NCBI GenBank assembly: GCA_002324875.1
Contig: NTJG01000013.1
Location: 1 to 64,000, forward strand
DNA from: Lysobacteraceae bacterium NML93-0793
GTDB taxonomy: Bacteria; Pseudomonadota; Gammaproteobacteria; Xanthomonadales; Xanthomonadaceae
Length of the DNA: 64,000 nucleotides
Reading direction: 5' to 3'
The first letter of the stretch is position 1, and each line of letters opens with the position of its first letter. Shown in pieces: positions 1-64,000 of this stretch. Both the position numbers and the translations under genes were made by a program. The notes beneath the pieces were generated by a model that was given only the letters and a program-made list of their open reading frames with translations, was not told where the DNA came from and searched no databases.

Positions 1-158
1 GCTTGTGAAGTACGAGCTTCGGCTCGTTCAACTGTTCGGGCTGGGGCGCGAGGTCGATGTGCGGCCGTCCTGGCTCCTACACGTGCTCGAACACTGCGCG
101 CCATCGGCGTGCCGCACATCGCTCTCCACTTCAAGACTACGGATTCGCGCAGACACAA

Positions 159-222
159 GCGCGCTCGCGCGCGAAGGCGCCTTCCTGGGAAAAAGCGTTC
201 GCGCGCGAGCGCGCTCCTACAC
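159..222. repeat. REP-like inverted repeat
   Basis: A 17-nt arm (gcgcgctcgcgcgcgaa, 159-175) is repeated in exact inverse orientation at 198-214 across a 22-nt loop, and the second arm is followed by tcctacac. A palindrome bordered by TCCTAC/GTAGGA is the usual look of REP elements in Pseudomonas and xanthomonads. It lies just past the 3' end of the alpha-amylase gene, so it may also act as a transcript-end hairpin. The first 158 bases show nothing else convincing. Confidence 0.7.
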
Positions 223-227
223 AACGC

Positions 228-1961
228 TCACTCCTTCTCGGGACCGCCGAGGCGTCCGGCCATCAGCGTCTGCAGACGGTCGCGCAGCACGGCGGGGACG
301 GCGACCTCGTCACGCAGCAGCACGCGCACGCCGTGTGCGGGCACATCGAGCGACGCAGCGCCGTCAACGCTGATCGCACCGTCGCCCAGCGCATCGCGCC
401 AGGCGCCGTCGGCGATCTGCGAGGCGTCCAGCCTCGCCGACCACGGCGCATCGCCCTTGTTGAGCAGCACCAGTGCGGTCTGACGCACGCCGCCATCGTC
501 GAGCACGCGATAGAACGCGGCGTGCTCGCCCTCGAGCACCAGCGGCAGCTGCAGTCCGCGCTGCAGCGCCGGCGTATCGCGCCGCAGCGTGGCGATGCGG
601 GTGAGCGCGGCGTGGATCGGCGTGCCGACGCCGGCATCGACGCGCGCCTGTCCGTAGTACGCCCGATTGCCGGCGTGTTCCGCGCGGCCGCGCATGAAGC
701 CCGTCTCCGAGCCGTAGTAGACGACCGGAATGCCGCGAGCGGTGAACAGCCAGTTGTGCGCGTCGATGAAACCGGCATCGGTGGCGTCCATGCGCGGCAT
801 GTCGTGGTTGTCGTAGAACGTCGTCAGCTCGTAGGGGTTGGCGTAAGGCCCGCGTTCCAGATGCAGGCTCGGCGCGAGGCGTTCGAACCCCGCGCCGCCG
901 GCGAACACCTCGTCCATCGCCTGCTTCATCGGGAAATCGAGCACGCTGATGCCGCCGTTCGCGGCCCAGGTGTGCTCGGCGATCTTGGCCGCGTCGTAGT
1001 CGAAGGCCTCGCCGAACATGAAGAAGTCCGGCCGTCCGGTGCGGATGCGATCGGCGAAGCGTTTCCAGAACGCGTGCGGCATCCACGCGATGGTGTCGAT
1101 GCGGAACGCATCGGCGCCCTGATCGATCCACTGCTCGTAGGCGCCGGCCAGGTACTCGAACACCGCCGGATTGGCGGCATCGAAATCCGCGAGCTGCGCC
1201 AGGTTGCCGTCGAAGATCGAGCCGGTTTCGGCATCCACCGGGCCGACGGTGGCGTAGAACGCGTGCAGCGGGTTGCGCGCGGGATCGAGCTGCTGCGGCG
1301 GCAGGTTCTGGTGGTCGGCGATCAGCCGCCCCTCGGCGTCGAAGATCTGACCGAACCCCGGCTGGGCGACCGGCATCGTCCACGCCGGCGAACCGTGGTT
1401 GCCGACGATGTCGAGCACGGTCTTCAGCCCGGCCGCGCGCATGCCGCTGGTGAACGCGCGGAAATCGAGATCGGCGCTCGGCAGGTGTTCGTCCACCTGG
1501 TAGAAATTCGTGCCCCAGTAGCCGTGATAGCCGGTCTTGCCGCGGTCGGTGAGCGTGCTGCCGCAGCTGATCACATCGCCCCCGGTGAAGGCCTCGTCGG
1601 GATTGGCGACGATCGGCGTGATCCACACCGCGCCGAAGCCCATGTCGCGGATGTAGCCGGCGTTGTCGAGCACGCCGCGGAAGTCGCCGCCCAGATACCC
1701 GATGTTGCCGTCGATGCCGTCCTCGCAGCGCACCGGGATGTCGAAGGTGCGATGCGCGCCGCCCTGATCGCGCTGGTCGTTCGCCGGATCGCCGTTGACG
1801 AAGCGGTCGGTGACGACGAAGTAGACCGAATGCGCGGCGAACGGTGCGCGCGTGCCGTAGAGCGCGTTGGCCTCCGGCGCGCTGGGCGAGGTCTGGCCGG
1901 CGCCGTGGGCACAGGCCGTGCACAGTGCGGCGGCGAGGACGGCGGTCAGGGGTCGGATCAT
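228..1961 (-). CDS. Secreted GH13 alpha-amylase
   Basis: This 577-residue alpha-amylase family enzyme should hydrolyse alpha-1,4 links in starch or maltodextrin outside the cytoplasm. It starts with a signal peptide (MIRPLTAVLAAALCTAC). Cys17 could be a lipobox cysteine, although the -3 residue is also Cys. The GH13 catalytic set is present: nucleophile Asp289 in DAFRIDT, acid/base Glu318 in FMFGEAF, and Asp387 in YDNHDMPRM. The frame is open far upstream, but ATG at 1961 is chosen because it begins the signal peptide and follows the transporter stop by about 23 nt. It is the second gene of an operon with the sugar transporter and belongs to the maltodextrin locus. Substrate specificity within GH13 is inferred. 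Confidence 0.93.
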   Translation of the reverse strand: MIRPLTAVLAAALCTACAHGAGQTSPSAPEANALYGTRAPFAAHSVYFVVTDRFVNGDPANDQRDQGGAHRTFDIPVRCEDGIDGNIGYLGGDFRGVLDNAGYIRDMGFGAVWITPIVANPDEAFTGGDVISCGSTLTDRGKTGYHGYWGTNFYQVDEHLPSADLDFRAFTSGMRAAGLKTVLDIVGNHGSPAWTMPVAQPGFGQIFDAEGRLIADHQNLPPQQLDPARNPLHAFYATVGPVDAETGSIFDGNLAQLADFDAANPAVFEYLAGAYEQWIDQGADAFRIDTIAWMPHAFWKRFADRIRTGRPDFFMFGEAFDYDAAKIAEHTWAANGGISVLDFPMKQAMDEVFAGGAGFERLAPSLHLERGPYANPYELTTFYDNHDMPRMDATDAGFIDAHNWLFTARGIPVVYYGSETGFMRGRAEHAGNRAYYGQARVDAGVGTPIHAALTRIATLRRDTPALQRGLQLPLVLEGEHAAFYRVLDDGGVRQTALVLLNKGDAPWSARLDASQIADGAWRDALGDGAISVDGAASLDVPAHGVRVLLRDEVAVPAVLRDRLQTLMAGRLGGPEKE

Positions 1962-1984
1962 GCGCAGGCTCCAGCAGGTGGGAT

Positions 1985-3481
1985 TCAGGACGTGGCGGCA
2001 GCGGCTTCCGAGCGCGGCCGCGCGACGCGCAATGCGAACAGCCCGCCGATCGCGAGACTGGCGCCGCCGAGCATCAGCACGCGCACCGGATCGCCGTCGA
2101 AGACGCGGCCGAGCAGCACGCCCAGCGTGCTCACCGCCACCAGCTGCGGAATGACGATGAAGAAGTTGAAGATGCCCATGTACACGCCCATCTTGTGCGC
2201 GGGCAGGCTGTCGGAGAGCAGCGCGTAGGGCAGCGACAGGATCGAGGCCCAGGCGAATCCGACGCCCACCATCGACAGCAGCAGCCATTGCGGATCGCCG
2301 ATGAAGGCGATCGACACCAGTCCGGCGCCGCCGAGGAACAGGTTGACCAGGTGGGTCAGACGCAGGCCGAGGCGTCGCGCCATCCACGGGATCACGATCG
2401 CCGCCAGCGCCGCGAAGCCGTTGTAGGCCGCGAACAGGATGCCCACCCAGTTCGCGCCTTCGTTGTACGCGGCGGACTGCGGATCGCTGCTGCCGTAGTG
2501 GGTCTGCGCCACGGCAGCCGTGGTGTAGATCCACATCGCGAACAGGCCGAACCACGAGAAGAACTGCACCACGGCCAGCTGACGCATCGCCGGCGGCATG
2601 GCGTGCAGGTCGGCGGCGATCGTCGGCAGCATCCGCTGCGGCGCCATGCGCGCGGCGATCAGACGCAGCGCACCGTAGGCCAGCGGCAACCCCGCCAGCA
2701 CGTAGAGCATGCGGTCCCAGCCGAGTGTGTACACCAGGGCCATGCCGACCACGCCCACGATCAGCCAGGGTAGACCGCCGGACGCACGCGGCAGCGGCGC
2801 CTCGGCCGCAGGCAATGCGCCCAGCGGCTTGGCGTCGTCGAACGCCTGCAGCACGTCGGGCGGATACTCGCGCGTGCGCAGCACCGTCCACAGCACCGAA
2901 AGCAGCAGCACGGCGCCGCCGAAGTAGAACGCATAGCGCACCGTGTCGGGCACTTCGCCAGGCCCGGCGGTATTGGCGACGCCGAATTTCGCGAGCACGA
3001 ACGGCAGCGCACTGGCGATCACCGAGCCCACGCCGATGAAGAAGCCCTGCATCGCGTAACCCGTGGGCCGCTGCGGCGGTGCCAGCTGGTCGCCGACGAA
3101 GGCGCGGAACGGCTCCATCGACACGTTGAGCGATGCATCCAGCACCCACAGCGTGCCGGCGGCGATCCACAGCTCGGGCGAGTTGGGCATCACCAGCAGC
3201 GCGGCGGTCGAGAAGATCGCGCCCCAGAGGAAATACGGCCGACGACGGCCGAGGCGTGTCCACGTGCGGTCGGAGAAGTAGCCGATCACCGGCTGCACCA
3301 GCAGGCCGGTCAGCGGCGCGGCGATCCACAGCCCGGGCACCTGCTCCATGTCGGCGCCGAGCGTCTGGAAGATCCGGCTGACGTTGGCATTCTGCAGGGC
3401 GAATCCGAACTGGATACCCAGAAAGCCGAAGCACATGTTCCAGATCTGCCAGAACGACAGTGGCGGTTTCGTATTGCGCAT
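1985..3481 (-). CDS. MFS sugar (maltose/maltodextrin-type) transporter
   Basis: A 498-residue polytopic inner-membrane protein of the major facilitator superfamily, close to the glycoside-pentoside-hexuronide/SLC45-like sugar transporters. The N-terminal part carries the loop 2-3 motif GYFSDRTWTRLGRRRPYF, and hydrophobic segments run to the C-terminus. It would take maltose or short maltodextrins across the inner membrane after the TonB receptor and amylase have worked. ATG 3481 is chosen because it follows a strong GGGAGGGGAG Shine-Dalgarno tract by 9 nt. It is first in an operon with the alpha-amylase and diverges from the alpha-glucosidase. The actual sugar is inferred from neighbours. Confidence 0.88.
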   Translation of the reverse strand: MRNTKPPLSFWQIWNMCFGFLGIQFGFALQNANVSRIFQTLGADMEQVPGLWIAAPLTGLLVQPVIGYFSDRTWTRLGRRRPYFLWGAIFSTAALLVMPNSPELWIAAGTLWVLDASLNVSMEPFRAFVGDQLAPPQRPTGYAMQGFFIGVGSVIASALPFVLAKFGVANTAGPGEVPDTVRYAFYFGGAVLLLSVLWTVLRTREYPPDVLQAFDDAKPLGALPAAEAPLPRASGGLPWLIVGVVGMALVYTLGWDRMLYVLAGLPLAYGALRLIAARMAPQRMLPTIAADLHAMPPAMRQLAVVQFFSWFGLFAMWIYTTAAVAQTHYGSSDPQSAAYNEGANWVGILFAAYNGFAALAAIVIPWMARRLGLRLTHLVNLFLGGAGLVSIAFIGDPQWLLLSMVGVGFAWASILSLPYALLSDSLPAHKMGVYMGIFNFFIVIPQLVAVSTLGVLLGRVFDGDPVRVLMLGGASLAIGGLFALRVARPRSEAAAATS

Positions 3482-3490
3482 GTGCTGCGA

Positions 3491-3504
3491 CTCCCCTCCC
3501 AAGG
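3491..3504 (-). promoter_or_regulatory. 14-nt GGA-rich leader shared with the TonB receptor gene
   Basis: The minus strand reads ccttgggaggggag just upstream of the transporter start. Exactly the same 14 nt precede the TonB receptor start at 9220-9233. It contains the ribosome-binding site. The paired GGA triplets also resemble RsmA/CsrA targets, which is an inference only. Confidence 0.5.
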
Positions 3505-3540
3505 ACCGCTGCGCCGTCGCGGCAGTGCGAGGGCGGACCC

Positions 3541-3587
3541 ATGGTAGCGAGCAGCCGTTCGAGGGCCACGACCTGCATACGTATTCA
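3541..3587 (-). promoter_or_regulatory. Operator plus promoter of the transporter-amylase operon
   Basis: The near-palindrome tgcatacgtattca (3574-3587) is, read on the minus strand, the same 16-nt block atgaatacgtatgcag found upstream of the TonB receptor. A TACCAT hexamer (3546-3541 on the minus strand) lies 27 nt beyond the operator core; the receptor copy has 28 nt. The central ATACGTAT with a CG centre is typical of LacI-family operators. TACCAT is the likely -10, but no good -35 is visible, as expected for an activated promoter or one with a poor consensus. The operator also sits in the divergent region before the alpha-glucosidase, so it may serve both directions. Confidence 0.65.
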
Positions 3588-3681
3588 TCGCATGCGCCAG
3601 CACAGCACGCTTCCGCATGCGCCGCAGCATGCACTAACGTCGCATCGCGTCGCGCACCGCGGCGGGGAGGCGAGACGAACG

Positions 3682-5301
3682 ATGGCGAACAACCCGTGGT
3701 GGCGCGGCGCGGTGATCTACCAGATCTATCCGCGCAGCTTCATGGACAGCGACGGCGACGGCATCGGCGATCTGCCGGGCATCATCGACCGGCTCGACCA
3801 TGTGGCGCAGCTGGGCGTGGACGCGATCTGGGTGTCGCCGTTCTTCCGCTCGCCGATGCACGACTACGGCTACGACATCGCCGACCAGTGCGACGTCGAT
3901 CCGATGTTCGGCACGCTGGCCGATTTCGACGCCCTGCTCGCCAAGGCGCATGGCCTCGGCCTGAAGGTGATGATCGACCAGGTGTTCAGCCACACCTCGA
4001 ACGAACACGCCTGGTTCCAGGAAAGCCGCGCCTCGCGCGACAACCCCAAGGCTGACTGGTACGTCTGGGCCGATGCGAAACCCGACGGCACGCCGCCCAA
4101 CAACTGGCTGTCGATCTTCGGCGGCCCGGCGTGGAAGTGGGAACCGCGGCGCCGGCAGTACTACCTGCACAATTTCCTGTCGAGCCAGCCGGACCTCAAC
4201 TTCCACAACCCCGACGTGCAGCAGGCCACGCTGGACTACGTGCGCTTCTGGCTGGAGCGCGGCGTCGACGGCTTCCGCCTCGATTCGATCAACTTCTGCT
4301 TCCACGACCGCGCCTTGCGCGACAACCCGGCCAAGCCGGAAGCGCTGCGGCTCGGGCGCGGCTTCTCGCCGGACAATCCGTATGCGTTCCAGTACCACTG
4401 GTACAACAACACGCAGCCGGAAAACATCGGCTTCATCGAGCAGCTGCGCACGCTGATGGACGGCTATGCGGACGTCGCCGCGCTCGGCGAGATCTCGTCC
4501 GAGGATTCGCTGGCCACCACCGCCGAGTACACCAGCGCCGGCCGCCTGCACATGGGCTACAGCTTCGAACTGCTGGTCGACGATTTCAGCGCCGGCTACA
4601 TCCGCGGCACCGTCGAGCGCCTCGAAGCGGCGATGACCGAAGGCTGGCCGTGCTGGGCGATCTCCAACCACGACGTGCAGCGCGCGGTGACCCGCTGGGG
4701 CGGCGCCGAGGCGAGTGACGACTTCGCCAGGCAGATGATCGGCCTGGTGTGCACGTTGCGCGGCTCGGTGTGCCTGTACCAGGGCGAGGAACTCGGCCTG
4801 CCCGAAGCCGACGTGCCGTTCGAGCAGCTGCGCGATCCCTACGGCATCACGTTCTGGCCGAACTTCAAGGGCCGCGACGGCTGCCGCACGCCGATGCCAT
4901 GGACCGCCGATGCCGGTGCCGGCTTCAGCACCGGTACGCCGTGGCTGCCGATTCCCGATGCGCATCGCGCGCGCAGCGTCGCTGGTCAGGAGGCGGACGA
5001 CGGCTCGGTGCTCGCCGCGGCCCGTCGCTTCCTGCATTGGCGTCGTGCGCGGCCGGCGCTGGTCGTCGGCGACCAGCAGTTTCTCGACGCGCCCGAGCCG
5101 GTGCTGGCCAGCGTGCGCAGCCACGACGGTGCACGCGTACTCGCCGTGTTCAATCTGGCGTCCACGCCGGTCGACTGGCCACTGCCCGATGGCGTGCTCG
5201 GCGCGCGTCCGCTCGACGGGCACGGCCTGGCCGGCGCGGTGATCGACGCCGGCGTCGTGCGCCTGCCGCCCCACGGCGTGCTGTTCGCCGACGTTGATTG
5301 A
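3682..5301 (+). CDS. GH13 alpha-glucosidase (oligo-1,6/alpha-1,4-glucosidase type)
   Basis: This 539-residue GH13 enzyme begins MANNPWWRGAVIYQIYPRSF, the classic start of bacterial alpha-glucosidases and oligo-1,6-glucosidases. It has no signal peptide, so it should act in the cytoplasm on imported maltodextrins. Catalytic residues are visible: nucleophile Asp201 in GFRLDSINF, acid/base Glu270 in ALGEISSED, and Asp331 in ISNHDVQ. The frame is open upstream, but ATG 3682 is chosen because it starts the conserved barrel and has a ggcggggagg tract nearby. Its stop overlaps the TTG start of the pullulanase, so the two are translationally coupled. It diverges from the sugar transporter across a shared operator. 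Confidence 0.93.
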   Translation: MANNPWWRGAVIYQIYPRSFMDSDGDGIGDLPGIIDRLDHVAQLGVDAIWVSPFFRSPMHDYGYDIADQCDVDPMFGTLADFDALLAKAHGLGLKVMIDQVFSHTSNEHAWFQESRASRDNPKADWYVWADAKPDGTPPNNWLSIFGGPAWKWEPRRRQYYLHNFLSSQPDLNFHNPDVQQATLDYVRFWLERGVDGFRLDSINFCFHDRALRDNPAKPEALRLGRGFSPDNPYAFQYHWYNNTQPENIGFIEQLRTLMDGYADVAALGEISSEDSLATTAEYTSAGRLHMGYSFELLVDDFSAGYIRGTVERLEAAMTEGWPCWAISNHDVQRAVTRWGGAEASDDFARQMIGLVCTLRGSVCLYQGEELGLPEADVPFEQLRDPYGITFWPNFKGRDGCRTPMPWTADAGAGFSTGTPWLPIPDAHRARSVAGQEADDGSVLAAARRFLHWRRARPALVVGDQQFLDAPEPVLASVRSHDGARVLAVFNLASTPVDWPLPDGVLGARPLDGHGLAGAVIDAGVVRLPPHGVLFADVD

Positions 5302-8035
5302 TGCACGCGCCCCGCGCGCGGCCGGCAACGGCCTGCGCGCACTGACCCTGGCCCTGGCCGCACTGGCCTGCGGCACCGCGATCGCATCACCCACGCGTGA
5401 CGACTGCGACGGCCCCGCTCTCGCGCGCACGGTCCACCCGGTGCCAGCCGATGCGCCGGTGCACGCGGCACGCGCGCACTGGCTCGATCGCCGTCTCGTC
5501 CGCTGGCCGGGCCGCACCTCGATCGACGGCACCCGTTTCCGGCTCTACCACGCGGCGAACGCCACGCTGGACGCGCGGCCGGGTCGCCCGGTCACGGGCT
5601 TCAATCGCCGTCTCGACGCGGTGCCGCACAGCGCTCCGTTGCCGGCATCGCTGGCGAGGCGTTTCGCGTTCGTCGACGACGGCGCCACGCTGTCGATCGT
5701 CGCCGACGAGGCCGGACTGGCGGCCCTGCACCGCGGCCAGCTGCTGCTGGTGCACGAAGACGCGCGCGGTGATGTGCTCGATGCGACCGCTCTGCAGGTC
5801 GCCGGCGCGTTCGACGATCTCTATTCCGCGGCCGTCGATGCACCCGGCCTCGGCGCAATGCCGACCGCCGCCGATACGCGGTTCGCGGTGTGGGCGCCTT
5901 CGGCGCAGTCGGTGGCCCTGTGCCTGTATCCCGATGCCGACGCCGGCGCAGCGGCGCTCGAGACGCTGCAGCGCGACGCCGGCACCGGCATCTGGCACGG
6001 CCGACTGCCGGGCGATCGCAGCGGCGCCGGCTATCTCTACCTGATCGATGTGTTCGTGCCGGGGACCGGTATCGTGCGCAACCGCGTGACCGATCCCTAT
6101 TCGGTGGCGCTGGGCGCCGACTCGCGGCGCAGCGTGGTGTTCGATCTCGATGCGCCCGCGCTCAAGCCCGACGGCTGGGATGCACACACCGCGCCGGCCT
6201 TGGCGGCATCGACCGACATGGTGGCCTACGAACTGCACGTGCGTGATTTCTCGCGCGACGACGCCCGCGTGCCGGAGGCGCAACGCGGCCGCTACACGGC
6301 GTTCGAGGCGCGGGACTCGCACGGCATCCACCACCTGCGCCGGCTGCGCGCGGCCGGCGTGACCGACGTGCATCTGCTGCCGGTGTTCGACATCGCCACC
6401 GTGCCCGAGACCGGCTGCATCACACCCGACGTGCCCGACGCCGCGCCCGACAGCGCGGCGCAACAGGCCGCGGTGATGGCGGTCGCCGCGCGCGATTGCT
6501 TCAACTGGGGCTACGACCCGCTGCACTTCAACGTGCCCGAAGGCAGCTACGCGAGCGACGCCGCCGATCCGGCAGCGCGGATTCTCGAGTTCCGGCGCAT
6601 GGTCCAGGCGCTGCATGGCCTCGGCCTGCGCGTGGGCATGGACGTGGTCTACAACCACACCAGCGCCTCGGGTCAGCATCCGCAGTCGGTGCTCGACCGC
6701 ATCGTCCCCGGCTACTACCACCGCCTCGATGCCGACGGCCGCGTCGAGACCTCCACCTGCTGCGACAACACCGCGACCGAGCACGCGATGATGGCGCGGC
6801 TGATGATCGACTCGGCCGCGCTGTGGGTGCGTCACTACCGGATCGATTCCTTCCGCTTCGACCTGATGGGCCACCAGCCGCGCGATGCGATGCGTGCGTT
6901 GCAGGTGCGTGTGGACGCTGAAGCCGGTCGCCCGGTGCAGTTGATGGGCGAAGGCTGGAACTTCGGCGAGGTGGCCGACGATGCACGCTTCGTCCAGGCC
7001 ACGCAGGCACGGCTGGGCGGCACCGGCATCGCCACCTTCAGCGATCGCGCGCGCGACGCCGTGCGCGGTGGCGGCCCTTCCGACCGCGGCGATGCCCTGC
7101 GCGGTCAGCGCGGCTGGATCCACGGCCACGACGACGACGCCCTGCTGCGCCGTCAGGCCGACCTCGTGCGCGTGGGCCTGGCCGGCACGCTGCAGGTCTA
7201 CCGCATGACCGCGCACGACGGCATCGAACGGCCGCTGTCGGCGATCGACTACGCCGGCATGCCGGCGGGCTATGCGGCCGCGCCGGGCGAAGTGGTCAAT
7301 TACGTCGAGAACCACGACAACCACACGCTGTTCGATGTCGGCGTGCTGCGTCTGCCGGACGATGCCGATGCCACGGCACGCGTGCATGCACAGGTGCTGG
7401 CGCTGGCGACCACCGCCTTCAGCCAGGGCATCGCCTATCTGCACGCCGGCGTGGAGCTGATGCGGTCCAAGTCGCTCGACCGCAACAGTTTCGATTCCGG
7501 TGACTGGTTCAACCGCATCGACTGGAGCGGCGACACCCACGGCTTCGGCCACGGCCTGCCGCCCGCGCCCGACAACGCCGCCGACTGGCCGCAGCTGCGG
7601 CCGCTTCTCGCCGACGCCGCGCGCATCCGTCCGCCGCGCGAGGCGGTGCTGCAGGCGCGCGACATGAGTCTCGACCTGCTGCGGATCCGTGCGAGCACGC
7701 GGCTGTTCCGTCTCGAACGCGCGAACGACATCCAGGCGCGCCTGACGTTTCCCGGCAGCGGCGCGGACGGTGATCCGCGCCTCGTTGCCGGGCATCTCGA
7801 CGGGCGCGGCCTCGAGGACGTGGGGTTTCGCGAGGTGCTGTACGCGATCAACGTCGCCGACGCGGCACGCACGCTCGATGCGCCGGAACTCGCCGGGCGC
7901 GGCTGGCGTCTGCACCCGGTGCATCTTGCGGCCGATGCGGCCGACCCGCGTCCACGCGACGCCTCGCGCATCGAGGACGAGGCGGGTCGCTTCACGGTGC
8001 CGCCGCGTACGGCGCTGGTGTTCGTGGTTCCGTAG
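5294..8035 (+). CDS. pulA: Pullulanase-type alpha-1,6-glucosidase, exported
   Basis: This 913-residue debranching enzyme cuts alpha-1,6 branch points in pullulan or limit dextrins. After a signal peptide (about residues 14-31) comes a CBM48-like domain near residue 195 (FAVWAPSAQSV). The GH13 barrel follows, with the pullulanase marker FNWGYDP, nucleophile Asp523 in FRFDLMGH, acid/base Glu553 in LMGEGWNF, and Asp675 in VENHDNHTLFD. The start is TTG at 5294, overlapping the alpha-glucosidase stop by 8 bp. The ATG at 5301 is in another frame, and no in-frame ATG lies before the signal peptide. A non-AUG start inside an overlap suggests expression coupled to the upstream gene. Location (periplasm or outside) is inferred. 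Confidence 0.9.
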   Translation: MIDARAPRAAGNGLRALTLALAALACGTAIASPTRDDCDGPALARTVHPVPADAPVHAARAHWLDRRLVRWPGRTSIDGTRFRLYHAANATLDARPGRPVTGFNRRLDAVPHSAPLPASLARRFAFVDDGATLSIVADEAGLAALHRGQLLLVHEDARGDVLDATALQVAGAFDDLYSAAVDAPGLGAMPTAADTRFAVWAPSAQSVALCLYPDADAGAAALETLQRDAGTGIWHGRLPGDRSGAGYLYLIDVFVPGTGIVRNRVTDPYSVALGADSRRSVVFDLDAPALKPDGWDAHTAPALAASTDMVAYELHVRDFSRDDARVPEAQRGRYTAFEARDSHGIHHLRRLRAAGVTDVHLLPVFDIATVPETGCITPDVPDAAPDSAAQQAAVMAVAARDCFNWGYDPLHFNVPEGSYASDAADPAARILEFRRMVQALHGLGLRVGMDVVYNHTSASGQHPQSVLDRIVPGYYHRLDADGRVETSTCCDNTATEHAMMARLMIDSAALWVRHYRIDSFRFDLMGHQPRDAMRALQVRVDAEAGRPVQLMGEGWNFGEVADDARFVQATQARLGGTGIATFSDRARDAVRGGGPSDRGDALRGQRGWIHGHDDDALLRRQADLVRVGLAGTLQVYRMTAHDGIERPLSAIDYAGMPAGYAAAPGEVVNYVENHDNHTLFDVGVLRLPDDADATARVHAQVLALATTAFSQGIAYLHAGVELMRSKSLDRNSFDSGDWFNRIDWSGDTHGFGHGLPPAPDNAADWPQLRPLLADAARIRPPREAVLQARDMSLDLLRIRASTRLFRLERANDIQARLTFPGSGADGDPRLVAGHLDGRGLEDVGFREVLYAINVADAARTLDAPELAGRGWRLHPVHLAADAADPRPRDASRIEDEAGRFTVPPRTALVFVVP

Positions 8036-8055
8036 TCCGCTGTCCTAACGGCCGG

Positions 8056-8994
8056 TCAGCGGCCGAGCTCCACGTCGTCCCAGTGCCGCAGCCGTTCGGG
8101 CTCGACGCCGACACGCCGACAGGCGCGTGGTGCGATGCCATCCGGCAACGCCGCACGGAACAACGGGGCCGTCGCGCGCAACAGCCGCGCACACGCCCGG
8201 TGTCGTGCGCGCTGCAACGGCGTGACCTCCAGCAGCGTCTCGGCCCAGGGCGGCAACAACGCCGCGCCGGCACCGAGAAACACTTCGCGCGAGAGCGTCG
8301 CGCCCGGCACCGGCAGGCGCACGCGGCGCAGCACCGCGAGCACCTCGCGTGACCGCGCATCGAAGCGCAGCTCCGGTCGCACCCGTTCGAAATACGCCGC
8401 CACCGCGGCTGACGACGCCGGCACGTCGTGCGCGCCCAGTGCCTCGGCGACGCGCCGCGATTCGTCGTAGTAGCGATCATCGAATCCCGTCGGCCCCGGC
8501 ATGCCCGCATAGGCGCGGAAGCCCTGCAGGAAGGCATATGCCTCCGAGACGTGCACCCAGGTCAGCAGCTCTGGATCGTCGGCCGAATACGCCACGCCGT
8601 CCGCGGTGGTGCCGCGCACGCGGGTGTGGATCGCGGCGACGCGTGTGATCAGCTGGTGCGCCTGTTCGGTGCCGGCGTAGGTCGTGCCGGCGACGAAGGC
8701 CGTCGTGCGGCGCAGACGCCCGACCAGATCGGTGCGGAAATCCGAGTGGTCCCACACGCCGGCCAGCGCGCGCGGGTGCAGCGCCTGCAGCAGCAGCGCG
8801 CACATGCCGCCGGCCAGCATGCCCGGAAAATCCGCATGCACGCGCCAGGTCACCGTGTCCGGGCCGAACAGCCCCGCATCGCCCACCGGCGTTTCGTACT
8901 CGATGCCGCTCTGGCCACGGGGAAACACCCCCAGCACCCAGCCGCGGATGGCCGCCTGCATCGCGCCGACCGGACCTTTGCGTGATTCGCTCAT
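8056..8994 (-). CDS. Oxygenase MpaB family (DUF2236) protein
   Basis: This 312-residue protein matches the MpaB/DUF2236 family, whose studied members are haem proteins that include the rubber-oxygenase relatives. Family hallmarks are visible: LLLQALHPRALAGVWDHS, then FRTDLVGRLRRT, then IHTRVRG and LLTWVHVSEAYAF. There is no signal peptide or membrane segment. It lies convergent to the pullulanase (20-nt gap) and divergent from the TonB receptor, interrupting the maltodextrin locus with no obvious functional link. The substrate is unknown. The family assignment is firm and the reaction is not. Confidence 0.8.
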   Translation of the reverse strand: MSESRKGPVGAMQAAIRGWVLGVFPRGQSGIEYETPVGDAGLFGPDTVTWRVHADFPGMLAGGMCALLLQALHPRALAGVWDHSDFRTDLVGRLRRTTAFVAGTTYAGTEQAHQLITRVAAIHTRVRGTTADGVAYSADDPELLTWVHVSEAYAFLQGFRAYAGMPGPTGFDDRYYDESRRVAEALGAHDVPASSAAVAAYFERVRPELRFDARSREVLAVLRRVRLPVPGATLSREVFLGAGAALLPPWAETLLEVTPLQRARHRACARLLRATAPLFRAALPDGIAPRACRRVGVEPERLRHWDDVELGR

Positions 8995-9091
8995 GCCCCG
9001 ATGCTATCCGGGCACGCCTGCACCGGCCGCGAACCTCCGCCCGGCGATGTCCGCCGGAGCGCACTGCTGCATGCATAGGCACGCCACGCCA

Positions 9092-9139
9092 TGAATACGT
9101 ATGCAGCCTGCGCCGGTGCGCGAACCCCGCGACTACCAT
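9092..9139 (+). promoter_or_regulatory. Operator plus promoter of the maltodextrin TonB receptor
   Basis: The core tgaatacgtatgca (9092-9105) matches the operator before the transporter operon. A TACCAT hexamer (9134-9139) starts 28 nt further on and is the probable -10. The flanking tgctgcatgcat (9066-9077) could be a further half-site. Confidence 0.62.
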
Positions 9140-9219
9140 GGCCGCGACCCGTCCGGCCCCGCTGTTCCAGCGACGCGCATCGACGGCACAACTCGAAAAT
9201 ACAGCTGTCCGCTGGACAC

Positions 9220-9233
9220 CCTTGGGAGGGGAG
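9220..9233 (+). promoter_or_regulatory. 14-nt GGA-rich leader/ribosome-binding site
   Basis: ccttgggaggggag abuts the ATG at 9234 and is identical to the leader before the sugar transporter. It sets the start codon of the receptor, because the reading frame is open for 84 codons upstream. Confidence 0.6.
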
Positions 9234-12002
9234 ATGTCGAAGCTCGATCGCAACCTGCTCAGTGCCGCACTGTCGTCGGCACTGCTGATGCTCGCCGCCG
9301 GCGCGCACGCACAGACCACCACCACGACCACCGGCGCGACGCCGGCGACCGACGATGCCGTCGAGCTCGATCGCGTCACCGTCACCGGCATCCGCCGCGG
9401 CATCGAGAGCGCGATCGCGGTCAAGCGCGACGCGACCTCGATCGTCGAATCCGTCTCGGCCGAGGACATCGGCAAGCTGCCCGACGTCAGCATCGCCGAG
9501 TCGATCGCCCGCCTGCCCGGCCTGTCGGCGCAGCGTGTCGCCGGCCGTGCACAGGTGATCAGCGTGCGTGGCCTGTCGCCCGACTTCGCGACCACGCTGC
9601 TCAACGGCCGCGAGATGGTCAGCACCGGCGACAACCGCAGCGTCGAGTTCGACCAGTACCCGTCGGAACTCGTCAGCGGCGTCACCGTGTACAAGACGCC
9701 CGACGCCGCTCTCGTCGGCCAGGGCCTGTCCGGCACGCTCGACATGCAGACCGTGCGCCCGCTGAACTTCGCCGAGCCGGTGATCACGCTCAGCGGCCGC
9801 TTCCAGCGCAACTCGCTGGGCGAAGCCGCCGACACCGATCCCTACGGCAACCGTCTGAGCGCGAGCTGGATCGGCCAGTCGGCGGACCGCCGCTTCGGCT
9901 TCTCGATCGGCGTCTCGCACAGCGATACACCGATCCAGGAGAACCAGGTCGGCCTGTATGAGCCGTGGAAGACGGACGCGCGTCCCGGCCTCGCCGACGG
10001 CACCTGGGCCACCGACGGCATGAAGGCCCTGCGCCGTACCGGCTACACCAAGCGCGACGGCATCATGTCCACACTGCAGTTCCGTCCGTCGAACCTGTGG
10101 ACCAGCACGCTGGACATGTTCCACTCGCGCGCCGAGCAGGAAGACACGGCGAACCAGTTCGAGGTCAACACGCAGTACAACGGGATCACGGATGACGACG
10201 ATCCCCAGCGTTGCGCCGTGACGTGCGTCTACAGCAACGTGCGGACCAGCGAGAACGGCAGCTTCGCCGGCGGCACGCTGACCGGCGTGTACCCGCTGGT
10301 GCGCGGCATGTACAACCGGCGCGAGGACCGCATTTCGGCCGTGGGCTGGGCCAACGAGTTCAATTTCGAGCGCGCCCGCCTGACCACCGACATCAGCTGG
10401 TCGAAGGCCAAGCGCAACGAGATCAGTCTCGAGAACAACGCGCAGCGTCTGCCCAATCCTTCGCTCGACACCATCGATCTCGACATCCGCAGCAACGGCT
10501 TCACCCAGATGGCGCCGGGCCTGGATTACTCCGATCCCAGTCAGTTGTTCCTCACCAACACCATCTACGGCTCGGGCTACGGCAAGACGCCGCGCGTGGA
10601 GGACGAACTCAAGGGTGCGCGCGTAGGCCTCACCCTGCCGGCGCCGTCCGGCCTGACCTGGCTGGCCGACTTCGATTTCGGCCTGAACTACGCCGACCGC
10701 GAAAAGGCCAAGCGCCAGCCCGAAGGCAACATCAACCTCGGCGCGCAGGGCGACACCGCGATCGCGGGCGACCTGCAGTACGGACTGGTCGATCTGGGCT
10801 TCGCCGGCATCGGCTACATCCCGGCCTGGAACGTGCCCGGCGCCGTGGGCCGTTACATGACGTTCGAGCCGACCGAGGATCTGGACTATCTGATCCCCAA
10901 GGCGTGGACGGTCAGCGAGAAGATCACCACCGCCTTCGCCCGCGCCAACATCAGCAGCGACTGGGGCGACACCGCAGTGACCGGCAACATCGGCGTGCAG
11001 ATCCAGCGCGTGGACCAGTCGTCGGCGTCGAACTACTGGGATGCCACCCAGCCGGCCGGCAGCAACGTGCGTCCGTTCGAGGACGGCAAGACCTACACCG
11101 ACGTGCTGCCGAGCATGAACCTCGCCTTCGCGCTGCCGAACGAGCACACCGTGCGCATCGGCCTCGCCGAGCAGGTGGCGCGCCCGCGCGTGGACCAGCT
11201 GCGCTCGTCGCTGGAATTCGGCGTGGACGAATCGACCGGTCGCCCCGGCGGCGCAGGCGGTAACCCGCAGCTCGATCCCTGGCGTGCGTATGCGTTCGAC
11301 ATCTCCTGGGAAAAGTACTTCGGCAACCGTGCGTACGTGGCCGCGGCGTTCTTCTACAAGGATCTGCGCACCTACATCTACACACAGACCGTCGACGACT
11401 ACGATTTCTCCGACTTCGTCGCCAGCTACATTCCGCGGCCGGGCACGCCGCCGGTGCAGGCCATCGGCAACTTCACTGCTCCGCAGAACGGCGAAGGCGG
11501 CACGCTGCGCGGTCTGGAGCTGACGGCCTCGCTGCCGTTCGATCTGTGGAGCGAATCGCTGCGCGGCTTCGGCATCGTCGCCAGCGCCAGCTTCAACGAC
11601 AGCAGCATCCAGATCCTCGATCCGGAAAGCGCGAACAGCGTGGGCAGTGATCCGATCGACCTGCCGGGCCTGTCCAAGCGGGTCTACAACCTGACCGCCT
11701 ACTTCGAGCGCAACGGCTTCGAGGCGCGCGTGAGCCAGCGCCGCCGCTCGGACTTCATCGGCGAGATCGGCAACTTCGACGGCGCGCGCACGCTGCGCTA
11801 CGTCGTCGGCGAGAACATCACCGACGCGCAGCTGAGCTACAGCTTCGGTGACGGCTCGTCGCTGGACGGTCTGACCCTGCTGCTGCAGGCCAACAACCTG
11901 ACGAACGAGGCCTACAAGACCTACGCGGGCACTCGCGACCGTCCGCTGGAACACGTCCAGTGGGGCCGCACCTACCTGCTGGGTGTGAACTACCGGTTCT
12001 GA
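9234..12002 (+). CDS. TonB-dependent outer-membrane receptor, maltodextrin locus
   Basis: This 922-residue receptor should import oligosaccharides across the outer membrane using TonB energy. It has a signal peptide (MSKLDRNLLSAALSSALLMLAAGAHAQ) and then a plug with PDVSIAESIARLPGLSAQR and VISVRGLSPDFATTLLNGRE, a pattern typical of the large Xanthomonas-Caulobacter receptor family. The beta-barrel ends LLGVNYRF, with the terminal Phe needed for outer-membrane assembly. ATG 9234 is chosen for the signal peptide and the adjoining strong ribosome-binding site. The operator and leader are shared with the MFS transporter operon, which supports a maltodextrin substrate. That substrate is an inference, since plug and barrel sequence alone do not show it. 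Confidence 0.9.
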   Translation: MSKLDRNLLSAALSSALLMLAAGAHAQTTTTTTGATPATDDAVELDRVTVTGIRRGIESAIAVKRDATSIVESVSAEDIGKLPDVSIAESIARLPGLSAQRVAGRAQVISVRGLSPDFATTLLNGREMVSTGDNRSVEFDQYPSELVSGVTVYKTPDAALVGQGLSGTLDMQTVRPLNFAEPVITLSGRFQRNSLGEAADTDPYGNRLSASWIGQSADRRFGFSIGVSHSDTPIQENQVGLYEPWKTDARPGLADGTWATDGMKALRRTGYTKRDGIMSTLQFRPSNLWTSTLDMFHSRAEQEDTANQFEVNTQYNGITDDDDPQRCAVTCVYSNVRTSENGSFAGGTLTGVYPLVRGMYNRREDRISAVGWANEFNFERARLTTDISWSKAKRNEISLENNAQRLPNPSLDTIDLDIRSNGFTQMAPGLDYSDPSQLFLTNTIYGSGYGKTPRVEDELKGARVGLTLPAPSGLTWLADFDFGLNYADREKAKRQPEGNINLGAQGDTAIAGDLQYGLVDLGFAGIGYIPAWNVPGAVGRYMTFEPTEDLDYLIPKAWTVSEKITTAFARANISSDWGDTAVTGNIGVQIQRVDQSSASNYWDATQPAGSNVRPFEDGKTYTDVLPSMNLAFALPNEHTVRIGLAEQVARPRVDQLRSSLEFGVDESTGRPGGAGGNPQLDPWRAYAFDISWEKYFGNRAYVAAAFFYKDLRTYIYTQTVDDYDFSDFVASYIPRPGTPPVQAIGNFTAPQNGEGGTLRGLELTASLPFDLWSESLRGFGIVASASFNDSSIQILDPESANSVGSDPIDLPGLSKRVYNLTAYFERNGFEARVSQRRRSDFIGEIGNFDGARTLRYVVGENITDAQLSYSFGDGSSLDGLTLLLQANNLTNEAYKTYAGTRDRPLEHVQWGRTYLLGVNYRF

Positions 12003-12053
12003 TCCCGCGGGGGCCGTCGGTCCCGGCAGTCCAGCTCCACCGGCAACACCCGA

Positions 12054-12083
12054 CGGGGCGGTCATTGCGACCGCCCCGTTTTC
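12054..12083 (+). terminator. Rho-independent terminator of the receptor gene
   Basis: A 10-bp stem (cggggcggtc / gaccgccccg) with loop attgc is followed by gttttcgtt. It sits about 50 nt after the receptor stop. Confidence 0.85.
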
Positions 12084-12508
12084 GTTCCTGACCGGCGTCG
12101 GCTCACCCCGGCGTCGCGAGCGCGCAGAAGAGGAGCCTGCTTGCACGTCAGGCGAGCGATGCGACCTGGCGCCTCTACTGAAGCCACGCGCGCCAGCCAG
12201 CCCTGCAACGCGCCATGCGCGGCCACGCGGAACACACGTCACCGCCGCATCACGCCAGGCCCTGCCACGGTGTGCGCACGCAGCGCGCCCTGGTCGACGT
12301 TCGGATGCGCGAGCACTCCACCTTCAGTGCGGGCGCCACAGGCGCGCCGGGCCGACAGGGCCGACCGACCGAGAGAACGCGATCGCGCGCGGCGCCCGTT
12401 CCCGTCCGCAACAACGCCCTGCCCCATCGTGCTGGGCAAGCAGAGGCCAGCAGGCTCTTCAGCCACCGCCAGAGCGGCCCAAGGGTCCTGCACGCGGGTG
12501 CCAGATAC
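12084..12508. other. Gene-free interval before tRNA-Val
   Basis: About 425 bases with no frame that looks coding. The open frames here are arginine- and alanine-rich, lack a plausible ribosome-binding site and have no recognisable domain. No repeat or promoter stands out. Confidence 0.5.
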
Positions 12509-12535
12509 GAAAAACCCGGCGCCATGGCCGGGTTC
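12509..12535 (-). terminator. Terminator of tRNA-Val
   Basis: An 8-bp stem (aacccggc / gccgggtt) with a 6-nt loop is followed on the minus strand by a run of five T. It lies about 30 nt past the tRNA 3' end. Confidence 0.75.
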
Positions 12536-12566
12536 CGTGCTTCGTCCACTCGATCCGTGATCGGAG

Positions 12567-12641
12567 TGGTGGGCGGTACAGGGTTCGAACCTGTGACCCC
12601 TACCATGTCAAGGTAGTGCTCTACCGCTGAGCTAACCGCCC
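12567..12641 (-). tRNA. tRNA-Val (anticodon GAC)
   Basis: On the minus strand this is a complete 75-nt cloverleaf. The acceptor stem pairs gggcggt with accgccc, the anticodon stem pairs ctacc with ggtag around loop ttgacat (anticodon GAC, codon GUC), and the T-loop ggttcgaacc is standard. CCA is encoded. Confidence 0.97.
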
Positions 12642-12652
12642 GAAGGGGGCGA

Positions 12653-12680
12653 ATCATACACCGATTCGCGCGTTGTCGAA
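12653..12680 (-). promoter_or_regulatory. Promoter of tRNA-Val
   Basis: On the minus strand TTCGAC (12680-12675) and TATGAT (12658-12653) are separated by 16 nt. The expected start is about 5 nt before the mature tRNA end. Confidence 0.6.
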
Positions 12681-12698
12681 TACCCCCGGTGCAAATTT

Positions 12699-14732
<2,034 letters not shown>

Positions 14733-14919
14733 GGAGTCGGCGATGCGGGGGAACCGCTGAAGTGGGGACGGACCGGGCCGGGGTCAACGCCGCGTGCCGG
14801 ATCGATCGGATTCCGACCTTAGCAGTCGGGGCATCCCCACCCCGCGAAGCGCTCCGGGCTGAGTCCACGCCGGCGCAGGCGCGGGCAGGCTGGCGCTTCC
14901 TGGCCGCACGGACGCCGCC

Positions 14920-15444
14920 ATGCACCACCGCAACGGGTTCACCCTGATCGAGCTGGTCACCACCCTCGCGATCGTCGCCGTGCTGCTGGCCATCGGCCTG
15001 CCCGGCTTCGGCGAGGCCCTCGCCCGGCTGCGCGTGCAGACCGCGATGCACCGCGTCAGCACCGACCTCGCCATGGCCCGCAGCAGCGCGATCATGCGCC
15101 GCTCGCCGGTCGTGGCCTGCCCGGGCACCGGCATGGACGGCTGCAGCGGCGGCGCCGACTGGAGCGGCGGCTGGATCGTGTTCGCCGACCCCGACGGCAA
15201 CCGCAGGCCGGACACGGTGGCCGAGCTGTTGCGGGTCTCCGATGCGCCTTCCGGCGCCGGCGGCAGGCTCCGGCTCGGCGCGACCCGCCACTTCGTGCGC
15301 TATCAGCGGGATGGCCGCAGCGCCGGCACCAATCTCACCGTGCGGGTGTGCAGCGGCGAAGCGCTCGCCGGCGAGGTCATCGTCAACAACCTGGGCCGGG
15401 TGCGCAGCGCGCGCCCGCAGCCGCCGCGCCCCTGCTCGCTCTGA
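14920..15444 (+). CDS. GspH/FimT-family pseudopilin
   Basis: A 174-residue type IV pilin-like protein. It starts MHHRNG followed by FTLIELVTTLAIVAVLLAIGLPGF, a class III prepilin signal cleaved after Gly6 with the conserved Glu5 and a hydrophobic N-terminal helix. Four cysteines (in VVACPG, DGCSGG, RVCSGE and RPCSL) could form disulfides. The FimT/GspH C-terminal domain occurs in DNA-binding and minor pilins. It stands alone between uvrB and tRNA-Asn, separate from the main minor-pilin operon which has its own fimT, so it is a second copy. Whether it belongs to type IV pili or type II secretion cannot be told here. Confidence 0.85.
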   Translation: MHHRNGFTLIELVTTLAIVAVLLAIGLPGFGEALARLRVQTAMHRVSTDLAMARSSAIMRRSPVVACPGTGMDGCSGGADWSGGWIVFADPDGNRRPDTVAELLRVSDAPSGAGGRLRLGATRHFVRYQRDGRSAGTNLTVRVCSGEALAGEVIVNNLGRVRSARPQPPRPCSL

Positions 15445-15527
15445 ACATTGCCGTGCTGCGCCATGCGCCCGAATCCGCCACGCGGACACCCCGCGAAAAT
15501 TTTCCGCCCCGCGCCGTCCCGCGAGGC

Positions 15528-15555
15528 TTGACCCCCGCCGACAACCGACTAGAAT
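15528..15555 (+). promoter_or_regulatory. Promoter of tRNA-Asn
   Basis: TTGACC (15528-15533) and TAGAAT (15550-15555) are separated by 16 nt. The predicted start is a few bases before the mature tRNA at 15566. Confidence 0.75.
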
Positions 15556-15565
15556 GTGCGTCCCC

Positions 15566-15642
15566 GCCCGAATAGCTCAGCCGGTTAGAGCACTTGACTG
15601 TTAATCAGGGGGTCGTTGGTTCGAGTCCAACTTCGGGCGCCA
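15566..15642 (+). tRNA. tRNA-Asn (anticodon GTT)
   Basis: A 77-nt cloverleaf. The acceptor stem pairs gcccgaa with ttcgggc, the anticodon loop ctgttaa gives GTT (codon AAC), and the T-arm contains ggttcgagtcc. CCA is encoded. Confidence 0.97.
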
Positions 15643-15650
15643 GATGAAGA

Positions 15651-15681
15651 AAAACCCGCGCAGAGATGCGCGGGTTTTTTG
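15651..15681 (+). terminator. Terminator of tRNA-Asn
   Basis: A cccgcgc / gcgcggg stem with loop agagat is followed by six T. It lies just after the tRNA. Confidence 0.9.
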
Positions 15682-15702
15682 TTTGAGCCGTCGCAGAGAG
15701 CT

Positions 15703-15732
15703 GAAAAAAGCCGCGGATCGCTCCGCGGCTCG
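15703..15732 (-). terminator. Terminator of the minor-pilin operon
   Basis: A 9-bp stem (agccgcgga / tccgcggct) with loop tcgc is followed on the minus strand by a run of T. It sits about 30 nt after the pilE stop and faces the tRNA-Asn terminator. Confidence 0.85.
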
Positions 15733-15758
15733 TTTCACGGATCATCTGCCCATCGCGA

Positions 15759-16208
15759 TCACCAGCAGTCGGCAAGCGTGCCGGTGCCGCTTTCGGTCTT
15801 CGCACCGGTATTCGTCAGACCCAGCGTGCCGCAGCGCGTGTCCCGCGTCTGGTTTCCCTGCGGCTGCGCGGTCAAGGTGAACGTATTGGCCGCTGCCACG
15901 CTCCGGATCAGATAGGCCGTCGTGGCCCCTTGGGTCGACGGCGACGCCACCGTGGCGTTCGCAGAGCCGAACGCACCGGCCCAGAAACCCACGTACGTGT
16001 TGTTGACGGTATGGAACCGCTCGTAGCGCTGGGCGAGCTCGACCATGTCGGCCTTGACCTGCGCCCGACGCGACTTGCGCACCGAGTCCTGATAACTCGG
16101 ATATGCGATCGAGGCGAGAATCGCGACCACTGCGACCACGACCATCAATTCGATCAACGTGAAGCCGCGCATGCGTCGCGACGGCGCCGCAAAAGGCCTT
16201 CTGATCAT
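15759..16208 (-). CDS. pilE: Type IV pilin PilE-like minor pilin
   Basis: A 149-residue prepilin. After a basic leader (MIRRPFAAPSRRMRG) comes FTLIELMVVVAVVAILASIAYPSY, with Glu5 and the N-terminal polymerisation helix; PilD cleavage is expected before Phe. Two C-terminal cysteines (in RCGTLGL and ADCW) would close the D-loop. In this operon position PilE is a minor pilin that works with PilV-W-X-Y1 at the pilus tip. ATG 16208 lies 5 nt after the pilY1 stop. A later ATG at 16172 would give a shorter leader. It is the last gene before a strong terminator. Confidence 0.92.
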   Translation of the reverse strand: MIRRPFAAPSRRMRGFTLIELMVVVAVVAILASIAYPSYQDSVRKSRRAQVKADMVELAQRYERFHTVNNTYVGFWAGAFGSANATVASPSTQGATTAYLIRSVAAANTFTLTAQPQGNQTRDTRCGTLGLTNTGAKTESGTGTLADCW

Positions 16209-16213
16209 CGGTC

Positions 16214-19200
16214 TCACTGGATCTGCCTCCAGGACTGGCGTCCGCACGGACGCTTGAGATACATCGTCGGTGCGCCGGCCACCTGCACGATCATCGAACA
16301 CTGCGCTTCGAGCGCATCATCCAGATCATCCGGATCGGCGCCTGCGGCCAGAGGCGTCACGCGGGGCGCGCTGAAGATCGCGACGTCCTTGACCGGCGCC
16401 GTGCCCTGCGTGTTGAGCGCGAGTGCACCGGTGCCCGTGCCTGGCGAGGTGCCGCCGGGCTTGTCGAAGCTCACATTCGACAGCCCTGCGCCCCCGCTCA
16501 GCGCGTTGAGCCCGTAGAGCCAGTTGGCGCCCTCCACACTGCACTGCTGCGCATTGACCGGCGCGTACGTGGGCATGAACACGACGCCGCTCTCCACCCG
16601 CGGGTAGCCGACGAATCGCTCACGTATCGGCAGATCGATATGCCACCCCAGCCGTCCGGTCACCGGCACGTTGGAGGACGTGGTCCGCACGCCGCTGTCG
16701 GTCGCGGTGATGGTCTGGGTGTTCAGATTGGCCCGGGTGAGCGTGGCGGCTGGCTGACCATTGGCGAGGTCCAGCACGCCGTAGAGCGACTGCAATGTCG
16801 AGTCGGACGGATCGCCCTCGAACGAGAAGCTGCCGGTGCCGAAGTACAGCATGACCCCTCCGTTGCGGCCGGCTGCAGCGGTGATGCCGCCGAGCACCGG
16901 TTGGCGCGTTCCGTTCTCGGCGCCGCTCGTGTAGCGGAGCGTCGTGAACAGCGGCGTCGTGGGATTGGCGACGACGCCACCGGGCACGAGTGAGGCCGGA
17001 CGCAGATCGAACTTCCAGATCGCACCCTTCTGGTCGGCGGCATACACGGTGTCGGCCATGCCGTCACGACCGCTGCGGACGAGGTTGCTGTCGCCATCCA
17101 GGCGGTAGCGATCCAGCGCCACGAGATTGCCCAGCCCATTGCTGCCCGAGGGCGCGCCCGCCTCGGTGGCCTCGAGCATGGTCACGTTCGGCGTGCCGGT
17201 GCCGATGTCGACCATGAACAGCACGGCCTTGCCGCTCGTGCTGTTGTATCCGTTGCCGAAGATCGCGCGCCACACCACGGCATCGTCACCCGCACCGGTG
17301 CGCACGGGCACAATGACGGGACGGCCCAGTACATGCCCGATGTTGTCGCGCACGGTAGCGTTGCTGTGGAAGCTGTTGATTTCCCAGAGACGATCGTTCG
17401 CCGTGAAGCTGCCAGTCGTGCGCGAGGCGGACGTGACATCCAGCGCGAACACGCCCTTGGCACCGGCACCCGTCGAACCGACGAGCACGGTTTTCCAGTT
17501 GCCGCCGTAGCGGGCGTCGGACACCACCAGGGGTCCGTCGACGTAGTACCGGTGCTGGAATCGCTGGTCGCCGCTCGCCGCCGCGTCGTAGGGGAACAGA
17601 AGATTGCCCATGTGCCCCATCACGGAGCGCGGAATGAAGCCGAAGCGCTCGACACCGCCGTCCGCGGCCGTGGTGCGGCCATCGAACCCGTGCAACATGC
17701 CGTCGTTCGCGCCGGCATACACCATCGTGCGCCTGAACTCCGTGCTCGCCGCGTTCGACTTGGCGGTCATGAAGGTCGCGTACGAAGTTCCCAGCGTGCC
17801 GGGGAGCGTGCGGTAGCCGTAGTCGTCGGTGGGGGCGCTCACGACAGGCGATGCATTGACGATGTCGCCTAGACGCGTGGTGCGGAAACGCAGGCGGCCG
17901 TTGGGGAAGCGCTCGGCTTCCAGCGATTGCTCACCGCGCAGGTAGTTGACCGCCTGGTCGAGGGTCAGGTCGGTCGCGCCGCCGAGTGCTTCCAGCTGGC
18001 CGGCGGTACAACGAGACATGCCGACCACCGGATTGTCACAGAGCCGCCCGAGCGAACTGACGTTGGTTGCATTGAATTCGCGCGCAACGCCGTCCGTGTC
18101 GCCGAAGAAGATCGCGCGGTCGGCCGCGGCAGGCAGGCGTTCGCTCGCCTCCCAGACGTTGCTGAAGCCGACGATACCGGTCAGCGGGTTCACCGACACG
18201 CTCTGCGCGGTCAGCGTGCTGTACCAGTCGGTGCCTGAGTTGCGCGCCTCGTAGAACGGCGATACGGACAGCGAGCCGGTGCCGATACGCGCACCGGTCA
18301 GCGCGATGCTGCCGGCCGGCGAGGCGCCGGCGCTGACCGACGCCAGCACGCGCCGCATGGCCGCGGTGATCAGCGACGGGGACGTCGCATTGATCATCTC
18401 GCCGCGGGTGTTCAAGGTGGCGTGCCACATCTCGTCGACGGCTCGGGGCGTGAGATCCTGCCGCGCCAGCCAAGTCGGCGGATTAAGGTACGGATCAGGA
18501 ACCAGCTTCGCCGGGTCACTGGGATCGGGCAGATAGGTCACGCCGAACTGGTCACCCAGCGTGCCGAGCACGATGCCATAGAAATTCATGTGGAGATTTC
18601 GGCGGCAGTCCAGTCGACGCTGTTCGGGAGTCGGCAACAGCGGCGGCGCGGGCACACTGTCACAAGCTGATGGGACCGGTACTGCATTCGCTTCGAGTGC
18701 TGGCAGCAGACTGTCGTAGTAGTAGGGAACCACGATATCCGCCATGGTGTGCGACACAGTGTCGGCAAATGGCGCTCCGAGATCCCGATCGAGGTTGCCT
18801 ACGGCCGGGCTGCCAGCATCATTGATGTAGCCATCAGTGAAGAGCATCCCTGCGTTCTTCTGGCAGCTCAGTTGGATCGGACGATTCGCATCCGTACGCT
18901 GGAACTGTTGGCCGAGATACTGCACTGCCTGGCGACTCGGGGTGCTTCCTGAAGCACGCATTTCGACGATGCCGTTGAAAAGCGCTTGCTTGGCCGTTTC
19001 ATCCGACATGTCCCGCATCGTGACGTCACGGCGGTCGTTGATTCGGAACCAGCCCACTTTCATATTCTTGACGTCTACGAGAGCGTTGAGAACGCCGCCG
19101 ATGAGACCTTCCCGACGTGTGCGATAGAAGGTAAACCAGTTCGCGAAGTTCTGGATGGCTGCGTTGTACGCGTCGTCAGATGCAAAATTGACGCGGCGGA

Positions 19201-20050
19201 TCTCGTACTTGTAAAGCACGCCAGGCCGCCCGCCCGGGGGATCGGTGACGGGCACCGGCGCGGCCGTATAGCCGTAGGCTGCGGGCAATGATGCGGGGTC
19301 CTCGAGGAAGAAGGTTGCAGGAAAGAATGAGAAATGCAGATCGCAGTTCTGCACGACTCTCTTCTCGTCCGGCAGGGTCTGGTAAGCCCCCCCCGTAGCG
19401 ATGTTCTGACCCGTGGTGTTGCAATTTCCACGTACGCGGGTGTCTGCGGGAAGAATCATTCCAGGCCGGACCTGGAACCGCCAATTGTCGACTGTCGATT
19501 CGACATTTGCAGTCAGATTCAAAGTACCAGTGATCCTGCCACTCGCACCCGCCGGGCGGGGATCGAGCGTCGCGGCCGTAGCCGTCGTCGTCGCGTAGTC
19601 AGTTCCGTTCGCGCGTTTCCATGTCGGATAGCTCAACCGCGGATCGAAATACCCGGGGTTCACATCCGGTGACCTTGCAAACCCAAAGGCATCAATCGGA
19701 GGGATCGCAGCGTTGCCGTCACGGCCGTAGTTCGGAAAAACGTAGTAGTAACGCGCACTCACGCCGTCGTACCCACGGGGAACGTTTCCGTTGAAGAACG
19801 AACCGGTCGCGGCGCCATTGTTTTGCCAACCGAACACGCCGTCGCGCGTGTTATTCAGGTTCTCCCACAGCATCGACCCCGAGTCGTCGAGCGCCATGAT
19901 GAAGGCAGGCGGGATCTGCCGCTGCACGTTCAGCGGCTGCTGGGCCAGCACGCCCTGGCCCTGCACGGCCATCACCGAATGCAGGAAATAGGCACTGCCG
20001 GCCAGGGCGAGCGCCGTGGCGCCTGCGAGAAGTTTGGTGCGGCGCTTCAT
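16214..20050 (-). CDS. pilY1: Type IV pilus tip adhesin/assembly factor PilY1
   Basis: This 1278-residue PilY1 protein primes type IV pilus assembly, acts as a tip adhesin and can sense surface contact. The N-terminus has a signal peptide, then a von Willebrand A-like region with MIDAS motif DDSGSM (residues 55-60). The C-terminal half is the PilY1 beta-propeller: GANDGMLHGFDG, FALDVTSASR, and a Ca-binding-like loop LDGDSNLVRSGRDGMADTVYA followed by DQKGAIWKFDL. ATG 20050 follows pilX by 11 nt and starts the signal peptide; the frame is open further upstream but reads as the pilX shadow. Adhesins of this family vary strongly in the N-terminal half. Confidence 0.95.
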   Translation of the reverse strand: MKRRTKLLAGATALALAGSAYFLHSVMAVQGQGVLAQQPLNVQRQIPPAFIMALDDSGSMLWENLNNTRDGVFGWQNNGAATGSFFNGNVPRGYDGVSARYYYVFPNYGRDGNAAIPPIDAFGFARSPDVNPGYFDPRLSYPTWKRANGTDYATTTATAATLDPRPAGASGRITGTLNLTANVESTVDNWRFQVRPGMILPADTRVRGNCNTTGQNIATGGAYQTLPDEKRVVQNCDLHFSFFPATFFLEDPASLPAAYGYTAAPVPVTDPPGGRPGVLYKYEIRRVNFASDDAYNAAIQNFANWFTFYRTRREGLIGGVLNALVDVKNMKVGWFRINDRRDVTMRDMSDETAKQALFNGIVEMRASGSTPSRQAVQYLGQQFQRTDANRPIQLSCQKNAGMLFTDGYINDAGSPAVGNLDRDLGAPFADTVSHTMADIVVPYYYDSLLPALEANAVPVPSACDSVPAPPLLPTPEQRRLDCRRNLHMNFYGIVLGTLGDQFGVTYLPDPSDPAKLVPDPYLNPPTWLARQDLTPRAVDEMWHATLNTRGEMINATSPSLITAAMRRVLASVSAGASPAGSIALTGARIGTGSLSVSPFYEARNSGTDWYSTLTAQSVSVNPLTGIVGFSNVWEASERLPAAADRAIFFGDTDGVAREFNATNVSSLGRLCDNPVVGMSRCTAGQLEALGGATDLTLDQAVNYLRGEQSLEAERFPNGRLRFRTTRLGDIVNASPVVSAPTDDYGYRTLPGTLGTSYATFMTAKSNAASTEFRRTMVYAGANDGMLHGFDGRTTAADGGVERFGFIPRSVMGHMGNLLFPYDAAASGDQRFQHRYYVDGPLVVSDARYGGNWKTVLVGSTGAGAKGVFALDVTSASRTTGSFTANDRLWEINSFHSNATVRDNIGHVLGRPVIVPVRTGAGDDAVVWRAIFGNGYNSTSGKAVLFMVDIGTGTPNVTMLEATEAGAPSGSNGLGNLVALDRYRLDGDSNLVRSGRDGMADTVYAADQKGAIWKFDLRPASLVPGGVVANPTTPLFTTLRYTSGAENGTRQPVLGGITAAAGRNGGVMLYFGTGSFSFEGDPSDSTLQSLYGVLDLANGQPAATLTRANLNTQTITATDSGVRTTSSNVPVTGRLGWHIDLPIRERFVGYPRVESGVVFMPTYAPVNAQQCSVEGANWLYGLNALSGGAGLSNVSFDKPGGTSPGTGTGALALNTQGTAPVKDVAIFSAPRVTPLAAGADPDDLDDALEAQCSMIVQVAGAPTMYLKRPCGRQSWRQIQ

Positions 20051-20061
20051 GTGCGCGATCC

Positions 20062-20565
20062 TCACGGCCGGAAGATGGTGTCGATGACGGCCTGGGCCGT
20101 CGGATTGGCGGGGTCGTCCACGCGGAAGGTGGTCACCTGGTAGATCGGGTTCGGGTCTTCGTTGATCGGCCCGCCCAGATCGAGCGTGGAATTGCCCGAG
20201 ATGCACGGTCCGATCAGACGCGTGTTGATCGCCGAGGTCTGGCCGAGCGTGCGCGCGGCCGCCCAGTCGCCCGGGTCGAAGCCCGTGTCACAGGATTGGA
20301 TGTCGCCGGCGGCCACGGTGTTGCAGCCCGCCGTGACCGTGCGGTTGATCATGTCCTCGAGCGAGCACTCGGCACTGCGTGCAAGCGCCTCGCTTTCCTG
20401 GAACGCGAGGTTGACCGCGCGGTAGTTGGAGGACATGCGCTCCTGCAGGCCTGCCACCTGCATTCCCACGATGCCCAGCAGAGCCAGCAGAACCAGCATG
20501 ATCAGCGCGATGTAGAGCACCGCGCCGCGCTGACCGCGCCTGTCCGGCGAATGACGTCGGGTCAT
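20062..20565 (-). CDS. pilX: Minor pilin PilX
   Basis: A 167-residue PilX-type minor pilin. The N-terminus has QRG followed by AVLYIALIMLVLLALLGIVG. As usual for PilX, Glu5 is absent and the helix is very hydrophobic. Cysteines at CSLEDMI, GCNTV, SCDTG and PCISG may form disulfides. Two in-frame ATGs exist. The one at 20565 is chosen because GGA lies 7 nt upstream and it begins 1 nt after the pilW stop; the one at 20577 lacks a ribosome-binding site. It works in the minor-pilin complex that initiates pili together with PilV, PilW and PilY1. Confidence 0.9.
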   Translation of the reverse strand: MTRRHSPDRRGQRGAVLYIALIMLVLLALLGIVGMQVAGLQERMSSNYRAVNLAFQESEALARSAECSLEDMINRTVTAGCNTVAAGDIQSCDTGFDPGDWAAARTLGQTSAINTRLIGPCISGNSTLDLGGPINEDPNPIYQVTTFRVDDPANPTAQAVIDTIFRP

Positions 20566-20566
20566 C

Positions 20567-21703
20567 TCAGTTTCCATAGAGTCGGTTGCGCAGCGCGATC
20601 GTGCTTTCGTAGCCGAAGCGATACCGGGTGTCGTCCACGTCCTCGGGCGTGAACGCCACGCCGAGCACCGAGCGTCCGGCTCCGGCCTGCTCGGCCGTCG
20701 CGCGGTTGGGACTGCTGGCCAGCACGCCCAGCCGCACCGCGCCCACGGCGCGCCATCGGGGTTCGGTATCGAGCATCGCCGACGGACGCACGAAGCCGCC
20801 GATGTATCCGCTCGGCTGATCGGCCGGCATGGTCCCGGCGTTACGGTCCAGCCCCAGCTGCACCTGGATGCTTTCGATGCCCTCGACCAGTTCCTCGGCA
20901 GCGCCATAGACCCCGTTGGCTCCCGAACGCGCGCGCATCAGTGCACGTTCGCCCGAGGCGCCGGTGCCCACGAAGTACACCACCGACTCCAGCCTGTAGA
21001 GCATCGTCTGGCCCTGGGGCTGGGGCGTATACCGCTCGAGCACGGTGTTGACCGTCACCGTGCCGGCCGCCGGGTTGGTGGCGGCGGGCAGGAAATAGTC
21101 GACGAAGCTGCAGTCGGCCAGACCGAACATGGCCGGCGCCGCGACACCGTCGCGCGTGAGCGCCGCCCAGCGCGCAGGCGGAATCTCGATGGTGGATGTC
21201 GCGCCTGCGACGACGATCCGGTCGACCGGCGCGCCTTCACTGGCCAGGAAACGCAGTTGCAGCACATCGCTGCCTGCACTCGGGTTCAGGGCCGCGACTG
21301 ACGCGGGCAAGGCCGGGGTCCACTCGGCCGCGGCCGTCCCGAGGTTCATCGTCGTTGCCGAGCTTTTCGTGGCCTCGTAGGCCTGGATGCCGAGCGGGAA
21401 ATTGACGCCGGAACCCGCGGTGCCTGCTGGAATGGTGTTCCGCCATGCGCCTGCATTCTGCAGATGGGCCTGGTCGTTGACGCAGCCCATGTGCCCGACC
21501 ATGCGCAGATCGCGCTGGATGAAATCGATCGCGAACCGTCCGTTTTCCTGGACGCGCGAGATGCCCTCCGACAGCTGATAGGCCGTCCGCGACGCCGAAA
21601 AAACACGCACGAGGCCGAGCATCAGGAATGCGCCGATCGCAAGCGCGATCATCAGCTCGATCAACGAAACACCGCGAACACGAGCGGGATTGGGCACTCT
21701 CAC
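20567..21703 (-). CDS. pilW: Minor pilin PilW
   Basis: A 378-residue PilW-type minor pilin. The prepilin signal is VRG followed by VSLIELMIALAIGAFLMLGLV, with Glu5. PilW is the largest minor pilin, and the length fits. The start is GTG at 21703, overlapping the pilV stop as GTGA; a second GTG two codons later is possible. The long globular domain carries only two cysteines (in MGCVND and LADCSF). It is in the middle of the fimT-pilV-pilW-pilX-pilY1-pilE operon, so coupled translation should keep subunit ratios fixed. Confidence 0.92.
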   Translation of the reverse strand: MRVPNPARVRGVSLIELMIALAIGAFLMLGLVRVFSASRTAYQLSEGISRVQENGRFAIDFIQRDLRMVGHMGCVNDQAHLQNAGAWRNTIPAGTAGSGVNFPLGIQAYEATKSSATTMNLGTAAAEWTPALPASVAALNPSAGSDVLQLRFLASEGAPVDRIVVAGATSTIEIPPARWAALTRDGVAAPAMFGLADCSFVDYFLPAATNPAAGTVTVNTVLERYTPQPQGQTMLYRLESVVYFVGTGASGERALMRARSGANGVYGAAEELVEGIESIQVQLGLDRNAGTMPADQPSGYIGGFVRPSAMLDTEPRWRAVGAVRLGVLASSPNRATAEQAGAGRSVLGVAFTPEDVDDTRYRFGYESTIALRNRLYGN

Positions 21704-22149
21704 AGCTGGGTCCTCGCTTGGAATTCGGTCTCGGCTTCGTTACCACCGCGCTCGCCCCAGCCCAGCGTGACAGTGGCCACACCGGAGGCGTTGTAGGTCA
21801 CGGTGGCGCGGGCCGAGGACCCCAGCGCGTTGAACACCTGGCAGCGCCATGTGGCGATGCCCTGTTCGACCGTGGTGCCGGCGGGCGCGTCACATGCGGC
21901 GACCGACAGCGTGTTGGCGGCGAATCCGGCATTGGCGTAATCGGCCGCCGACAGGCGGTTGGTCCGCATCTGGTCGAGCAGGCTGTAGGCGAGGTTGGTC
22001 GCCAGCGTGCGGTTGTTGGCGCTCTGGGTGTAGCGCAGGTTCGTGGTCTGCAGCAGGGCGAAGCCGAGCAGACCGATCGCGAGCACGACGATGGCGATCA
22101 GCACCTCGATCATCGAGAAGCCGCCCTGCCTGGAACGGCGCAGCTTCAT
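21700..22149 (-). CDS. pilV: Minor pilin PilV
   Basis: A 149-residue PilV-type minor pilin starting MKLRRSRQGG then FSMIEVLIAIVVLAIGLLGFALL, with a prepilin peptidase site after GG and Glu5. The short tract LAYSLLDQMRTNRLSAADY after the helix is typical of PilV. ATG 22149 overlaps the fimT stop as ATGA; a TTG two codons earlier is less likely. Its own stop overlaps the pilW GTG. It is part of the pilus-initiation complex. Confidence 0.92.
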   Translation of the reverse strand: MKLRRSRQGGFSMIEVLIAIVVLAIGLLGFALLQTTNLRYTQSANNRTLATNLAYSLLDQMRTNRLSAADYANAGFAANTLSVAACDAPAGTTVEQGIATWRCQVFNALGSSARATVTYNASGVATVTLGWGERGGNEAETEFQARTQL

Positions 22150-22673
22150 GGGCAATCTCCGCGCACGATGGACGCGCCACCCGTGGGCCGGACGGTGAAC
22201 GTGCGCACGAGTGGCGCCCCGGCCGGACAGGTGGACGAGGCCAGGGTCAAGGCGCGCTGGCCGCCGATGAGGAAACCGCGCTGATCGAAGCGGAAACTGG
22301 TATTCGCCGCCCCGGCGGGCGTGGTGATCGCCACGCCCGGCTTGGCCTGCGAGTAGCGCACGACCCGGTCACCGTCTGCCACGACGGGCTGGGCACCCTG
22401 CCCGTCGATGTTGATCCAGACGATCCAGCCCTGATCCCAGGCCGTGCCGGTGCAGGTGGTGCCATTCGTACTTGAGCACACCTGCGCACCCCCGGGGCTG
22501 CGCAGCGCCTCGGAGCGCGCGAGCGCGAACGAGGCCAGCAGTTCGTTGGTGGTGGTGGACACCCGGTTCGAGCGCATCGTCGCCTCGAAGCTCGGGAAGG
22601 CGATGGCCGCCAGGATCGCGACAATCGCGACCACGACCATCAACTCCACCATCGTGAATCCCCTCGCTCGCAT
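22146..22673 (-). CDS. fimT: Minor pilin FimT/GspH family, first gene of the pil operon
   Basis: A 175-residue pseudopilin beginning MRARG followed by FTMVELMVVVAIVAILAAIAFPSF. FimT-family pilins in related bacteria bind DNA and help natural transformation, while others only assist pilus assembly. Cysteines in QVCSST, TTCTG, SSTCPAG and GDCP suggest disulfides. It opens an operon of six genes joined by 4-bp overlaps or gaps of at most 12 nt. The promoter should lie in the 134 nt before it, where a hairpin also sits. Confidence 0.9.
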   Translation of the reverse strand: MRARGFTMVELMVVVAIVAILAAIAFPSFEATMRSNRVSTTTNELLASFALARSEALRSPGGAQVCSSTNGTTCTGTAWDQGWIVWINIDGQGAQPVVADGDRVVRYSQAKPGVAITTPAGAANTSFRFDQRGFLIGGQRALTLASSTCPAGAPLVRTFTVRPTGGASIVRGDCP

Positions 22674-22731
22674 GCCGTCCCCGCGTGCCGCCGGTACACC
22701 CGGCGATCCCCAGCACGCAGTCTAGTCAGCG

Positions 22732-22760
22732 CCGTCCGTCGTTCAAGCGGCGACGGACGG
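22732..22760 (-). terminator. Hairpin between ppnN and fimT
   Basis: A 10-bp inverted repeat (ccgtccgtcg / cgacggacgg) with a 9-nt loop sits 48 nt after the ppnN stop. No T-run follows on the minus strand, so it may be a weak or Rho-assisted terminator. Confidence 0.4.
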
Positions 22761-22807
22761 ACGGTCGGAAGCGGACGATGAGCGCGAGGCCCGCCGGGCG
22801 GGTCGCC

Positions 22808-24196
22808 TCAGGCCACCACTTCGTAACAGGGCTTGTAGTCCCCGGCGATCTTCATGCGGCGCTGCTCGACGAAGGCACGCAGCAGCGCGTCGAGGGATTG
22901 CATGATGTCGCGGTCGCCGTTGATGCGGAACGGGCCGAACTGCTCCACGCGGCGCAGGCCGTCCTCCTTGACGTTGCCGGCGACGATGCCGGAAAACGCG
23001 CGGCGCAGGTCGGCGGCCAGTTCGTGCGGCTTGCGGCCGTGGTGCAGGTCGAGCGCCGCCATCGCCTCGTGGGTGGGCACGAAGGGGCGTTGAAGGTCCA
23101 GCGGGATCGTCATCGACCAGTTGAAGTAGAACGAATCCTTGTGCGCGACCCGGTACTCCTTGACCTTGCGGATGCCGGCCGACATCCGTCGGGCCACGGC
23201 CTCCGGATCCGCCACGATGATCTCGTAGCGGGACGCGGCCTCGTCGCCGAGCGTGAGCCGGATGAACTGGTCGATCTGCTCGAAATACGGCGCCGATGCG
23301 GTCGGGCCGGTCAGGATGAACGGGAACGGGATGTCCCGGTTTTCCTCCTGCAACAGCAGGCCCAGCAGGTAGAGGATTTCTTCCGCCGTGCCCACGCCGC
23401 CGGGAAACACGATGATGCCGTGGCCGAGCCGCACGAACGATTCGAGACGCTTCTCGATGTCCGGCATGATCACCAGCTGGTTGACGATCGGGTTCGGCGA
23501 TTCGGCCGCGATGATGCCCGGTTCGGTGATGCCGATGTAACGCGCCGGGTACTGGCGCTGCTTGGCATGGGCCACGTTCGCGCCCTTCATCGGCCCTTTC
23601 ATCGCGCCCGGGCCGCAGCCGGTGCAGATGTCCATGCCGCGCAGGCCCAGCTCGTAGCCGACCAACTTGGTGTAGTCGTACTCGCCGCGGTTGATCGAGT
23701 GGCCGCCCCAGCACACAACGAGATTCGGGTCGCCCGGCTGCAGCAGGCGCGCATTGCGCAGCAGGCCGAAGACCGCATTGGTGATGCCGGGGGACGTCTC
23801 GAGGTCGGTGGCGTACTCGGGGCCGAGCTCGATCGCGGTGTAGGCGAGATCACGAACGACCGCGAACAGCAGCTCGGCGACGCCGCGGATGATCTGGCCG
23901 TCTACGAACGCCATCGCAGGCGCGTTGGCCAGCTCGATCCGGATGCCGCGGTCCTGCTGCAGCACCTGGATGTCGAAATCGGGGTACAGCTCCTGCGCCG
24001 CGCGCGGATCGTCGGATGCACTTCCGCTGGTCAGCACCGCCAGCGCGCAGCGGCGCAGCAGATCGTGCATGCCGCCGCTGGAGGCATCCTTCAGCCGTGC
24101 CACTTCCTCGCGCGAGAGGATGTCCAGCCCGCCGCGCGGGTAGACGTAGGCATTCACTGTGGGCAGCGCCGTCGCCGCTCCGCTCTCGTTGCTCAT
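22808..24196 (-). CDS. ppnN: Nucleotide 5'-monophosphate nucleosidase PpnN (LOG family)
   Basis: A 462-residue YgdH/PpnN protein, which cleaves the N-glycosidic bond of purine and pyrimidine monophosphates to give base plus ribose-5-phosphate. In E. coli it is stimulated by (p)ppGpp. The LOG-family motifs are present: GPGAMKGPMKGA and the PGGVGTAEE phosphate-binding loop. Long N- and C-terminal extensions distinguish PpnN from the short cytokinin-type LOG proteins. ATG 24196 (MSNESG) is chosen because aagaacagg precedes it; an upstream ATG would add 12 mostly basic residues. It stands alone, followed by a hairpin. Confidence 0.93.
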   Translation of the reverse strand: MSNESGAATALPTVNAYVYPRGGLDILSREEVARLKDASSGGMHDLLRRCALAVLTSGSASDDPRAAQELYPDFDIQVLQQDRGIRIELANAPAMAFVDGQIIRGVAELLFAVVRDLAYTAIELGPEYATDLETSPGITNAVFGLLRNARLLQPGDPNLVVCWGGHSINRGEYDYTKLVGYELGLRGMDICTGCGPGAMKGPMKGANVAHAKQRQYPARYIGITEPGIIAAESPNPIVNQLVIMPDIEKRLESFVRLGHGIIVFPGGVGTAEEILYLLGLLLQEENRDIPFPFILTGPTASAPYFEQIDQFIRLTLGDEAASRYEIIVADPEAVARRMSAGIRKVKEYRVAHKDSFYFNWSMTIPLDLQRPFVPTHEAMAALDLHHGRKPHELAADLRRAFSGIVAGNVKEDGLRRVEQFGPFRINGDRDIMQSLDALLRAFVEQRRMKIAGDYKPCYEVVA

Positions 24197-24257
24197 CCTG
24201 TTCTTCTTCTGCTGTTTTCGTAGGTGCGGCACTGTAGCGCAGCCGTCCGCACAAACG

Positions 24258-24285
24258 GAAACGGCCGGGTTGCCCCGGCCGTTTC
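24258..24285 (-). terminator. Terminator of the Oar-like receptor gene
   Basis: A 12-bp stem (gaaacggccggg / cccggccgtttc) with a 4-nt loop sits about 25 nt past the receptor stop. The minus strand continues into cgtttgtg. Confidence 0.8.
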
Positions 24286-24309
24286 GCGTGTCACGTGTCC
24301 GATCCGGGA

Positions 24310-27300
24310 TCAGAACTTGTAGCGGAAGCTGAGCTGCGCAGCCCAGCGCGAGACGCCGCGATCATCGTAGATATTCGCCGCGTCCGGCGTATTGAAGCGG
24401 TAGACGTACTTGCCGTCCGGCCCGATACCACCGTATTCGACGATGCCCTTCATCGCCGGGAAGCCGACTTCCTCGATGCGGCCCCAGTCCTTGTTGATCA
24501 GGTTGCCGACGTTGAGGATGTCCAGCGCGACTTCAGCCTTGTTGCCGTTGAAGAAGCCCGGGAATTCCTGCGAGATGCGAATGTCGAACTGGTTGACCCA
24601 CGGATTGCGCGCGGCATTGCGGCCGGCGATCTGGCCCTTGTGCGAACGCAGGTACTCGTCGCCATCGACGTACGCCCAGAACGCCGCCTCTTCCGCCGCC
24701 GAGCCGAAGTGGACGTCGCCGGGGCCGGTGGGGATGTAGAGCAGATCGTTGAGGCGGCCGTCGCCGTTGGCGTCGTTGTCGAAGGTGTAGCTGAACGGAC
24801 GACCCGAACGGCCTTCGTAGAACATCGCGATCGACGTGTTGTTGTCACCGAAGAACGCACGGCGCCAGCTCAGTGCGGCCGAGAAACGGTCGCGGATCTC
24901 GTAGTTCGAACGCGACGCCACGGCCTCGTTCGCCTGGAACACCGCGGTGTTGCCCAGCTGCGAACCGGAGGTCGAGCTGGTCAGCGCGCTGACTTCGGTG
25001 GCATAGGTGTAGGTATACGCCAGCTGCCACGACCAGTCGCTGTCGTTGAAGGGCTTGTTGAGCGCAAACGTGTACTGCTGGCTCTCACCTTCGTCGGTCG
25101 GACGCGCAATGATCACGTTGGTGAAGTCGCGGTCGCGAAGAGAACGGGTGTCAACCAGGGTTGCATATGTCGGTCGGCCTTGCGCATCAGCACCCGTCAC
25201 ACGGGAACAACCCGCAGCCACACCCGCAGCGCTGGCAATCGGCGTGCCGTTGACTCCAAAACAGGACCTGTTGTAGCCGGCAGCGTTGTAGTAAAGCGCG
25301 CGGCCATCCTGGCCCGTACGCGTGGCGTCGCCGAGATTGAGTTCCTGGTAATAGATCGCTTCCTTGACCTGGGTCCAGACGCCCTCGGCCGACGCGACCA
25401 CGCCCCACCACGGCAGCTCGGTGTCGAATGCAAGGTTGGCCTTCCAGACAGCCGGCTGACCGAGATCCGGATCGATGAAGTCGATCGCTTCGGCGCCACT
25501 GTTCGCCGTCGTCGGCGGGCACGGGCGACCATTCTGGCTCACGAGTGCGCACTGGGCCGCCGGATCCGCGTTGAACCCGCTGAAACCGTTGGAGAAAAGG
25601 TAGTCGACGTACGCGTCACGACCATAGTTCGAGAAGCCGTTCGACAGCCACACGCTCGCGGCCGCACCCTGGAACAGGCCGACGCCGCCGCGCAGCTGGG
25701 TGGGACGATCACTGTCGAAGGTGTAGTTGAAGCCGGCGCGCGGCTGGAACAGCCCGTTGCCGTCGATCGTCTGGCTGTTGTCGAAGCCGAACTGCTCGAA
25801 CGCACGCGGGTTGTAGAACGGCGAACCACTGACGCGCGGCTCGTCGTAGCGCACCCCGAGGTTCAGGGTCAGGTTGTAGTTGATCGCCCACGAATCCTGC
25901 AGGAACAGGCCGACGTTCTTCAGACCGAAGACGGCCGCCATGTTGTCGCGCACGCCGTCACGCGGATAGAAGAGCTGATATCGGCTGGCGTTGCCCGCCT
26001 GGAAGGCGTCGATGCTGTCGAAGGTGTAGACGCCATTGAGGCGGCGACCGTACAGGTTGTAGATGTCGTTGTCTTCGTAGTCGAAGCCGAACTTCACGGT
26101 GTGATCACCGAGGAACAGGTTCCCGGCGAAGAAGCCGTTCCAGGTCTTGGTGCCGACCGCGTTGACGTGGGTGTTCTCTTCCGTGCCCAGGTTCAGCGTG
26201 TTGTTGCCGATGCGGACCGAGATCGCCGGCAGATCGGCCAGCGGCACGCGCGGCACGAAGTAGTCGCGGTAGGAGACCTTCATCTCGGTCGAGAAGATGT
26301 CGCTCCAGTCGCTGAAGAGCTGCGCGGTCGACGTCTCGACTTCGTAGTTCTTGATGTAGTGGTACGTGTTGAGCGCGAGCGAGGTGTTGCCGAAGCCCTG
26401 CAGATACGCCTGGTTCTGTTCCGACTTCGCATAGCGGAAGCTCGCGCGATGGTTGTCGTTGATGTTCCAGTCGATCTTCAGTCCGTACTCCTCGGACTCG
26501 GTATCGAGCGCAGGAAGCGCCAGCGAGCCCGCATCGAAGCCCCAGGTGTTGCGGGCGATCCCGATGACGCGATCGATGTCGCCTTGCGAGATACCGACGA
26601 TATTGCTGGCGCCCGAACCGGTGGGACCGAAGCTGGAGTTGCCGATGAACAGCTCCTTGCCGGTGTACTTCTCGTAGTTGGCGAAGAAGAACAGGCGGTC
26701 CTTGATGATCGGGCCGCCGAACGTCAGGCCGTAGGTGGTCTCGTTGTCGAACAGCACCGGACGGATGTCGTTCTGGTTCTTGCCGGACCAGTCGTTGTCG
26801 CGGTAGATGCCGTAGACCGTGCCGCTGAAGTTGTTGGTACCGGACTTGGTGACCGCGTTGATCACGCCGCCGACGCCGCCGGTGATCGTGACATCGTAGT
26901 TGGCGACGTCCACGGCGATCTCGTCGATGGTGTCCATCGAGAACGGCTGACGCGGGGCGGCCAGACCGTTGGACTCCAGGCCGAAGGTGTCACCGCTGTT
27001 GATGCCGTCGACGCGGATCGCGTTGTAACGCGGGTTCTGGCCACCGATCGAGATCTCGTTGCGGGCCTTGTCGGTCTGCGAGACGCGCGGATCGAGGCGC
27101 GCGAAATCCTGGAGCGTGCGGCTGATCGACGGCAGTGCCTCGATCTCGGCGCTGGTGACGTTGGTGCCGGTGCCCATCTTGTTCGCGCTGAAGATCTCCG
27201 AACCACCGCCGATCGCCGTCGCGGTGACCGTCTGCAGCGTGGTCATGTCACCCGTCAGCGCCGTGTTGACGGTGTTGACCTGGTTGAGGTTCAGATACAC

Positions 27301-27597
27301 GTTGTCCTCGGTGCGCGTACCCTCGCCCGCCTTGGTGACCGTGATGGTGTACGGGCCACCCACGCGCAGGCCGCGGGCGTTGTAGCGGCCGCTGGCATCG
27401 GTGGTGGCGCGGCTGACCGTGCCCGACTCGGTGTGGACGATGGTGACTTCGGCGCCCGCGACGGGCTGGCCCCCTGCGCCGGTGACCTGGCCGCCGACAC
27501 CGGCGGAGGTGCTCTGCGCGAACGCGGGGGCAGCGGCGAGTGCGACGATCAGGCCGAGCGACAGCTTGGAAAGTCGGGCGCGGTGCATGTGAGTCAT
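24310..27597 (-). CDS. Oar-like TonB-dependent receptor with CarboxypepD-regulatory N-domain
   Basis: A 1095-residue outer-membrane protein. A signal peptide is followed by a carboxypeptidase-regulatory-like Ig fold (about residues 30-110; GGQPVAGAEVTIVHTESG). Next come a plug containing ALPSISRTLQDFARLDPRV and VGGVINAVTKSGTN, and a barrel ending AQLSFRYKF. This layout is that of the Oar family, named after a Myxococcus protein needed for development and since linked to protease-dependent peptide uptake and protein export. ATG 27597 has gaggc 8-12 nt upstream; a second ATG three codons on is possible. It is monocistronic, with a terminator behind it and paired GGTTAACA repeats before it. The ligand is unknown. 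Confidence 0.92.
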   Translation of the reverse strand: MTHMHRARLSKLSLGLIVALAAAPAFAQSTSAGVGGQVTGAGGQPVAGAEVTIVHTESGTVSRATTDASGRYNARGLRVGGPYTITVTKAGEGTRTEDNVYLNLNQVNTVNTALTGDMTTLQTVTATAIGGGSEIFSANKMGTGTNVTSAEIEALPSISRTLQDFARLDPRVSQTDKARNEISIGGQNPRYNAIRVDGINSGDTFGLESNGLAAPRQPFSMDTIDEIAVDVANYDVTITGGVGGVINAVTKSGTNNFSGTVYGIYRDNDWSGKNQNDIRPVLFDNETTYGLTFGGPIIKDRLFFFANYEKYTGKELFIGNSSFGPTGSGASNIVGISQGDIDRVIGIARNTWGFDAGSLALPALDTESEEYGLKIDWNINDNHRASFRYAKSEQNQAYLQGFGNTSLALNTYHYIKNYEVETSTAQLFSDWSDIFSTEMKVSYRDYFVPRVPLADLPAISVRIGNNTLNLGTEENTHVNAVGTKTWNGFFAGNLFLGDHTVKFGFDYEDNDIYNLYGRRLNGVYTFDSIDAFQAGNASRYQLFYPRDGVRDNMAAVFGLKNVGLFLQDSWAINYNLTLNLGVRYDEPRVSGSPFYNPRAFEQFGFDNSQTIDGNGLFQPRAGFNYTFDSDRPTQLRGGVGLFQGAAASVWLSNGFSNYGRDAYVDYLFSNGFSGFNADPAAQCALVSQNGRPCPPTTANSGAEAIDFIDPDLGQPAVWKANLAFDTELPWWGVVASAEGVWTQVKEAIYYQELNLGDATRTGQDGRALYYNAAGYNRSCFGVNGTPIASAAGVAAGCSRVTGADAQGRPTYATLVDTRSLRDRDFTNVIIARPTDEGESQQYTFALNKPFNDSDWSWQLAYTYTYATEVSALTSSTSGSQLGNTAVFQANEAVASRSNYEIRDRFSAALSWRRAFFGDNNTSIAMFYEGRSGRPFSYTFDNDANGDGRLNDLLYIPTGPGDVHFGSAAEEAAFWAYVDGDEYLRSHKGQIAGRNAARNPWVNQFDIRISQEFPGFFNGNKAEVALDILNVGNLINKDWGRIEEVGFPAMKGIVEYGGIGPDGKYVYRFNTPDAANIYDDRGVSRWAAQLSFRYKF

Positions 27598-27702
27598 GGG
27601 TGTAAGCCTCGGTGCGTGGAGTGCGTCGACGCCTCGCGGCGAGCGACATTCAGGACGTGGAACGAAAGATGGGCACCCGGCCGGTGGCATGCGGGCGCGC
27701 CG

Positions 27703-27720
27703 GGTTAACAACAGGTTAAC
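27703..27720. promoter_or_regulatory. Direct repeat GGTTAAC spaced by one helical turn
   Basis: ggttaaca at 27703-27710 and ggttaaca at 27714-27721 begin 11 bp apart, about 105 bp before the Oar-like receptor start. The minus strand has a TACCAT hexamer directly upstream of them (27726-27721), so the repeats would lie around the transcription start. Same-face direct repeats suggest a regulator site, which is an inference. Confidence 0.4.
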
Positions 27721-27845
27721 ATGGTAAGCCGCGGAAATGACAGTGCCGTGACATTGGCCATGCTACGCAAGTCACTGAGCTGACTGGCTTTTATCCGTGT
27801 TCGCAGAAGTGGCTGCCAAGTCCTTGTCGCGGCACGGTCATGCGC

Positions 27846-28445
27846 TCAGCCTGCCCCGGCGCCACGCAGGAAACCGACCAGCCCATCGAGCAGCATCTGC
27901 ACCGAGATCGCGACGAGCAGCATGCCCATCAGGCGCTCGATCGCGGTGAGTGCGCGCAGGCCGAGCAGCTTGTAGAGGTACGTCGCCGAGAACAGGATGG
28001 CCGCGGTCGCGCCCCAGGCGATCAGCAGCGCAAGGCTCCATTCGCCGAGGCGATCGGGTTCGTTGCTGCCCATCAGCATCACCGCCGCCATGCCCGACGG
28101 GCCGGCGACGAGCGGAATCGCCATCGGCACGATGAAGGGCTCGCCGTCCGGGATCTCGCCCATCAGGCCGCCCTGCGGCGGAAAGATCATGCGGATGCCG
28201 ATCAGGAACAGCACGATGCCCCCGGCGATCGCAACCGACTCCTGCCGCAGGTGCATGACCTCGAGCGCGTACTTGCCGGCCCACAGGAACGCCATCAGCA
28301 CCAGCAGGGCGATCAGCAGTTCGCGCGCGAGGACGATGCGCTGCCGCTGCGGCGACAGGCGCCGCAACATGCTCAGAAACACCGGGATGTTGCCCAGCGG
28401 GTCGAGGATCAGGAACAGCAGCAGCGCGGCGGACGCGATCGTCAT
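27846..28445 (-). CDS. MarC family integral membrane protein
   Basis: A 199-residue inner-membrane protein of the MarC/YhgN family, with about six hydrophobic helices and family blocks ILDPLGNIPVFLSML and PMAIPLVAGPSGMAAVM. Despite the name, E. coli MarC is not shown to cause antibiotic resistance and the biochemical role of the family is unknown. The start ATG overlaps the SDR stop as ATGA, so it is the third gene of the glutaredoxin-SDR-marC operon. Confidence 0.9.
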   Translation of the reverse strand: MTIASAALLLFLILDPLGNIPVFLSMLRRLSPQRQRIVLARELLIALLVLMAFLWAGKYALEVMHLRQESVAIAGGIVLFLIGIRMIFPPQGGLMGEIPDGEPFIVPMAIPLVAGPSGMAAVMLMGSNEPDRLGEWSLALLIAWGATAAILFSATYLYKLLGLRALTAIERLMGMLLVAISVQMLLDGLVGFLRGAGAG

Positions 28446-29203
28446 GCGGACAGACCGGAAGAAGGCGACCAGATCTGGCCGCGGTGGGCTGCGCCTTCGG
28501 GCGCCAGCAGGGTGATGCAGGCCGCGGCCACATCGCCGGGATCACGCGCGATGCGGTCGTCCTCTTCCACGTGCGCGCGGGCGCGCAGCGACGTGCGCAT
28601 CGGCGGTGGCTGCAGGCCGCTCACCCGCACCGGCGAGCGCGACAGCTCTGCATGCAGCATCCGCACCAGCGCCTCGAGACCTGCCTGGGCCACTCCGTAG
28701 CCGCCCCAGTACGCACCCGAACTGCGGGCGCGATCGTCGATCGCGAACACCACCGCGCTGTCGTCGGCCCGGCGCAGCAAAGGCAGGCAGGCCTGGGTCA
28801 ACCACCAGCGCGCGGTGAGGTTGACGTGCAGCGCGCGTGCGAACGCGGCGGGGTCCGTGTGTTCGAGCGGCGTGAGCCCGGAGAAGTGCGCCGCCACATG
28901 CAGCACGCCGTCGAGCCGACCGAACGCCGCCTCGATGCGTGCGGCCAGATCGGCGTAATCGTCGGGCGACGCACCTTCCAGATCCAGCGGATACAACACC
29001 GGCGCGCCGCCGGCCGCCTGCAGCCGGTCGTGCAACCGGTTGAGCCGGGGCACCTTGCGGCCGAGCAGCACCGGCGTGGCGCCGGCCTGCACACAGGCCA
29101 ATGCGGCCGCTTCGCCGAGCCCTCCGTGCGCGCCGACCACCAGCACGACACGCCCGGCCAGCGGCCCTGCGGCCACCGGGGCTTCCGGCAGCGCCACGCT
29201 CAC
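28442..29203 (-). CDS. SDR-fold protein lacking the catalytic Ser and Lys
   Basis: A 253-residue short-chain dehydrogenase/reductase fold, most like the YciK group. The dinucleotide-binding loop is GAHGGLG (residues 24-30). In normal SDRs the triad is Ser-x12-Tyr-x3-Lys. Here Tyr169 is present, but the Lys position is Gln173 (YGVAQ) and the Ser position is Asp156 (AIDDR). The usual NNAG is also changed to HVAA. Classical hydride transfer is therefore doubtful, and a binding or structural role is possible. The start is GTG overlapping the glutaredoxin stop as GTGA. It is the middle gene of the operon. Confidence 0.82.
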   Translation of the reverse strand: MSVALPEAPVAAGPLAGRVVLVVGAHGGLGEAAALACVQAGATPVLLGRKVPRLNRLHDRLQAAGGAPVLYPLDLEGASPDDYADLAARIEAAFGRLDGVLHVAAHFSGLTPLEHTDPAAFARALHVNLTARWWLTQACLPLLRRADDSAVVFAIDDRARSSGAYWGGYGVAQAGLEALVRMLHAELSRSPVRVSGLQPPPMRTSLRARAHVEEDDRIARDPGDVAAACITLLAPEGAAHRGQIWSPSSGLSA

Positions 29204-29520
29204 GCCTGCAGCACCTCGGCCACCATGCGCGCGAGCTCGCCGGATTCGTGCAGCTCCAGCGTGATGTCGCAGCCGCCGATCAGTTCCCCATGGATGAACA
29301 GCTGCGGGAACGTCGGCCAGTTGGAGAAGCGCGGCAGGTTGGCGCGGATCTCCGGCTCCTCGAGCACGTTGATCGTGCGGTAGTCACGCGCACCTGCATC
29401 GTGAAGCGCCTGCACCGTACGGGCGGAGAATCCGCACATCGGAAACCGCGGGGTGCCCTTCAGGAACAGCACGACGGCATGGCCGTCGATTTCGGCCTGG
29501 ATGCGTTCGAGGATCGACAC
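29200..29520 (-). CDS. grxD: Monothiol glutaredoxin, Grx4/GrxD type
   Basis: A 106-residue monothiol glutaredoxin with active-site CGFS (RFPMCGFSARTVQ), which binds and transfers [2Fe-2S] clusters with glutathione. Other family blocks are present: VVLFLKGTP, WPTFPQLFIHGELIGGCDI. AGGAG at 29533-29529 fixes the start at GTG 29520 with 8-nt spacing; the GTG at 29529 overlaps that ribosome-binding site and cannot be used with it. It is the first gene of an operon with the SDR-fold and MarC genes and diverges from the SOD homologue. Confidence 0.95.
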   Translation of the reverse strand: MSILERIQAEIDGHAVVLFLKGTPRFPMCGFSARTVQALHDAGARDYRTINVLEEPEIRANLPRFSNWPTFPQLFIHGELIGGCDITLELHESGELARMVAEVLQA

Positions 29521-29575
29521 GGATACCACTCCTGCATGACCACCGCGCCGCAGCGGAGCCGGCGGGGGTCAGGGT

Positions 29576-29581
29576 TAGAAT
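29576..29581 (+). promoter_or_regulatory. Candidate -10 of the SOD-homologue gene
   Basis: TAGAAT lies 56 nt before the ATG in the 117-nt divergent region. No convincing -35 hexamer is seen. Confidence 0.35.
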
Positions 29582-29637
29582 CGCGACATTCTATCGCGTT
29601 GCCGCGACCGACAGCGGCGCACAGGACGTCTTCCCCA

Positions 29638-30222
29638 ATGCCTCTCGACCTGCCCGCCCTTCCCTACGACCGTACCGCACTCGAGCCGCACCTCTCCGGT
29701 GACACGCTCGACCATCATCACGGCCATCACCAGCGCGCGCTGATCGAGCGGGTGAATGCGCTGATCGCGGGTACCGAACTCGACGATGCGTCGCTCGACG
29801 TCATCGTGCGCAAGGCCCAGGGCGCGCTGTTCGACAACGCCGCGCAGGCCTGGGCCAACATCTTCTACTGGCACTCGCTGCGTCCGGCAGCCGCCGGCGG
29901 CAGCGCGCCGAAGGGCGCCCTGGCCGAGGCCGTGGCGCGCGATTTCGGCGACGTGGCCGCGCTGCGCCAGCGCTTCGATACGATCGCGCTGCGTCACTTC
30001 GGTGCAGGTTGGGTGTGGCTGGTGCAACGCGCCGACGGCCGCTTGGGAATCGTATCGACGGCCAACGCTGCCACCCCGGTCACGGGCGACGATACGCCCC
30101 TGCTGGCGGCCTCGATGTGGGAACACGCGGCGTATCCCGACTATCGGGAGAACCGGGCGCGCTACCTCGAGGCGTTCTGGCAACTGGTGAGCTGGGACAG
30201 CGTAGCGGCACGGCTGCGCTAG
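29638..30222 (+). CDS. Iron/manganese superoxide dismutase homologue with incomplete metal site
   Basis: A 194-residue protein with the full Fe/Mn SOD fold pattern: LPALPYDRTALEPHLSGDTL at the start, FDNAAQAW in the middle and WEHAAYPDY near the end. Two of the four first-shell ligands are missing. The usual His of WNHTFYW is Asn74 (WANIFYW), and the usual Asp of DVWEHAY is Ser159 (SMWEHAA). His27 and His163 remain. The gateway Tyr of GKHHQTY is Leu35. The reading frame is intact and the codons look normal, so this is not a broken gene but a divergent paralogue. Superoxide dismutation is doubtful; a scavenging, structural or different metal role is possible. ATG 29638 starts the conserved N-terminus. 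Confidence 0.85.
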   Translation: MPLDLPALPYDRTALEPHLSGDTLDHHHGHHQRALIERVNALIAGTELDDASLDVIVRKAQGALFDNAAQAWANIFYWHSLRPAAAGGSAPKGALAEAVARDFGDVAALRQRFDTIALRHFGAGWVWLVQRADGRLGIVSTANAATPVTGDDTPLLAASMWEHAAYPDYRENRARYLEAFWQLVSWDSVAARLR

Positions 30223-30274
30223 CGCGCGCCGTCCGCCGTGGCGCGCGGATGCGAGCTGCAGCGCCCGTCACCCG

Positions 30275-31534
30275 TCAACGACCGGGGGACACCGCTGCGA
30301 CGGATGCGAGAGCCGCCGCCACCACGTCCTCGGCCGCGGCGGGCCGACCGATCAGATAGCCCTGGATGTGATCGCAGCCCAGCGCGGACAGCTGCGCGAG
30401 CGATTCGGGCGTTTCCACGCCCTCGGCGACCACGCCGAGACCCAGATGGTGCGCGAGCTCGATCATGGTGCCCACCAGCCGCCGGGCGCGTGCATCGGTC
30501 GCCATTTCCTGGATGAAACTGCGGTCGATCTTGAGCGTGTCCACCGGCAGACGGTGCAGATAGGCCATCGACGAATAGCCGGTGCCGAAATCGTCGATCG
30601 CCACGCGCACGCCGCCGGCCCGCAATGCGGCGAGCAGCCGCTCGCACTGGCCCACGTCGCGCATCAGTGCGCTCTCGGTGACTTCCAGCATCAGGCCGTT
30701 CGGAGGCACGCACCACAGGCGCATCAGATCGAACACCTGATCGACGAAGCCCGGCAGTTGCAGCACCTCCACCGACAGATTGACGGCGAGCCGGACCTCC
30801 GGATCGACACGGCGCAGTTCGGCCAGATGGCGCAATCCCACGTTGAGAGTCCAACGCGTGAGGTCGACGATCTGGCCGCTGCGCTCGGCCACGCCGATGA
30901 ACAGCGCCGGTGGCACGGCGCCGAGCACCGGGTGTGTCCAGCGCGACAGGGCCTCGTAGCTGACGATGCGCCCGTCCGCCATGCGCTGGATGGGCTGGAG
31001 GTGCAACTGCAGCTGGTTGGCGGTGATCGCGGCGCGCAGGGCCGCCTGCACGGCCTCGAGCGGAATCGGAGGCGCACGCCAGAACGCCACGCGTTCGACG
31101 TTGACGGCGGCATCGTCGCAGGCGCGGTCCGCCCGCCGGCACAGCAGCTCGGGGGTATCGCCATCCTCCGGGCAGAGCGCGCCCCCCACGAGCACGAGCG
31201 GATGCACGTCCCCCGTCGCGGTCGAAACCGGCGCCTGCAGCGCACGCACGATTTTCGCTGCCGCCAGCGCCGCGTGGGCCCGGCCGTGCAGATGCGGCAA
31301 CAGCACCAGCAGGTCCGATTCGCCTGTGCGCACGAGCGTGTCGCCCGGGCGCAGTACGTCGCGCAGGCGCCGTTCGAGTTCGTGGGCCAGGGACTCGGCC
31401 ACTTCGTAGCCGAACGACAGCTCGATATCGCGCATGCGCTGGACCCGCACCAGCAGCACGGCCGCCGGCGCGTCGCCAGCCACCTGCGTGAGCAGACGCG
31501 CCAGCGCGTCGAAGGCCTGCGCCCGGTTCAGCAT
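30275..31534 (-). CDS. Degenerate GGDEF plus EAL c-di-GMP phosphodiesterase
   Basis: A 419-residue cytoplasmic protein. The N-terminal GGDEF-like half has SDLLV where GGDEF should be, so it should not make c-di-GMP. The C-terminal EAL domain looks active: YEALSRW, AVNLS, EVTESAL, DDFGTGYSS, LKIDRSF, EGVET and HIQGYLIG, covering the metal and catalytic residues. It should linearise c-di-GMP to pGpG. ATG 31534 lies 13 nt after the stop of the HD-GYP gene, giving an operon of two proteins from the two phosphodiesterase superfamilies. The target may be motility or pilus function. Confidence 0.9.
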   Translation of the reverse strand: MLNRAQAFDALARLLTQVAGDAPAAVLLVRVQRMRDIELSFGYEVAESLAHELERRLRDVLRPGDTLVRTGESDLLVLLPHLHGRAHAALAAAKIVRALQAPVSTATGDVHPLVLVGGALCPEDGDTPELLCRRADRACDDAAVNVERVAFWRAPPIPLEAVQAALRAAITANQLQLHLQPIQRMADGRIVSYEALSRWTHPVLGAVPPALFIGVAERSGQIVDLTRWTLNVGLRHLAELRRVDPEVRLAVNLSVEVLQLPGFVDQVFDLMRLWCVPPNGLMLEVTESALMRDVGQCERLLAALRAGGVRVAIDDFGTGYSSMAYLHRLPVDTLKIDRSFIQEMATDARARRLVGTMIELAHHLGLGVVAEGVETPESLAQLSALGCDHIQGYLIGRPAAAEDVVAAALASVAAVSPGR

Positions 31535-31547
31535 CGCGTGTCGCCGC

Positions 31548-32804
31548 TCACAGGAACAGCGCCACCGGATCGAGCCCGTGGGCGCCGGGCGGCAGCGGAG
31601 CGAGGATGCGCACCGGATCGTCGCTGTGCGCACGGACCATCAGATCGAGACTGTTGAACTGCTGCAGCACCCGCTTGTCCGGGGCGGTGAGCACCATTAC
31701 CCGCGGCTGCAGCCGGCGCGCGGCATTCTGCGCCATGACGATCGCGACCTCGCCCGTGCTCAATTCCACCAGCGAACCGATCGGGTACACGCTCATGCAT
31801 TGCATGAACTGCTCCACCACCTCGGAGGCATACCGGCTGCCGCGGTCCCGGTAGAGCATCTGCAGCGCCACGTGCTGACCGAGTGCGCGACGATGCGGCC
31901 GGTCGCTGGTCATCGCGTCGTAGGCGTCGACCACCGCGGCGATCCGGCCGAGCAGCGGGATCGCATCTCCGGACAGCCGCGCGGGATAGCCGGTGCCGTC
32001 GAGATGCTCGTGGTGCGTGCGCACCATGTCACGTACATGCCCGGGCACCGCGCCGCTCTCGTCCAGCAGCGCCAGCGCATGGCCCACATGGGCCTGCATG
32101 GCGCGCGCTTGCGCATCGTTGTAGGTCTCGGGCGTCGTGAGCAGGTCGGGATCCACACGCAACTTGCCGATATCGAGCAGCAGGGCGCCGCTCGCCAGGT
32201 CGATCAGCAAATGCTCGGGCAATCCGACGTGCCGTCCGAACGCGACCGCCAGCGCGCTGCAGCCGAGCGCATGGGCATATTCATGGCCGCCGCGGGCGCG
32301 CAGCGTGTCCAGCCACAGGAACGCATCGGCATTGCGTACCAGGCTGCGCACCATCGGCTCGACCGCCTCGCGCACGGCGTCGGGCGAAAGCGGGCGCCCG
32401 CTGCGGACGTCGTCGAGTACCCGGGCGGCGAACGCGGCCGCGCGCGCATGCGCCTCACGTGCGTCGGCGAGTTCCTCCTCGAACCCGACCTGCTCGGGGT
32501 ACCGGGTGGATCCCTGGAGGGCGCGGATGTCGGCGTCCTGAAGCGTGGCGGGCGAAGCCGCGGCCGGTGCGGGCCCATCGGCCCCATCGAGGGCCAGCAG
32601 GCCGAGCTCCAGCGGCCCGATACCACGTTCGAGGTCGATGTAAACGTAGGCGCACAGGCGCGCGAGCGTGTCGATGTCGTCCTGGGACTCGACCTGCACG
32701 CCCTGCAGCAGGAAGGGCGTGCCCTCCCAGTCGCGGTCGAGCCGACAGACATACATGCCTGTCCTCAGATCCGAGACCGCCAGCTTTCGTTCGTCCAGCG
32801 CCAT
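31548..32804 (-). CDS. DUF3391 plus HD-GYP domain protein with altered HD motif
   Basis: A 418-residue protein. The N-terminal DUF3391 (about 1-70; LAVSDLRTGMYVC) is joined to an HD-GYP domain (about 165-345). HD-GYP proteins hydrolyse c-di-GMP at a two- or three-metal site. HHEHLDGTGYP (264-274) and VVDAYDAM are present, but the eponymous HD is Leu210-Asp211 (LLLDIGK), so one metal-binding His is lost and activity is uncertain. The start ATG 32804 has GGA 7 nt upstream; a GTG seven codons earlier is possible. It is first in an operon with the EAL gene. Confidence 0.88.
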   Translation of the reverse strand: MALDERKLAVSDLRTGMYVCRLDRDWEGTPFLLQGVQVESQDDIDTLARLCAYVYIDLERGIGPLELGLLALDGADGPAPAAASPATLQDADIRALQGSTRYPEQVGFEEELADAREAHARAAAFAARVLDDVRSGRPLSPDAVREAVEPMVRSLVRNADAFLWLDTLRARGGHEYAHALGCSALAVAFGRHVGLPEHLLIDLASGALLLDIGKLRVDPDLLTTPETYNDAQARAMQAHVGHALALLDESGAVPGHVRDMVRTHHEHLDGTGYPARLSGDAIPLLGRIAAVVDAYDAMTSDRPHRRALGQHVALQMLYRDRGSRYASEVVEQFMQCMSVYPIGSLVELSTGEVAIVMAQNAARRLQPRVMVLTAPDKRVLQQFNSLDLMVRAHSDDPVRILAPLPPGAHGLDPVALFL

Positions 32805-33157
32805 CTCGCGTCCGTCGTTCTGCACACCCCTAGATCGACCCGGCGCCGGAAAACTTCAGTCGGCGTCGCGCTGTGCATCCTGCACCCTCACCGGCACAGG
32901 GCTGGACCGGTGCGACAGCGTACTCTGCCGCGCGCCTCAGGGGCGCCCGTTCGCGCATCCGAATGCCGCGATCGCCGCCGCCGGCCGGCGCCCCTATGAT
33001 CGGACACACCCTCGGACGCTGGAACCGCCCATGCCGTCACCACGCCGCCTGACGACCGCCAGCGCCTCCGCCGTCTTGGGGCTCATCTCGCTCGCGGCGC
33101 CCGCGAACCGTCGGATTTCCAGCGCGCGGGCCGCGCACGTCGGCTGAGGCGCGCACG
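32805..33157. other. Divergent intergenic region
   Basis: About 350 bases between the HD-GYP gene and the NTP-type transporter. A TATGAT (32995-33000, plus strand) is a plausible -10 for the transporter, without a good -35. A 38-codon frame (33031-33147) ends 10 nt before the transporter ATG; it could be a leader but has no convincing ribosome-binding site or conserved feature. Confidence 0.4.
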
Positions 33158-34483
33158 ATGGCTCCAGGGATTTCGGCGTTCTTCAACCTCCGCCGCAGCG
33201 AGATCGCCCCGGTGGCGATCGCCGGCGCGTTCTTTTTCTGCATCCTGACCGCACTGATGATGCTGCGCCCGGCGCGCGATGCGCTCGGCATGGAGCGCGG
33301 GCTCGACAGCGTGCGCTGGCTGTTCATCGGGACAGCAGTCGTCACCCTGCTGGTGAATCCGCTCTTCGGATGGCTGGTGAGCCGGCTGCGTCGCCTCTCC
33401 TTCATCTCGGCGTCGTACGGCTTCTTCATCCTGAGCCTGCTCGGCTTCTGGGCGCTGCTGGTGTTCGCACCGGACGCCGTCGGCGCGCGCAGCGGACAGG
33501 TGTTCTACGTGTGGTTCAGCGTCTTCAACCTGTTCGTGACGATGGTGTTCTGGGCCCTGCTCGCGGACCGGTTCAGCAGCGACCAGGGCAAGCGCTTCTT
33601 CGCGCTGATCGCAGTCGGCGGCACCCTGGGCGCAATCTTCGGCCCCTGGCTGGCCGCGCGGCTCGCCGAGCCGCTCGGCACCGCGACCCTGCTGCCGCTG
33701 GCCTGCGGCTTCCTCGCACTCGCCATCGGCCTGGCCTGGCTGCTGGTACGCGTGCAGCCGGACCGGCACATCGAGGCCCCGGCCGGAGCGACGACGCCGG
33801 AGGCCGGGACAGAACACGACCGGATCGGCGGCAGCGCCTGGGCCGGGTTCCGCGCCGTGTTCGCATCGCCTTATCTGATGGGCATCGCCGGCTACGTGGT
33901 CATCATGACGGTGGTCGCGACCTTCATCTATTTCACCCGGCTGCAGATGGTGGCCGCCGCCGAAACCGATCTCGATGCGCGCACCGGCCTGCTCGGCAGC
34001 ATCGACATGTGGACCCAGGTCGCAGTGCTGGTGCTGCAGGTCACGCTGACCGGGCACATCATCCGGCGGCTGGGGCTGGGCGTGGCGCTGGCACTGTTGC
34101 CGATCGCGATGGCGGCCGGGTTTCTCGGACTGGCGATCTACGGCTCGTTCGTGGTGCTGATCCTGCTCGAGGCGACCAACCGCGCCATACAGCGCGGCCT
34201 GACGCGCCCGGCGCGCGAAGCCCTGTTCACCGTGGTCGGCCGCGAGGACAAGTACAAGGCCAAGGCCTTCATCGATACGTTCGTCTACCGGGTCGGCGAT
34301 GTCGTCGGCGCGCAGACCGAAGGCCTGCTCGGCCGTCTCGGTCTGGCGTTGGGCGGGCTGGTCAGCGTGGTCGTGCCGCTGGCGCTGGTGTGGGCCGCGC
34401 TCGGTCTGTGGCTGGGACGCGCGCAGCAGCGCCGCAGCCAGGCCGAAGTTCCCGTCGGGCGCTCGGCGGATCGCGGCCTATAG
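33158..34483 (+). CDS. NTP/NDP exchange-type MFS transporter
   Basis: A 441-residue protein with about twelve membrane segments. It resembles the bacterial relatives of ATP/ADP translocases that are common in free-living proteobacteria and are placed in or near the MFS. Blocks include FNLRRSEIAPV, LMMLRPARDALGM, WSVFN-like FYVWFSVFNLFVTMVFW, and GLTRPAREALFTVVGREDKYKAKAFIDTFVYRVGD. The last is strongly conserved in this family. Actual nucleotide exchange has been shown only for intracellular parasites and plastids; the substrate here is unknown. It sits 75 nt before the EamA gene on the same strand. Confidence 0.82.
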   Translation: MAPGISAFFNLRRSEIAPVAIAGAFFFCILTALMMLRPARDALGMERGLDSVRWLFIGTAVVTLLVNPLFGWLVSRLRRLSFISASYGFFILSLLGFWALLVFAPDAVGARSGQVFYVWFSVFNLFVTMVFWALLADRFSSDQGKRFFALIAVGGTLGAIFGPWLAARLAEPLGTATLLPLACGFLALAIGLAWLLVRVQPDRHIEAPAGATTPEAGTEHDRIGGSAWAGFRAVFASPYLMGIAGYVVIMTVVATFIYFTRLQMVAAAETDLDARTGLLGSIDMWTQVAVLVLQVTLTGHIIRRLGLGVALALLPIAMAAGFLGLAIYGSFVVLILLEATNRAIQRGLTRPAREALFTVVGREDKYKAKAFIDTFVYRVGDVVGAQTEGLLGRLGLALGGLVSVVVPLALVWAALGLWLGRAQQRRSQAEVPVGRSADRGL

Positions 34484-34557
34484 GACGCCGCGCGGCGCGC
34501 ACCGCCGGAACCCGTACGCGCCGTGGATAATGCGCGCCCCCCTCCGACTCCCCGCCG

Positions 34558-35502
34558 ATGACGCCCGTCGCCAAAGCCCATTGGCAGATCCATGTCTGCG
34601 TCCTGCTGTGGGGCTTCACCGCCATCCTCGGCAAGCTGATCACCCTGCCCGCGCTGCCGCTTGTGTGGTGGCGGATGCTGCTGGTGGCCGCGGTGCTGAT
34701 GCTGGTGCCGCGCGTGTGGCGCGGCCTGCGCGCGATGCCCCCGCGCCTGCTGCTGGCCTACACCGGCGTCGGTGCGCTGGTCGCGCTGCACTGGCTCACG
34801 TTCTACGGCGCGGTGAAGCTGGCCAACGCCTCGGTCGCGGCCACCTGCATGGCGCTGGCGACGGTCTTCGTCGCCCTGATCGAGCCGCTGGTCGCGCGCA
34901 GCCGCTTCTCGTGGCGCGAACTGGCCCTCGGCGTGGCGGTGCTGCCGGGCGTGGCGCTGGTGGTCGGCGGCATTCCCGACGGCATGCGCATCGGTGTGGC
35001 CGTGGGCGCCCTGTCGGCGGTGTTCGTCGCGTGCTTCGGCTCGCTCAACAAGCGGCTGGTCGAACGCGCGGATCCGCTGACCGTCACCGCCCTTGAACTC
35101 GGCGCCGGCACGCTGACCCTCACCCTGCTCGCGCCGCTGATGCCGCTGCTGTTTCCGGCGTTCGCCGGCAGCCTGCTGGTGCTGCCCGGCCTGCAGGATG
35201 GCGCCTATCTGCTGCTGCTGCTCGCGTTCGCTTGCACGCTGCTGCCCTTCGCCCTGTCGCTTGTGGCGCTGCGGCACATGAGCGCATTCGCCGCGCAGCT
35301 GGCAGTGAATCTCGAGCCCGTCTACGCGATCGCTCTGGCGATCCTGCTGCTGGGCGAACAGCGCGAGCTGTCGCCCCGGTTCTACGTCGGCGTCGCCATC
35401 ATTCTGGCCGCGGTGCTGCTGTATCCGCTGCTCGCGCGGCCACAGCGGATCACGCATGCGGAGAATCTCGCCGCCGGCGAGTCCAAGCGGATCACCGACT
35501 GA
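34558..35502 (+). CDS. EamA/DMT family transporter
   Basis: A 314-residue drug/metabolite transporter with ten hydrophobic segments in two EamA repeats (WGFTAILGKL near the start; NLEPVYAIALAILLLGEQ in the second repeat). Such proteins export amino acids or other metabolites. The conserved NLEPV...LGE block of repeat two is intact. It probably follows the NTP-type transporter as a second gene or with its own promoter. The substrate cannot be inferred. Confidence 0.9.
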   Translation: MTPVAKAHWQIHVCVLLWGFTAILGKLITLPALPLVWWRMLLVAAVLMLVPRVWRGLRAMPPRLLLAYTGVGALVALHWLTFYGAVKLANASVAATCMALATVFVALIEPLVARSRFSWRELALGVAVLPGVALVVGGIPDGMRIGVAVGALSAVFVACFGSLNKRLVERADPLTVTALELGAGTLTLTLLAPLMPLLFPAFAGSLLVLPGLQDGAYLLLLLAFACTLLPFALSLVALRHMSAFAAQLAVNLEPVYAIALAILLLGEQRELSPRFYVGVAIILAAVLLYPLLARPQRITHAENLAAGESKRITD

Positions 35503-35572
35503 CGCGTCGCCTCCGGTGATCGACGGAGGCCGCCTGCGACGGATGCACGTGTCGTCGCTGCACGCGGCCGCC

Positions 35573-36640
35573 TCAGGACAGCGCGCACACCCGATCGCGG
35601 CCCTCGCGCTTGGCCGTGTACAGCGCCTGGTCGGCGCGTGCGAGCAGCGACGAGGCGTCTTCGTCCCGCTCGAGCGCCGCGACGCCGATGCTGATCGTCA
35701 CCGGCAACCCCGTGGGCATGGCCGCGACCGCTTCGCGCAGATGCTCGGATTCCCGCACCGCCTGGTCGAGCGCGCGGCCCGGCAGCAGCCAGACGAATTC
35801 CTCGCCGCCGAAGCGCGCGAGGCGACCACGCGCCGCCTCGGCCGACAGCAGCATTTCCCCCAGCGACTGCAGCACGCGGTCGCCCTCGGCGTGACCGTGC
35901 AGGTCATTGATCGACTTGAAGTGGTCGATATCCACGATCGCCACCGACAGCGGGTCGCCGAGCGCATGGGCCTGGGTGATCGCCTGATCCAGCGTGCGCG
36001 AGAACGCACGGCGATTGGCCAGGCCGGTCAGCGGGTCGGTCAGCGATTGCGCTTCGAGATCCGAATTCTGCTGTTCCAGCTCCCGCTGGTAGTGGAGCAG
36101 TTGCTGCTCGTACCAGCCACGCTCCTCCAGTTGATGCCGCAGCTCCCAGCTCACGCGGTGCAGTTCCATCAGGCGCGACGCCTGCCGCGACAAGGCCTCG
36201 AGCGCGGTGCGCTGCTGCGGCGCGAGCTCCCGCGGGCGGTCGTCGAGCACGCAGACCGTGCCCATCGGCTGCCCGTTGGTCGCCCGCATCGGTGCGCCGG
36301 CGTAGAAGCGGACGCGCGGTGTATCCGTGACCAGCGGATTGAGGCTGAAACGCGGATCCCGGGACGCATCGGTCACGATCATCGTCTCGGACGGATTCAG
36401 AATGGCGTGCGCGCAGAACGCCACTTCGCGCGAGGTGGAGTCGCCGTCCACGCCGTGTGCGGCCTTGAACCATTGCCGATCACGATCGATGAGCGAGATG
36501 ACAGCCATCGGGACATCGCAGATCGCCGCCGCGATCGCGACGAGGTCGTCGTAGATCGCCTCGCGCCCGGTGTCGAGAATCCGGTACGCGTCGAGGGTGG
36601 CCTGGCGCGCCTCCTCGTCGGCGGGGAGCGGCGCTGGCAT
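35573..36640 (-). CDS. GAF-GGDEF diguanylate cyclase
   Basis: A 355-residue soluble protein. The N-terminal GAF domain (about 25-170; AVISLIDRDRQWFKAAHG, FCAHAI) is followed by a short coiled linker (YEQQLLHYQRELEQQNSDLEAQ) and a GGDEF domain with an intact GGEEF active site (RFGGEEFVW) and the DPLTGLANRRAF and DIDHFKSIND blocks. It should make c-di-GMP. No RxxD inhibitory site precedes GGEEF, so product inhibition is probably absent. ATG 36640 begins the GAF domain; the long open frame upstream is not coding. It diverges from the S4-domain gene across a perfect palindrome. Confidence 0.92.
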   Translation of the reverse strand: MPAPLPADEEARQATLDAYRILDTGREAIYDDLVAIAAAICDVPMAVISLIDRDRQWFKAAHGVDGDSTSREVAFCAHAILNPSETMIVTDASRDPRFSLNPLVTDTPRVRFYAGAPMRATNGQPMGTVCVLDDRPRELAPQQRTALEALSRQASRLMELHRVSWELRHQLEERGWYEQQLLHYQRELEQQNSDLEAQSLTDPLTGLANRRAFSRTLDQAITQAHALGDPLSVAIVDIDHFKSINDLHGHAEGDRVLQSLGEMLLSAEAARGRLARFGGEEFVWLLPGRALDQAVRESEHLREAVAAMPTGLPVTISIGVAALERDEDASSLLARADQALYTAKREGRDRVCALS

Positions 36641-36776
36641 CACGGTCGAGATCTCTGCATCACGCGAAACGGATCGACTGGCATCCGCGGCCTCCTGATG
36701 GCATCGCGGCCACGGTAACGCACCGTGGCTGGCTGCGGGTACACAGGTGTCCGGTGACGTTCGTTGCGAGTCGGCG

Positions 36777-36806
36777 ATCGGCCATGGCGACGTCGCCATG
36801 GCCGAT
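36777..36806. promoter_or_regulatory. Perfect 30-bp palindrome
   Basis: The half atcggccatggcgac (36777-36791) is followed without a gap by its exact reverse complement to 36806. It lies between the divergent GGDEF and S4-domain genes, ending at a GATAAT (36804-36809) that could be the -10 of the S4 gene. A dimeric regulator site overlapping a promoter is the simplest reading. Confidence 0.55.
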
Positions 36807-36834
36807 AATGCACGGCCGACCCGCGAGAACGCCG

Positions 36835-37056
36835 ATGGCCGAGATCGAATTTCCACTCGAAAGCGAGCACGTGGAACTCAACCAGCTGTTGAAGCTGGTC
36901 GGCCTGTGCGACAGCGGCGGTGCTGGAAAGATGCTGGTGGCCAGCGGGGCGGTCCGGGTCGACGGCGCGGTGGAACTGCGCAAGACCTGCAAGATCCGCG
37001 CAGGCCAGACGGTCACGCTGGGCGAGCATTCGATTCACGTGCGCGCGATGGGCTGA
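36835..37056 (+). CDS. Small S4-domain RNA-binding protein (YbcJ-like)
   Basis: A 73-residue protein consisting almost only of an S4 RNA-binding domain: ELNQLLKLVGLCDSGGAGKM then VASGAVRVDGAVELRKTCKIRAGQTV. It matches the YbcJ/RlbA-type ribosome-associated family, whose exact role is unclear. ATG 36835 is chosen because the domain begins at once; the frame is open upstream. The 30-bp palindrome and a GATAAT lie just upstream and probably control it. Confidence 0.9.
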   Translation: MAEIEFPLESEHVELNQLLKLVGLCDSGGAGKMLVASGAVRVDGAVELRKTCKIRAGQTVTLGEHSIHVRAMG

Positions 37057-37092
37057 TCCGCACGCGCGCCGCGAATCGGCGTGCGTGCGATC

Positions 37093-37596
37093 TCAGCGCA
37101 CGCTGTAACCCGAGACTCGCCAGGTGCGGTCCTCGTCGAGGCGGAAGGACACCAGCTCCCGGATCGGCTGCGGCTGCGCAGCGAACGTGGTCGGAAACGC
37201 CACATTGATGTAGATGCCGGCCGGGACCGACTCGCCGGCCTGGAACTGCGAGCGGCTGACCGCGGGCGCATCGCGCCGCGTCGCGGCGCCGAGCTGGCCG
37301 CGGTCGGCGGCGAGCTGGCGGATGAAGGTGTCGCGATCGACCGCCGACTTCATCGTCTGCGATGCGCCGTCCCAGACCTCGCCGGCGCGGTCGGCGTCGA
37401 TCATCTGCAGCACCTGCTGAGCCGCCGCGCCCATCTCGGCGTTCTGGCGCTCGACCTGGGCCTGCTGTTCCGGCGTGAGCGGCGTCTGCGCGGCAGCAGC
37501 CGCCGGTGCAGGGGCCGGCGTCGGCTGCTGGGCGACGGCGGTGGAAGCGACGGCGGCCAGCAACGCGACCGACATCGGGATGCGGAGGGACTTCAT
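37093..37596 (-). CDS. Exported DUF4019-like protein
   Basis: A 167-residue protein with a signal peptide (MKSLRIPMSVALLAAVASTAVAQ), then a Pro/Ala/Gln-rich linker. A C-terminal domain follows (MIDADRAGEVWDGASQTMKSAVDRDTF, later VSFRLDEDRTWRVSGYSVR) that fits DUF4019: a small alpha-beta fold of unknown function found in periplasmic proteins. ATG 37596 is preceded by gcaggagtgtt. It is convergent with the S4 gene and divergent from lemA. Confidence 0.8.
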   Translation of the reverse strand: MKSLRIPMSVALLAAVASTAVAQQPTPAPAPAAAAAQTPLTPEQQAQVERQNAEMGAAAQQVLQMIDADRAGEVWDGASQTMKSAVDRDTFIRQLAADRGQLGAATRRDAPAVSRSQFQAGESVPAGIYINVAFPTTFAAQPQPIRELVSFRLDEDRTWRVSGYSVR

Positions 37597-37775
37597 ACGG
37601 ACAACACTCCTGCTGCGACAATGAGGGCACCGAGTGTACGCGGCGGCGGACCGTGGGCAAGCGAGGCCGCCGGGGGACCGGGACCGGCATCCTGCCCCGC
37701 GCGCCGCGGTATTCTCGGCCGCATGAGCCGCCGCCTTCGACCCGCACACCGCGCAGTTCCGCACGAGGACGCGAC

Positions 37776-38333
37776 ATGAGCATCGCGCTGGTGGCAGCCG
37801 GCGTCGCCGCCCTGCTCCTGGGTTGGGCCGTGATGGTCTTCAACCGACTGGTCACGCGGCGCAACCAGGTGCGGACCGCCTGGGCCGACGTCGACGTGCA
37901 ACTGATGCGGCGTCACGATCTGGTGCCGGCCCTGGCGCGCGCCGTGTCGGCCTATGCCGACCACGAACGCGGCACGCTGGAGGCCGTGACCTCCCTGCGC
38001 GATCGCGCCCACGGGCTGCACGAACCGGCCGCGCTCGCGGCGATCGAACCCGCGCTATCCGCCGGGATCGGACGGTTGTTGGCCCTGCGGGAGGCCTACC
38101 CCGACCTCGCGGCGAGTGCGAACTTCCTGCAGTTGCAGCGCGATCTGGTCGAGGTCGAAGCCAACCTGCAGTACGCGCGCCGCTTCTACAACGGCGCGGT
38201 GCGCGACCTCAACGACACGGTGCAACGCGTGCCCGATCTCGTGGTGGCCCGCATCGCCGGCATCGGGCCGGCACCGTTCTTCGAGGCCGAACCCGGCGAA
38301 CGGGCGGCCGTGCCGGTGCACCTCGCCGAGTGA
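37776..38333 (+). CDS. LemA family protein
   Basis: A 185-residue membrane-anchored protein: one N-terminal hydrophobic helix (SIALVAAGVAALLLGWAVMVF), then a helical-bundle domain with the LemA signature NQVRTAWADVDVQLMRRHDLVPAL and NLQYARRFYNGAVRDLND. LemA proteins are widespread and their function is unclear; they often accompany TPM-domain or protease genes. None follows here, since the next 400 bases hold no gene. ATG 37776 starts the membrane helix. Confidence 0.92.
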   Translation: MSIALVAAGVAALLLGWAVMVFNRLVTRRNQVRTAWADVDVQLMRRHDLVPALARAVSAYADHERGTLEAVTSLRDRAHGLHEPAALAAIEPALSAGIGRLLALREAYPDLAASANFLQLQRDLVEVEANLQYARRFYNGAVRDLNDTVQRVPDLVVARIAGIGPAPFFEAEPGERAAVPVHLAE

Positions 38334-38752
38334 GCCTGGCGGCCGCTCGCACCGCTTGCCGCTGACTGCAACACCCGCCGCGCACGTGCGACAGAGCGAC
38401 AGGCCGACAGCGGTGCCCTATGCCGCGTGCACTCGGTCCGTCTGCGCGCAGACACGCCGGTGCCTCGGCCCGGATGGCGCCTCCGCCGCGGCTCGGCAGG
38501 CCTTCGCACATGCACGGCCCCGGCGCGAACCCGGCACTGCATGGAGCCAGCCCAGAATCCGGTGAAAGGGGGTCTCGGAACACGTCCGGAAGGCGCTGCG
38601 ATGCCGCGCCATTCGACCGTCGGAAGTCGATCCCTCTCGCGGACCACAGGTCGGAAAGCGGCGTCGCCCGGCCGTCCACGCACCGCCGGTGACTCGAGGA
38701 GAGCTGCTCTTCCCAATCCCGAATCCCCAATCCCCAATCCCCAACCCCGAAC
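38334..38752. other. Gene-free interval with a G-rich tandem repeat
   Basis: About 420 bases after lemA in which no frame looks coding. Its only clear structure is the C-rich repeat at 38711-38751. Confidence 0.5.
38711..38751 (-). repeat. Tandem GGGGATT-type repeat, potential G-quadruplex
   Basis: On the minus strand several short units of GGGGATT/GGGGTT/GGGATT follow each other, with at least four G-runs of four separated by 2-3 nt. The last unit abuts the soxR stop codon. Four G4 runs with such short loops meet the G-quadruplex pattern. Repeats of this kind are frequent between genes in xanthomonads. Confidence 0.75.
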
Positions 38753-39196
38753 TCACCGCTCCAGATACGGCGCGCCCGGGCCCCGCGCCGCGGCGATGTC
38801 GTCGGGATTGCGCAGCGGGCATTGCCTGAGCGAGAGGCAGCCGCAGCCGATGCAGCCGTCGAGCTGTTCGCGCAGCGCGCTCAGCTGGGCGATGCGCGCA
38901 TCGAGTGCGCTGCGCCAGCGCTGCGACAGGCGGCTCCAGTCCTCACGCGTGGGCGTGCGCGCGTCGGGAAGCGTGTCCAGCGCCGCCCGGATCTCGGCCA
39001 AGGGCACGCCCGCGCGCTGGGCCACACGGATCACCGCGACCCGGCGCAACACATCGCGCCCGTAGCGGCGCTGGTTGCCCGCGTTGCGGCTGCTTCGCAA
39101 CAGGCCCTGGCGTTCGTAGAAGTGCAGCGCCGAGACCGCGACACCGCTGCGCGCCGCAAGCTCGCCCACCGAAAGCGCCTCGTCCACCGCCGCCAT
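38753..39196 (-). CDS. soxR: Redox-sensitive MerR-family activator SoxR
   Basis: A 147-residue SoxR. The N-terminal MerR helix-turn-helix is clear ([41 protein letters not shown]). A dimerisation helix follows, then the [2Fe-2S] cluster motif [12 protein letters not shown], which is sensed by redox-cycling compounds. ATG 39196 begins the conserved part. It diverges from a quinone oxidoreductase; a perfect SoxR box lies in the intergenic region 19 bp from its own start, so it likely controls both itself and the neighbour. Outside enteric bacteria SoxR often regulates such small sets directly, without SoxS. Confidence 0.96.
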
Positions 39197-39210
39197 TGCA
39201 TTCGCCCCGC

Positions 39211-39241
39211 TTGACCTCAATCAATGTTGAGGTTCTAACCT
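39211..39241 (+). promoter_or_regulatory. SoxR box within a 19-bp-spacer promoter
   Basis: cctcaatcaatgttgagg (39215-39232) is an exact 6-bp inverted repeat around 6 nt and matches the SoxR operator. It is flanked by -35 TTGACC (39211-39216) and -10 TAACCT (39236-39241) with a 19-bp spacer, the overlong spacing that MerR-family activators correct. The promoter points to the quinone oxidoreductase. Confidence 0.93.
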
Positions 39242-39275
39242 CCGTCGCTCCCGACCGCAAGCCACAGGATTTCCG

Positions 39276-40295
39276 ATGACGCTCGATGCCGCGTCCGCCC
39301 CGCCTGCACCGGACGATGCCGGCGCAGCCGACACCGCGCCGGAGACGATGACGGCCGTCGCCGTGACCCGGAACGGGGACGCTTCGGCCTGGAGCGCGAT
39401 CGAGACGCCGATTCCGGTGCCGGGACCGGGCCAGGTGCTGGTGCGCGTGCTGTCGGCCGGTTTCGGCCACTGGGACGTGCTCGAGCGCGAGGGCCGGCTC
39501 GGCTCCGCCGGCGCGTCGACAGTGCCCTTCGTCGGCGGCTCCGAGGGCGCCGGCACGGTGGTCGAGGTCGGCGCGGACGTCCACCGGTTCCGTGAGGGCG
39601 ACCGGGTCTGCGGCCTGGTATTGGCGCGCCGGCCCGGGCACGGTTTCCATGCCCAGTTCACGCTCGTCGACGCCGATCTCCTGTGGCGGGTGCCGGCCGG
39701 GCTTCCGTTGCAGCAGGCCGCGGCGCTGCCGGTCGACGGCGGGCTGGCGATGCACGCGGTGGACGCCGCGCTGCGGATCGTCCCCGGCGACGCCGTGCTG
39801 GTCCTGGGCGCCAGCGGCGGCATCGGCCACATGGCGCTGCAGTTCGCCCGGCTGCGCGGCGGCCGCGTGCTGGCGGTGGCGTCCCACCGCGACGGACAGG
39901 CATTGGCCGAGCGCCTCGGCGCGGACATGGCGATCGACGGCCGGCGGCACGATCTGGCCGCGGCCCTGCGCATCTTCGCGCCGGAGGGCCTGAACGCAGC
40001 GCTGCTGACGGCTGACGTCCCGCGCATCGCGGAGACCGTCGTGGCCACCCTGCGTCCGGGCGGCCGCATCGCATGGCCGCACGGCGTGCGTCCGCCTCCT
40101 ATCCGGGCCGACATCGCGGCCACGGGCTTCGGCGCCCGCGCCGGCGCCGCGCACGTCCACGCCGCGTGCCGTGCGATCGAGCGCGGTCCCTTCCATCTGC
40201 ATCTGGGCACGCGCCTGCCGCTGTCGCAGATCGCCGGAGCGGCGCAGGCACTGGCCGGCCACCATCTGGGCCGGATCGTGCTCGACGTGCCCTGA
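39276..40295 (+). CDS. Zinc-independent quinone oxidoreductase (MDR family)
   Basis: A 339-residue medium-chain reductase of the NADPH:quinone oxidoreductase group. The nucleotide-binding motif is VLGASGGIGHMALQFARL. The GROES-like part has VLSAGFGHWDVLEREG where zinc alcohol dehydrogenases carry Cys and His ligands, so no catalytic zinc is expected. It probably reduces quinones or related electrophiles. Expression from the SoxR-controlled promoter 35 nt upstream fits a defence against redox-cycling agents. The first 25 residues are Ala/Pro/Asp-rich; an internal ATG at 39348 (MTAVAVTRNG) would remove them, so the start is uncertain. Confidence 0.88.
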   Translation: MTLDAASAPPAPDDAGAADTAPETMTAVAVTRNGDASAWSAIETPIPVPGPGQVLVRVLSAGFGHWDVLEREGRLGSAGASTVPFVGGSEGAGTVVEVGADVHRFREGDRVCGLVLARRPGHGFHAQFTLVDADLLWRVPAGLPLQQAAALPVDGGLAMHAVDAALRIVPGDAVLVLGASGGIGHMALQFARLRGGRVLAVASHRDGQALAERLGADMAIDGRRHDLAAALRIFAPEGLNAALLTADVPRIAETVVATLRPGGRIAWPHGVRPPPIRADIAATGFGARAGAAHVHAACRAIERGPFHLHLGTRLPLSQIAGAAQALAGHHLGRIVLDVP

Positions 40296-40388
40296 GCCCG
40301 ACGCGCGGCGGCTGCGCATCGCCGACAATACGCATTCACTCTTCCCCCCCACCGCCGCCGCCTCGTCGGCGGTGCAGCAAGGTCCGCC

Positions 40389-42227
40389 ATGCTCCGCTGG
40401 TTCGAACGCCGCATCGATCCCTTCCCGCCCGCCCCGCCGTCGCAGCCGCCGACGACGCTGTTCGCGTTCTGCATGCACTACGTCCGCGGCAGCGGCAAGT
40501 GGCTGCTGTTGATGGCGCTGTTCACGGCATCGATCGCGATCGCCGAGGTGGTGCTCTACGCCTACGTCGGCTCGCTGGTCGACAAGCTCGCCGCGCAGAC
40601 GCCCGCCACCTTCATGCAGGTCGAAGGCGGGCGACTGGTCGCGATGGCGGTGCTGGTGCTCGTCGCACTGCCGCTGCTCACGCTGTTGAGCTCGCTGATC
40701 ATCCACCAGACCCTGCTCGGCAACTTCCCGATGCGGATCCGCTGGAACGTGCACCGCTATCTGCTGCGGCAGTCGATGGGGTACTTCCAGGAAGAGTTCG
40801 CCGGCCGCATCGCCACGAAGCTGATGCAGACCTCGCTGGCGGTGCGCGAGACGGTGATCAAGCTGCTGGACGTGGGCAACTACGTGCTGGTGTATCTCAC
40901 CGGCGCGCTGATCGTCGCCGCGTCCGCCGACTGGCGGATGATGCTGCCCTTCATCGGCTGGGTGCTCGCCTACGCGGCGCTGATGCGCGTGTTCGTGCCG
41001 CGTCTGAGCCGGATTTCCGAACGTCAGGCCGATGCGCGCTCGGTGATGACCGGCCGCATCGTCGACAGCTACACCAACATCGCGACGGTCAAGCTGTTCT
41101 CGCATTCGCAGCGCGAGCAGGCCTACGCGCGCGAGGCGATGGACGGCTTTCTCGACACCGTGCACCGGCAGATGCGCCTGGTGACGATGGTCAACGTCTG
41201 CAACTACGTGCTGAACATGCTGCTGGTGGCGTCGGTCGCGGCGCTGGGTCTGTGGCTGTGGCTGGGCGGCGCGATCAGTACCGGCGCGATCGCGGTCGGC
41301 CTGGCGCTGGCCCTGCGCATGCTCGGCATGTCGCAGTGGATCATGTGGGAGTTGTCGGCACTGTTCGAGAACATCGGCACGGTGCGCGACGGCATCAACT
41401 CGATCTCGCTGGCGCCGACGGTCGACGACGACGCCAACGCCGCGCCGCTGCCCGCGATCGCCGGCGACATCCGCTTCGAACACGTCGAATTCCACTACGG
41501 CCAGCAGGACCGTCGCCTGATCGAGAATCTCGACCTGCACGTGCGGCCGGGCGAGAAGATCGGCCTGGTCGGCCGCTCCGGTGCGGGCAAATCCACGCTG
41601 GTGAACCTGCTGCTGCGCTTCTACGACCGCGAAGCCGGCGTGATCCGCATCGACGGCGTCGACATCGCCACCGTCTCCCAGGATTCATTGCGCGCGCAGA
41701 TCGGCATGGTCACCCAGGACACGTCGCTGCTGCACCGCTCGGTGCGCGAGAACATCCTCTACGGCCGGCCTGACGCCAGTGAGGCCGACATGCTCGACGC
41801 GGCGAAGCGGGCCGAGGCCCACGACTTCATCCTCACCCTCAGCGACGCCAAGGGCCGCACCGGCTACGACGCGCATGTGGGCGAACGCGGGGTCAAGCTG
41901 TCGGGCGGCCAGCGCCAGCGCATCGCGATCGCACGGGTGCTGCTGAAGAACGCGCCGATCCTGGTGCTGGACGAAGCCACCTCGGCGCTCGATTCCGAAG
42001 CCGAAGCCGCGATCCAGGAAAACCTCTACCGCCTGATGGAAGGCAAGACCGTCATCGCGATCGCGCACCGGCTCTCGACGATCGCGGCGATGGACCGGCT
42101 GATCGTCATGGACCACGGGCGCATCGTCGAAGAAGGCACGCACGAGGCGCTGATCGCCGCCGACGGCATCTATGCGCAGCTGTGGCGCCGCCAGTCCGGA
42201 GGCTTTCTGCAGGACGACGCGGACTGA
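40389..42227 (+). CDS. ABC exporter, fused membrane and ATPase domains
   Basis: A 612-residue half-transporter with a six-helix type I exporter domain (about 35-345) and an ATPase domain (about 360-600). Walker A GRSGAGKS is at 395-402, the signature is KLSGGQRQR, Walker B is [12 protein letters not shown] and the H-loop is IAHRLSTI. All catalytic residues are present, so it should be active as a homodimer or heterodimer. No partner gene is adjacent. It resembles the multidrug/lipid exporter group; the substrate is unknown. It lies 93 nt after the quinone oxidoreductase and may be co-transcribed from the SoxR promoter. Confidence 0.92.
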
Positions 42228-42300
42228 GGCACTGCGCAGCACGCCCGCCCTGCGCCCGGGCTGCGCGCACCGGCGACGGCGCGCCCGCGCCGCGTCGGGT

Positions 42301-43626
42301 TCAACGTTCGGTGTCGGGCTCGACCGGCTCGGCGGTTTCAGCGGTTTCGCCAGTTTCGATCAATGTCTCGTCGCCGGCCGCGGTCTCGTCACTCGGCGGC
42401 CGCGGCGGCGCTGCACCGTTGGCGGCCTCGGCCGCGGATGCCGGCGATGCACGCTCGCGGCGCCGGGTGGGCGTCGGCTCGGTCGGACGCGGGTCGGCGG
42501 CGGACTGGGGGTCGACGCCAGGCACGCCCAGGATGCGCAGACGGCTCGCGATGTCGGCGGCGGCCGTCATCTGGCCGACCAGATCGAACTCCGACAGCGG
42601 ACTTTCCGACGGGCACTGTGCATCCGGGAAACCGAACTTGCCGCGCAGCTCCAGTCCGCACGCGGCGAGCTGCTCGACGTCGCGATCGGGCGCGTTGCAG
42701 GTGGTGTCGAACGCGCGTACGTAGGCATCGCGTCGGTTGACGAAATCCTGGCCGCACTTGCGCATCAGACGCAGCCGGTCGAGATCGTCCTGGGCCGGGT
42801 TCACGCCGTCCAGACCGTAGAGCTTGAGTTCGTCGGGGGTGAGGATGCGCAGGCTGCGGTTGGGCACGGCCATCATCAGATCGGCCACCGCGACCGCCGC
42901 GCCGTTGCGCTCCAGGTAGTCGCGCACGCGCCCGTAGACCGCGCGCAGCTCGCGATTGAGTTCCGCACGCGTGGACGCGCTGGAGCTCATGCGGATGATG
43001 CGGTGGATGCCGACGCGGCCGCCGATCAGCCGCGTGTCACCGCCGGCCAGCACGAACACGCAGGAGCTGTGACAGACCGCGCCGTCGCGCACCCAGATCG
43101 TCCAGCGGGACTCTGCGATCACGTCGCCGGCGCGGAGCGCCTCTTCGACCATGCCGCCACTGGAATCGATATCGAGCACACGCTTGTTGATCGCCAGTTC
43201 GTCGGCGACCACGGCGAGCCGCTGCATCAGCTGGGTGAATTCCTGGGTGACGCGGCCGCGGAACCGCAGCCGGAACACGCCGCGCTCGGCGCACGTGGAC
43301 ATCGCCTCACGCAAGGCATCGCGGTCGAATTCGGTGAGCACCGTGCCGTCGCCGGCGTTCGCATAGTCCAGTTCGCAGCCCAGCGACGCGGTGCCGTCGC
43401 TCAGCGTCATCGGGGACCAGTCCACGGCCTCGAGCCCGGCTTCGGGCAACGCGGCCTCGGGCATGTCCTCGTCGGTCAGAGGCGCCGTACTGACAGCGCC
43501 GCCCTCCTCGGGACTCGCCACCTCGACCGTCTCCACGGGCGGAGTCGCCGGGTCGGCGGCGGGACGGCATGCGGCGAGCACGGCGCAGGCAAGCAACAGC
43601 AGCAGGCGGGGACGCCAGGACGACAT
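42301..43626 (-). CDS. Lipoprotein with ClpP/SppA-like (COG3904-type) domain
   Basis: A 441-residue predicted lipoprotein with lipobox LAAC (Cys20). A Pro/Glu-rich linker is followed by a ClpP/crotonase-like segment: LDIDSSGGMVEEALRAGDVI, then CHSSCVFVLAGG and GGRVGIHRI. This order, with a Ser in the CxSxC turn and a later His, is that of the COG3904 periplasmic proteins. Proteolysis is assumed from the fold and not shown. The C-terminus (from about 370) is a low-complexity tail rich in Pro, Ala, Glu and Thr. It stands alone, convergent with the ABC exporter. Confidence 0.75.
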   Translation of the reverse strand: MSSWRPRLLLLLACAVLAACRPAADPATPPVETVEVASPEEGGAVSTAPLTDEDMPEAALPEAGLEAVDWSPMTLSDGTASLGCELDYANAGDGTVLTEFDRDALREAMSTCAERGVFRLRFRGRVTQEFTQLMQRLAVVADELAINKRVLDIDSSGGMVEEALRAGDVIAESRWTIWVRDGAVCHSSCVFVLAGGDTRLIGGRVGIHRIIRMSSSASTRAELNRELRAVYGRVRDYLERNGAAVAVADLMMAVPNRSLRILTPDELKLYGLDGVNPAQDDLDRLRLMRKCGQDFVNRRDAYVRAFDTTCNAPDRDVEQLAACGLELRGKFGFPDAQCPSESPLSEFDLVGQMTAAADIASRLRILGVPGVDPQSAADPRPTEPTPTRRRERASPASAAEAANGAAPPRPPSDETAAGDETLIETGETAETAEPVEPDTER

Positions 43627-43758
43627 GGGGACAGCGGACTCCGGAGAAGCGAATGGCCGGTGCGGCTTCGACCGGTTCAGTTTAGGGGCTGGACCCGGAT
43701 CCGGAAGAACACGGTCTGAACACCCGATCGCAGGCGGGCATGGTGTTCCGTCGCGGCA

Positions 43759-44763
43759 TCACAGGTGCTGCAGCAAGGCGGCGTGGAAGTCGTCCGGCGA
43801 TTCGACCTGCGGCGAGTGGCCGAGCGCCGGAAATTCCACCAGCTGCGCATCGGGGATCGCCTCCGCCGCGCGGCGTCCGAGCACCGGATAGTCGCCCAGG
43901 CGGGCCGCCACCTCGGAGGCTGCGCGGTTGGCGCCGGGCGCGGTGCGGTCCTTGCCGCCGATCATCAGCAGCGTCGGCACGCGCAGCGCCGGGAGCTCGT
44001 GCACCACCGGCTGGGTGAACACCATCTCCGAGGTCTGGGCCTGGTTCCACGCAACGATCTCGCCGTCCGGCCCGGCATACATGCCGGCCAGCATGTCGAC
44101 CCAGCGGTCGTAGCGCGGCGCCCACCGGCCGTCGTACTACACCCGCTGCTGGTAGGCCTTGATGCTGTCGAACGTGGTCGTGCGCTCGGTCTCGGCCAGC
44201 GTGTCGGTACTCGCATAGGGCACGCCCGCGGCCTGCCAGTCTTCCAGTCCGATTGGATTGACCAGCACCAGCCGAGCCACGTGTTCCGGATACTGCAGCG
44301 CGTACCGTGTGGCGAGCATGCCGCCCATCGAGTGGCCGATCAGGACGGGCCGCTCGACGCCCAGCGTATCGAGCAGTCCGCGGGTGTTCGCCGCGAGCTG
44401 GGCGAACGAGAACTGGTAGCCGCGCGGCTTGGTCGAGCCGCAGAAGCCGATCTGGTCCGGGGCGACCACGCGCCAGCCCGCCTCCACCAGGACACGGATG
44501 GTGTCCTCCCAGGTCGCCGCGCAGAAATTCTTGCCGTGCAGCAGCACCGCGGTGCGCCCGTTGCCCGCGCCGGTCGGTCGCACGTCCATGTAGGTCATGG
44601 ACAGGGCCTGCCCCTGCGACGTGAGCGCATGGGTCTGGCGCGGATGCGGATAGTCGAAGCCCTGCAGTTCACCGCCGTACGACGGCGACGCCGCGAGCGC
44701 GGGCAGGCTGGCGGCACCCAGCAGGACGGCAGCGACCGAAGCGGCGAAGCCCGATGATGTCAT
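43759..44763 (-). pseudogene. Secreted alpha/beta hydrolase interrupted by an in-frame TAG
   Basis: The first 208 codons encode a signal peptide (MTSSGFAASVAAVLLGAASLPALA) and the front of an alpha/beta hydrolase: oxyanion region LLHGKNF and nucleophile elbow GHSMGG. A TAG at 44139-44137 stops the frame after YQQRV. The same frame then continues for about 126 codons as YDGRWAPRYDRWVDMLAGMY, with the catalytic Asp region (GGKDRTAPG) and His (LGHSPQVES), to a normal stop. Without readthrough the product lacks Asp and His and should be inactive. A single-base change (TAC to TAG) explains it; it could be a real mutation or a sequencing error. Confidence 0.85.
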
Positions 44764-44783
44764 GAGGCGCTCCTGGAGCGGCA

Positions 44784-44809
44784 GGCCACCGGCGTCGACG
44801 CCGGTGGCC
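44784..44809. promoter_or_regulatory. Perfect 26-bp palindrome
   Basis: ggccaccggcgtc is followed at once by its exact reverse complement. It sits between the hydrolase pseudogene and the methyltransferase-fold gene, 20 bp before the hydrolase start codon. As RNA it would make a long GC-rich hairpin over the ribosome-binding site region; as DNA it could be an operator. Confidence 0.5.
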
Positions 44810-44877
44810 GGGTCAGGCCGGACGGGGCCGGCGGCGATATCGGACGCGGGCGTCGAAGCGCACCGCGTCGCCCACGA

Positions 44878-45546
44878 TCAGCGCTCGGGCACCGTCCACA
44901 GATAGATGCGGGTGCCGTCGACTTCCTGGGTCTGCTCGGGCGCCCACTGGTCGGCCATGTCGAAGGCGTGGCTGACGATGCGCGTGCCGGGCTTGAGCTC
45001 GGCCAGCAGCTTCGGGCGCAGCTTCACGTTGAGGCTCTGCAGCAGGTACAGGGTGACCACGGTGGCCTCGCTGATGTCCTCCTCGAACAGGTCGGCCTCC
45101 TTGAACGTCACCAGATCGGTCACGCCGGCCGTCTCCGCATTCGCGTTCGCCTCGCGCACGCGCACCGGATTGATGTCGATGCCGACGCCGCGCACACCGA
45201 AGCGCTGGGCCGCGGCGATCGGGATGCGGCCGTCACCGGAGCCGAGGTCGTACAGCACGTCGCCCTCGCGCACGCCGGCGAGATTGAGCATCGCATCGAC
45301 CACGGGCTCCGGCGTCGGCACGTAGATCACGTCGGGCTCGCGCGACGGACGCGGCGCGTCGGTCACGGCTGCCGCGTCGTCGCCGATGGCGGCGGTCACG
45401 GTGTGGGTGGTGTCGACGGACGCATCGGCCGGTGCGGCGGCGCTGCCGTCGGCCGGTTCATAGGCGTTGACCGCCTGGTCGGCGCAGGCCAGCAGGATCG
45501 GCGCGCAGAGTGCGAGTGCGAGCAGGGTCTTCTTGGACGGCTTCAT
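44878..45546 (-). CDS. Methyltransferase-fold lipoprotein
   Basis: A 222-residue protein with a lipoprotein signal (ALALCAPILLAC, lipobox Cys21) and then an Ala/Asp/Thr-rich linker. A class I methyltransferase domain follows from about residue 75 (VYVPTPEPVVDAMLNLAGV), with motif I DLGSGDGR, the acidic residue after strand 2 (GIDINP) and EADLFEEDI. The SAM site looks intact, yet SAM is not expected in the periplasm, so either the signal is not used or the domain has another role. Its start overlaps the APC permease stop as ATGA, making a two-gene operon. Confidence 0.82.
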   Translation of the reverse strand: MKPSKKTLLALALCAPILLACADQAVNAYEPADGSAAAPADASVDTTHTVTAAIGDDAAAVTDAPRPSREPDVIYVPTPEPVVDAMLNLAGVREGDVLYDLGSGDGRIPIAAAQRFGVRGVGIDINPVRVREANANAETAGVTDLVTFKEADLFEEDISEATVVTLYLLQSLNVKLRPKLLAELKPGTRIVSHAFDMADQWAPEQTQEVDGTRIYLWTVPER

Positions 45547-46901
45547 GGCGAGGGATCCTCGGGTCGTGTGGTCGGTTTGATCAGCAGCAGCAGAAGTCCG
45601 CCCACCGCGAGCACGCCGACGCCGAACAGCGCGCCGCGGCCGGTGTAGGCGAGACTCGAATACAGCAGATACGCGCTGGTGGCGCAGAACAGCAGCGGCA
45701 GCACCGGATACAGCGGCACCCGGAACGGGCGCGGCAGGTCGGGATCACGGCGGCGCAGGACGAACAGCGCGATGCCCACGAGAAGGAAGAACAGCCAGAA
45801 CACGGGCGCGGTGTATTCCACCGCGACTTCGAAGCCGTCGCGCGCGAATGCGCCGAGCGCGACCAGCCCGAGCGCCAGCACGCCCTGGGTGACGAAGGCC
45901 GCGCGCGGCGTTCCACTGCGTGCATCCCAGCGACCGATGAAGCCCAGCGCCGGAAAATCCCGGCCGACGGCATAGACGCTGCGCGCACCGGTGATCATCG
46001 TCGCGTTGGCCGAGGTCAGCGCAGCGGCGATGACGATGGCGCTCATCACGATCGCGCCACTGGGCCCGAACACGCGCCCCATCAACTCCGCCGCCACCGC
46101 GTTGTGTTCGGCCATGCCGCCCAGGCCGAGCACCCGCAGGTAGGCGAGGTTCACCAGCACGTACAGCGCGGCGATCGCGATCAGGCTCAGGATCAGCACG
46201 CGCGGCATCCAGGTCTTCGCATCGCGCACTTCCGAGGTCACGTAGACCGCCTCGTTCCAGCCGCCATAGGTCAGCAGCACGAAGACCAGAATCAGGCCGA
46301 TGGCGCTGTCACCGCCCGTCCCGGGCACCGGAGCGATATCGGAAGGCGCGAACCACAGGCCCGCGACGACGATCACCAGCACGCCGATGATCTCCGCCAC
46401 CGTGAGCCAGGCCTGCACCGTGGCGCCCTGGCGCGTGCCCAGCCAGTTCACAGCCGTGAGCACGAGCACCGCCGCGCCCGCGTAGAGCGCGGATGACAGT
46501 GGGCCGACGTGGTAGAGCTGTGCCATGTAGTCGCCGACGATGAAGCACAGCAGCGCGATCGAACCGGTCTGGATCACCGACACGCGCGCCCAGGCGAACA
46601 GGAACGCCGGGCGCGGGCCGTAGGCCCGGCGCAGGTAGGTGTAGTCGCCACCGGCCTGCGGATAGGTGGTGGCGAGTTCGGCGTAGCACAGCGCGCCGAT
46701 GATCGAGAGCACGCCGCCGACGACCCAGGCGGCGAGCATCACGAATTCGCTGCCCGAAGCGCCTGCGATCAGCGAAGGCGTACGGAAGATGCCGGCGCCG
46801 ACGACGACGCCGATAGTGATCGCGAACGCGTCGCGGGCGCGCAGTGTTGCGCGCGGGGACACCGGGTCGGCCATCTCGGGCCGGCGTTCGCGTGTATCCA
46901 T
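45543..46901 (-). CDS. APC-superfamily amino-acid permease
   Basis: A 452-residue inner-membrane permease with about twelve helices. The N-terminal signature VVVGAGIFRTPSLIAG and later CYAELATTYPQAGGDYTYLRRAYGP are typical of the amino acid-polyamine-organocation superfamily. The substrate may be a neutral amino acid, but nothing in the sequence fixes it. It is the first gene of an operon with the methyltransferase-fold lipoprotein (ATGA overlap). An internal ATG ten codons on (MADPVSP) is an alternative start. Confidence 0.9.
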   Translation of the reverse strand: MDTRERRPEMADPVSPRATLRARDAFAITIGVVVGAGIFRTPSLIAGASGSEFVMLAAWVVGGVLSIIGALCYAELATTYPQAGGDYTYLRRAYGPRPAFLFAWARVSVIQTGSIALLCFIVGDYMAQLYHVGPLSSALYAGAAVLVLTAVNWLGTRQGATVQAWLTVAEIIGVLVIVVAGLWFAPSDIAPVPGTGGDSAIGLILVFVLLTYGGWNEAVYVTSEVRDAKTWMPRVLILSLIAIAALYVLVNLAYLRVLGLGGMAEHNAVAAELMGRVFGPSGAIVMSAIVIAAALTSANATMITGARSVYAVGRDFPALGFIGRWDARSGTPRAAFVTQGVLALGLVALGAFARDGFEVAVEYTAPVFWLFFLLVGIALFVLRRRDPDLPRPFRVPLYPVLPLLFCATSAYLLYSSLAYTGRGALFGVGVLAVGGLLLLLIKPTTRPEDPSP

Positions 46902-47191
46902 GAAGCTCCAGAGTGACGCGGGCGGTCGCTGCCGGACGGCGAGCGGATCGGGACTGCTGGGCCGATCGATTCAAGCATTCGCGCGATGCGGAGCACGTGA
47001 ACACCGTGCGACGCGCGCACACGACATCGCGGGCGTGCCCACGCCAAGCGCCGGCGCGCGGCATGACCGGGAATGCGTTGCCGCGCGCCGCTGCGCATCT
47101 GCACGGGGCCGCGGCCAACCGCGGGACCGGGGCGACGGCGACCTGTCAGCGATGGTCGACGGGCCGCGGACGGGCCCCGTCGGCCATCGAC

Positions 47192-48127
47192 TCAGCCGAA
47201 GCCGCAGTCGCCGCGCGCGTCCATCGGCGCGTCCGGCACCACCATCGTGTCGACGACGGCCGCATCGCGCATCGCCTCCAGCAACCCGAACAGACTGCGC
47301 AGATCCTGCGCGTTGTGCAGCCCCACGCGCCGCAGCTTGTCGGCGCTGCCGCCGCGCAGATAGTTCAACCAGGCGGCAGGTGCCTCGCTGCCGGGCAGGT
47401 CGTCCTCGCGCAGCACGCCGAGCAGCTCACGCTCCACCGTGGCCAGCTTGCAGTTCGCCCACACACCTCGATAGCGCCGCCGCACCGGGTGCAGCAGATC
47501 GACATGACGCAGCTCGATCAGCGGATCGCGCAAGCGCGCCAGGCGATACCGCGTGGTCAGCAGTGGCCGGTCGTAACTGCGGCCGTTGTAGCTGACCAGC
47601 ACGGTTTCGGGCCGCAGCCATGTCGAAAACGTCTTCAGCATCGCGCGCTCCGCGCCGAGCGTGGTGATGCACAGCTGACGGATGCGCAGCGCGCCATCGA
47701 CGAAATCCGCGGCGCCGATCATGAAGGCGCGCGTGCCGGTGCCGCCGGCGAGGCCGGTGGTCTCGGTGTCGAAGGCCAGCAGATCCGAGCGCTTCGCCGG
47801 CTCGTGTCGGATGTCGTGGAGCGCGAGCGCGTGATCGTCGTGCGGCCACGGCGCCGTCTGTTCGTAGTAGCGAAGGCCCGGCGCGATCTCCTCGCCGGGC
47901 AGCGCGCGATCGACCGGTCCGGAGGCACGCAGTGCCGGCGTCGGCGCGCGCAGCTTCATCAGCTTGCGCAGCTGTTCGACCACCTGCTCCGGCGAACGCC
48001 CGCCCTCGGCGCGCGGCCACTGCGCGCGCGGTGCAGCCGTCGGCAACGGCGGCGTCGGGGTCACCGACGGCAGCGCGGTACCGGCCTGGCGGCGCAGCAG
48101 GCCGAGACGTTTGGCCAGTGCACTCAT
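47192..48127 (-). CDS. mrfB: DEDD-type exonuclease, MrfB (YprB) homologue
   Basis: A 311-residue protein with a ribonuclease H-like exonuclease domain. Exo motif I is AFDTETTGLAGGTGTRAFMIG (Asp120, Glu122), motif II is in VLVSYNGRSYDRPLL, and motif III is in LHNAQDLRSL. In Bacillus subtilis, YprB (MrfB) is an exonuclease that works with the helicase MrfA to repair mitomycin C damage independently of UvrABC. Here the start ATG overlaps the stop of the MrfA-like gene as ATGA, giving the same pair as an operon. The N-terminal 60 residues are Pro/Ala-rich and not conserved. Confidence 0.87.
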   Translation of the reverse strand: MSALAKRLGLLRRQAGTALPSVTPTPPLPTAAPRAQWPRAEGGRSPEQVVEQLRKLMKLRAPTPALRASGPVDRALPGEEIAPGLRYYEQTAPWPHDDHALALHDIRHEPAKRSDLLAFDTETTGLAGGTGTRAFMIGAADFVDGALRIRQLCITTLGAERAMLKTFSTWLRPETVLVSYNGRSYDRPLLTTRYRLARLRDPLIELRHVDLLHPVRRRYRGVWANCKLATVERELLGVLREDDLPGSEAPAAWLNYLRGGSADKLRRVGLHNAQDLRSLFGLLEAMRDAAVVDTMVVPDAPMDARGDCGFG

Positions 48128-50526
48128 GCCGGCAGCTGCGGCGCGTGCATCAGCAGATCGATGACCCGCGCCGCGAGCTGACGCGGCGTGCGCTCGGCGT
48201 CCTCGTCGGATGCGAGGATCGGGCCGACGCAGGCCGGGCACCCGGCCCGGCAACTGCAGCCGGCGACCAGCGCCGCCGCCTTGCCCAGCAGTTCCTCGCG
48301 ACGCTCGAACAGCGGCGCCGACAGGCCCACGCCGCCGGGATAGTTGTCGTAGAGATACAGCGTGGGCGCGAAGCGGCCGAGCAGCTCGATCGAGGTGCTG
48401 CTGCCGTCGCCGTCGCGCAACTGCCCGCGACCGCGCTGGTCGGCCGTCGCGAACCAGGTGCCGTCGCCGCTGCCGACGGCCTTCTGCAGGTCACGACTTT
48501 CGGCCATCACCGCGACCTGCGCGACCAGATGCAGCGCGTACGACGCGCCGAGAAAGCCGTCCAGCGCCTCGTGGCGCGCATCAAAGGCGCGGTCGAGCGC
48601 CGCCTGCGGCAGCTGCCACCACACCGAACTCGTGTGCAGTTCCTGGTCGGGCAGGTTCACCGGGCCGTAGCCGATGTTCTCGTGGGTGTGGAAGCGGATC
48701 TTCTTGTAGCCCGAGACGCGGCGCACCACGTGCACCTCGCCGATGTGCGCGCTGCCCTGCCCCGCATCGGCCTGTTCCTCGTCGTCGAGGACTTTCAGCT
48801 TGGTGTAGTCGATCGCGTCGGTGTAGTAATCGACGTTCGTGCGCGTGACGTAGGCCTTGCGGCCCTCCCAGTCCAGGCGCTCCACCTGGAACGGTTCGGA
48901 CTGGATCATGTGGATCGCGCCCTCGTACAGGGTGAGCGCGGCAGCGGAATAGTCGACCTCGGCGATGATCGTCTGCCGCCCGTCGGTGCGGTCGACGACA
49001 ACGAAGTTGCCGTCGGCGACCGAGCGCAGATTGACCGCCTGCGCCGGATAGCTGTCGGCGATCCACTCCCAGCGGTCGCCTTCATGGTGCAGCACGCCGG
49101 ACTCGGCCAGCACCTCCAGCCACGGCAGCGGCGCGACGGGTCCGAATATGTCGCCGTCCACGAACGGCAGCTCGAACGCCGCGCAGCGGATGTGGTCGAG
49201 CAGGATCAGCGGCTGGTCGGGTTCGATGCGCGCGTGCTCGGGATTGGCCTCGGCGAAAAACTCCGGATGCCGCACCACGTACTGGTCCATCGGCTCGGAA
49301 CTCGCGACCAGCACGCCGACCGACGGCTGCTGCCGGCGACCGGCGCGACCGAAGCGCTGCCATGTCGCGGAGATGCTGCCCGGATAGCCGTTGAGCACCA
49401 CGACATCGAGACTGCCGATGTCGACGCCCAGTTCCAGCGCCGACGTGCTGACGATGCCGTCGATGCTGCCGGCGCGCATTTCGCGCTCGGCCGCGCGGCG
49501 CTCGGTCGGCAGATAGCCGCCGCGGTAGGCGCGGATGCGCCTGGGCTTGCGCGGGTCGTGGTCGAAGACTTCCTTGAGGTACTTGGTCAGCACTTCGACC
49601 ATCAGCCGCGTCTGGCAGAACACCAGAGTTTTCAGCCCGGCGCGGATCGCCATGCGCGCGATGCGGTTGGACTGCGAGCGCGCCGACGCGCGCAGGCCGA
49701 GATCCGGATTCACCACCGGCGGATTCCACAGCAGCACATGCTTGTCGCCGCGTGGCGCGCCGGATTCGAGAATCGCCTCCAGCGCGGCGTCGTCCACTTC
49801 CACCAGCGCGCGGCCGTGCTCGCGCGCATTGCCGATCGTCGCCGAGCAGAGGATGAACTGCGGCGTCACGCCGTAGAACGCGCAGACACGCTTGAGCCGG
49901 CGGATCACGTTGGCGACGTGCGAGCCGAACACGCCGCGATAGGTATGGATCTCGTCGATCACCACATAGCGCAGGTTCTCGAAGAACTGCGCCCATTTCG
50001 TGTGATGCGGCAGGATCGCCTGGTGCAGCATGTCCGGGTTGCTGACCACGATGTCGCCGTTGATGCGGATCGCCTGGCGCGCATCGCCGGGCGTGTCGCC
50101 GTCGAAGGTCGCCGCGCGCAGGCCCAGTTCGCCGGCCGCGTTGAGTTCCAGCAGCTCGGCCACCTGGTCCTGCGCCAGGGCCTTGGTCGGAAACAGGTAC
50201 AGCGCCTTGCTGCGCGCCGTGATCGCCGCCGACAGCACCGGCAGGGTGTAGCACAGCGACTTGCCCGAGGCGGTCGGCGTGGCCACGACCAGATGCCGCC
50301 CGGCCTGGCTCGCCGTCCACGCCTCGGCCTGATGCTTGTACAGCCGATCGACGCCGCGACTGCGCATCGCGCGTGCCAGCGCTTCGGGCACATCATCGGG
50401 AATCGGCGCGTAATCGCCGGCCTGACCGGGCAGCAGCAGCGTGCCGGTAACACGCCCCGGATACTTGGCGGCCAGCCTGGCCGCCAGCACGCCACCGGTC
50501 GCCGCCCCCCCGCTCGGCACCGGCAA
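48124..50526 (-). CDS. mrfA: DEAD/DEAH-box helicase with DUF1998, MrfA (YprA) homologue
   Basis: An 800-residue superfamily 2 helicase. Motif I is ATPTASGKS, motif II DEIH, motif III SATIGN, and motifs V-VI run from STSALELGVDIGSLD to QRFGRAGRR. The C-terminal DUF1998/MZB region has four zinc-binding cysteines in CSCRAGCPAC. B. subtilis MrfA, with the same layout, is a 3'-5' helicase that repairs mitomycin C adducts. The start is uncertain: TTG 50526 is the first usable codon after a stop 28 codons upstream, GTG 50520 is an alternative, and neither has a strong ribosome-binding site. It is co-transcribed with the exonuclease gene. Confidence 0.9.
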   Translation of the reverse strand: MPVPSGGAATGGVLAARLAAKYPGRVTGTLLLPGQAGDYAPIPDDVPEALARAMRSRGVDRLYKHQAEAWTASQAGRHLVVATPTASGKSLCYTLPVLSAAITARSKALYLFPTKALAQDQVAELLELNAAGELGLRAATFDGDTPGDARQAIRINGDIVVSNPDMLHQAILPHHTKWAQFFENLRYVVIDEIHTYRGVFGSHVANVIRRLKRVCAFYGVTPQFILCSATIGNAREHGRALVEVDDAALEAILESGAPRGDKHVLLWNPPVVNPDLGLRASARSQSNRIARMAIRAGLKTLVFCQTRLMVEVLTKYLKEVFDHDPRKPRRIRAYRGGYLPTERRAAEREMRAGSIDGIVSTSALELGVDIGSLDVVVLNGYPGSISATWQRFGRAGRRQQPSVGVLVASSEPMDQYVVRHPEFFAEANPEHARIEPDQPLILLDHIRCAAFELPFVDGDIFGPVAPLPWLEVLAESGVLHHEGDRWEWIADSYPAQAVNLRSVADGNFVVVDRTDGRQTIIAEVDYSAAALTLYEGAIHMIQSEPFQVERLDWEGRKAYVTRTNVDYYTDAIDYTKLKVLDDEEQADAGQGSAHIGEVHVVRRVSGYKKIRFHTHENIGYGPVNLPDQELHTSSVWWQLPQAALDRAFDARHEALDGFLGASYALHLVAQVAVMAESRDLQKAVGSGDGTWFATADQRGRGQLRDGDGSSTSIELLGRFAPTLYLYDNYPGGVGLSAPLFERREELLGKAAALVAGCSCRAGCPACVGPILASDEDAERTPRQLAARVIDLLMHAPQLPA

Positions 50527-50719
50527 GGACGCGGGATCGGGCTTGAGGATGGCGTTCAGACGATGGCTCCAGACGGGGGCGAGCTGCGAGCCTGACGTCC
50601 AGGCGTCTCATCGCGCGAGACTGCAGCCCGGCAATGCACGATCGACGCGTGCTTCACGGCGTCGCAATCCGTCGGCTCCTAGCCTCGGCCGCTCACTCGT
50701 TCCCCCAAAGGATTTCCCC

Positions 50720-51259
50720 ATGACGACCCTCGACGGCAAGAAAATCGCCATCCTCGCCACCGACGGCTTCGAGCAGTCCGAGCTCGAACAACCGCTCCAG
50801 GACCTGCGCAAGGCCGGCGCCCAGGTGGATGTCATCACGCCTGGTGATGCCGCATCGATCAAAGGCTGGGACAAGAAGGACTGGGGCCGCAGCGTCGCTG
50901 TCGACGTGGCCCTGTCCAAGGCCGATCACGCTGCCTACGACGCCCTGGTGTTGCCGGGCGGCCAGATGAACCCGGACGTGCTGCGCGCCGATGCGGATGC
51001 CGTGGCGTTCGTGCGTGCGTTCGGCGAGGCCGGCAAGCCGATCGCCGCGATCTGCCACGGCCCGTGGCTGCTGGTCGAAAGCGGTCTGGCCAAGGGCCGC
51101 AAGGTCACTTCGTGGCCGTCGGTGAAAACCGATCTGGTCAATGCCGGCGCGCAGTGGGAGGATGCGGAAGTCGTCGTCGATGGCAGCCTGATCACCAGCC
51201 GCAAGCCCGACGACATCCCGGCGTTCAACGCGGCCATCGTGAAGGCCGTCGCCGCCTGA
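50720..51259 (+). CDS. DJ-1/PfpI family protein
   Basis: A 179-residue type 1 glutamine-amidotransferase-like protein of the PfpI/DJ-1 group. The nucleophile elbow AAICHGPW carries the conserved Cys-His pair, and VLPGGQMNPD precedes it. Family members include glyoxalase/deglycase-type stress proteins and peptidase-named relatives, so a chaperone or protein-repair role in stress is likely. ATG 50720 has aaaggattt upstream. It is followed after 22 nt by a MAPEG gene and diverges from mrfA. Confidence 0.93.
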   Translation: MTTLDGKKIAILATDGFEQSELEQPLQDLRKAGAQVDVITPGDAASIKGWDKKDWGRSVAVDVALSKADHAAYDALVLPGGQMNPDVLRADADAVAFVRAFGEAGKPIAAICHGPWLLVESGLAKGRKVTSWPSVKTDLVNAGAQWEDAEVVVDGSLITSRKPDDIPAFNAAIVKAVAA

Positions 51260-51281
51260 CCCGCTGAAGAAGGACCTGCCG

Positions 51282-51671
51282 ATGACGATCGAACTGCAGA
51301 TGCTGGCCTGGTCGATCGTGCTCGGCCTGGTCCATATCGGCGTTGCCGGTGGCTTCGCCACCGCGCAACGCGGCCTGCGCTGGAACGCCGGCAACCGTGA
51401 CGGCGATGCGCCGCCCCTGCGCGGTGCCGCCGTGCGCACCGCCGCGGCCAGCCGCAATTTTCTCGAGACCTTTCCGTTCTTCGCCGCGGCCGTGCTCGCG
51501 GTGATCGCGAGCGGCCGCGCCGATGCCGACACCGCGCTCGGCGCGCAGGTGTACCTGTGGGCGCGCGTGGTCTATCTGCCCGTCTATGCCATCGGCATTC
51601 CCTATCTGCGCACGGCCGTGTGGATCGTGTCGCTGTGGGGCTTGTTGCAGCTCGTGCAGGCGCTTTTCTGA
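51282..51671 (+). CDS. MAPEG family membrane protein
   Basis: A 129-residue protein with four hydrophobic segments and the MAPEG pattern: ASRNFLETFPFFAAAVL and VYLWARVVYLPVYAIGIPYLRTAVW. Eukaryotic MAPEG proteins are glutathione transferases or eicosanoid enzymes, while the bacterial ones are mostly uncharacterised. gaaggac lies 8-14 nt before the ATG. It probably forms an operon with the DJ-1/PfpI gene, which fits a stress or detoxification role by context only. Confidence 0.9.
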   Translation: MTIELQMLAWSIVLGLVHIGVAGGFATAQRGLRWNAGNRDGDAPPLRGAAVRTAAASRNFLETFPFFAAAVLAVIASGRADADTALGAQVYLWARVVYLPVYAIGIPYLRTAVWIVSLWGLLQLVQALF

Positions 51672-51833
51672 GCAATCACCGCGCATGGATGCGACGTCTG
51701 AGCGCACGGCCTGAAGCCTCGATTCAGCGGCGATCGCGCTGCGAGCGCTGTCATCGAAAGGACGCAACAGGTTCACGGAAAACAGACGAAACGCGCCCTA
51801 GCCTGCTGGCCTCAGATCAAGGCACCAACGCAG

Positions 51834-52070
51834 ATGGCACGCTCCGATTCCGACCACACCCTGGTGCTCTCCCTCGGCCGCAATGGCCGCGCGTCCTATC
51901 CCGAGCGGCCGTGGGAAGAAATCGAACCCGTGCTGCGCCGCGTCTGGGAATTCGACGGCCGCCTCCGCGCTTGGCACGACGTCCGCGCGGATGTGCAGGC
52001 GGCATGGCAATCCTGTGATCCCGCCACGTCGTTACGCCGTGGACGCAGCGGATTCAGCCGCGCAGCATAA
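51834..52070 (+). CDS. Small hypothetical protein
   Basis: A 78-residue frame beginning MARSDSDHTLVLSLGRNGRASYPERPW, with balanced composition and a caagg tract before the ATG. It contains WEEIEPVLRRVWEF and RAWHDVRADVQAAWQS, suggesting helices. It has no signal peptide, membrane helix or known motif. It is probably real, because the amino-acid use is unlike the Arg/Ala-rich shadow frames around it, but no function can be proposed. Confidence 0.55.
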   Translation: MARSDSDHTLVLSLGRNGRASYPERPWEEIEPVLRRVWEFDGRLRAWHDVRADVQAAWQSCDPATSLRRGRSGFSRAA

Positions 52071-52666
52071 GCCGCCCGCCTTGCCTCACCGCAATGCAAT
52101 TCGGATGCAAAAGCTGCTCCCTCATGCATTCTTCGCGGCCCTGCCGGACTAGAACTAGGCAGAACGAACTCGCCGCGTGCGGCTCGATTCGTACGTGGCC
52201 GCACCCTCCTCCCTATCCCTAACCGGATCTTAGAGGGCCAAGTGCCTGTCCGGGATTGCGCTCGGTCGAACTGACCGGCCGAGCGACTGTCATTTGATCG
52301 GTCCAAGCACGGCGTGGGGGGCCTAGGTGCGTGCCGCGTCACGAGGACCACAGGGCGATCAATGTGCGCTGACGTAGTCCAGATGAGATGGGCCGTCCCT
52401 CATACAGGACCGTTGCGCACCGTCGCACTCTACGCTGAACGGATAGATGTGGATCTTCCCCATTCCTGACTGTGCTCAGCGACTCAACTTTGCGTATTCG
52501 GGTCAATCACTTGGCGCTGCTCCCGCAAATTTTTTCCTAATGGTTGTTTTATTTCTTTTTAACAACGGCTAGGATCGGGGGACCTGGTGCCGCTGATCCG
52601 GTTGTCAAGTAGGGAAAACGGCATGCAGAGGGGAACATCAGCACGCATTCATGTGGAGAGAGAAAC
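52071..52666. other. Long upstream region of the third TonB receptor
   Basis: About 600 bases without a gene. From 52528 to 52562 the DNA is strikingly AT-rich for this genome (tttttcctaa, tttatttcttttt) and contains the inverted repeat gttgtt (52543-52548) / aacaac (52561-52566). This is probably the promoter and control region of the receptor, with a TAGGAT (52570-52575) as a possible -10. agagagaaac before the ATG is the ribosome-binding site. Confidence 0.5.
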
Positions 52667-55639
<2,973 letters not shown>

Positions 55640-55661
55640 TCGACCGCTATACCGCTTAACG

Positions 55662-55692
55662 AACACGGCCCCGAAAGGGGCCGTGTTTGTTT
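55662..55692 (+). terminator. Terminator of the TonB receptor gene
   Basis: An 11-bp stem (aacacggcccc / ggggccgtgtt) with tetraloop gaaa is followed by tgtttgtttg. It lies 22 nt after the receptor stop. Confidence 0.92.
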
Positions 55693-55737
55693 GTAACGGG
55701 GCACAACATCCGCCCGGCTTTCACCGGTCACCACATT

Positions 55738-55974
55738 TCATGCAGCGGGCCGCCGATACAGCGCGGCATTGATGCACGCGAACACGCTGACGACGAACCA
55801 ACCGAACGGGAACAGCGAGACCGTCAGCAGCCAGGTCATCGCGAACGCGATGCAGGCGGCGACGAACCAGAGGATCGCCGAGAGCACCCGCCCCTGCACC
55901 AGCTGACCGAGACCCGGAACGATGAAGCTGCAGATGGCGGCGATGACGTTGCCGGCGGAACCCTGTGCGCTCAT
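55738..55974 (-). CDS. Small two-helix membrane protein
   Basis: A 78-residue protein: GNVIAAICSFIVPGLGQLVQGR, then LSAILWFVAACIAFAMTWLL and FPFGWFVVSVFACINAALY. The PGLGQLVQGR motif after the first segment is typical of small TM2-like or DUF5683-like membrane proteins of unknown function. ATG 55974 is preceded by gagtcacgcc, a weak site. The open frame extends further upstream but without conserved sequence. It is convergent with the TonB receptor. Confidence 0.75.
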   Translation of the reverse strand: MSAQGSAGNVIAAICSFIVPGLGQLVQGRVLSAILWFVAACIAFAMTWLLTVSLFPFGWFVVSVFACINAALYRRPAA

Positions 55975-56634
55975 GGCGTGACTCCTGATGATGAATGCGC
56001 GAATGCTCGCGCACCGGCAAAGGCGATGGCGTGAAGGCGCGGGTCCGCGAGGCAGTTGGCTCAACGCGACTGGCCCGTTGGTGAGCGGCATGGACGCTCG
56101 GCGATGTCATCGCATCGTCCATCCTCCGCAGCACCGAGACGCCAGGCTTGCATCGCAGGTGTCGCCTTTGCGAGCCGCTGGATGCGCAGCTGGATACGAT
56201 GTCGCGGCTGCTGCTACCGCAAGCCCACGCGTCGTCCCGACACGCGGCATGTTCCTCGGTCCAGGCCTCCCCCTGTCGCGTCGCAGCGCCTGTCGCGGCA
56301 AGCACAAGCGCGGCGCCCGACGCCTCCTGATTCTGCTCCATCCAGGTCTGCGCCTGCCGCGCGTAGACGCGTCCAGGCGGCGGCGAGAGAGGGTAAGTCC
56401 ATCCTCGGCATCGAGGCATCTGCCGAGCACACCTCTCGGACCGTCGACTGTCCCGACAGGCGCGCACCCCGAGCGGACGCGAGCCGTTTCGGGATGCATC
56501 CGATCGAAAGCCGCAACGCACGCCATCGGCAGCGTGCGTGAATGCGCGGCGCCGGAATGTCGATTCCGCCGCGCCTGGTACGTCGTCCCGAGGAGCGCAC
56601 GGTAGGTCGCCGTCGCCGATACCGGAGTGACGCC
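55975..56634. other. Long gene-free interval
   Basis: About 660 bases between the small membrane protein and the DUF1428 gene. Open frames occur on both strands, but all are Arg/Ser-rich, lack ribosome-binding sites and match no family that I recognise. No repeat, hairpin or tRNA was seen. It could hold a decayed gene or a small RNA that cannot be recognised by eye. Confidence 0.45.
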
Positions 56635-57012
56635 ATGTCCTATATCGACGGATTCGTTCTCGCCGTTCCGACTGCCAATCGCCAGGCGTTCATCGACCAT
56701 GCGCATCTGGGCGATGCCTTTTTCGTCGAACTGGGCGCACTGCGTGTGCTCGAGTGCTGGGCCGACGACGTGCCCGACGGGAAGCTGACCGATTTCCGCA
56801 GGGCCGTACAGGCCAGGGACGACGAGACGGTGGTGTTCTCGTGGATCGAATGGCCCGACAAGGGCACCCGCGATGCGGCCTTCGCGAAGATGATGGACGG
56901 CAGCGATCCGCGTATGGACCCGGAGAAGAACCCCATGCCCTTCGATGGCAAGCGGATGATCTTCGGCGGCTTCGTCCCCGTGGTCGAGCTGACAGGCGGC
57001 TCGGAGACCTGA
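56635..57012 (+). CDS. DUF1428 family protein
   Basis: A 125-residue protein with an unmistakable DUF1428 pattern: MSYIDGFVLAVPTANRQAF, VLECWADDVPDGKLTDFRRAV, VVFSWIEWPDKGTRDAAFAKMM, and the C-terminal MPFDGKRMIFGGFVPV. The family (E. coli YbaA) is a small dimeric alpha-beta barrel-like fold of unknown function. Cggagtgacgcc precedes the ATG. It stands alone between two gene-free stretches. Confidence 0.93.
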   Translation: MSYIDGFVLAVPTANRQAFIDHAHLGDAFFVELGALRVLECWADDVPDGKLTDFRRAVQARDDETVVFSWIEWPDKGTRDAAFAKMMDGSDPRMDPEKNPMPFDGKRMIFGGFVPVVELTGGSET

Positions 57013-57568
57013 TCCACACGCGGACGTCCCGGTGCAGGGGCCACCGTGTTCCGGATCGCGGCGGCCCCCTCGAGCGGGAACATGTCAGGCGTGCCTCGCG
57101 CGCCTGCGGCCACGGCCGAGCGGCGGTGAGACGGCGCAGCGCGGACGCTCCTACGCTGGCGTCCCACGCGATCAGCCACCGCCTGACGAACCCGGCAGAT
57201 CATCCGCAGGATCGACATTGCAGTGCCGGCCAGGGCGAGTCGCGCTGATCATTGTCATCTCGCTCCAGGTGCCGACAGGCCGCACTGAGCCAAAGACGCT
57301 GGATTTCCGCTTGACCAGCCGTGCGGCTGTTGAGAGCCGCGGGAATGACGGCCAAGAGCGGAATTGTTCAGATCGTCCCGCGCGAGATCGGCGACCGCGG
57401 AAACGCAGGGTCGCGGTGGCACGCCGCACCGCGCCCGGGCGCGCGGTCGCATGGCTGTCGTCACGTTGCGTCGTGGCACATGCGTCCCGTCCGAGACACG
57501 CATCCACGCACAGCGGAATGCATGCCGGGCGCAGCAACGCATCCACAGCACGCCGGTGCATCGCACAC
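57013..57568. other. Gene-free interval
   Basis: About 550 bases with no credible coding frame. One REP-like fragment (ggacgctcctacgctggcgtcc, at about 57143-57164) has a 6-bp inverted repeat around TCCTAC; otherwise nothing stands out. Confidence 0.4.
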
Positions 57569-57599
57569 GAAAAAGGGCGCATCCCGGAAGATGCGCCCT
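57569..57599 (-). terminator. Terminator of the glycine-zipper gene
   Basis: A 10-bp stem (agggcgcatc / gatgcgccct) with a 6-nt loop is followed on the minus strand by a run of T. It lies about 20 nt past the stop. Confidence 0.88.
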
Positions 57600-57617
57600 G
57601 TCTGCGATCAGGAACGA

Positions 57618-58433
57618 TCAGCGCACGCGGAACCGCGTGTTGTCCTCACGTCCGCTGTCGCTGTAGGTGCCCGAGCTGTAATGGTCGTGCGAGACGTAGG
57701 CATCCTGCACCGCGGCCTTGGCGCGGTCCCATTCCAGCGGGGACGAACCACGGCGCGCACCCCAGTCCCGCGACAGTTCGCTCTCGAGCGACTCGTCCCA
57801 CGGCCGGTCGGGATGACGGCTGCGCGCATACGCACCGTAGCGGTAGGCGGGCTGGTAGCTCGCGTACTCGTCGCCTTCAGCGCGGTACTCCGCCTTTTCG
57901 AACGCGGCGGCATGGTAGTCGTCGCTGCGGCCATACAGATCGTACGTGCGGTCGGTGCGCTCCCAGGCATCGCGGACAGCCGGCTTGGCATCGTCCCAGC
58001 CCAGACGCGACTCGCCCCGGCTGCTGTCCCACTCGCGCTTCAAGGTGTCTTCCGATTCGTCCCAACCCCGGGTCCGATCGGCCTCGCGCGCCTGCAGGCC
58101 GAAGCCGTAGGCCGGCGCGTAATCGCGGTCGTAATCGTGGTCGGCCTTGACGTAGGGACGGTCGCGATGGGCGTCGCGCCAGTATTCGGCTTCGCCGGTC
58201 GGGTCGATCCGTTCGGCCACGCCTTTACCGACCGCCGCGCCGGCGACCACGCCGACGGCCGCGCCGATCAGCGTGCCGACCGGGCCGAAGATCGTGCCTG
58301 CTGCCGCACCGGCTGCCGCGCCGCCTGCAACGCCGCCCACGCCGACACCGACCGGATGCGCACCGGGCGTCTTGGTGATCGGATCGCGGTTGAGGTCACG
58401 GCCGCCGTCGCGGATTTCGTCGTGCTTGCTCAT
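57618..58433 (-). CDS. Glycine-zipper protein with duplicated C-terminal motif
   Basis: A 271-residue protein. Residues about 25-75 form a glycine zipper (GVGVGGVAGGAAAGAAAGTIFGPVG...), which usually inserts in or spans membranes. The hydrophilic remainder is rich in Asp, Arg and Tyr. It contains two related units: DSSRGESRLGWDDAKPAVRDAW and, about 80 residues later, GARRGSSPLEWDRAKAAVQDAY. There is no signal peptide. The start ATG 58433 has GGAG 11 nt upstream. Proteins of this sort are often induced by stress in xanthomonads, but the function is unknown. It sits 91 nt past the mgtC stop. Confidence 0.72.
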   Translation of the reverse strand: MSKHDEIRDGGRDLNRDPITKTPGAHPVGVGVGGVAGGAAAGAAAGTIFGPVGTLIGAAVGVVAGAAVGKGVAERIDPTGEAEYWRDAHRDRPYVKADHDYDRDYAPAYGFGLQAREADRTRGWDESEDTLKREWDSSRGESRLGWDDAKPAVRDAWERTDRTYDLYGRSDDYHAAAFEKAEYRAEGDEYASYQPAYRYGAYARSRHPDRPWDESLESELSRDWGARRGSSPLEWDRAKAAVQDAYVSHDHYSSGTYSDSGREDNTRFRVR

Positions 58434-58524
58434 CAGGGGAAACTCCGTAGGGATGTGGAGGGCCACCCTGCGCGCGCCGCGATGAAGCCGCCGTCGGTGA
58501 ATCCCGAACAGGCGGGCAAAGTGT

Positions 58525-59040
58525 TCAGGTGTCGTGGCCGGAAACATCGTCGCCCGGCGCATCACCCGCGCGCGCAGGACGGCGCAGCTTCGGAATCGCC
58601 CCCACGACCAGCAGGGCCACGAACGTCGTCACCAGCGCGACCATTTCCTGGCCCATGCCGGCCGCCATGCCGATCGCTGCGGTCATCCAGACACCGGCGG
58701 CCGTGGTGAGGCCTTCGATGCGTTCGTCCTTGCCGAGCTTGAGGATGGCGCCGGCACCGAGAAAGCCGATGCCCGAGACGATGCCCTGCATCACGCGGGT
58801 CACGTCCGCACCGTCGATGTCGGACAGCAGCGGCGCGAGCACGAACAGCGCCGAGCCGATCGACACCAGAATGTGGGTCTTCAGTCCGGCCGCGCGCCCC
58901 TTGAATTCGCGCTCCCAGCCGACCATGCCGCCGAGCACGGCCGCCACCAGCACGCGGACCACGATGGTGGTGACGGTGTCGACATCCGGCAATGCGAGCT
59001 CGCGCGCCACGGCCTCGCCGATCTGGGCCAGGACGCTCAT
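58525..59040 (-). CDS. MgtC/SapB family membrane protein
   Basis: A 171-residue protein with about four or five hydrophobic segments and the MgtC signature GGMVGWEREFKGRAAGLKTHILVSIGSALF, followed by GIGFLGAGAIL and GLTTAAGVWMTAAIGMAAG. MgtC supports survival under low magnesium and, in pathogens, within macrophages, in part by restraining ATP synthase. This short form lacks the C-terminal ACT-like domain of Salmonella MgtC, so a different or partial role is likely. It diverges from the OYE gene. Confidence 0.92.
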   Translation of the reverse strand: MSVLAQIGEAVARELALPDVDTVTTIVVRVLVAAVLGGMVGWEREFKGRAAGLKTHILVSIGSALFVLAPLLSDIDGADVTRVMQGIVSGIGFLGAGAILKLGKDERIEGLTTAAGVWMTAAIGMAAGMGQEMVALVTTFVALLVVGAIPKLRRPARAGDAPGDDVSGHDT

Positions 59041-59289
59041 GCCATCGGCTCCGGCAACGGTGATGGCATGTGGCACGGCAGCGGCATTGGCGACATCGGA
59101 TGGGCACTCGGAGGGGCAGCGCGCAGCGTAGGGCGCACCCGGTCGCCGACCGGTGAACAGGTTGTGATGCGCTCGCCGGGCGGCGCAGCGACGTCTGCGA
59201 AACGTTGCGTCCCGCGCGAGCGACGGGTGCGCCCATTGAAACCGCGCGGCGCGCCGGCACGTTCGCTGATCCCTGAAGGAGCCTTCCCA

Positions 59290-60402
59290 ATGCCCACCCT
59301 GTTCGAACCCCTGACCGCTGGCGCGATACCGCTCGCCAATCGCGTCGTGATGGCACCGCTCACGCGCAACCGCTCTCCGGACGCGATTCCCCAGCCGCGC
59401 ACGGCGCTGTACTACGCGCAGCGCGCGTCCGCCGGCCTCATCGTCACCGAGGCGACCGCGATCAGCCATCAGGGTCAGGGCTACGCCGACGTGCCCGGCC
59501 TGTATGCGCCGGAGCAGCTCGAAGGCTGGCGCCGGGTGACCGACGCGGTGCATGCCGAAGGCGGCCGCATCGTGGTGCAGCTCTGGCATGTCGGGCGGAT
59601 CTCGCATACCTCGCTGCAGCCGGACGGTCAGGCGCCGGTGGCGCCGTCGGCGATCCGCGCCGCGAGCAAGACCTTCATCCACAACGCCGACGGCCAGGGC
59701 GAGTTCGTCGATACGTCCACGCCCCGCGCGCTCGAGCTGGACGAACTGCCGGGCATCGTCGACGACTACCGGCGCGCCGCGCGCGCGGCGATCGAGGCCG
59801 GCTTCGACGGCGTCGAAGTGCATGCCGCCAACGGCTACCTGATCGACCAGTTCCTGCGCGCGGGCAGCAACCATCGCACCGATGCCTACGGCGTGTCGAT
59901 CGAGAATCGCGCACGCTTCCTCGGCGAGGTCATGCGCGCGGTGGTGGACGAGATCGGCGGTGACCGCACCGGCATCCGCCTGTCGCCGGTCACCCCGGCC
60001 AACGATGCGCACGACGACGCGCCGCAGCCGCTGTTCACCCATGTGGTCGAACGTCTCGCGCCGCTCGGCCTCGCCTTCGTGCACGTCATCGAAGGCGCCA
60101 CCGGCGGCGACCGCCAGTACAGCCAGGGCGAGGCGCCGTTCGATTACCCCGCGCTCAAGGCGGCCTACGCGGCCGCGGGCGGCCGCGGTGCGTGGATCGC
60201 CAACAACGACTACGGCAAGGTGGATGCGGAAGCGGCCGTCGCCTCCGGCCACGCGGATGCGGTGGCCTTCGGCCGTCCGTTCATCGCCAACCCGGATCTC
60301 GTGCGGCGCCTGCGCGAAGATGCACCGCTGAACCCGCCGGACCCGTCGACGTTCTACGGTGGCGGTGACCGCGGCTACACCGACTACCCCACGCTCGACT
60401 GA
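59290..60402 (+). CDS. nemA: Old Yellow Enzyme, N-ethylmaleimide reductase type
   Basis: A 370-residue FMN-dependent ene-reductase. The substrate-binding and catalytic blocks are present: VVMAPLTRNRSP, QLWHVGRISH, VEVHAANGYLIDQFLRAGSNHRTD with the active-site His-Asn pair and proton-donor Tyr, and FGRPFIANPDL at the C-terminal phosphate-binding region. It reduces activated C=C bonds and electrophiles such as N-ethylmaleimide or nitro compounds with NADPH. ATG 59290 follows tgaaggagcc. It has no recognisable NemR-like regulator beside it. Confidence 0.94.
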   Translation: MPTLFEPLTAGAIPLANRVVMAPLTRNRSPDAIPQPRTALYYAQRASAGLIVTEATAISHQGQGYADVPGLYAPEQLEGWRRVTDAVHAEGGRIVVQLWHVGRISHTSLQPDGQAPVAPSAIRAASKTFIHNADGQGEFVDTSTPRALELDELPGIVDDYRRAARAAIEAGFDGVEVHAANGYLIDQFLRAGSNHRTDAYGVSIENRARFLGEVMRAVVDEIGGDRTGIRLSPVTPANDAHDDAPQPLFTHVVERLAPLGLAFVHVIEGATGGDRQYSQGEAPFDYPALKAAYAAAGGRGAWIANNDYGKVDAEAAVASGHADAVAFGRPFIANPDLVRRLREDAPLNPPDPSTFYGGGDRGYTDYPTLD

Positions 60403-60432
60403 CGCCGGGCGACGGTGCGCGCGTGCGCGCCG

Positions 60433-60807
60433 TCAGCGCGGGCGCGGCACCGGGTCGGTGCGGAAGGTCTCGCCGGTGGCGGGATCGACCGCGCGGCCCG
60501 GCACCACTTCGCGCGCGCCCGGAATCACCCGCCCCTGCGCGTCACGTACCCGGGCGGGCGGCGCCGGCATCGACATCGGCGCCGTCGCCGGCTGCGTGGT
60601 GCGTGCGGGACCTGTCTGCGGCACCGGTGCCGGCTGGCGCACGCGTTGCGTGGGTGTGGCCGGCACGGCCGCGGGTGCGGGCGTGCTCGACGGCACGGCC
60701 GCCGGATCCGGCGCGGGCTGCGGACGCTGCAACTGCTGCGCGGCGACCGGACCGGCTGCCAGGGCGAGCGCCAGCGGTGCGACGAACGCGATCGGTGCGC
60801 GGCTCAT
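60433..60807 (-). CDS. Exported Pro/Ala-rich protein
   Basis: A 124-residue protein with a signal peptide (MSRAPIAFVAPLALALAAGPVAAQ) and a mature part of about 100 residues, rich in Pro, Ala, Gln and Thr. It ends in a tidy segment RVRDAQGRVIPGAREVVPGRAVDPATGETF that may fold. No catalytic motif is seen. It is convergent with the OYE gene. A periplasmic structural or binding role is only a guess. Confidence 0.65.
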   Translation of the reverse strand: MSRAPIAFVAPLALALAAGPVAAQQLQRPQPAPDPAAVPSSTPAPAAVPATPTQRVRQPAPVPQTGPARTTQPATAPMSMPAPPARVRDAQGRVIPGAREVVPGRAVDPATGETFRTDPVPRPR

Positions 60808-60950
60808 GTGAACTCCGGACGGCCAACGGGGCTTTCGACCCTAGGCCCGGCGTGATGCATGCCGGATGAAGTGCGGGGTTGGCGTGGCCGTTCCGGCCGC
60901 GCAGGCGGGCGTGCCTGACCGCCACCGGGCAGGCGCGCGCCCGCGCGGGG

Positions 60951-61313
60951 TCAGTCGACGCAGAGCGTCATCGCCACGCCGTCGCGCACACGCTGCTGGC
61001 AACCGAAGGGATTGGTGTCCACGCTGCAGGCGCCGCCCGTCTCGGCGCCGTCCGTCGTGCCCTCGGGCGCGATGCACTGGCCCTCGCACTGCTGGCTGTC
61101 GCTGCAGGCCTTGCCGGCATCGGTCGTCTGGCGCAGGCACTGCTTGACCGGCGCGCGGCCGAGCTGGGTCCACTCGCCGCCGACGCGCATGCAGTCGGCC
61201 TCGTGGGTGACCGTGGCCATGTCCGGCCCACCCTGGGTGGCGGGGCGCTCGGCTGGCGCCGCACAGGCCACCAGCGTGGCGGCGAGGAGCAGCGGAAGAA
61301 TGCGCTTGAACAT
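60951..61313 (-). CDS. Small Cys-rich lipoprotein
   Basis: A 120-residue predicted lipoprotein: signal MFKRILPLLLAATLVAC with lipobox LVAC (Cys17). Eight further cysteines follow (EADC, KQC, KAC, QQC, GQC, GAC, FGC and LC), which would form up to four disulfides in the periplasm. Ahead of them lies TVTHEADCMRVGGEW, a pattern shared with small secreted Cys-rich proteins of proteobacteria. The start ATG 61313 is chosen for the signal. The function is unknown. Confidence 0.75.
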   Translation of the reverse strand: MFKRILPLLLAATLVACAAPAERPATQGGPDMATVTHEADCMRVGGEWTQLGRAPVKQCLRQTTDAGKACSDSQQCEGQCIAPEGTTDGAETGGACSVDTNPFGCQQRVRDGVAMTLCVD

Positions 61314-61490
61314 GGGGAGCGTCCGGACGGAAGGGAGCGCGAGCATAGCGGCGACCGCGTGAAACCCCGGCACCTCGGTACCTGGCGCCGGGCCGGCGAA
61401 GCGCGTGATGCGCGTCTACACACCGCCTCGCACGCGCGTGCCTACCATGCACGCGCGCCACGCCCGCCACCCCCGCTTCCGGACCCGTCC

Positions 61491-62588
61491 ATGCTCAATC
61501 TGCTGCTGTTCCTCGCCGGCCTTGCTGCCCTGATCGGTGGCGCCGAACTCCTCGTCCGCGGGGCCTCGCGGCTCGCGCTCTCGTTCGGCATCTCGCCGCT
61601 GGTGGTCGGCCTGACCATCGTCGCCTTCGGCACCAGCGCGCCCGAGATGGCGATCTCCGCCGGCGCCGTGCTCGGCGGCCAGACCGGCCTGGCGGTCGGC
61701 AACGTGGTCGGCAGCAACATCTTCAACGTGCTGTTCGTCCTCGGCATCAGCGCCCTGATCGCGCCGCTCGTGGTGCACCGCCAGATCATCCGCCAGGAGG
61801 TGCCCATCCTCATCGGCGCGTCCTTGCTGCTGGTGGTGCTGAGCCTCGACGGCCGGCTGACGCTGTTCGAAGGCGCACTGCTGCTGGCGCTGGTCTTCGC
61901 CTACACGGTGTTTCTCGTGGTGCAGTCGCGGCGCGAGACCAGCGCCGCCGCCGATGGCGCGCCTGCAGAGGGATCGGAGGATGATGTCCCCACGGCGAGC
62001 GGCTGGATGGCGCGGTTGCCGGTGCAGCTGGCGCTGATCGTCGTCGGCCTCGGCCTGCTGGTCGTGGGTTCCAACTGGCTGGTCACCGCGGCGGTCGCCT
62101 TCGCCGAAGCCCTCGGCGTGAGTGACGTGATCATCGGCCTGACCATCGTCGCCGCCGGCACGTCGATGCCGGAGGTGGCGACCTCGATCGCCGCGGCGAT
62201 CAAGGGCGAGCGCGACATCGCGGTCGGCAACGCGATCGGCAGCAGTACCTTCAACATCTTCGGCTGCCTGGGCCTGTCGGGCGTGCTGGCCGGCAGCGCC
62301 GGGCTGGTGGTGCCGGGTCCGGTGCTGGCGTTCGATCTGTGGGTGATGCTGGCCGTCGCGCTGGCCTGCCTGCCGATCTTCCTGACCGGGCGCGAGATCG
62401 CACGCTGGGAAGGCGCGGTGTTTCTGGCCTACTACGTCGCCTACGTCGCCTATCTGATCCTGGCCGCACAGTCGCACGACGCCCTGCCCGCGTTCTCCGG
62501 CGTGATGATGAGCTTCGTGCTGCCGCTGACGGTGATCACGCTGGTGGTCGTGCTGATCCGCCGCCCGGCCGGCACGCCGGCGCACTGA
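61491..62588 (+). CDS. Calcium/sodium antiporter (CaCA family)
   Basis: A 365-residue inner-membrane antiporter of the YrbG type. The two inverted alpha-repeats are clear: VAFGTSAPEMAIS with GNVVGSNIFNVLF in the first, and VAAGTSMPEVATSI with GNAIGSSTFNIFG in the second. The paired Glu residues bind Ca2+ and Na+. Between them lies an acidic loop (EGSEDD). About ten helices are predicted. It would extrude Ca2+ in exchange for Na+ or H+. It is a single gene, divergent from the Cys-rich lipoprotein. Confidence 0.94.
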   Translation: MLNLLLFLAGLAALIGGAELLVRGASRLALSFGISPLVVGLTIVAFGTSAPEMAISAGAVLGGQTGLAVGNVVGSNIFNVLFVLGISALIAPLVVHRQIIRQEVPILIGASLLLVVLSLDGRLTLFEGALLLALVFAYTVFLVVQSRRETSAAADGAPAEGSEDDVPTASGWMARLPVQLALIVVGLGLLVVGSNWLVTAAVAFAEALGVSDVIIGLTIVAAGTSMPEVATSIAAAIKGERDIAVGNAIGSSTFNIFGCLGLSGVLAGSAGLVVPGPVLAFDLWVMLAVALACLPIFLTGREIARWEGAVFLAYYVAYVAYLILAAQSHDALPAFSGVMMSFVLPLTVITLVVVLIRRPAGTPAH

Positions 62589-62648
62589 TCGGCATCGACG
62601 GGACGCGGCGCGCGGCCAGCGGCCCGTCCCCGCGATTCCGGCGCCCGG

Positions 62649-63686
62649 CTAGCGCGCCGGAGCCGGGCCTGCGATCCGCAGGCGCACGCGCGCCAGCATG
62701 GCGCCCGACGTCATGTACAGCGTGCGTCCGTCGTCGCCGAACGCCGCGTTCGCGATCGGGCCGCCGGTTTCGATGCGCCCGAGCCGCGTGCCGTCGGGTG
62801 CGAACACCAGCACGCCGCCCGGTCCGGTCGCGAACAGCGTGCCGTCCGCCGCGACGGCCAGACCGTCGGGCAGGCCCGGCGCATCGTCACCGACCAGATC
62901 GCCGGCATCGGCGAACACGCGTCGCGCCGTCACCGCGCCGACGGCGTCCAGGGTGTAGGCCATCCAGATCGCGCGCTCGGGATCGGAATTGGCGACGTAC
63001 AGCGTGCGCTCGTCCGGCGACAGGGCGATGCCGTTGGGCCGCGTCAGGCCATCGTCGAGCAGATGTACGCGGCCGTCGGTATCGAGCCGGTAGACACCGT
63101 TGAAGGCCAGTTCCTTGACCGGTGAATCGTCGAGATCCTTGAGCCCGTATGGCGGATCGGTGAAGAAGATCGCGCCGTCGCTGCGGCGTACGAGGTCGTT
63201 GGGGCTGTTGAAGCGGCGGCCGTTGAAGTCGCGCGCCAGCGTCGTCTTGCGCTTCGTCGCCAGGTCCAGCCGCTCGATGCTGCGGCTGCCGGAATCGGCC
63301 ATCAGCACCGTGCCCGCGGATTCGACGGACAGGCCGTTGGCGCCTGCTTCGCGTAGTGCCTCGGTATCGCTGCCCGCGTAGCCGGAGGGCTCGAGAAACA
63401 CCGAGAGCCCCTCCGATTCGGACCAGCGATGAAGGCGGTTTTCCGGCACATCGGTGAACAGCAGATACCCGCCGTCGGCCACCCACGCCGGGCCCTCGGC
63501 CCAGGTGAAGCCTTCGGCCAGCCGCTCGACGCGCGCGTCGGGCGCCACCACCGCGTCGAACGCGGGCGCGTAGCGGGTCACGCCGCCCACCGCGGGATGG
63601 CCGGGCGCGGAGCCGGCCGACGATGCGCAGCCACCCAGCGCGGCCATCAACGGAAACGCGAGCAACGACGTGGCAAGACGGGGCAT
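62649..63686 (-). CDS. SMP-30/gluconolactonase-like lipoprotein
   Basis: A 345-residue predicted lipoprotein (MAALGGC, lipobox Cys20) with a six-bladed beta-propeller of the SMP-30/gluconolactonase/LRE family: FTWAEGPAWV (metal Glu), FNSPNDLVRRSDG (Asn), NGIALSPDERTLYVAN (Asn), and DGLAVAADG with Asp. All four metal-ligand positions are occupied, so lactonase-type activity is possible in the periplasm or at the envelope. aggaggt 4-10 nt before the ATG is an ideal ribosome-binding site. It is downstream of the partial MFS gene on the same strand. Confidence 0.9.
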   Translation of the reverse strand: MPRLATSLLAFPLMAALGGCASSAGSAPGHPAVGGVTRYAPAFDAVVAPDARVERLAEGFTWAEGPAWVADGGYLLFTDVPENRLHRWSESEGLSVFLEPSGYAGSDTEALREAGANGLSVESAGTVLMADSGSRSIERLDLATKRKTTLARDFNGRRFNSPNDLVRRSDGAIFFTDPPYGLKDLDDSPVKELAFNGVYRLDTDGRVHLLDDGLTRPNGIALSPDERTLYVANSDPERAIWMAYTLDAVGAVTARRVFADAGDLVGDDAPGLPDGLAVAADGTLFATGPGGVLVFAPDGTRLGRIETGGPIANAAFGDDGRTLYMTSGAMLARVRLRIAGPAPAR

Positions 63687-63767
63687 CTGGACCTCCTGGT
63701 CATCGGCAAGGCCCTCACCCTACCGCGCGGCCAGCCGCCGCGCAGTGGAACTTTGCACCGGCTGCGC

Positions 63768-64000
63768 TCAGCGCCTCGCCCGTATGCGCCCCCGCATCGC
63801 GGCTTCGTTGTCCAGCCAGTTGCTGTCCTTGTTCTTCAGGAAGAACACGTAGACCACCAGCGACACCGCGATGATCGCCGTGGCATACACGGCGAACGCG
63901 ATCACCTGGTCCGACTTCAGCGCCGCCTGGTACAGCAGCGGCGCAGTGCCGCCGAATGCCGAGTTCGCGAGCGCGTAGCCCAGGCCCACGCCCAGCGCGC
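63768..64000 (-). CDS. MFS transporter, C-terminal part (cut by the window end)
   Basis: The last 77 or so codons of a gene that enters from the right edge. LGYALANSAFGGTAPLLYQAALKS and the following helix VYATAIIAVSLVVYVFFLKN are the final two membrane segments typical of the ShiA/ProP/KgtP metabolite:H+ symporters. The tail NKDSNWLDNEAAMRGRIRARR is cytoplasmic. The N-terminus, true start and substrate are outside the window. The SMP-30 lipoprotein gene follows 81 nt later on the same strand and may be linked. Confidence 0.8.
   Translation of the reverse strand, partial: ALGVGLGYALANSAFGGTAPLLYQAALKSDQVIAFAVYATAIIAVSLVVYVFFLKNKDSNWLDNEAAMRGRIRARR

Follow-up and report, generated by a model that had tools for sequence, protein, structure and literature searches.

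A SodB-like gene with two replaced metal ligands

The window, a 64,000-nucleotide stretch of contig NTJG01000013.1, contains a SodB-like gene on the forward strand at 29638..30222, which starts with an ATG at 29638, ends with a stop at 30220-30222 and encodes 194 aa with no internal stop. Its coordinates, strand and clean frame agree with the original prediction, which had read the product as a superoxide dismutase (SOD) homologue that has lost two of four metal ligands. The protein contains both SOD Pfam domains above cut-off (PF00081, 71.6 bits; PF02777, 108.7 bits) and its Fe-SOD fold is whole in structure prediction, placing it within the Fe/Mn-SOD fold family. Using phmmer, we found its top match to be the E. 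coli FeSOD (1isa), with 214 bits over residues 4-193. In this alignment, H27 and H163 fall on His ligands, H163 on the third, and the column of the second His ligand is occupied by N74, that of the Asp ligand by S159 and that of the gateway Tyr by L35. A multiple alignment gives the same assignments for the ligand and gateway columns. Both alignments, together with the relatives described below, bear out the predicted loss of two ligands, the replacement of the gateway Tyr by Leu and the persistence of His27 and His163, and they show that the Asn and Ser columns do correspond to ligand positions.

The His-His-Asp-His set of a Fe/Mn-SOD enzyme is thus broken, with N74 and S159 standing in, and the gateway Tyr is Leu35; the N-terminal water-coordinating Gln of the SodFM2 (FeSOD) subfamily is present as Q70. 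In the sections below, we use E. coli numbering (Met = 1), in which window Ser159 is 157 and window Glu162-His163 is 160-161. The relevant codons, all on the forward strand, can be compared with those of the 47 Luteimonas genes that lack both ligands (ligand-lost genes). His27 (29716..29718) is kept in 43/47 and Gln70 (29845..29847) in 46/47, Tyr is found in none of the 47 at Leu35 (29740..29742), and at Glu162-His163 (30121..30126) the His is present in 45/47 and the Glu in 32/47. The ligand His is replaced by Asn74 (AAC, 29857..29859) and the ligand Asp by Ser159 (TCG, 30112..30114). The protein scores 233.7 bits against the FeSOD equivalog NF007832, below the curated cut-off of 348, a miss that carries little weight because the canonical SodB of genus member G020 (298.2 bits) misses it too. 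The WANIFYW motif of the window protein is odd even within its own clade, where the closest relatives read WNNxFYW. Since the nearest relative's SodB, 91% identical and from a Luteimonas strain, has Asn and Ser at the same two ligand sites, and both ligands are gone in 47/49 SodBs of the genus, a lone sequencing slip is unlikely. On the reverse strand, at 30275-31633, lies a GGDEF-EAL protein gene whose GGDEF motif looks degenerate (TGESD) and whose EAL motifs look intact, as judged by eye.

Genomic neighborhood and ancestry

On the other side, the SodB-like gene diverges from grxD (29200..29529, reverse strand), a conserved neighbor that encodes a Grx4-type monothiol glutaredoxin, identified by TIGR00365 (135.3 bits, cut-off 117.1) and by synteny. 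The intergenic region between the two genes (29530..29637) contains a perfect dyad, TAGAAT-N6-ATTCTA, at 29576-29593, which is the sole match within the window (shuffles, mean 0.00). Because the spacing of the dyad is not constant among relatives, it may be a pair of -10 elements that face each other and not an operator. In the relatives L046, L049, L031 and L043, the gap upstream of the sodB-like gene is down to 67-70 bp and a TATTGTA element lies directly before the ATG, so that the sodB-like transcript could be leaderless in these four.

Divergent grxD adjoins sodB in 227 of the 229 SodB loci that we read across the genus and the family (47/47 ligand-lost, 1/2 canonical genus members and 179/180 others), and the two loci without it are at contig ends, with 209 and 3 bases upstream. 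This shared neighborhood indicates that the window gene is the vertically inherited sodB and not an extra copy. E. coli sodB neighbors grxD as well. The window genome encodes one other Fe/Mn-SOD, a SodA-type MnSOD (L001) that belongs to the same superfamily and differs from the window protein in its canonical ligands, in Gly at position 70 and in sharing only 37% identity with it; two Cu/Zn-SOD family matches are also present. Therefore, of the "maintained paralogue" that had been proposed, the maintenance holds (see the selection analysis) and the paralogy does not, since the gene is the positional orthologue of sodB by its grxD neighborhood and the SodA-type MnSOD is a separate protein. From the named relatives (the Luteimonas strain at 91%, L. 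deserti at 76%), we infer that the window probably belongs to the genus Luteimonas.

Distribution of ligand loss

We sampled 52 genomes of the genus, in 49 of which SodB is readable. Of these 49, 47 have neither the Asp ligand nor the second His ligand. In the 47 genes, the His is replaced by Asn (15), Thr (12), Leu (7), Asp (5), Glu (5), Gln (1), Cys (1) or Ile (1), and the Asp by Ser (25), Cys (19), Asn (1), Pro (1) or Ala (1). The SodBs of the genus diverge down to 44% identity with that of the window. The two canonical SodBs are those of G020 and G038. G038 is doubtfully placed in the genus, as its assembly is fragmentary (88% complete, ~570 contigs), its SodB clusters outside the genus and SodA was not detected in it. 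G020, with SodA present and SodB canonical, is a real exception inside the genus. A usable sodB is missing from 3/52 genomes (G002, G034 and G043), and the copies of G030 and G041 are badly eroded (genes L057 and L060, whose residue states shift with the alignment used); the SodB-like role is thus dispensable in places. In one Luteimonas subclade (L052-L056, L058 and L059), Asp or Glu replaces the His, Cys replaces the Asp and Pro replaces Glu160, and these residues make a His-Asp/Glu-Cys-His set possible.

In the wider family, we read 189 SodB loci in 198 genomes, the remainder comprising G132, G177, G179 and G228, which have a SodB match, and G080, G097, G158, G188 and G237, which have none or a fragment. 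One genome outside the genus, G191 (L092), has also lost the ligands and carries Q27, L74 and N157. Its seven other sampled congeners are canonical, so this is a separate event, and ligand loss has happened at least twice in the family, in Luteimonas and in G191. In 26 genomes of six more genera (g2, g7, g11, g18, g19 and g53), the ligands are kept and Tyr35 or Gln70 is altered; among them, the Cys31 and Glu35 pair occurs in 6/8 genomes of g18, which we infer to be Xanthomonas. L099 (G069) and L098 (G103) keep the ligands, have both Tyr35 and Gln70 replaced (L/E and C/T) and sit on long branches.

Beyond the family, a DNA-pattern search for ligand-lost SodB genes in 369 class-level and 398 phylum-level genomes (partly shared) gave two matches, neither of them a SOD: the match in L325 lies inside a 368-aa membrane-protein-like ORF, and the ORFs of at least 120 aa in L324 include no SOD. 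The search is a weak negative, because the pattern recovers just 20/48 known ligand-lost genes (and 0/181 others) and misses the window gene itself.

The 47 ligand-lost genes form a single clade in the SodB tree (100/98). In a gyrB tree, built from sequences picked by tblastn, canonical G020 falls within the genus beside G003 and G023 (99/73), and the gyrB data reject a clade of the genus minus G020 (p-AU 0.008) and do not reject the genus plus G020 (p 0.67). The grxD+SDR tree also joins G020 with G003/G023 (99/86), with the genus minus G020 not rejected (p 0.49). Using the SodB data, with three long rows left out, the grouping of G020 with G003 and G023 is weakly rejected (p 0.038) and the genus with G020 is not (p 0.17). 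This conflict could stem from fast evolution of the ligand-lost genes or from a transfer into G020. Since the trees disagree over G020, one loss or several inside Luteimonas are both possible.

Ligand loss occurs in genomes that carry SodA

We called a SodA-type MnSOD at E <= 1e-85, a threshold that falls in the gap between 7e-87 and 1e-67. By this measure, SodA is present in 50/52 genomes of the genus, among them all 47 with a ligand-lost SodB. In the family sample, canonical residues are found in every one of the 134 fully read SodBs from genomes with no close SodA, and also in the readable part of a partial 135th. The 54 SodBs from genomes with SodA comprise 18 canonical, 26 with altered Tyr35 or Gln70, and 10 ligand-lost. 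SodB is canonical, too, in eight genomes that count as SodA-lacking but encode a second, more distant SOD of the Mn type (E 1e-58 to 1e-67). All 36 altered genes, however, come from a single clade of 48 that bears SodA, the 6 genomes that make up the two other groups with SodA being canonical, and an independent-pairs test has no power here; the association is therefore a pattern rather than a test. It fits a relaxation of SodB that followed a takeover by SodA, short of independent proof.

Selection on the ligand-lost genes

The reading of the gene as maintained is upheld by codon analysis. The frame is open in 47/47 ligand-lost genes and spans 190-212 codons. In pairwise codon models of 21 close ligand-lost pairs, omega is 0.026-0.148 in 20 and one pair is dS-saturated, and omega = 1 is rejected in 21/21 with likelihood ratios of 59-211. 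The window gene paired with that of G044 gives an omega of 0.059 (dS 0.78, likelihood ratio 111 against omega = 1). For comparison, omega is 0.028-0.157 in nine canonical pairs, 0.047-0.227 in six other altered SodB pairs and 0.005-0.039 for gyrB of the ligand-lost pairs. SodB evolves faster than SodA, as seen between G000 and G049, which share 49% identity in SodB and 89% in SodA.

We then compared constraint column by column. Among the 135 SodBs of SodA-lacking family members, there is no substitution at positions 27, 31, 35, 70, 74, 157, 160, 161, 163 and 164, one partial gene being gapped at 27, 31 and 35. A larger canonical set of 154 was picked by its active-site letters and shows no change at 27, 35, 70, 74, 157, 160 and 161 by construction, so the claim of invariance rests on the 135 genomes, which were chosen without regard to these residues. 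On the tree of ligand-lost genes (n = 47), we counted 9, 8 and 8 changes at columns 74, 157 and 35, close to the 7 of the median column, compared with one at Q70, two at H161 and four at H27. With eroded G030 and G041 set aside, Q70 and H161 are each retained in 45/45 genes and H27 in 43/45, and position 157 is Ser in 25, Cys in 19 and Asn in 1 (Ser/Cys in 44/45). At set thresholds, 30 columns are relaxed, 45 still conserved, 1 shifted and 2 newly conserved; with the SodA-lacking set as reference, 34 are relaxed, 2 shifted and 1 newly conserved. With few exceptions, the positions conserved here were thus conserved ancestrally as well, which favors a function inherited from canonical SodB. The SodA read here has Gly at position 70, indicating that the SOD fold itself needs no Gln there. 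As Q70 is kept nonetheless, the pocket may still be in use, or the residue may serve packing, and the retention of H27, Q70, H161 and Ser/Cys157 would likewise be compatible with a pocket function.

A probable SodB pseudoenzyme kept for another role

Judged by its residues, the window protein has very probably lost SOD chemistry, and we are fairly sure that it is dead as a SOD. Our preferred explanation, to which we give a probability of roughly 60%, is that the original sodB of the genus turned into a pseudoenzyme and was kept for a non-dismutase job after SodA took over. SodA would have assumed cytosolic dismutation, selection on the metal site of SodB would then have lapsed, and the SodB protein would have been retained for its other job. 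This job would most likely be a binding or structural one that ordinary SodB already had. Candidates are the binding of a protein partner, which we propose tentatively and at somewhat less than even odds, and the binding of a small ligand in the former metal pocket (His27, Gln70, His161 and Ser/Cys157). The kept Gln70, His161 and Ser/Cys157 could also serve a reaction in the pocket rather than simple binding. The roles first suggested, metal scavenging, moonlighting and a non-superoxide reaction, are all candidates. Counting against our explanation are the single clade behind the SodA association, the canonical SodBs of 18 sampled SodA-bearing genomes, of G020 within the genus and of the eight genomes with a distant Mn-type SOD, and the missing or eroded copies in five Luteimonas genomes.

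The alternative that stays closest to these residues is a re-engineered, active protein, in which His27, Gln70, His161 and the Ser/Cys form a new catalytic or sensing site based on a different metal, on a bound ligand or on a nucleophile. The SOD fold would then be repurposed across the genus, its pocket under selection of its own for a non-superoxide binding or reaction. The near-fixity of Q70, H161 and H27 and the restriction of position 157 speak for such a site, as do the rarity of changes in Q70 and H161 over the tree of 47 and the persistence of H161 in the 13/45 genes where Glu160 has become Pro or Gln. Q70 changes five times in the shorter tree of the 26 ligand-keeping altered SodBs, a group partly picked for a changed Q70. 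However, the residue at positions 74 and 35 drifts among many types, so that no shared four-ligand site is visible and one shared new metal site seems improbable. Moreover, H27 and H161 are perhaps kept for packing, and almost no column is newly conserved. We therefore regard a repurposed pocket as doubtful, although it deserves serious consideration. If true, it would be a new functional class in the Fe/Mn-SOD family, born once SodA had made SodB redundant.

Slow decay of a redundant SodB on its way out, with the conservation reflecting demands of folding that persist for the time being, would account for the absent or unusable sodB of G002, G034 and G043, for the strong erosion in G030 and G041, and for the faster divergence of SodB than of SodA. 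It would also suit the higher omega values of certain pairs (0.094-0.105 in three Pro160 pairs, 0.119 in G004/G048 and 0.148 in G003/G023). We consider it unlikely, given that every ligand-lost frame is open despite identity down to 44% and that neutrality is rejected in every pair. Glu160 is part of the Glu-His dimer bridge of SODs, and its replacement in 13/45 genes argues against a protein that still dismutates, whether via two His plus Asn/Ser or in a mixed dimer with SodA. An E. coli SodA-SodB hybrid exists. SOD heterodimers are also described for S. aureus SodM with SodA (PMC13008324), and the predicted fold is whole. In contrast, ligands His74 and Asp157 are invariant in 135/135 SodBs of SodA-lacking family members, the replacements differ between clades, and a 2023 survey terms all four Fe/Mn-SOD metal ligands universally conserved (PMC10172142). 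Residual dismutation thus appears highly improbable, and we return to the pseudoenzyme as the best account of the locus.

Comparison with known systems

The window protein resembles E. coli SodB (SodFM2/FeSOD, 1isa) in fold, in length, in the N-terminal Gln70 and in 48% identity in a structural alignment, and it differs in the replacement of two of four ligands and of the gateway Tyr. Canonical SodBs, those with an altered second shell and those without ligands make up a natural series for probing roles of SODs besides dismutation, and the label "superoxide dismutase [Fe]" can mislead in this part of the family. SOD-like proteins exist in mitochondrial ribosomes. Gln70 is the water-coordinating residue that defines the SodFM2 subfamily in PMC10172142, and nearly the whole genus breaks the universal-ligand rule given there, yet the gene is under strong selection.

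The closest precedent is the Xanthomonas FeSOD XAC2677. In X. citri, deletion of the MnSOD gene is reported to have been impossible, and the authors argue that the FeSOD, in which His31 is changed to Cys and Tyr35 to Glu with the primary ligands kept, lacks activity (PMC6322740). XAC2677 and the window protein share the family, an altered active site and a MnSOD alongside, undeletable in X. citri; unlike XAC2677, the window protein has H31 and L35 in place of the Cys31/Glu35 pair and has lost primary ligands. The altered FeSOD feature is called Xanthomonas-specific in that paper, whereas we found changes at Tyr35 or Gln70 in six genera outside that of the window, one of them with Cys31/Glu35. 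Beyond this related report, we recognized no ligand-less bacterial Fe/Mn-SOD lineage in our searches of the open-licence literature. The Fe-SOD fold also serves as a subunit of the plastid RNA polymerase in PAP4/PAP9 (FSD3/FSD2; PDB entries); these proteins are eukaryotic and sit in a partner complex. Thus, what is already known is an argued-inactive FeSOD in Xanthomonas and SOD-fold subunits in PAP4/PAP9, and what is new here is the near-genus-wide loss of primary ligands.
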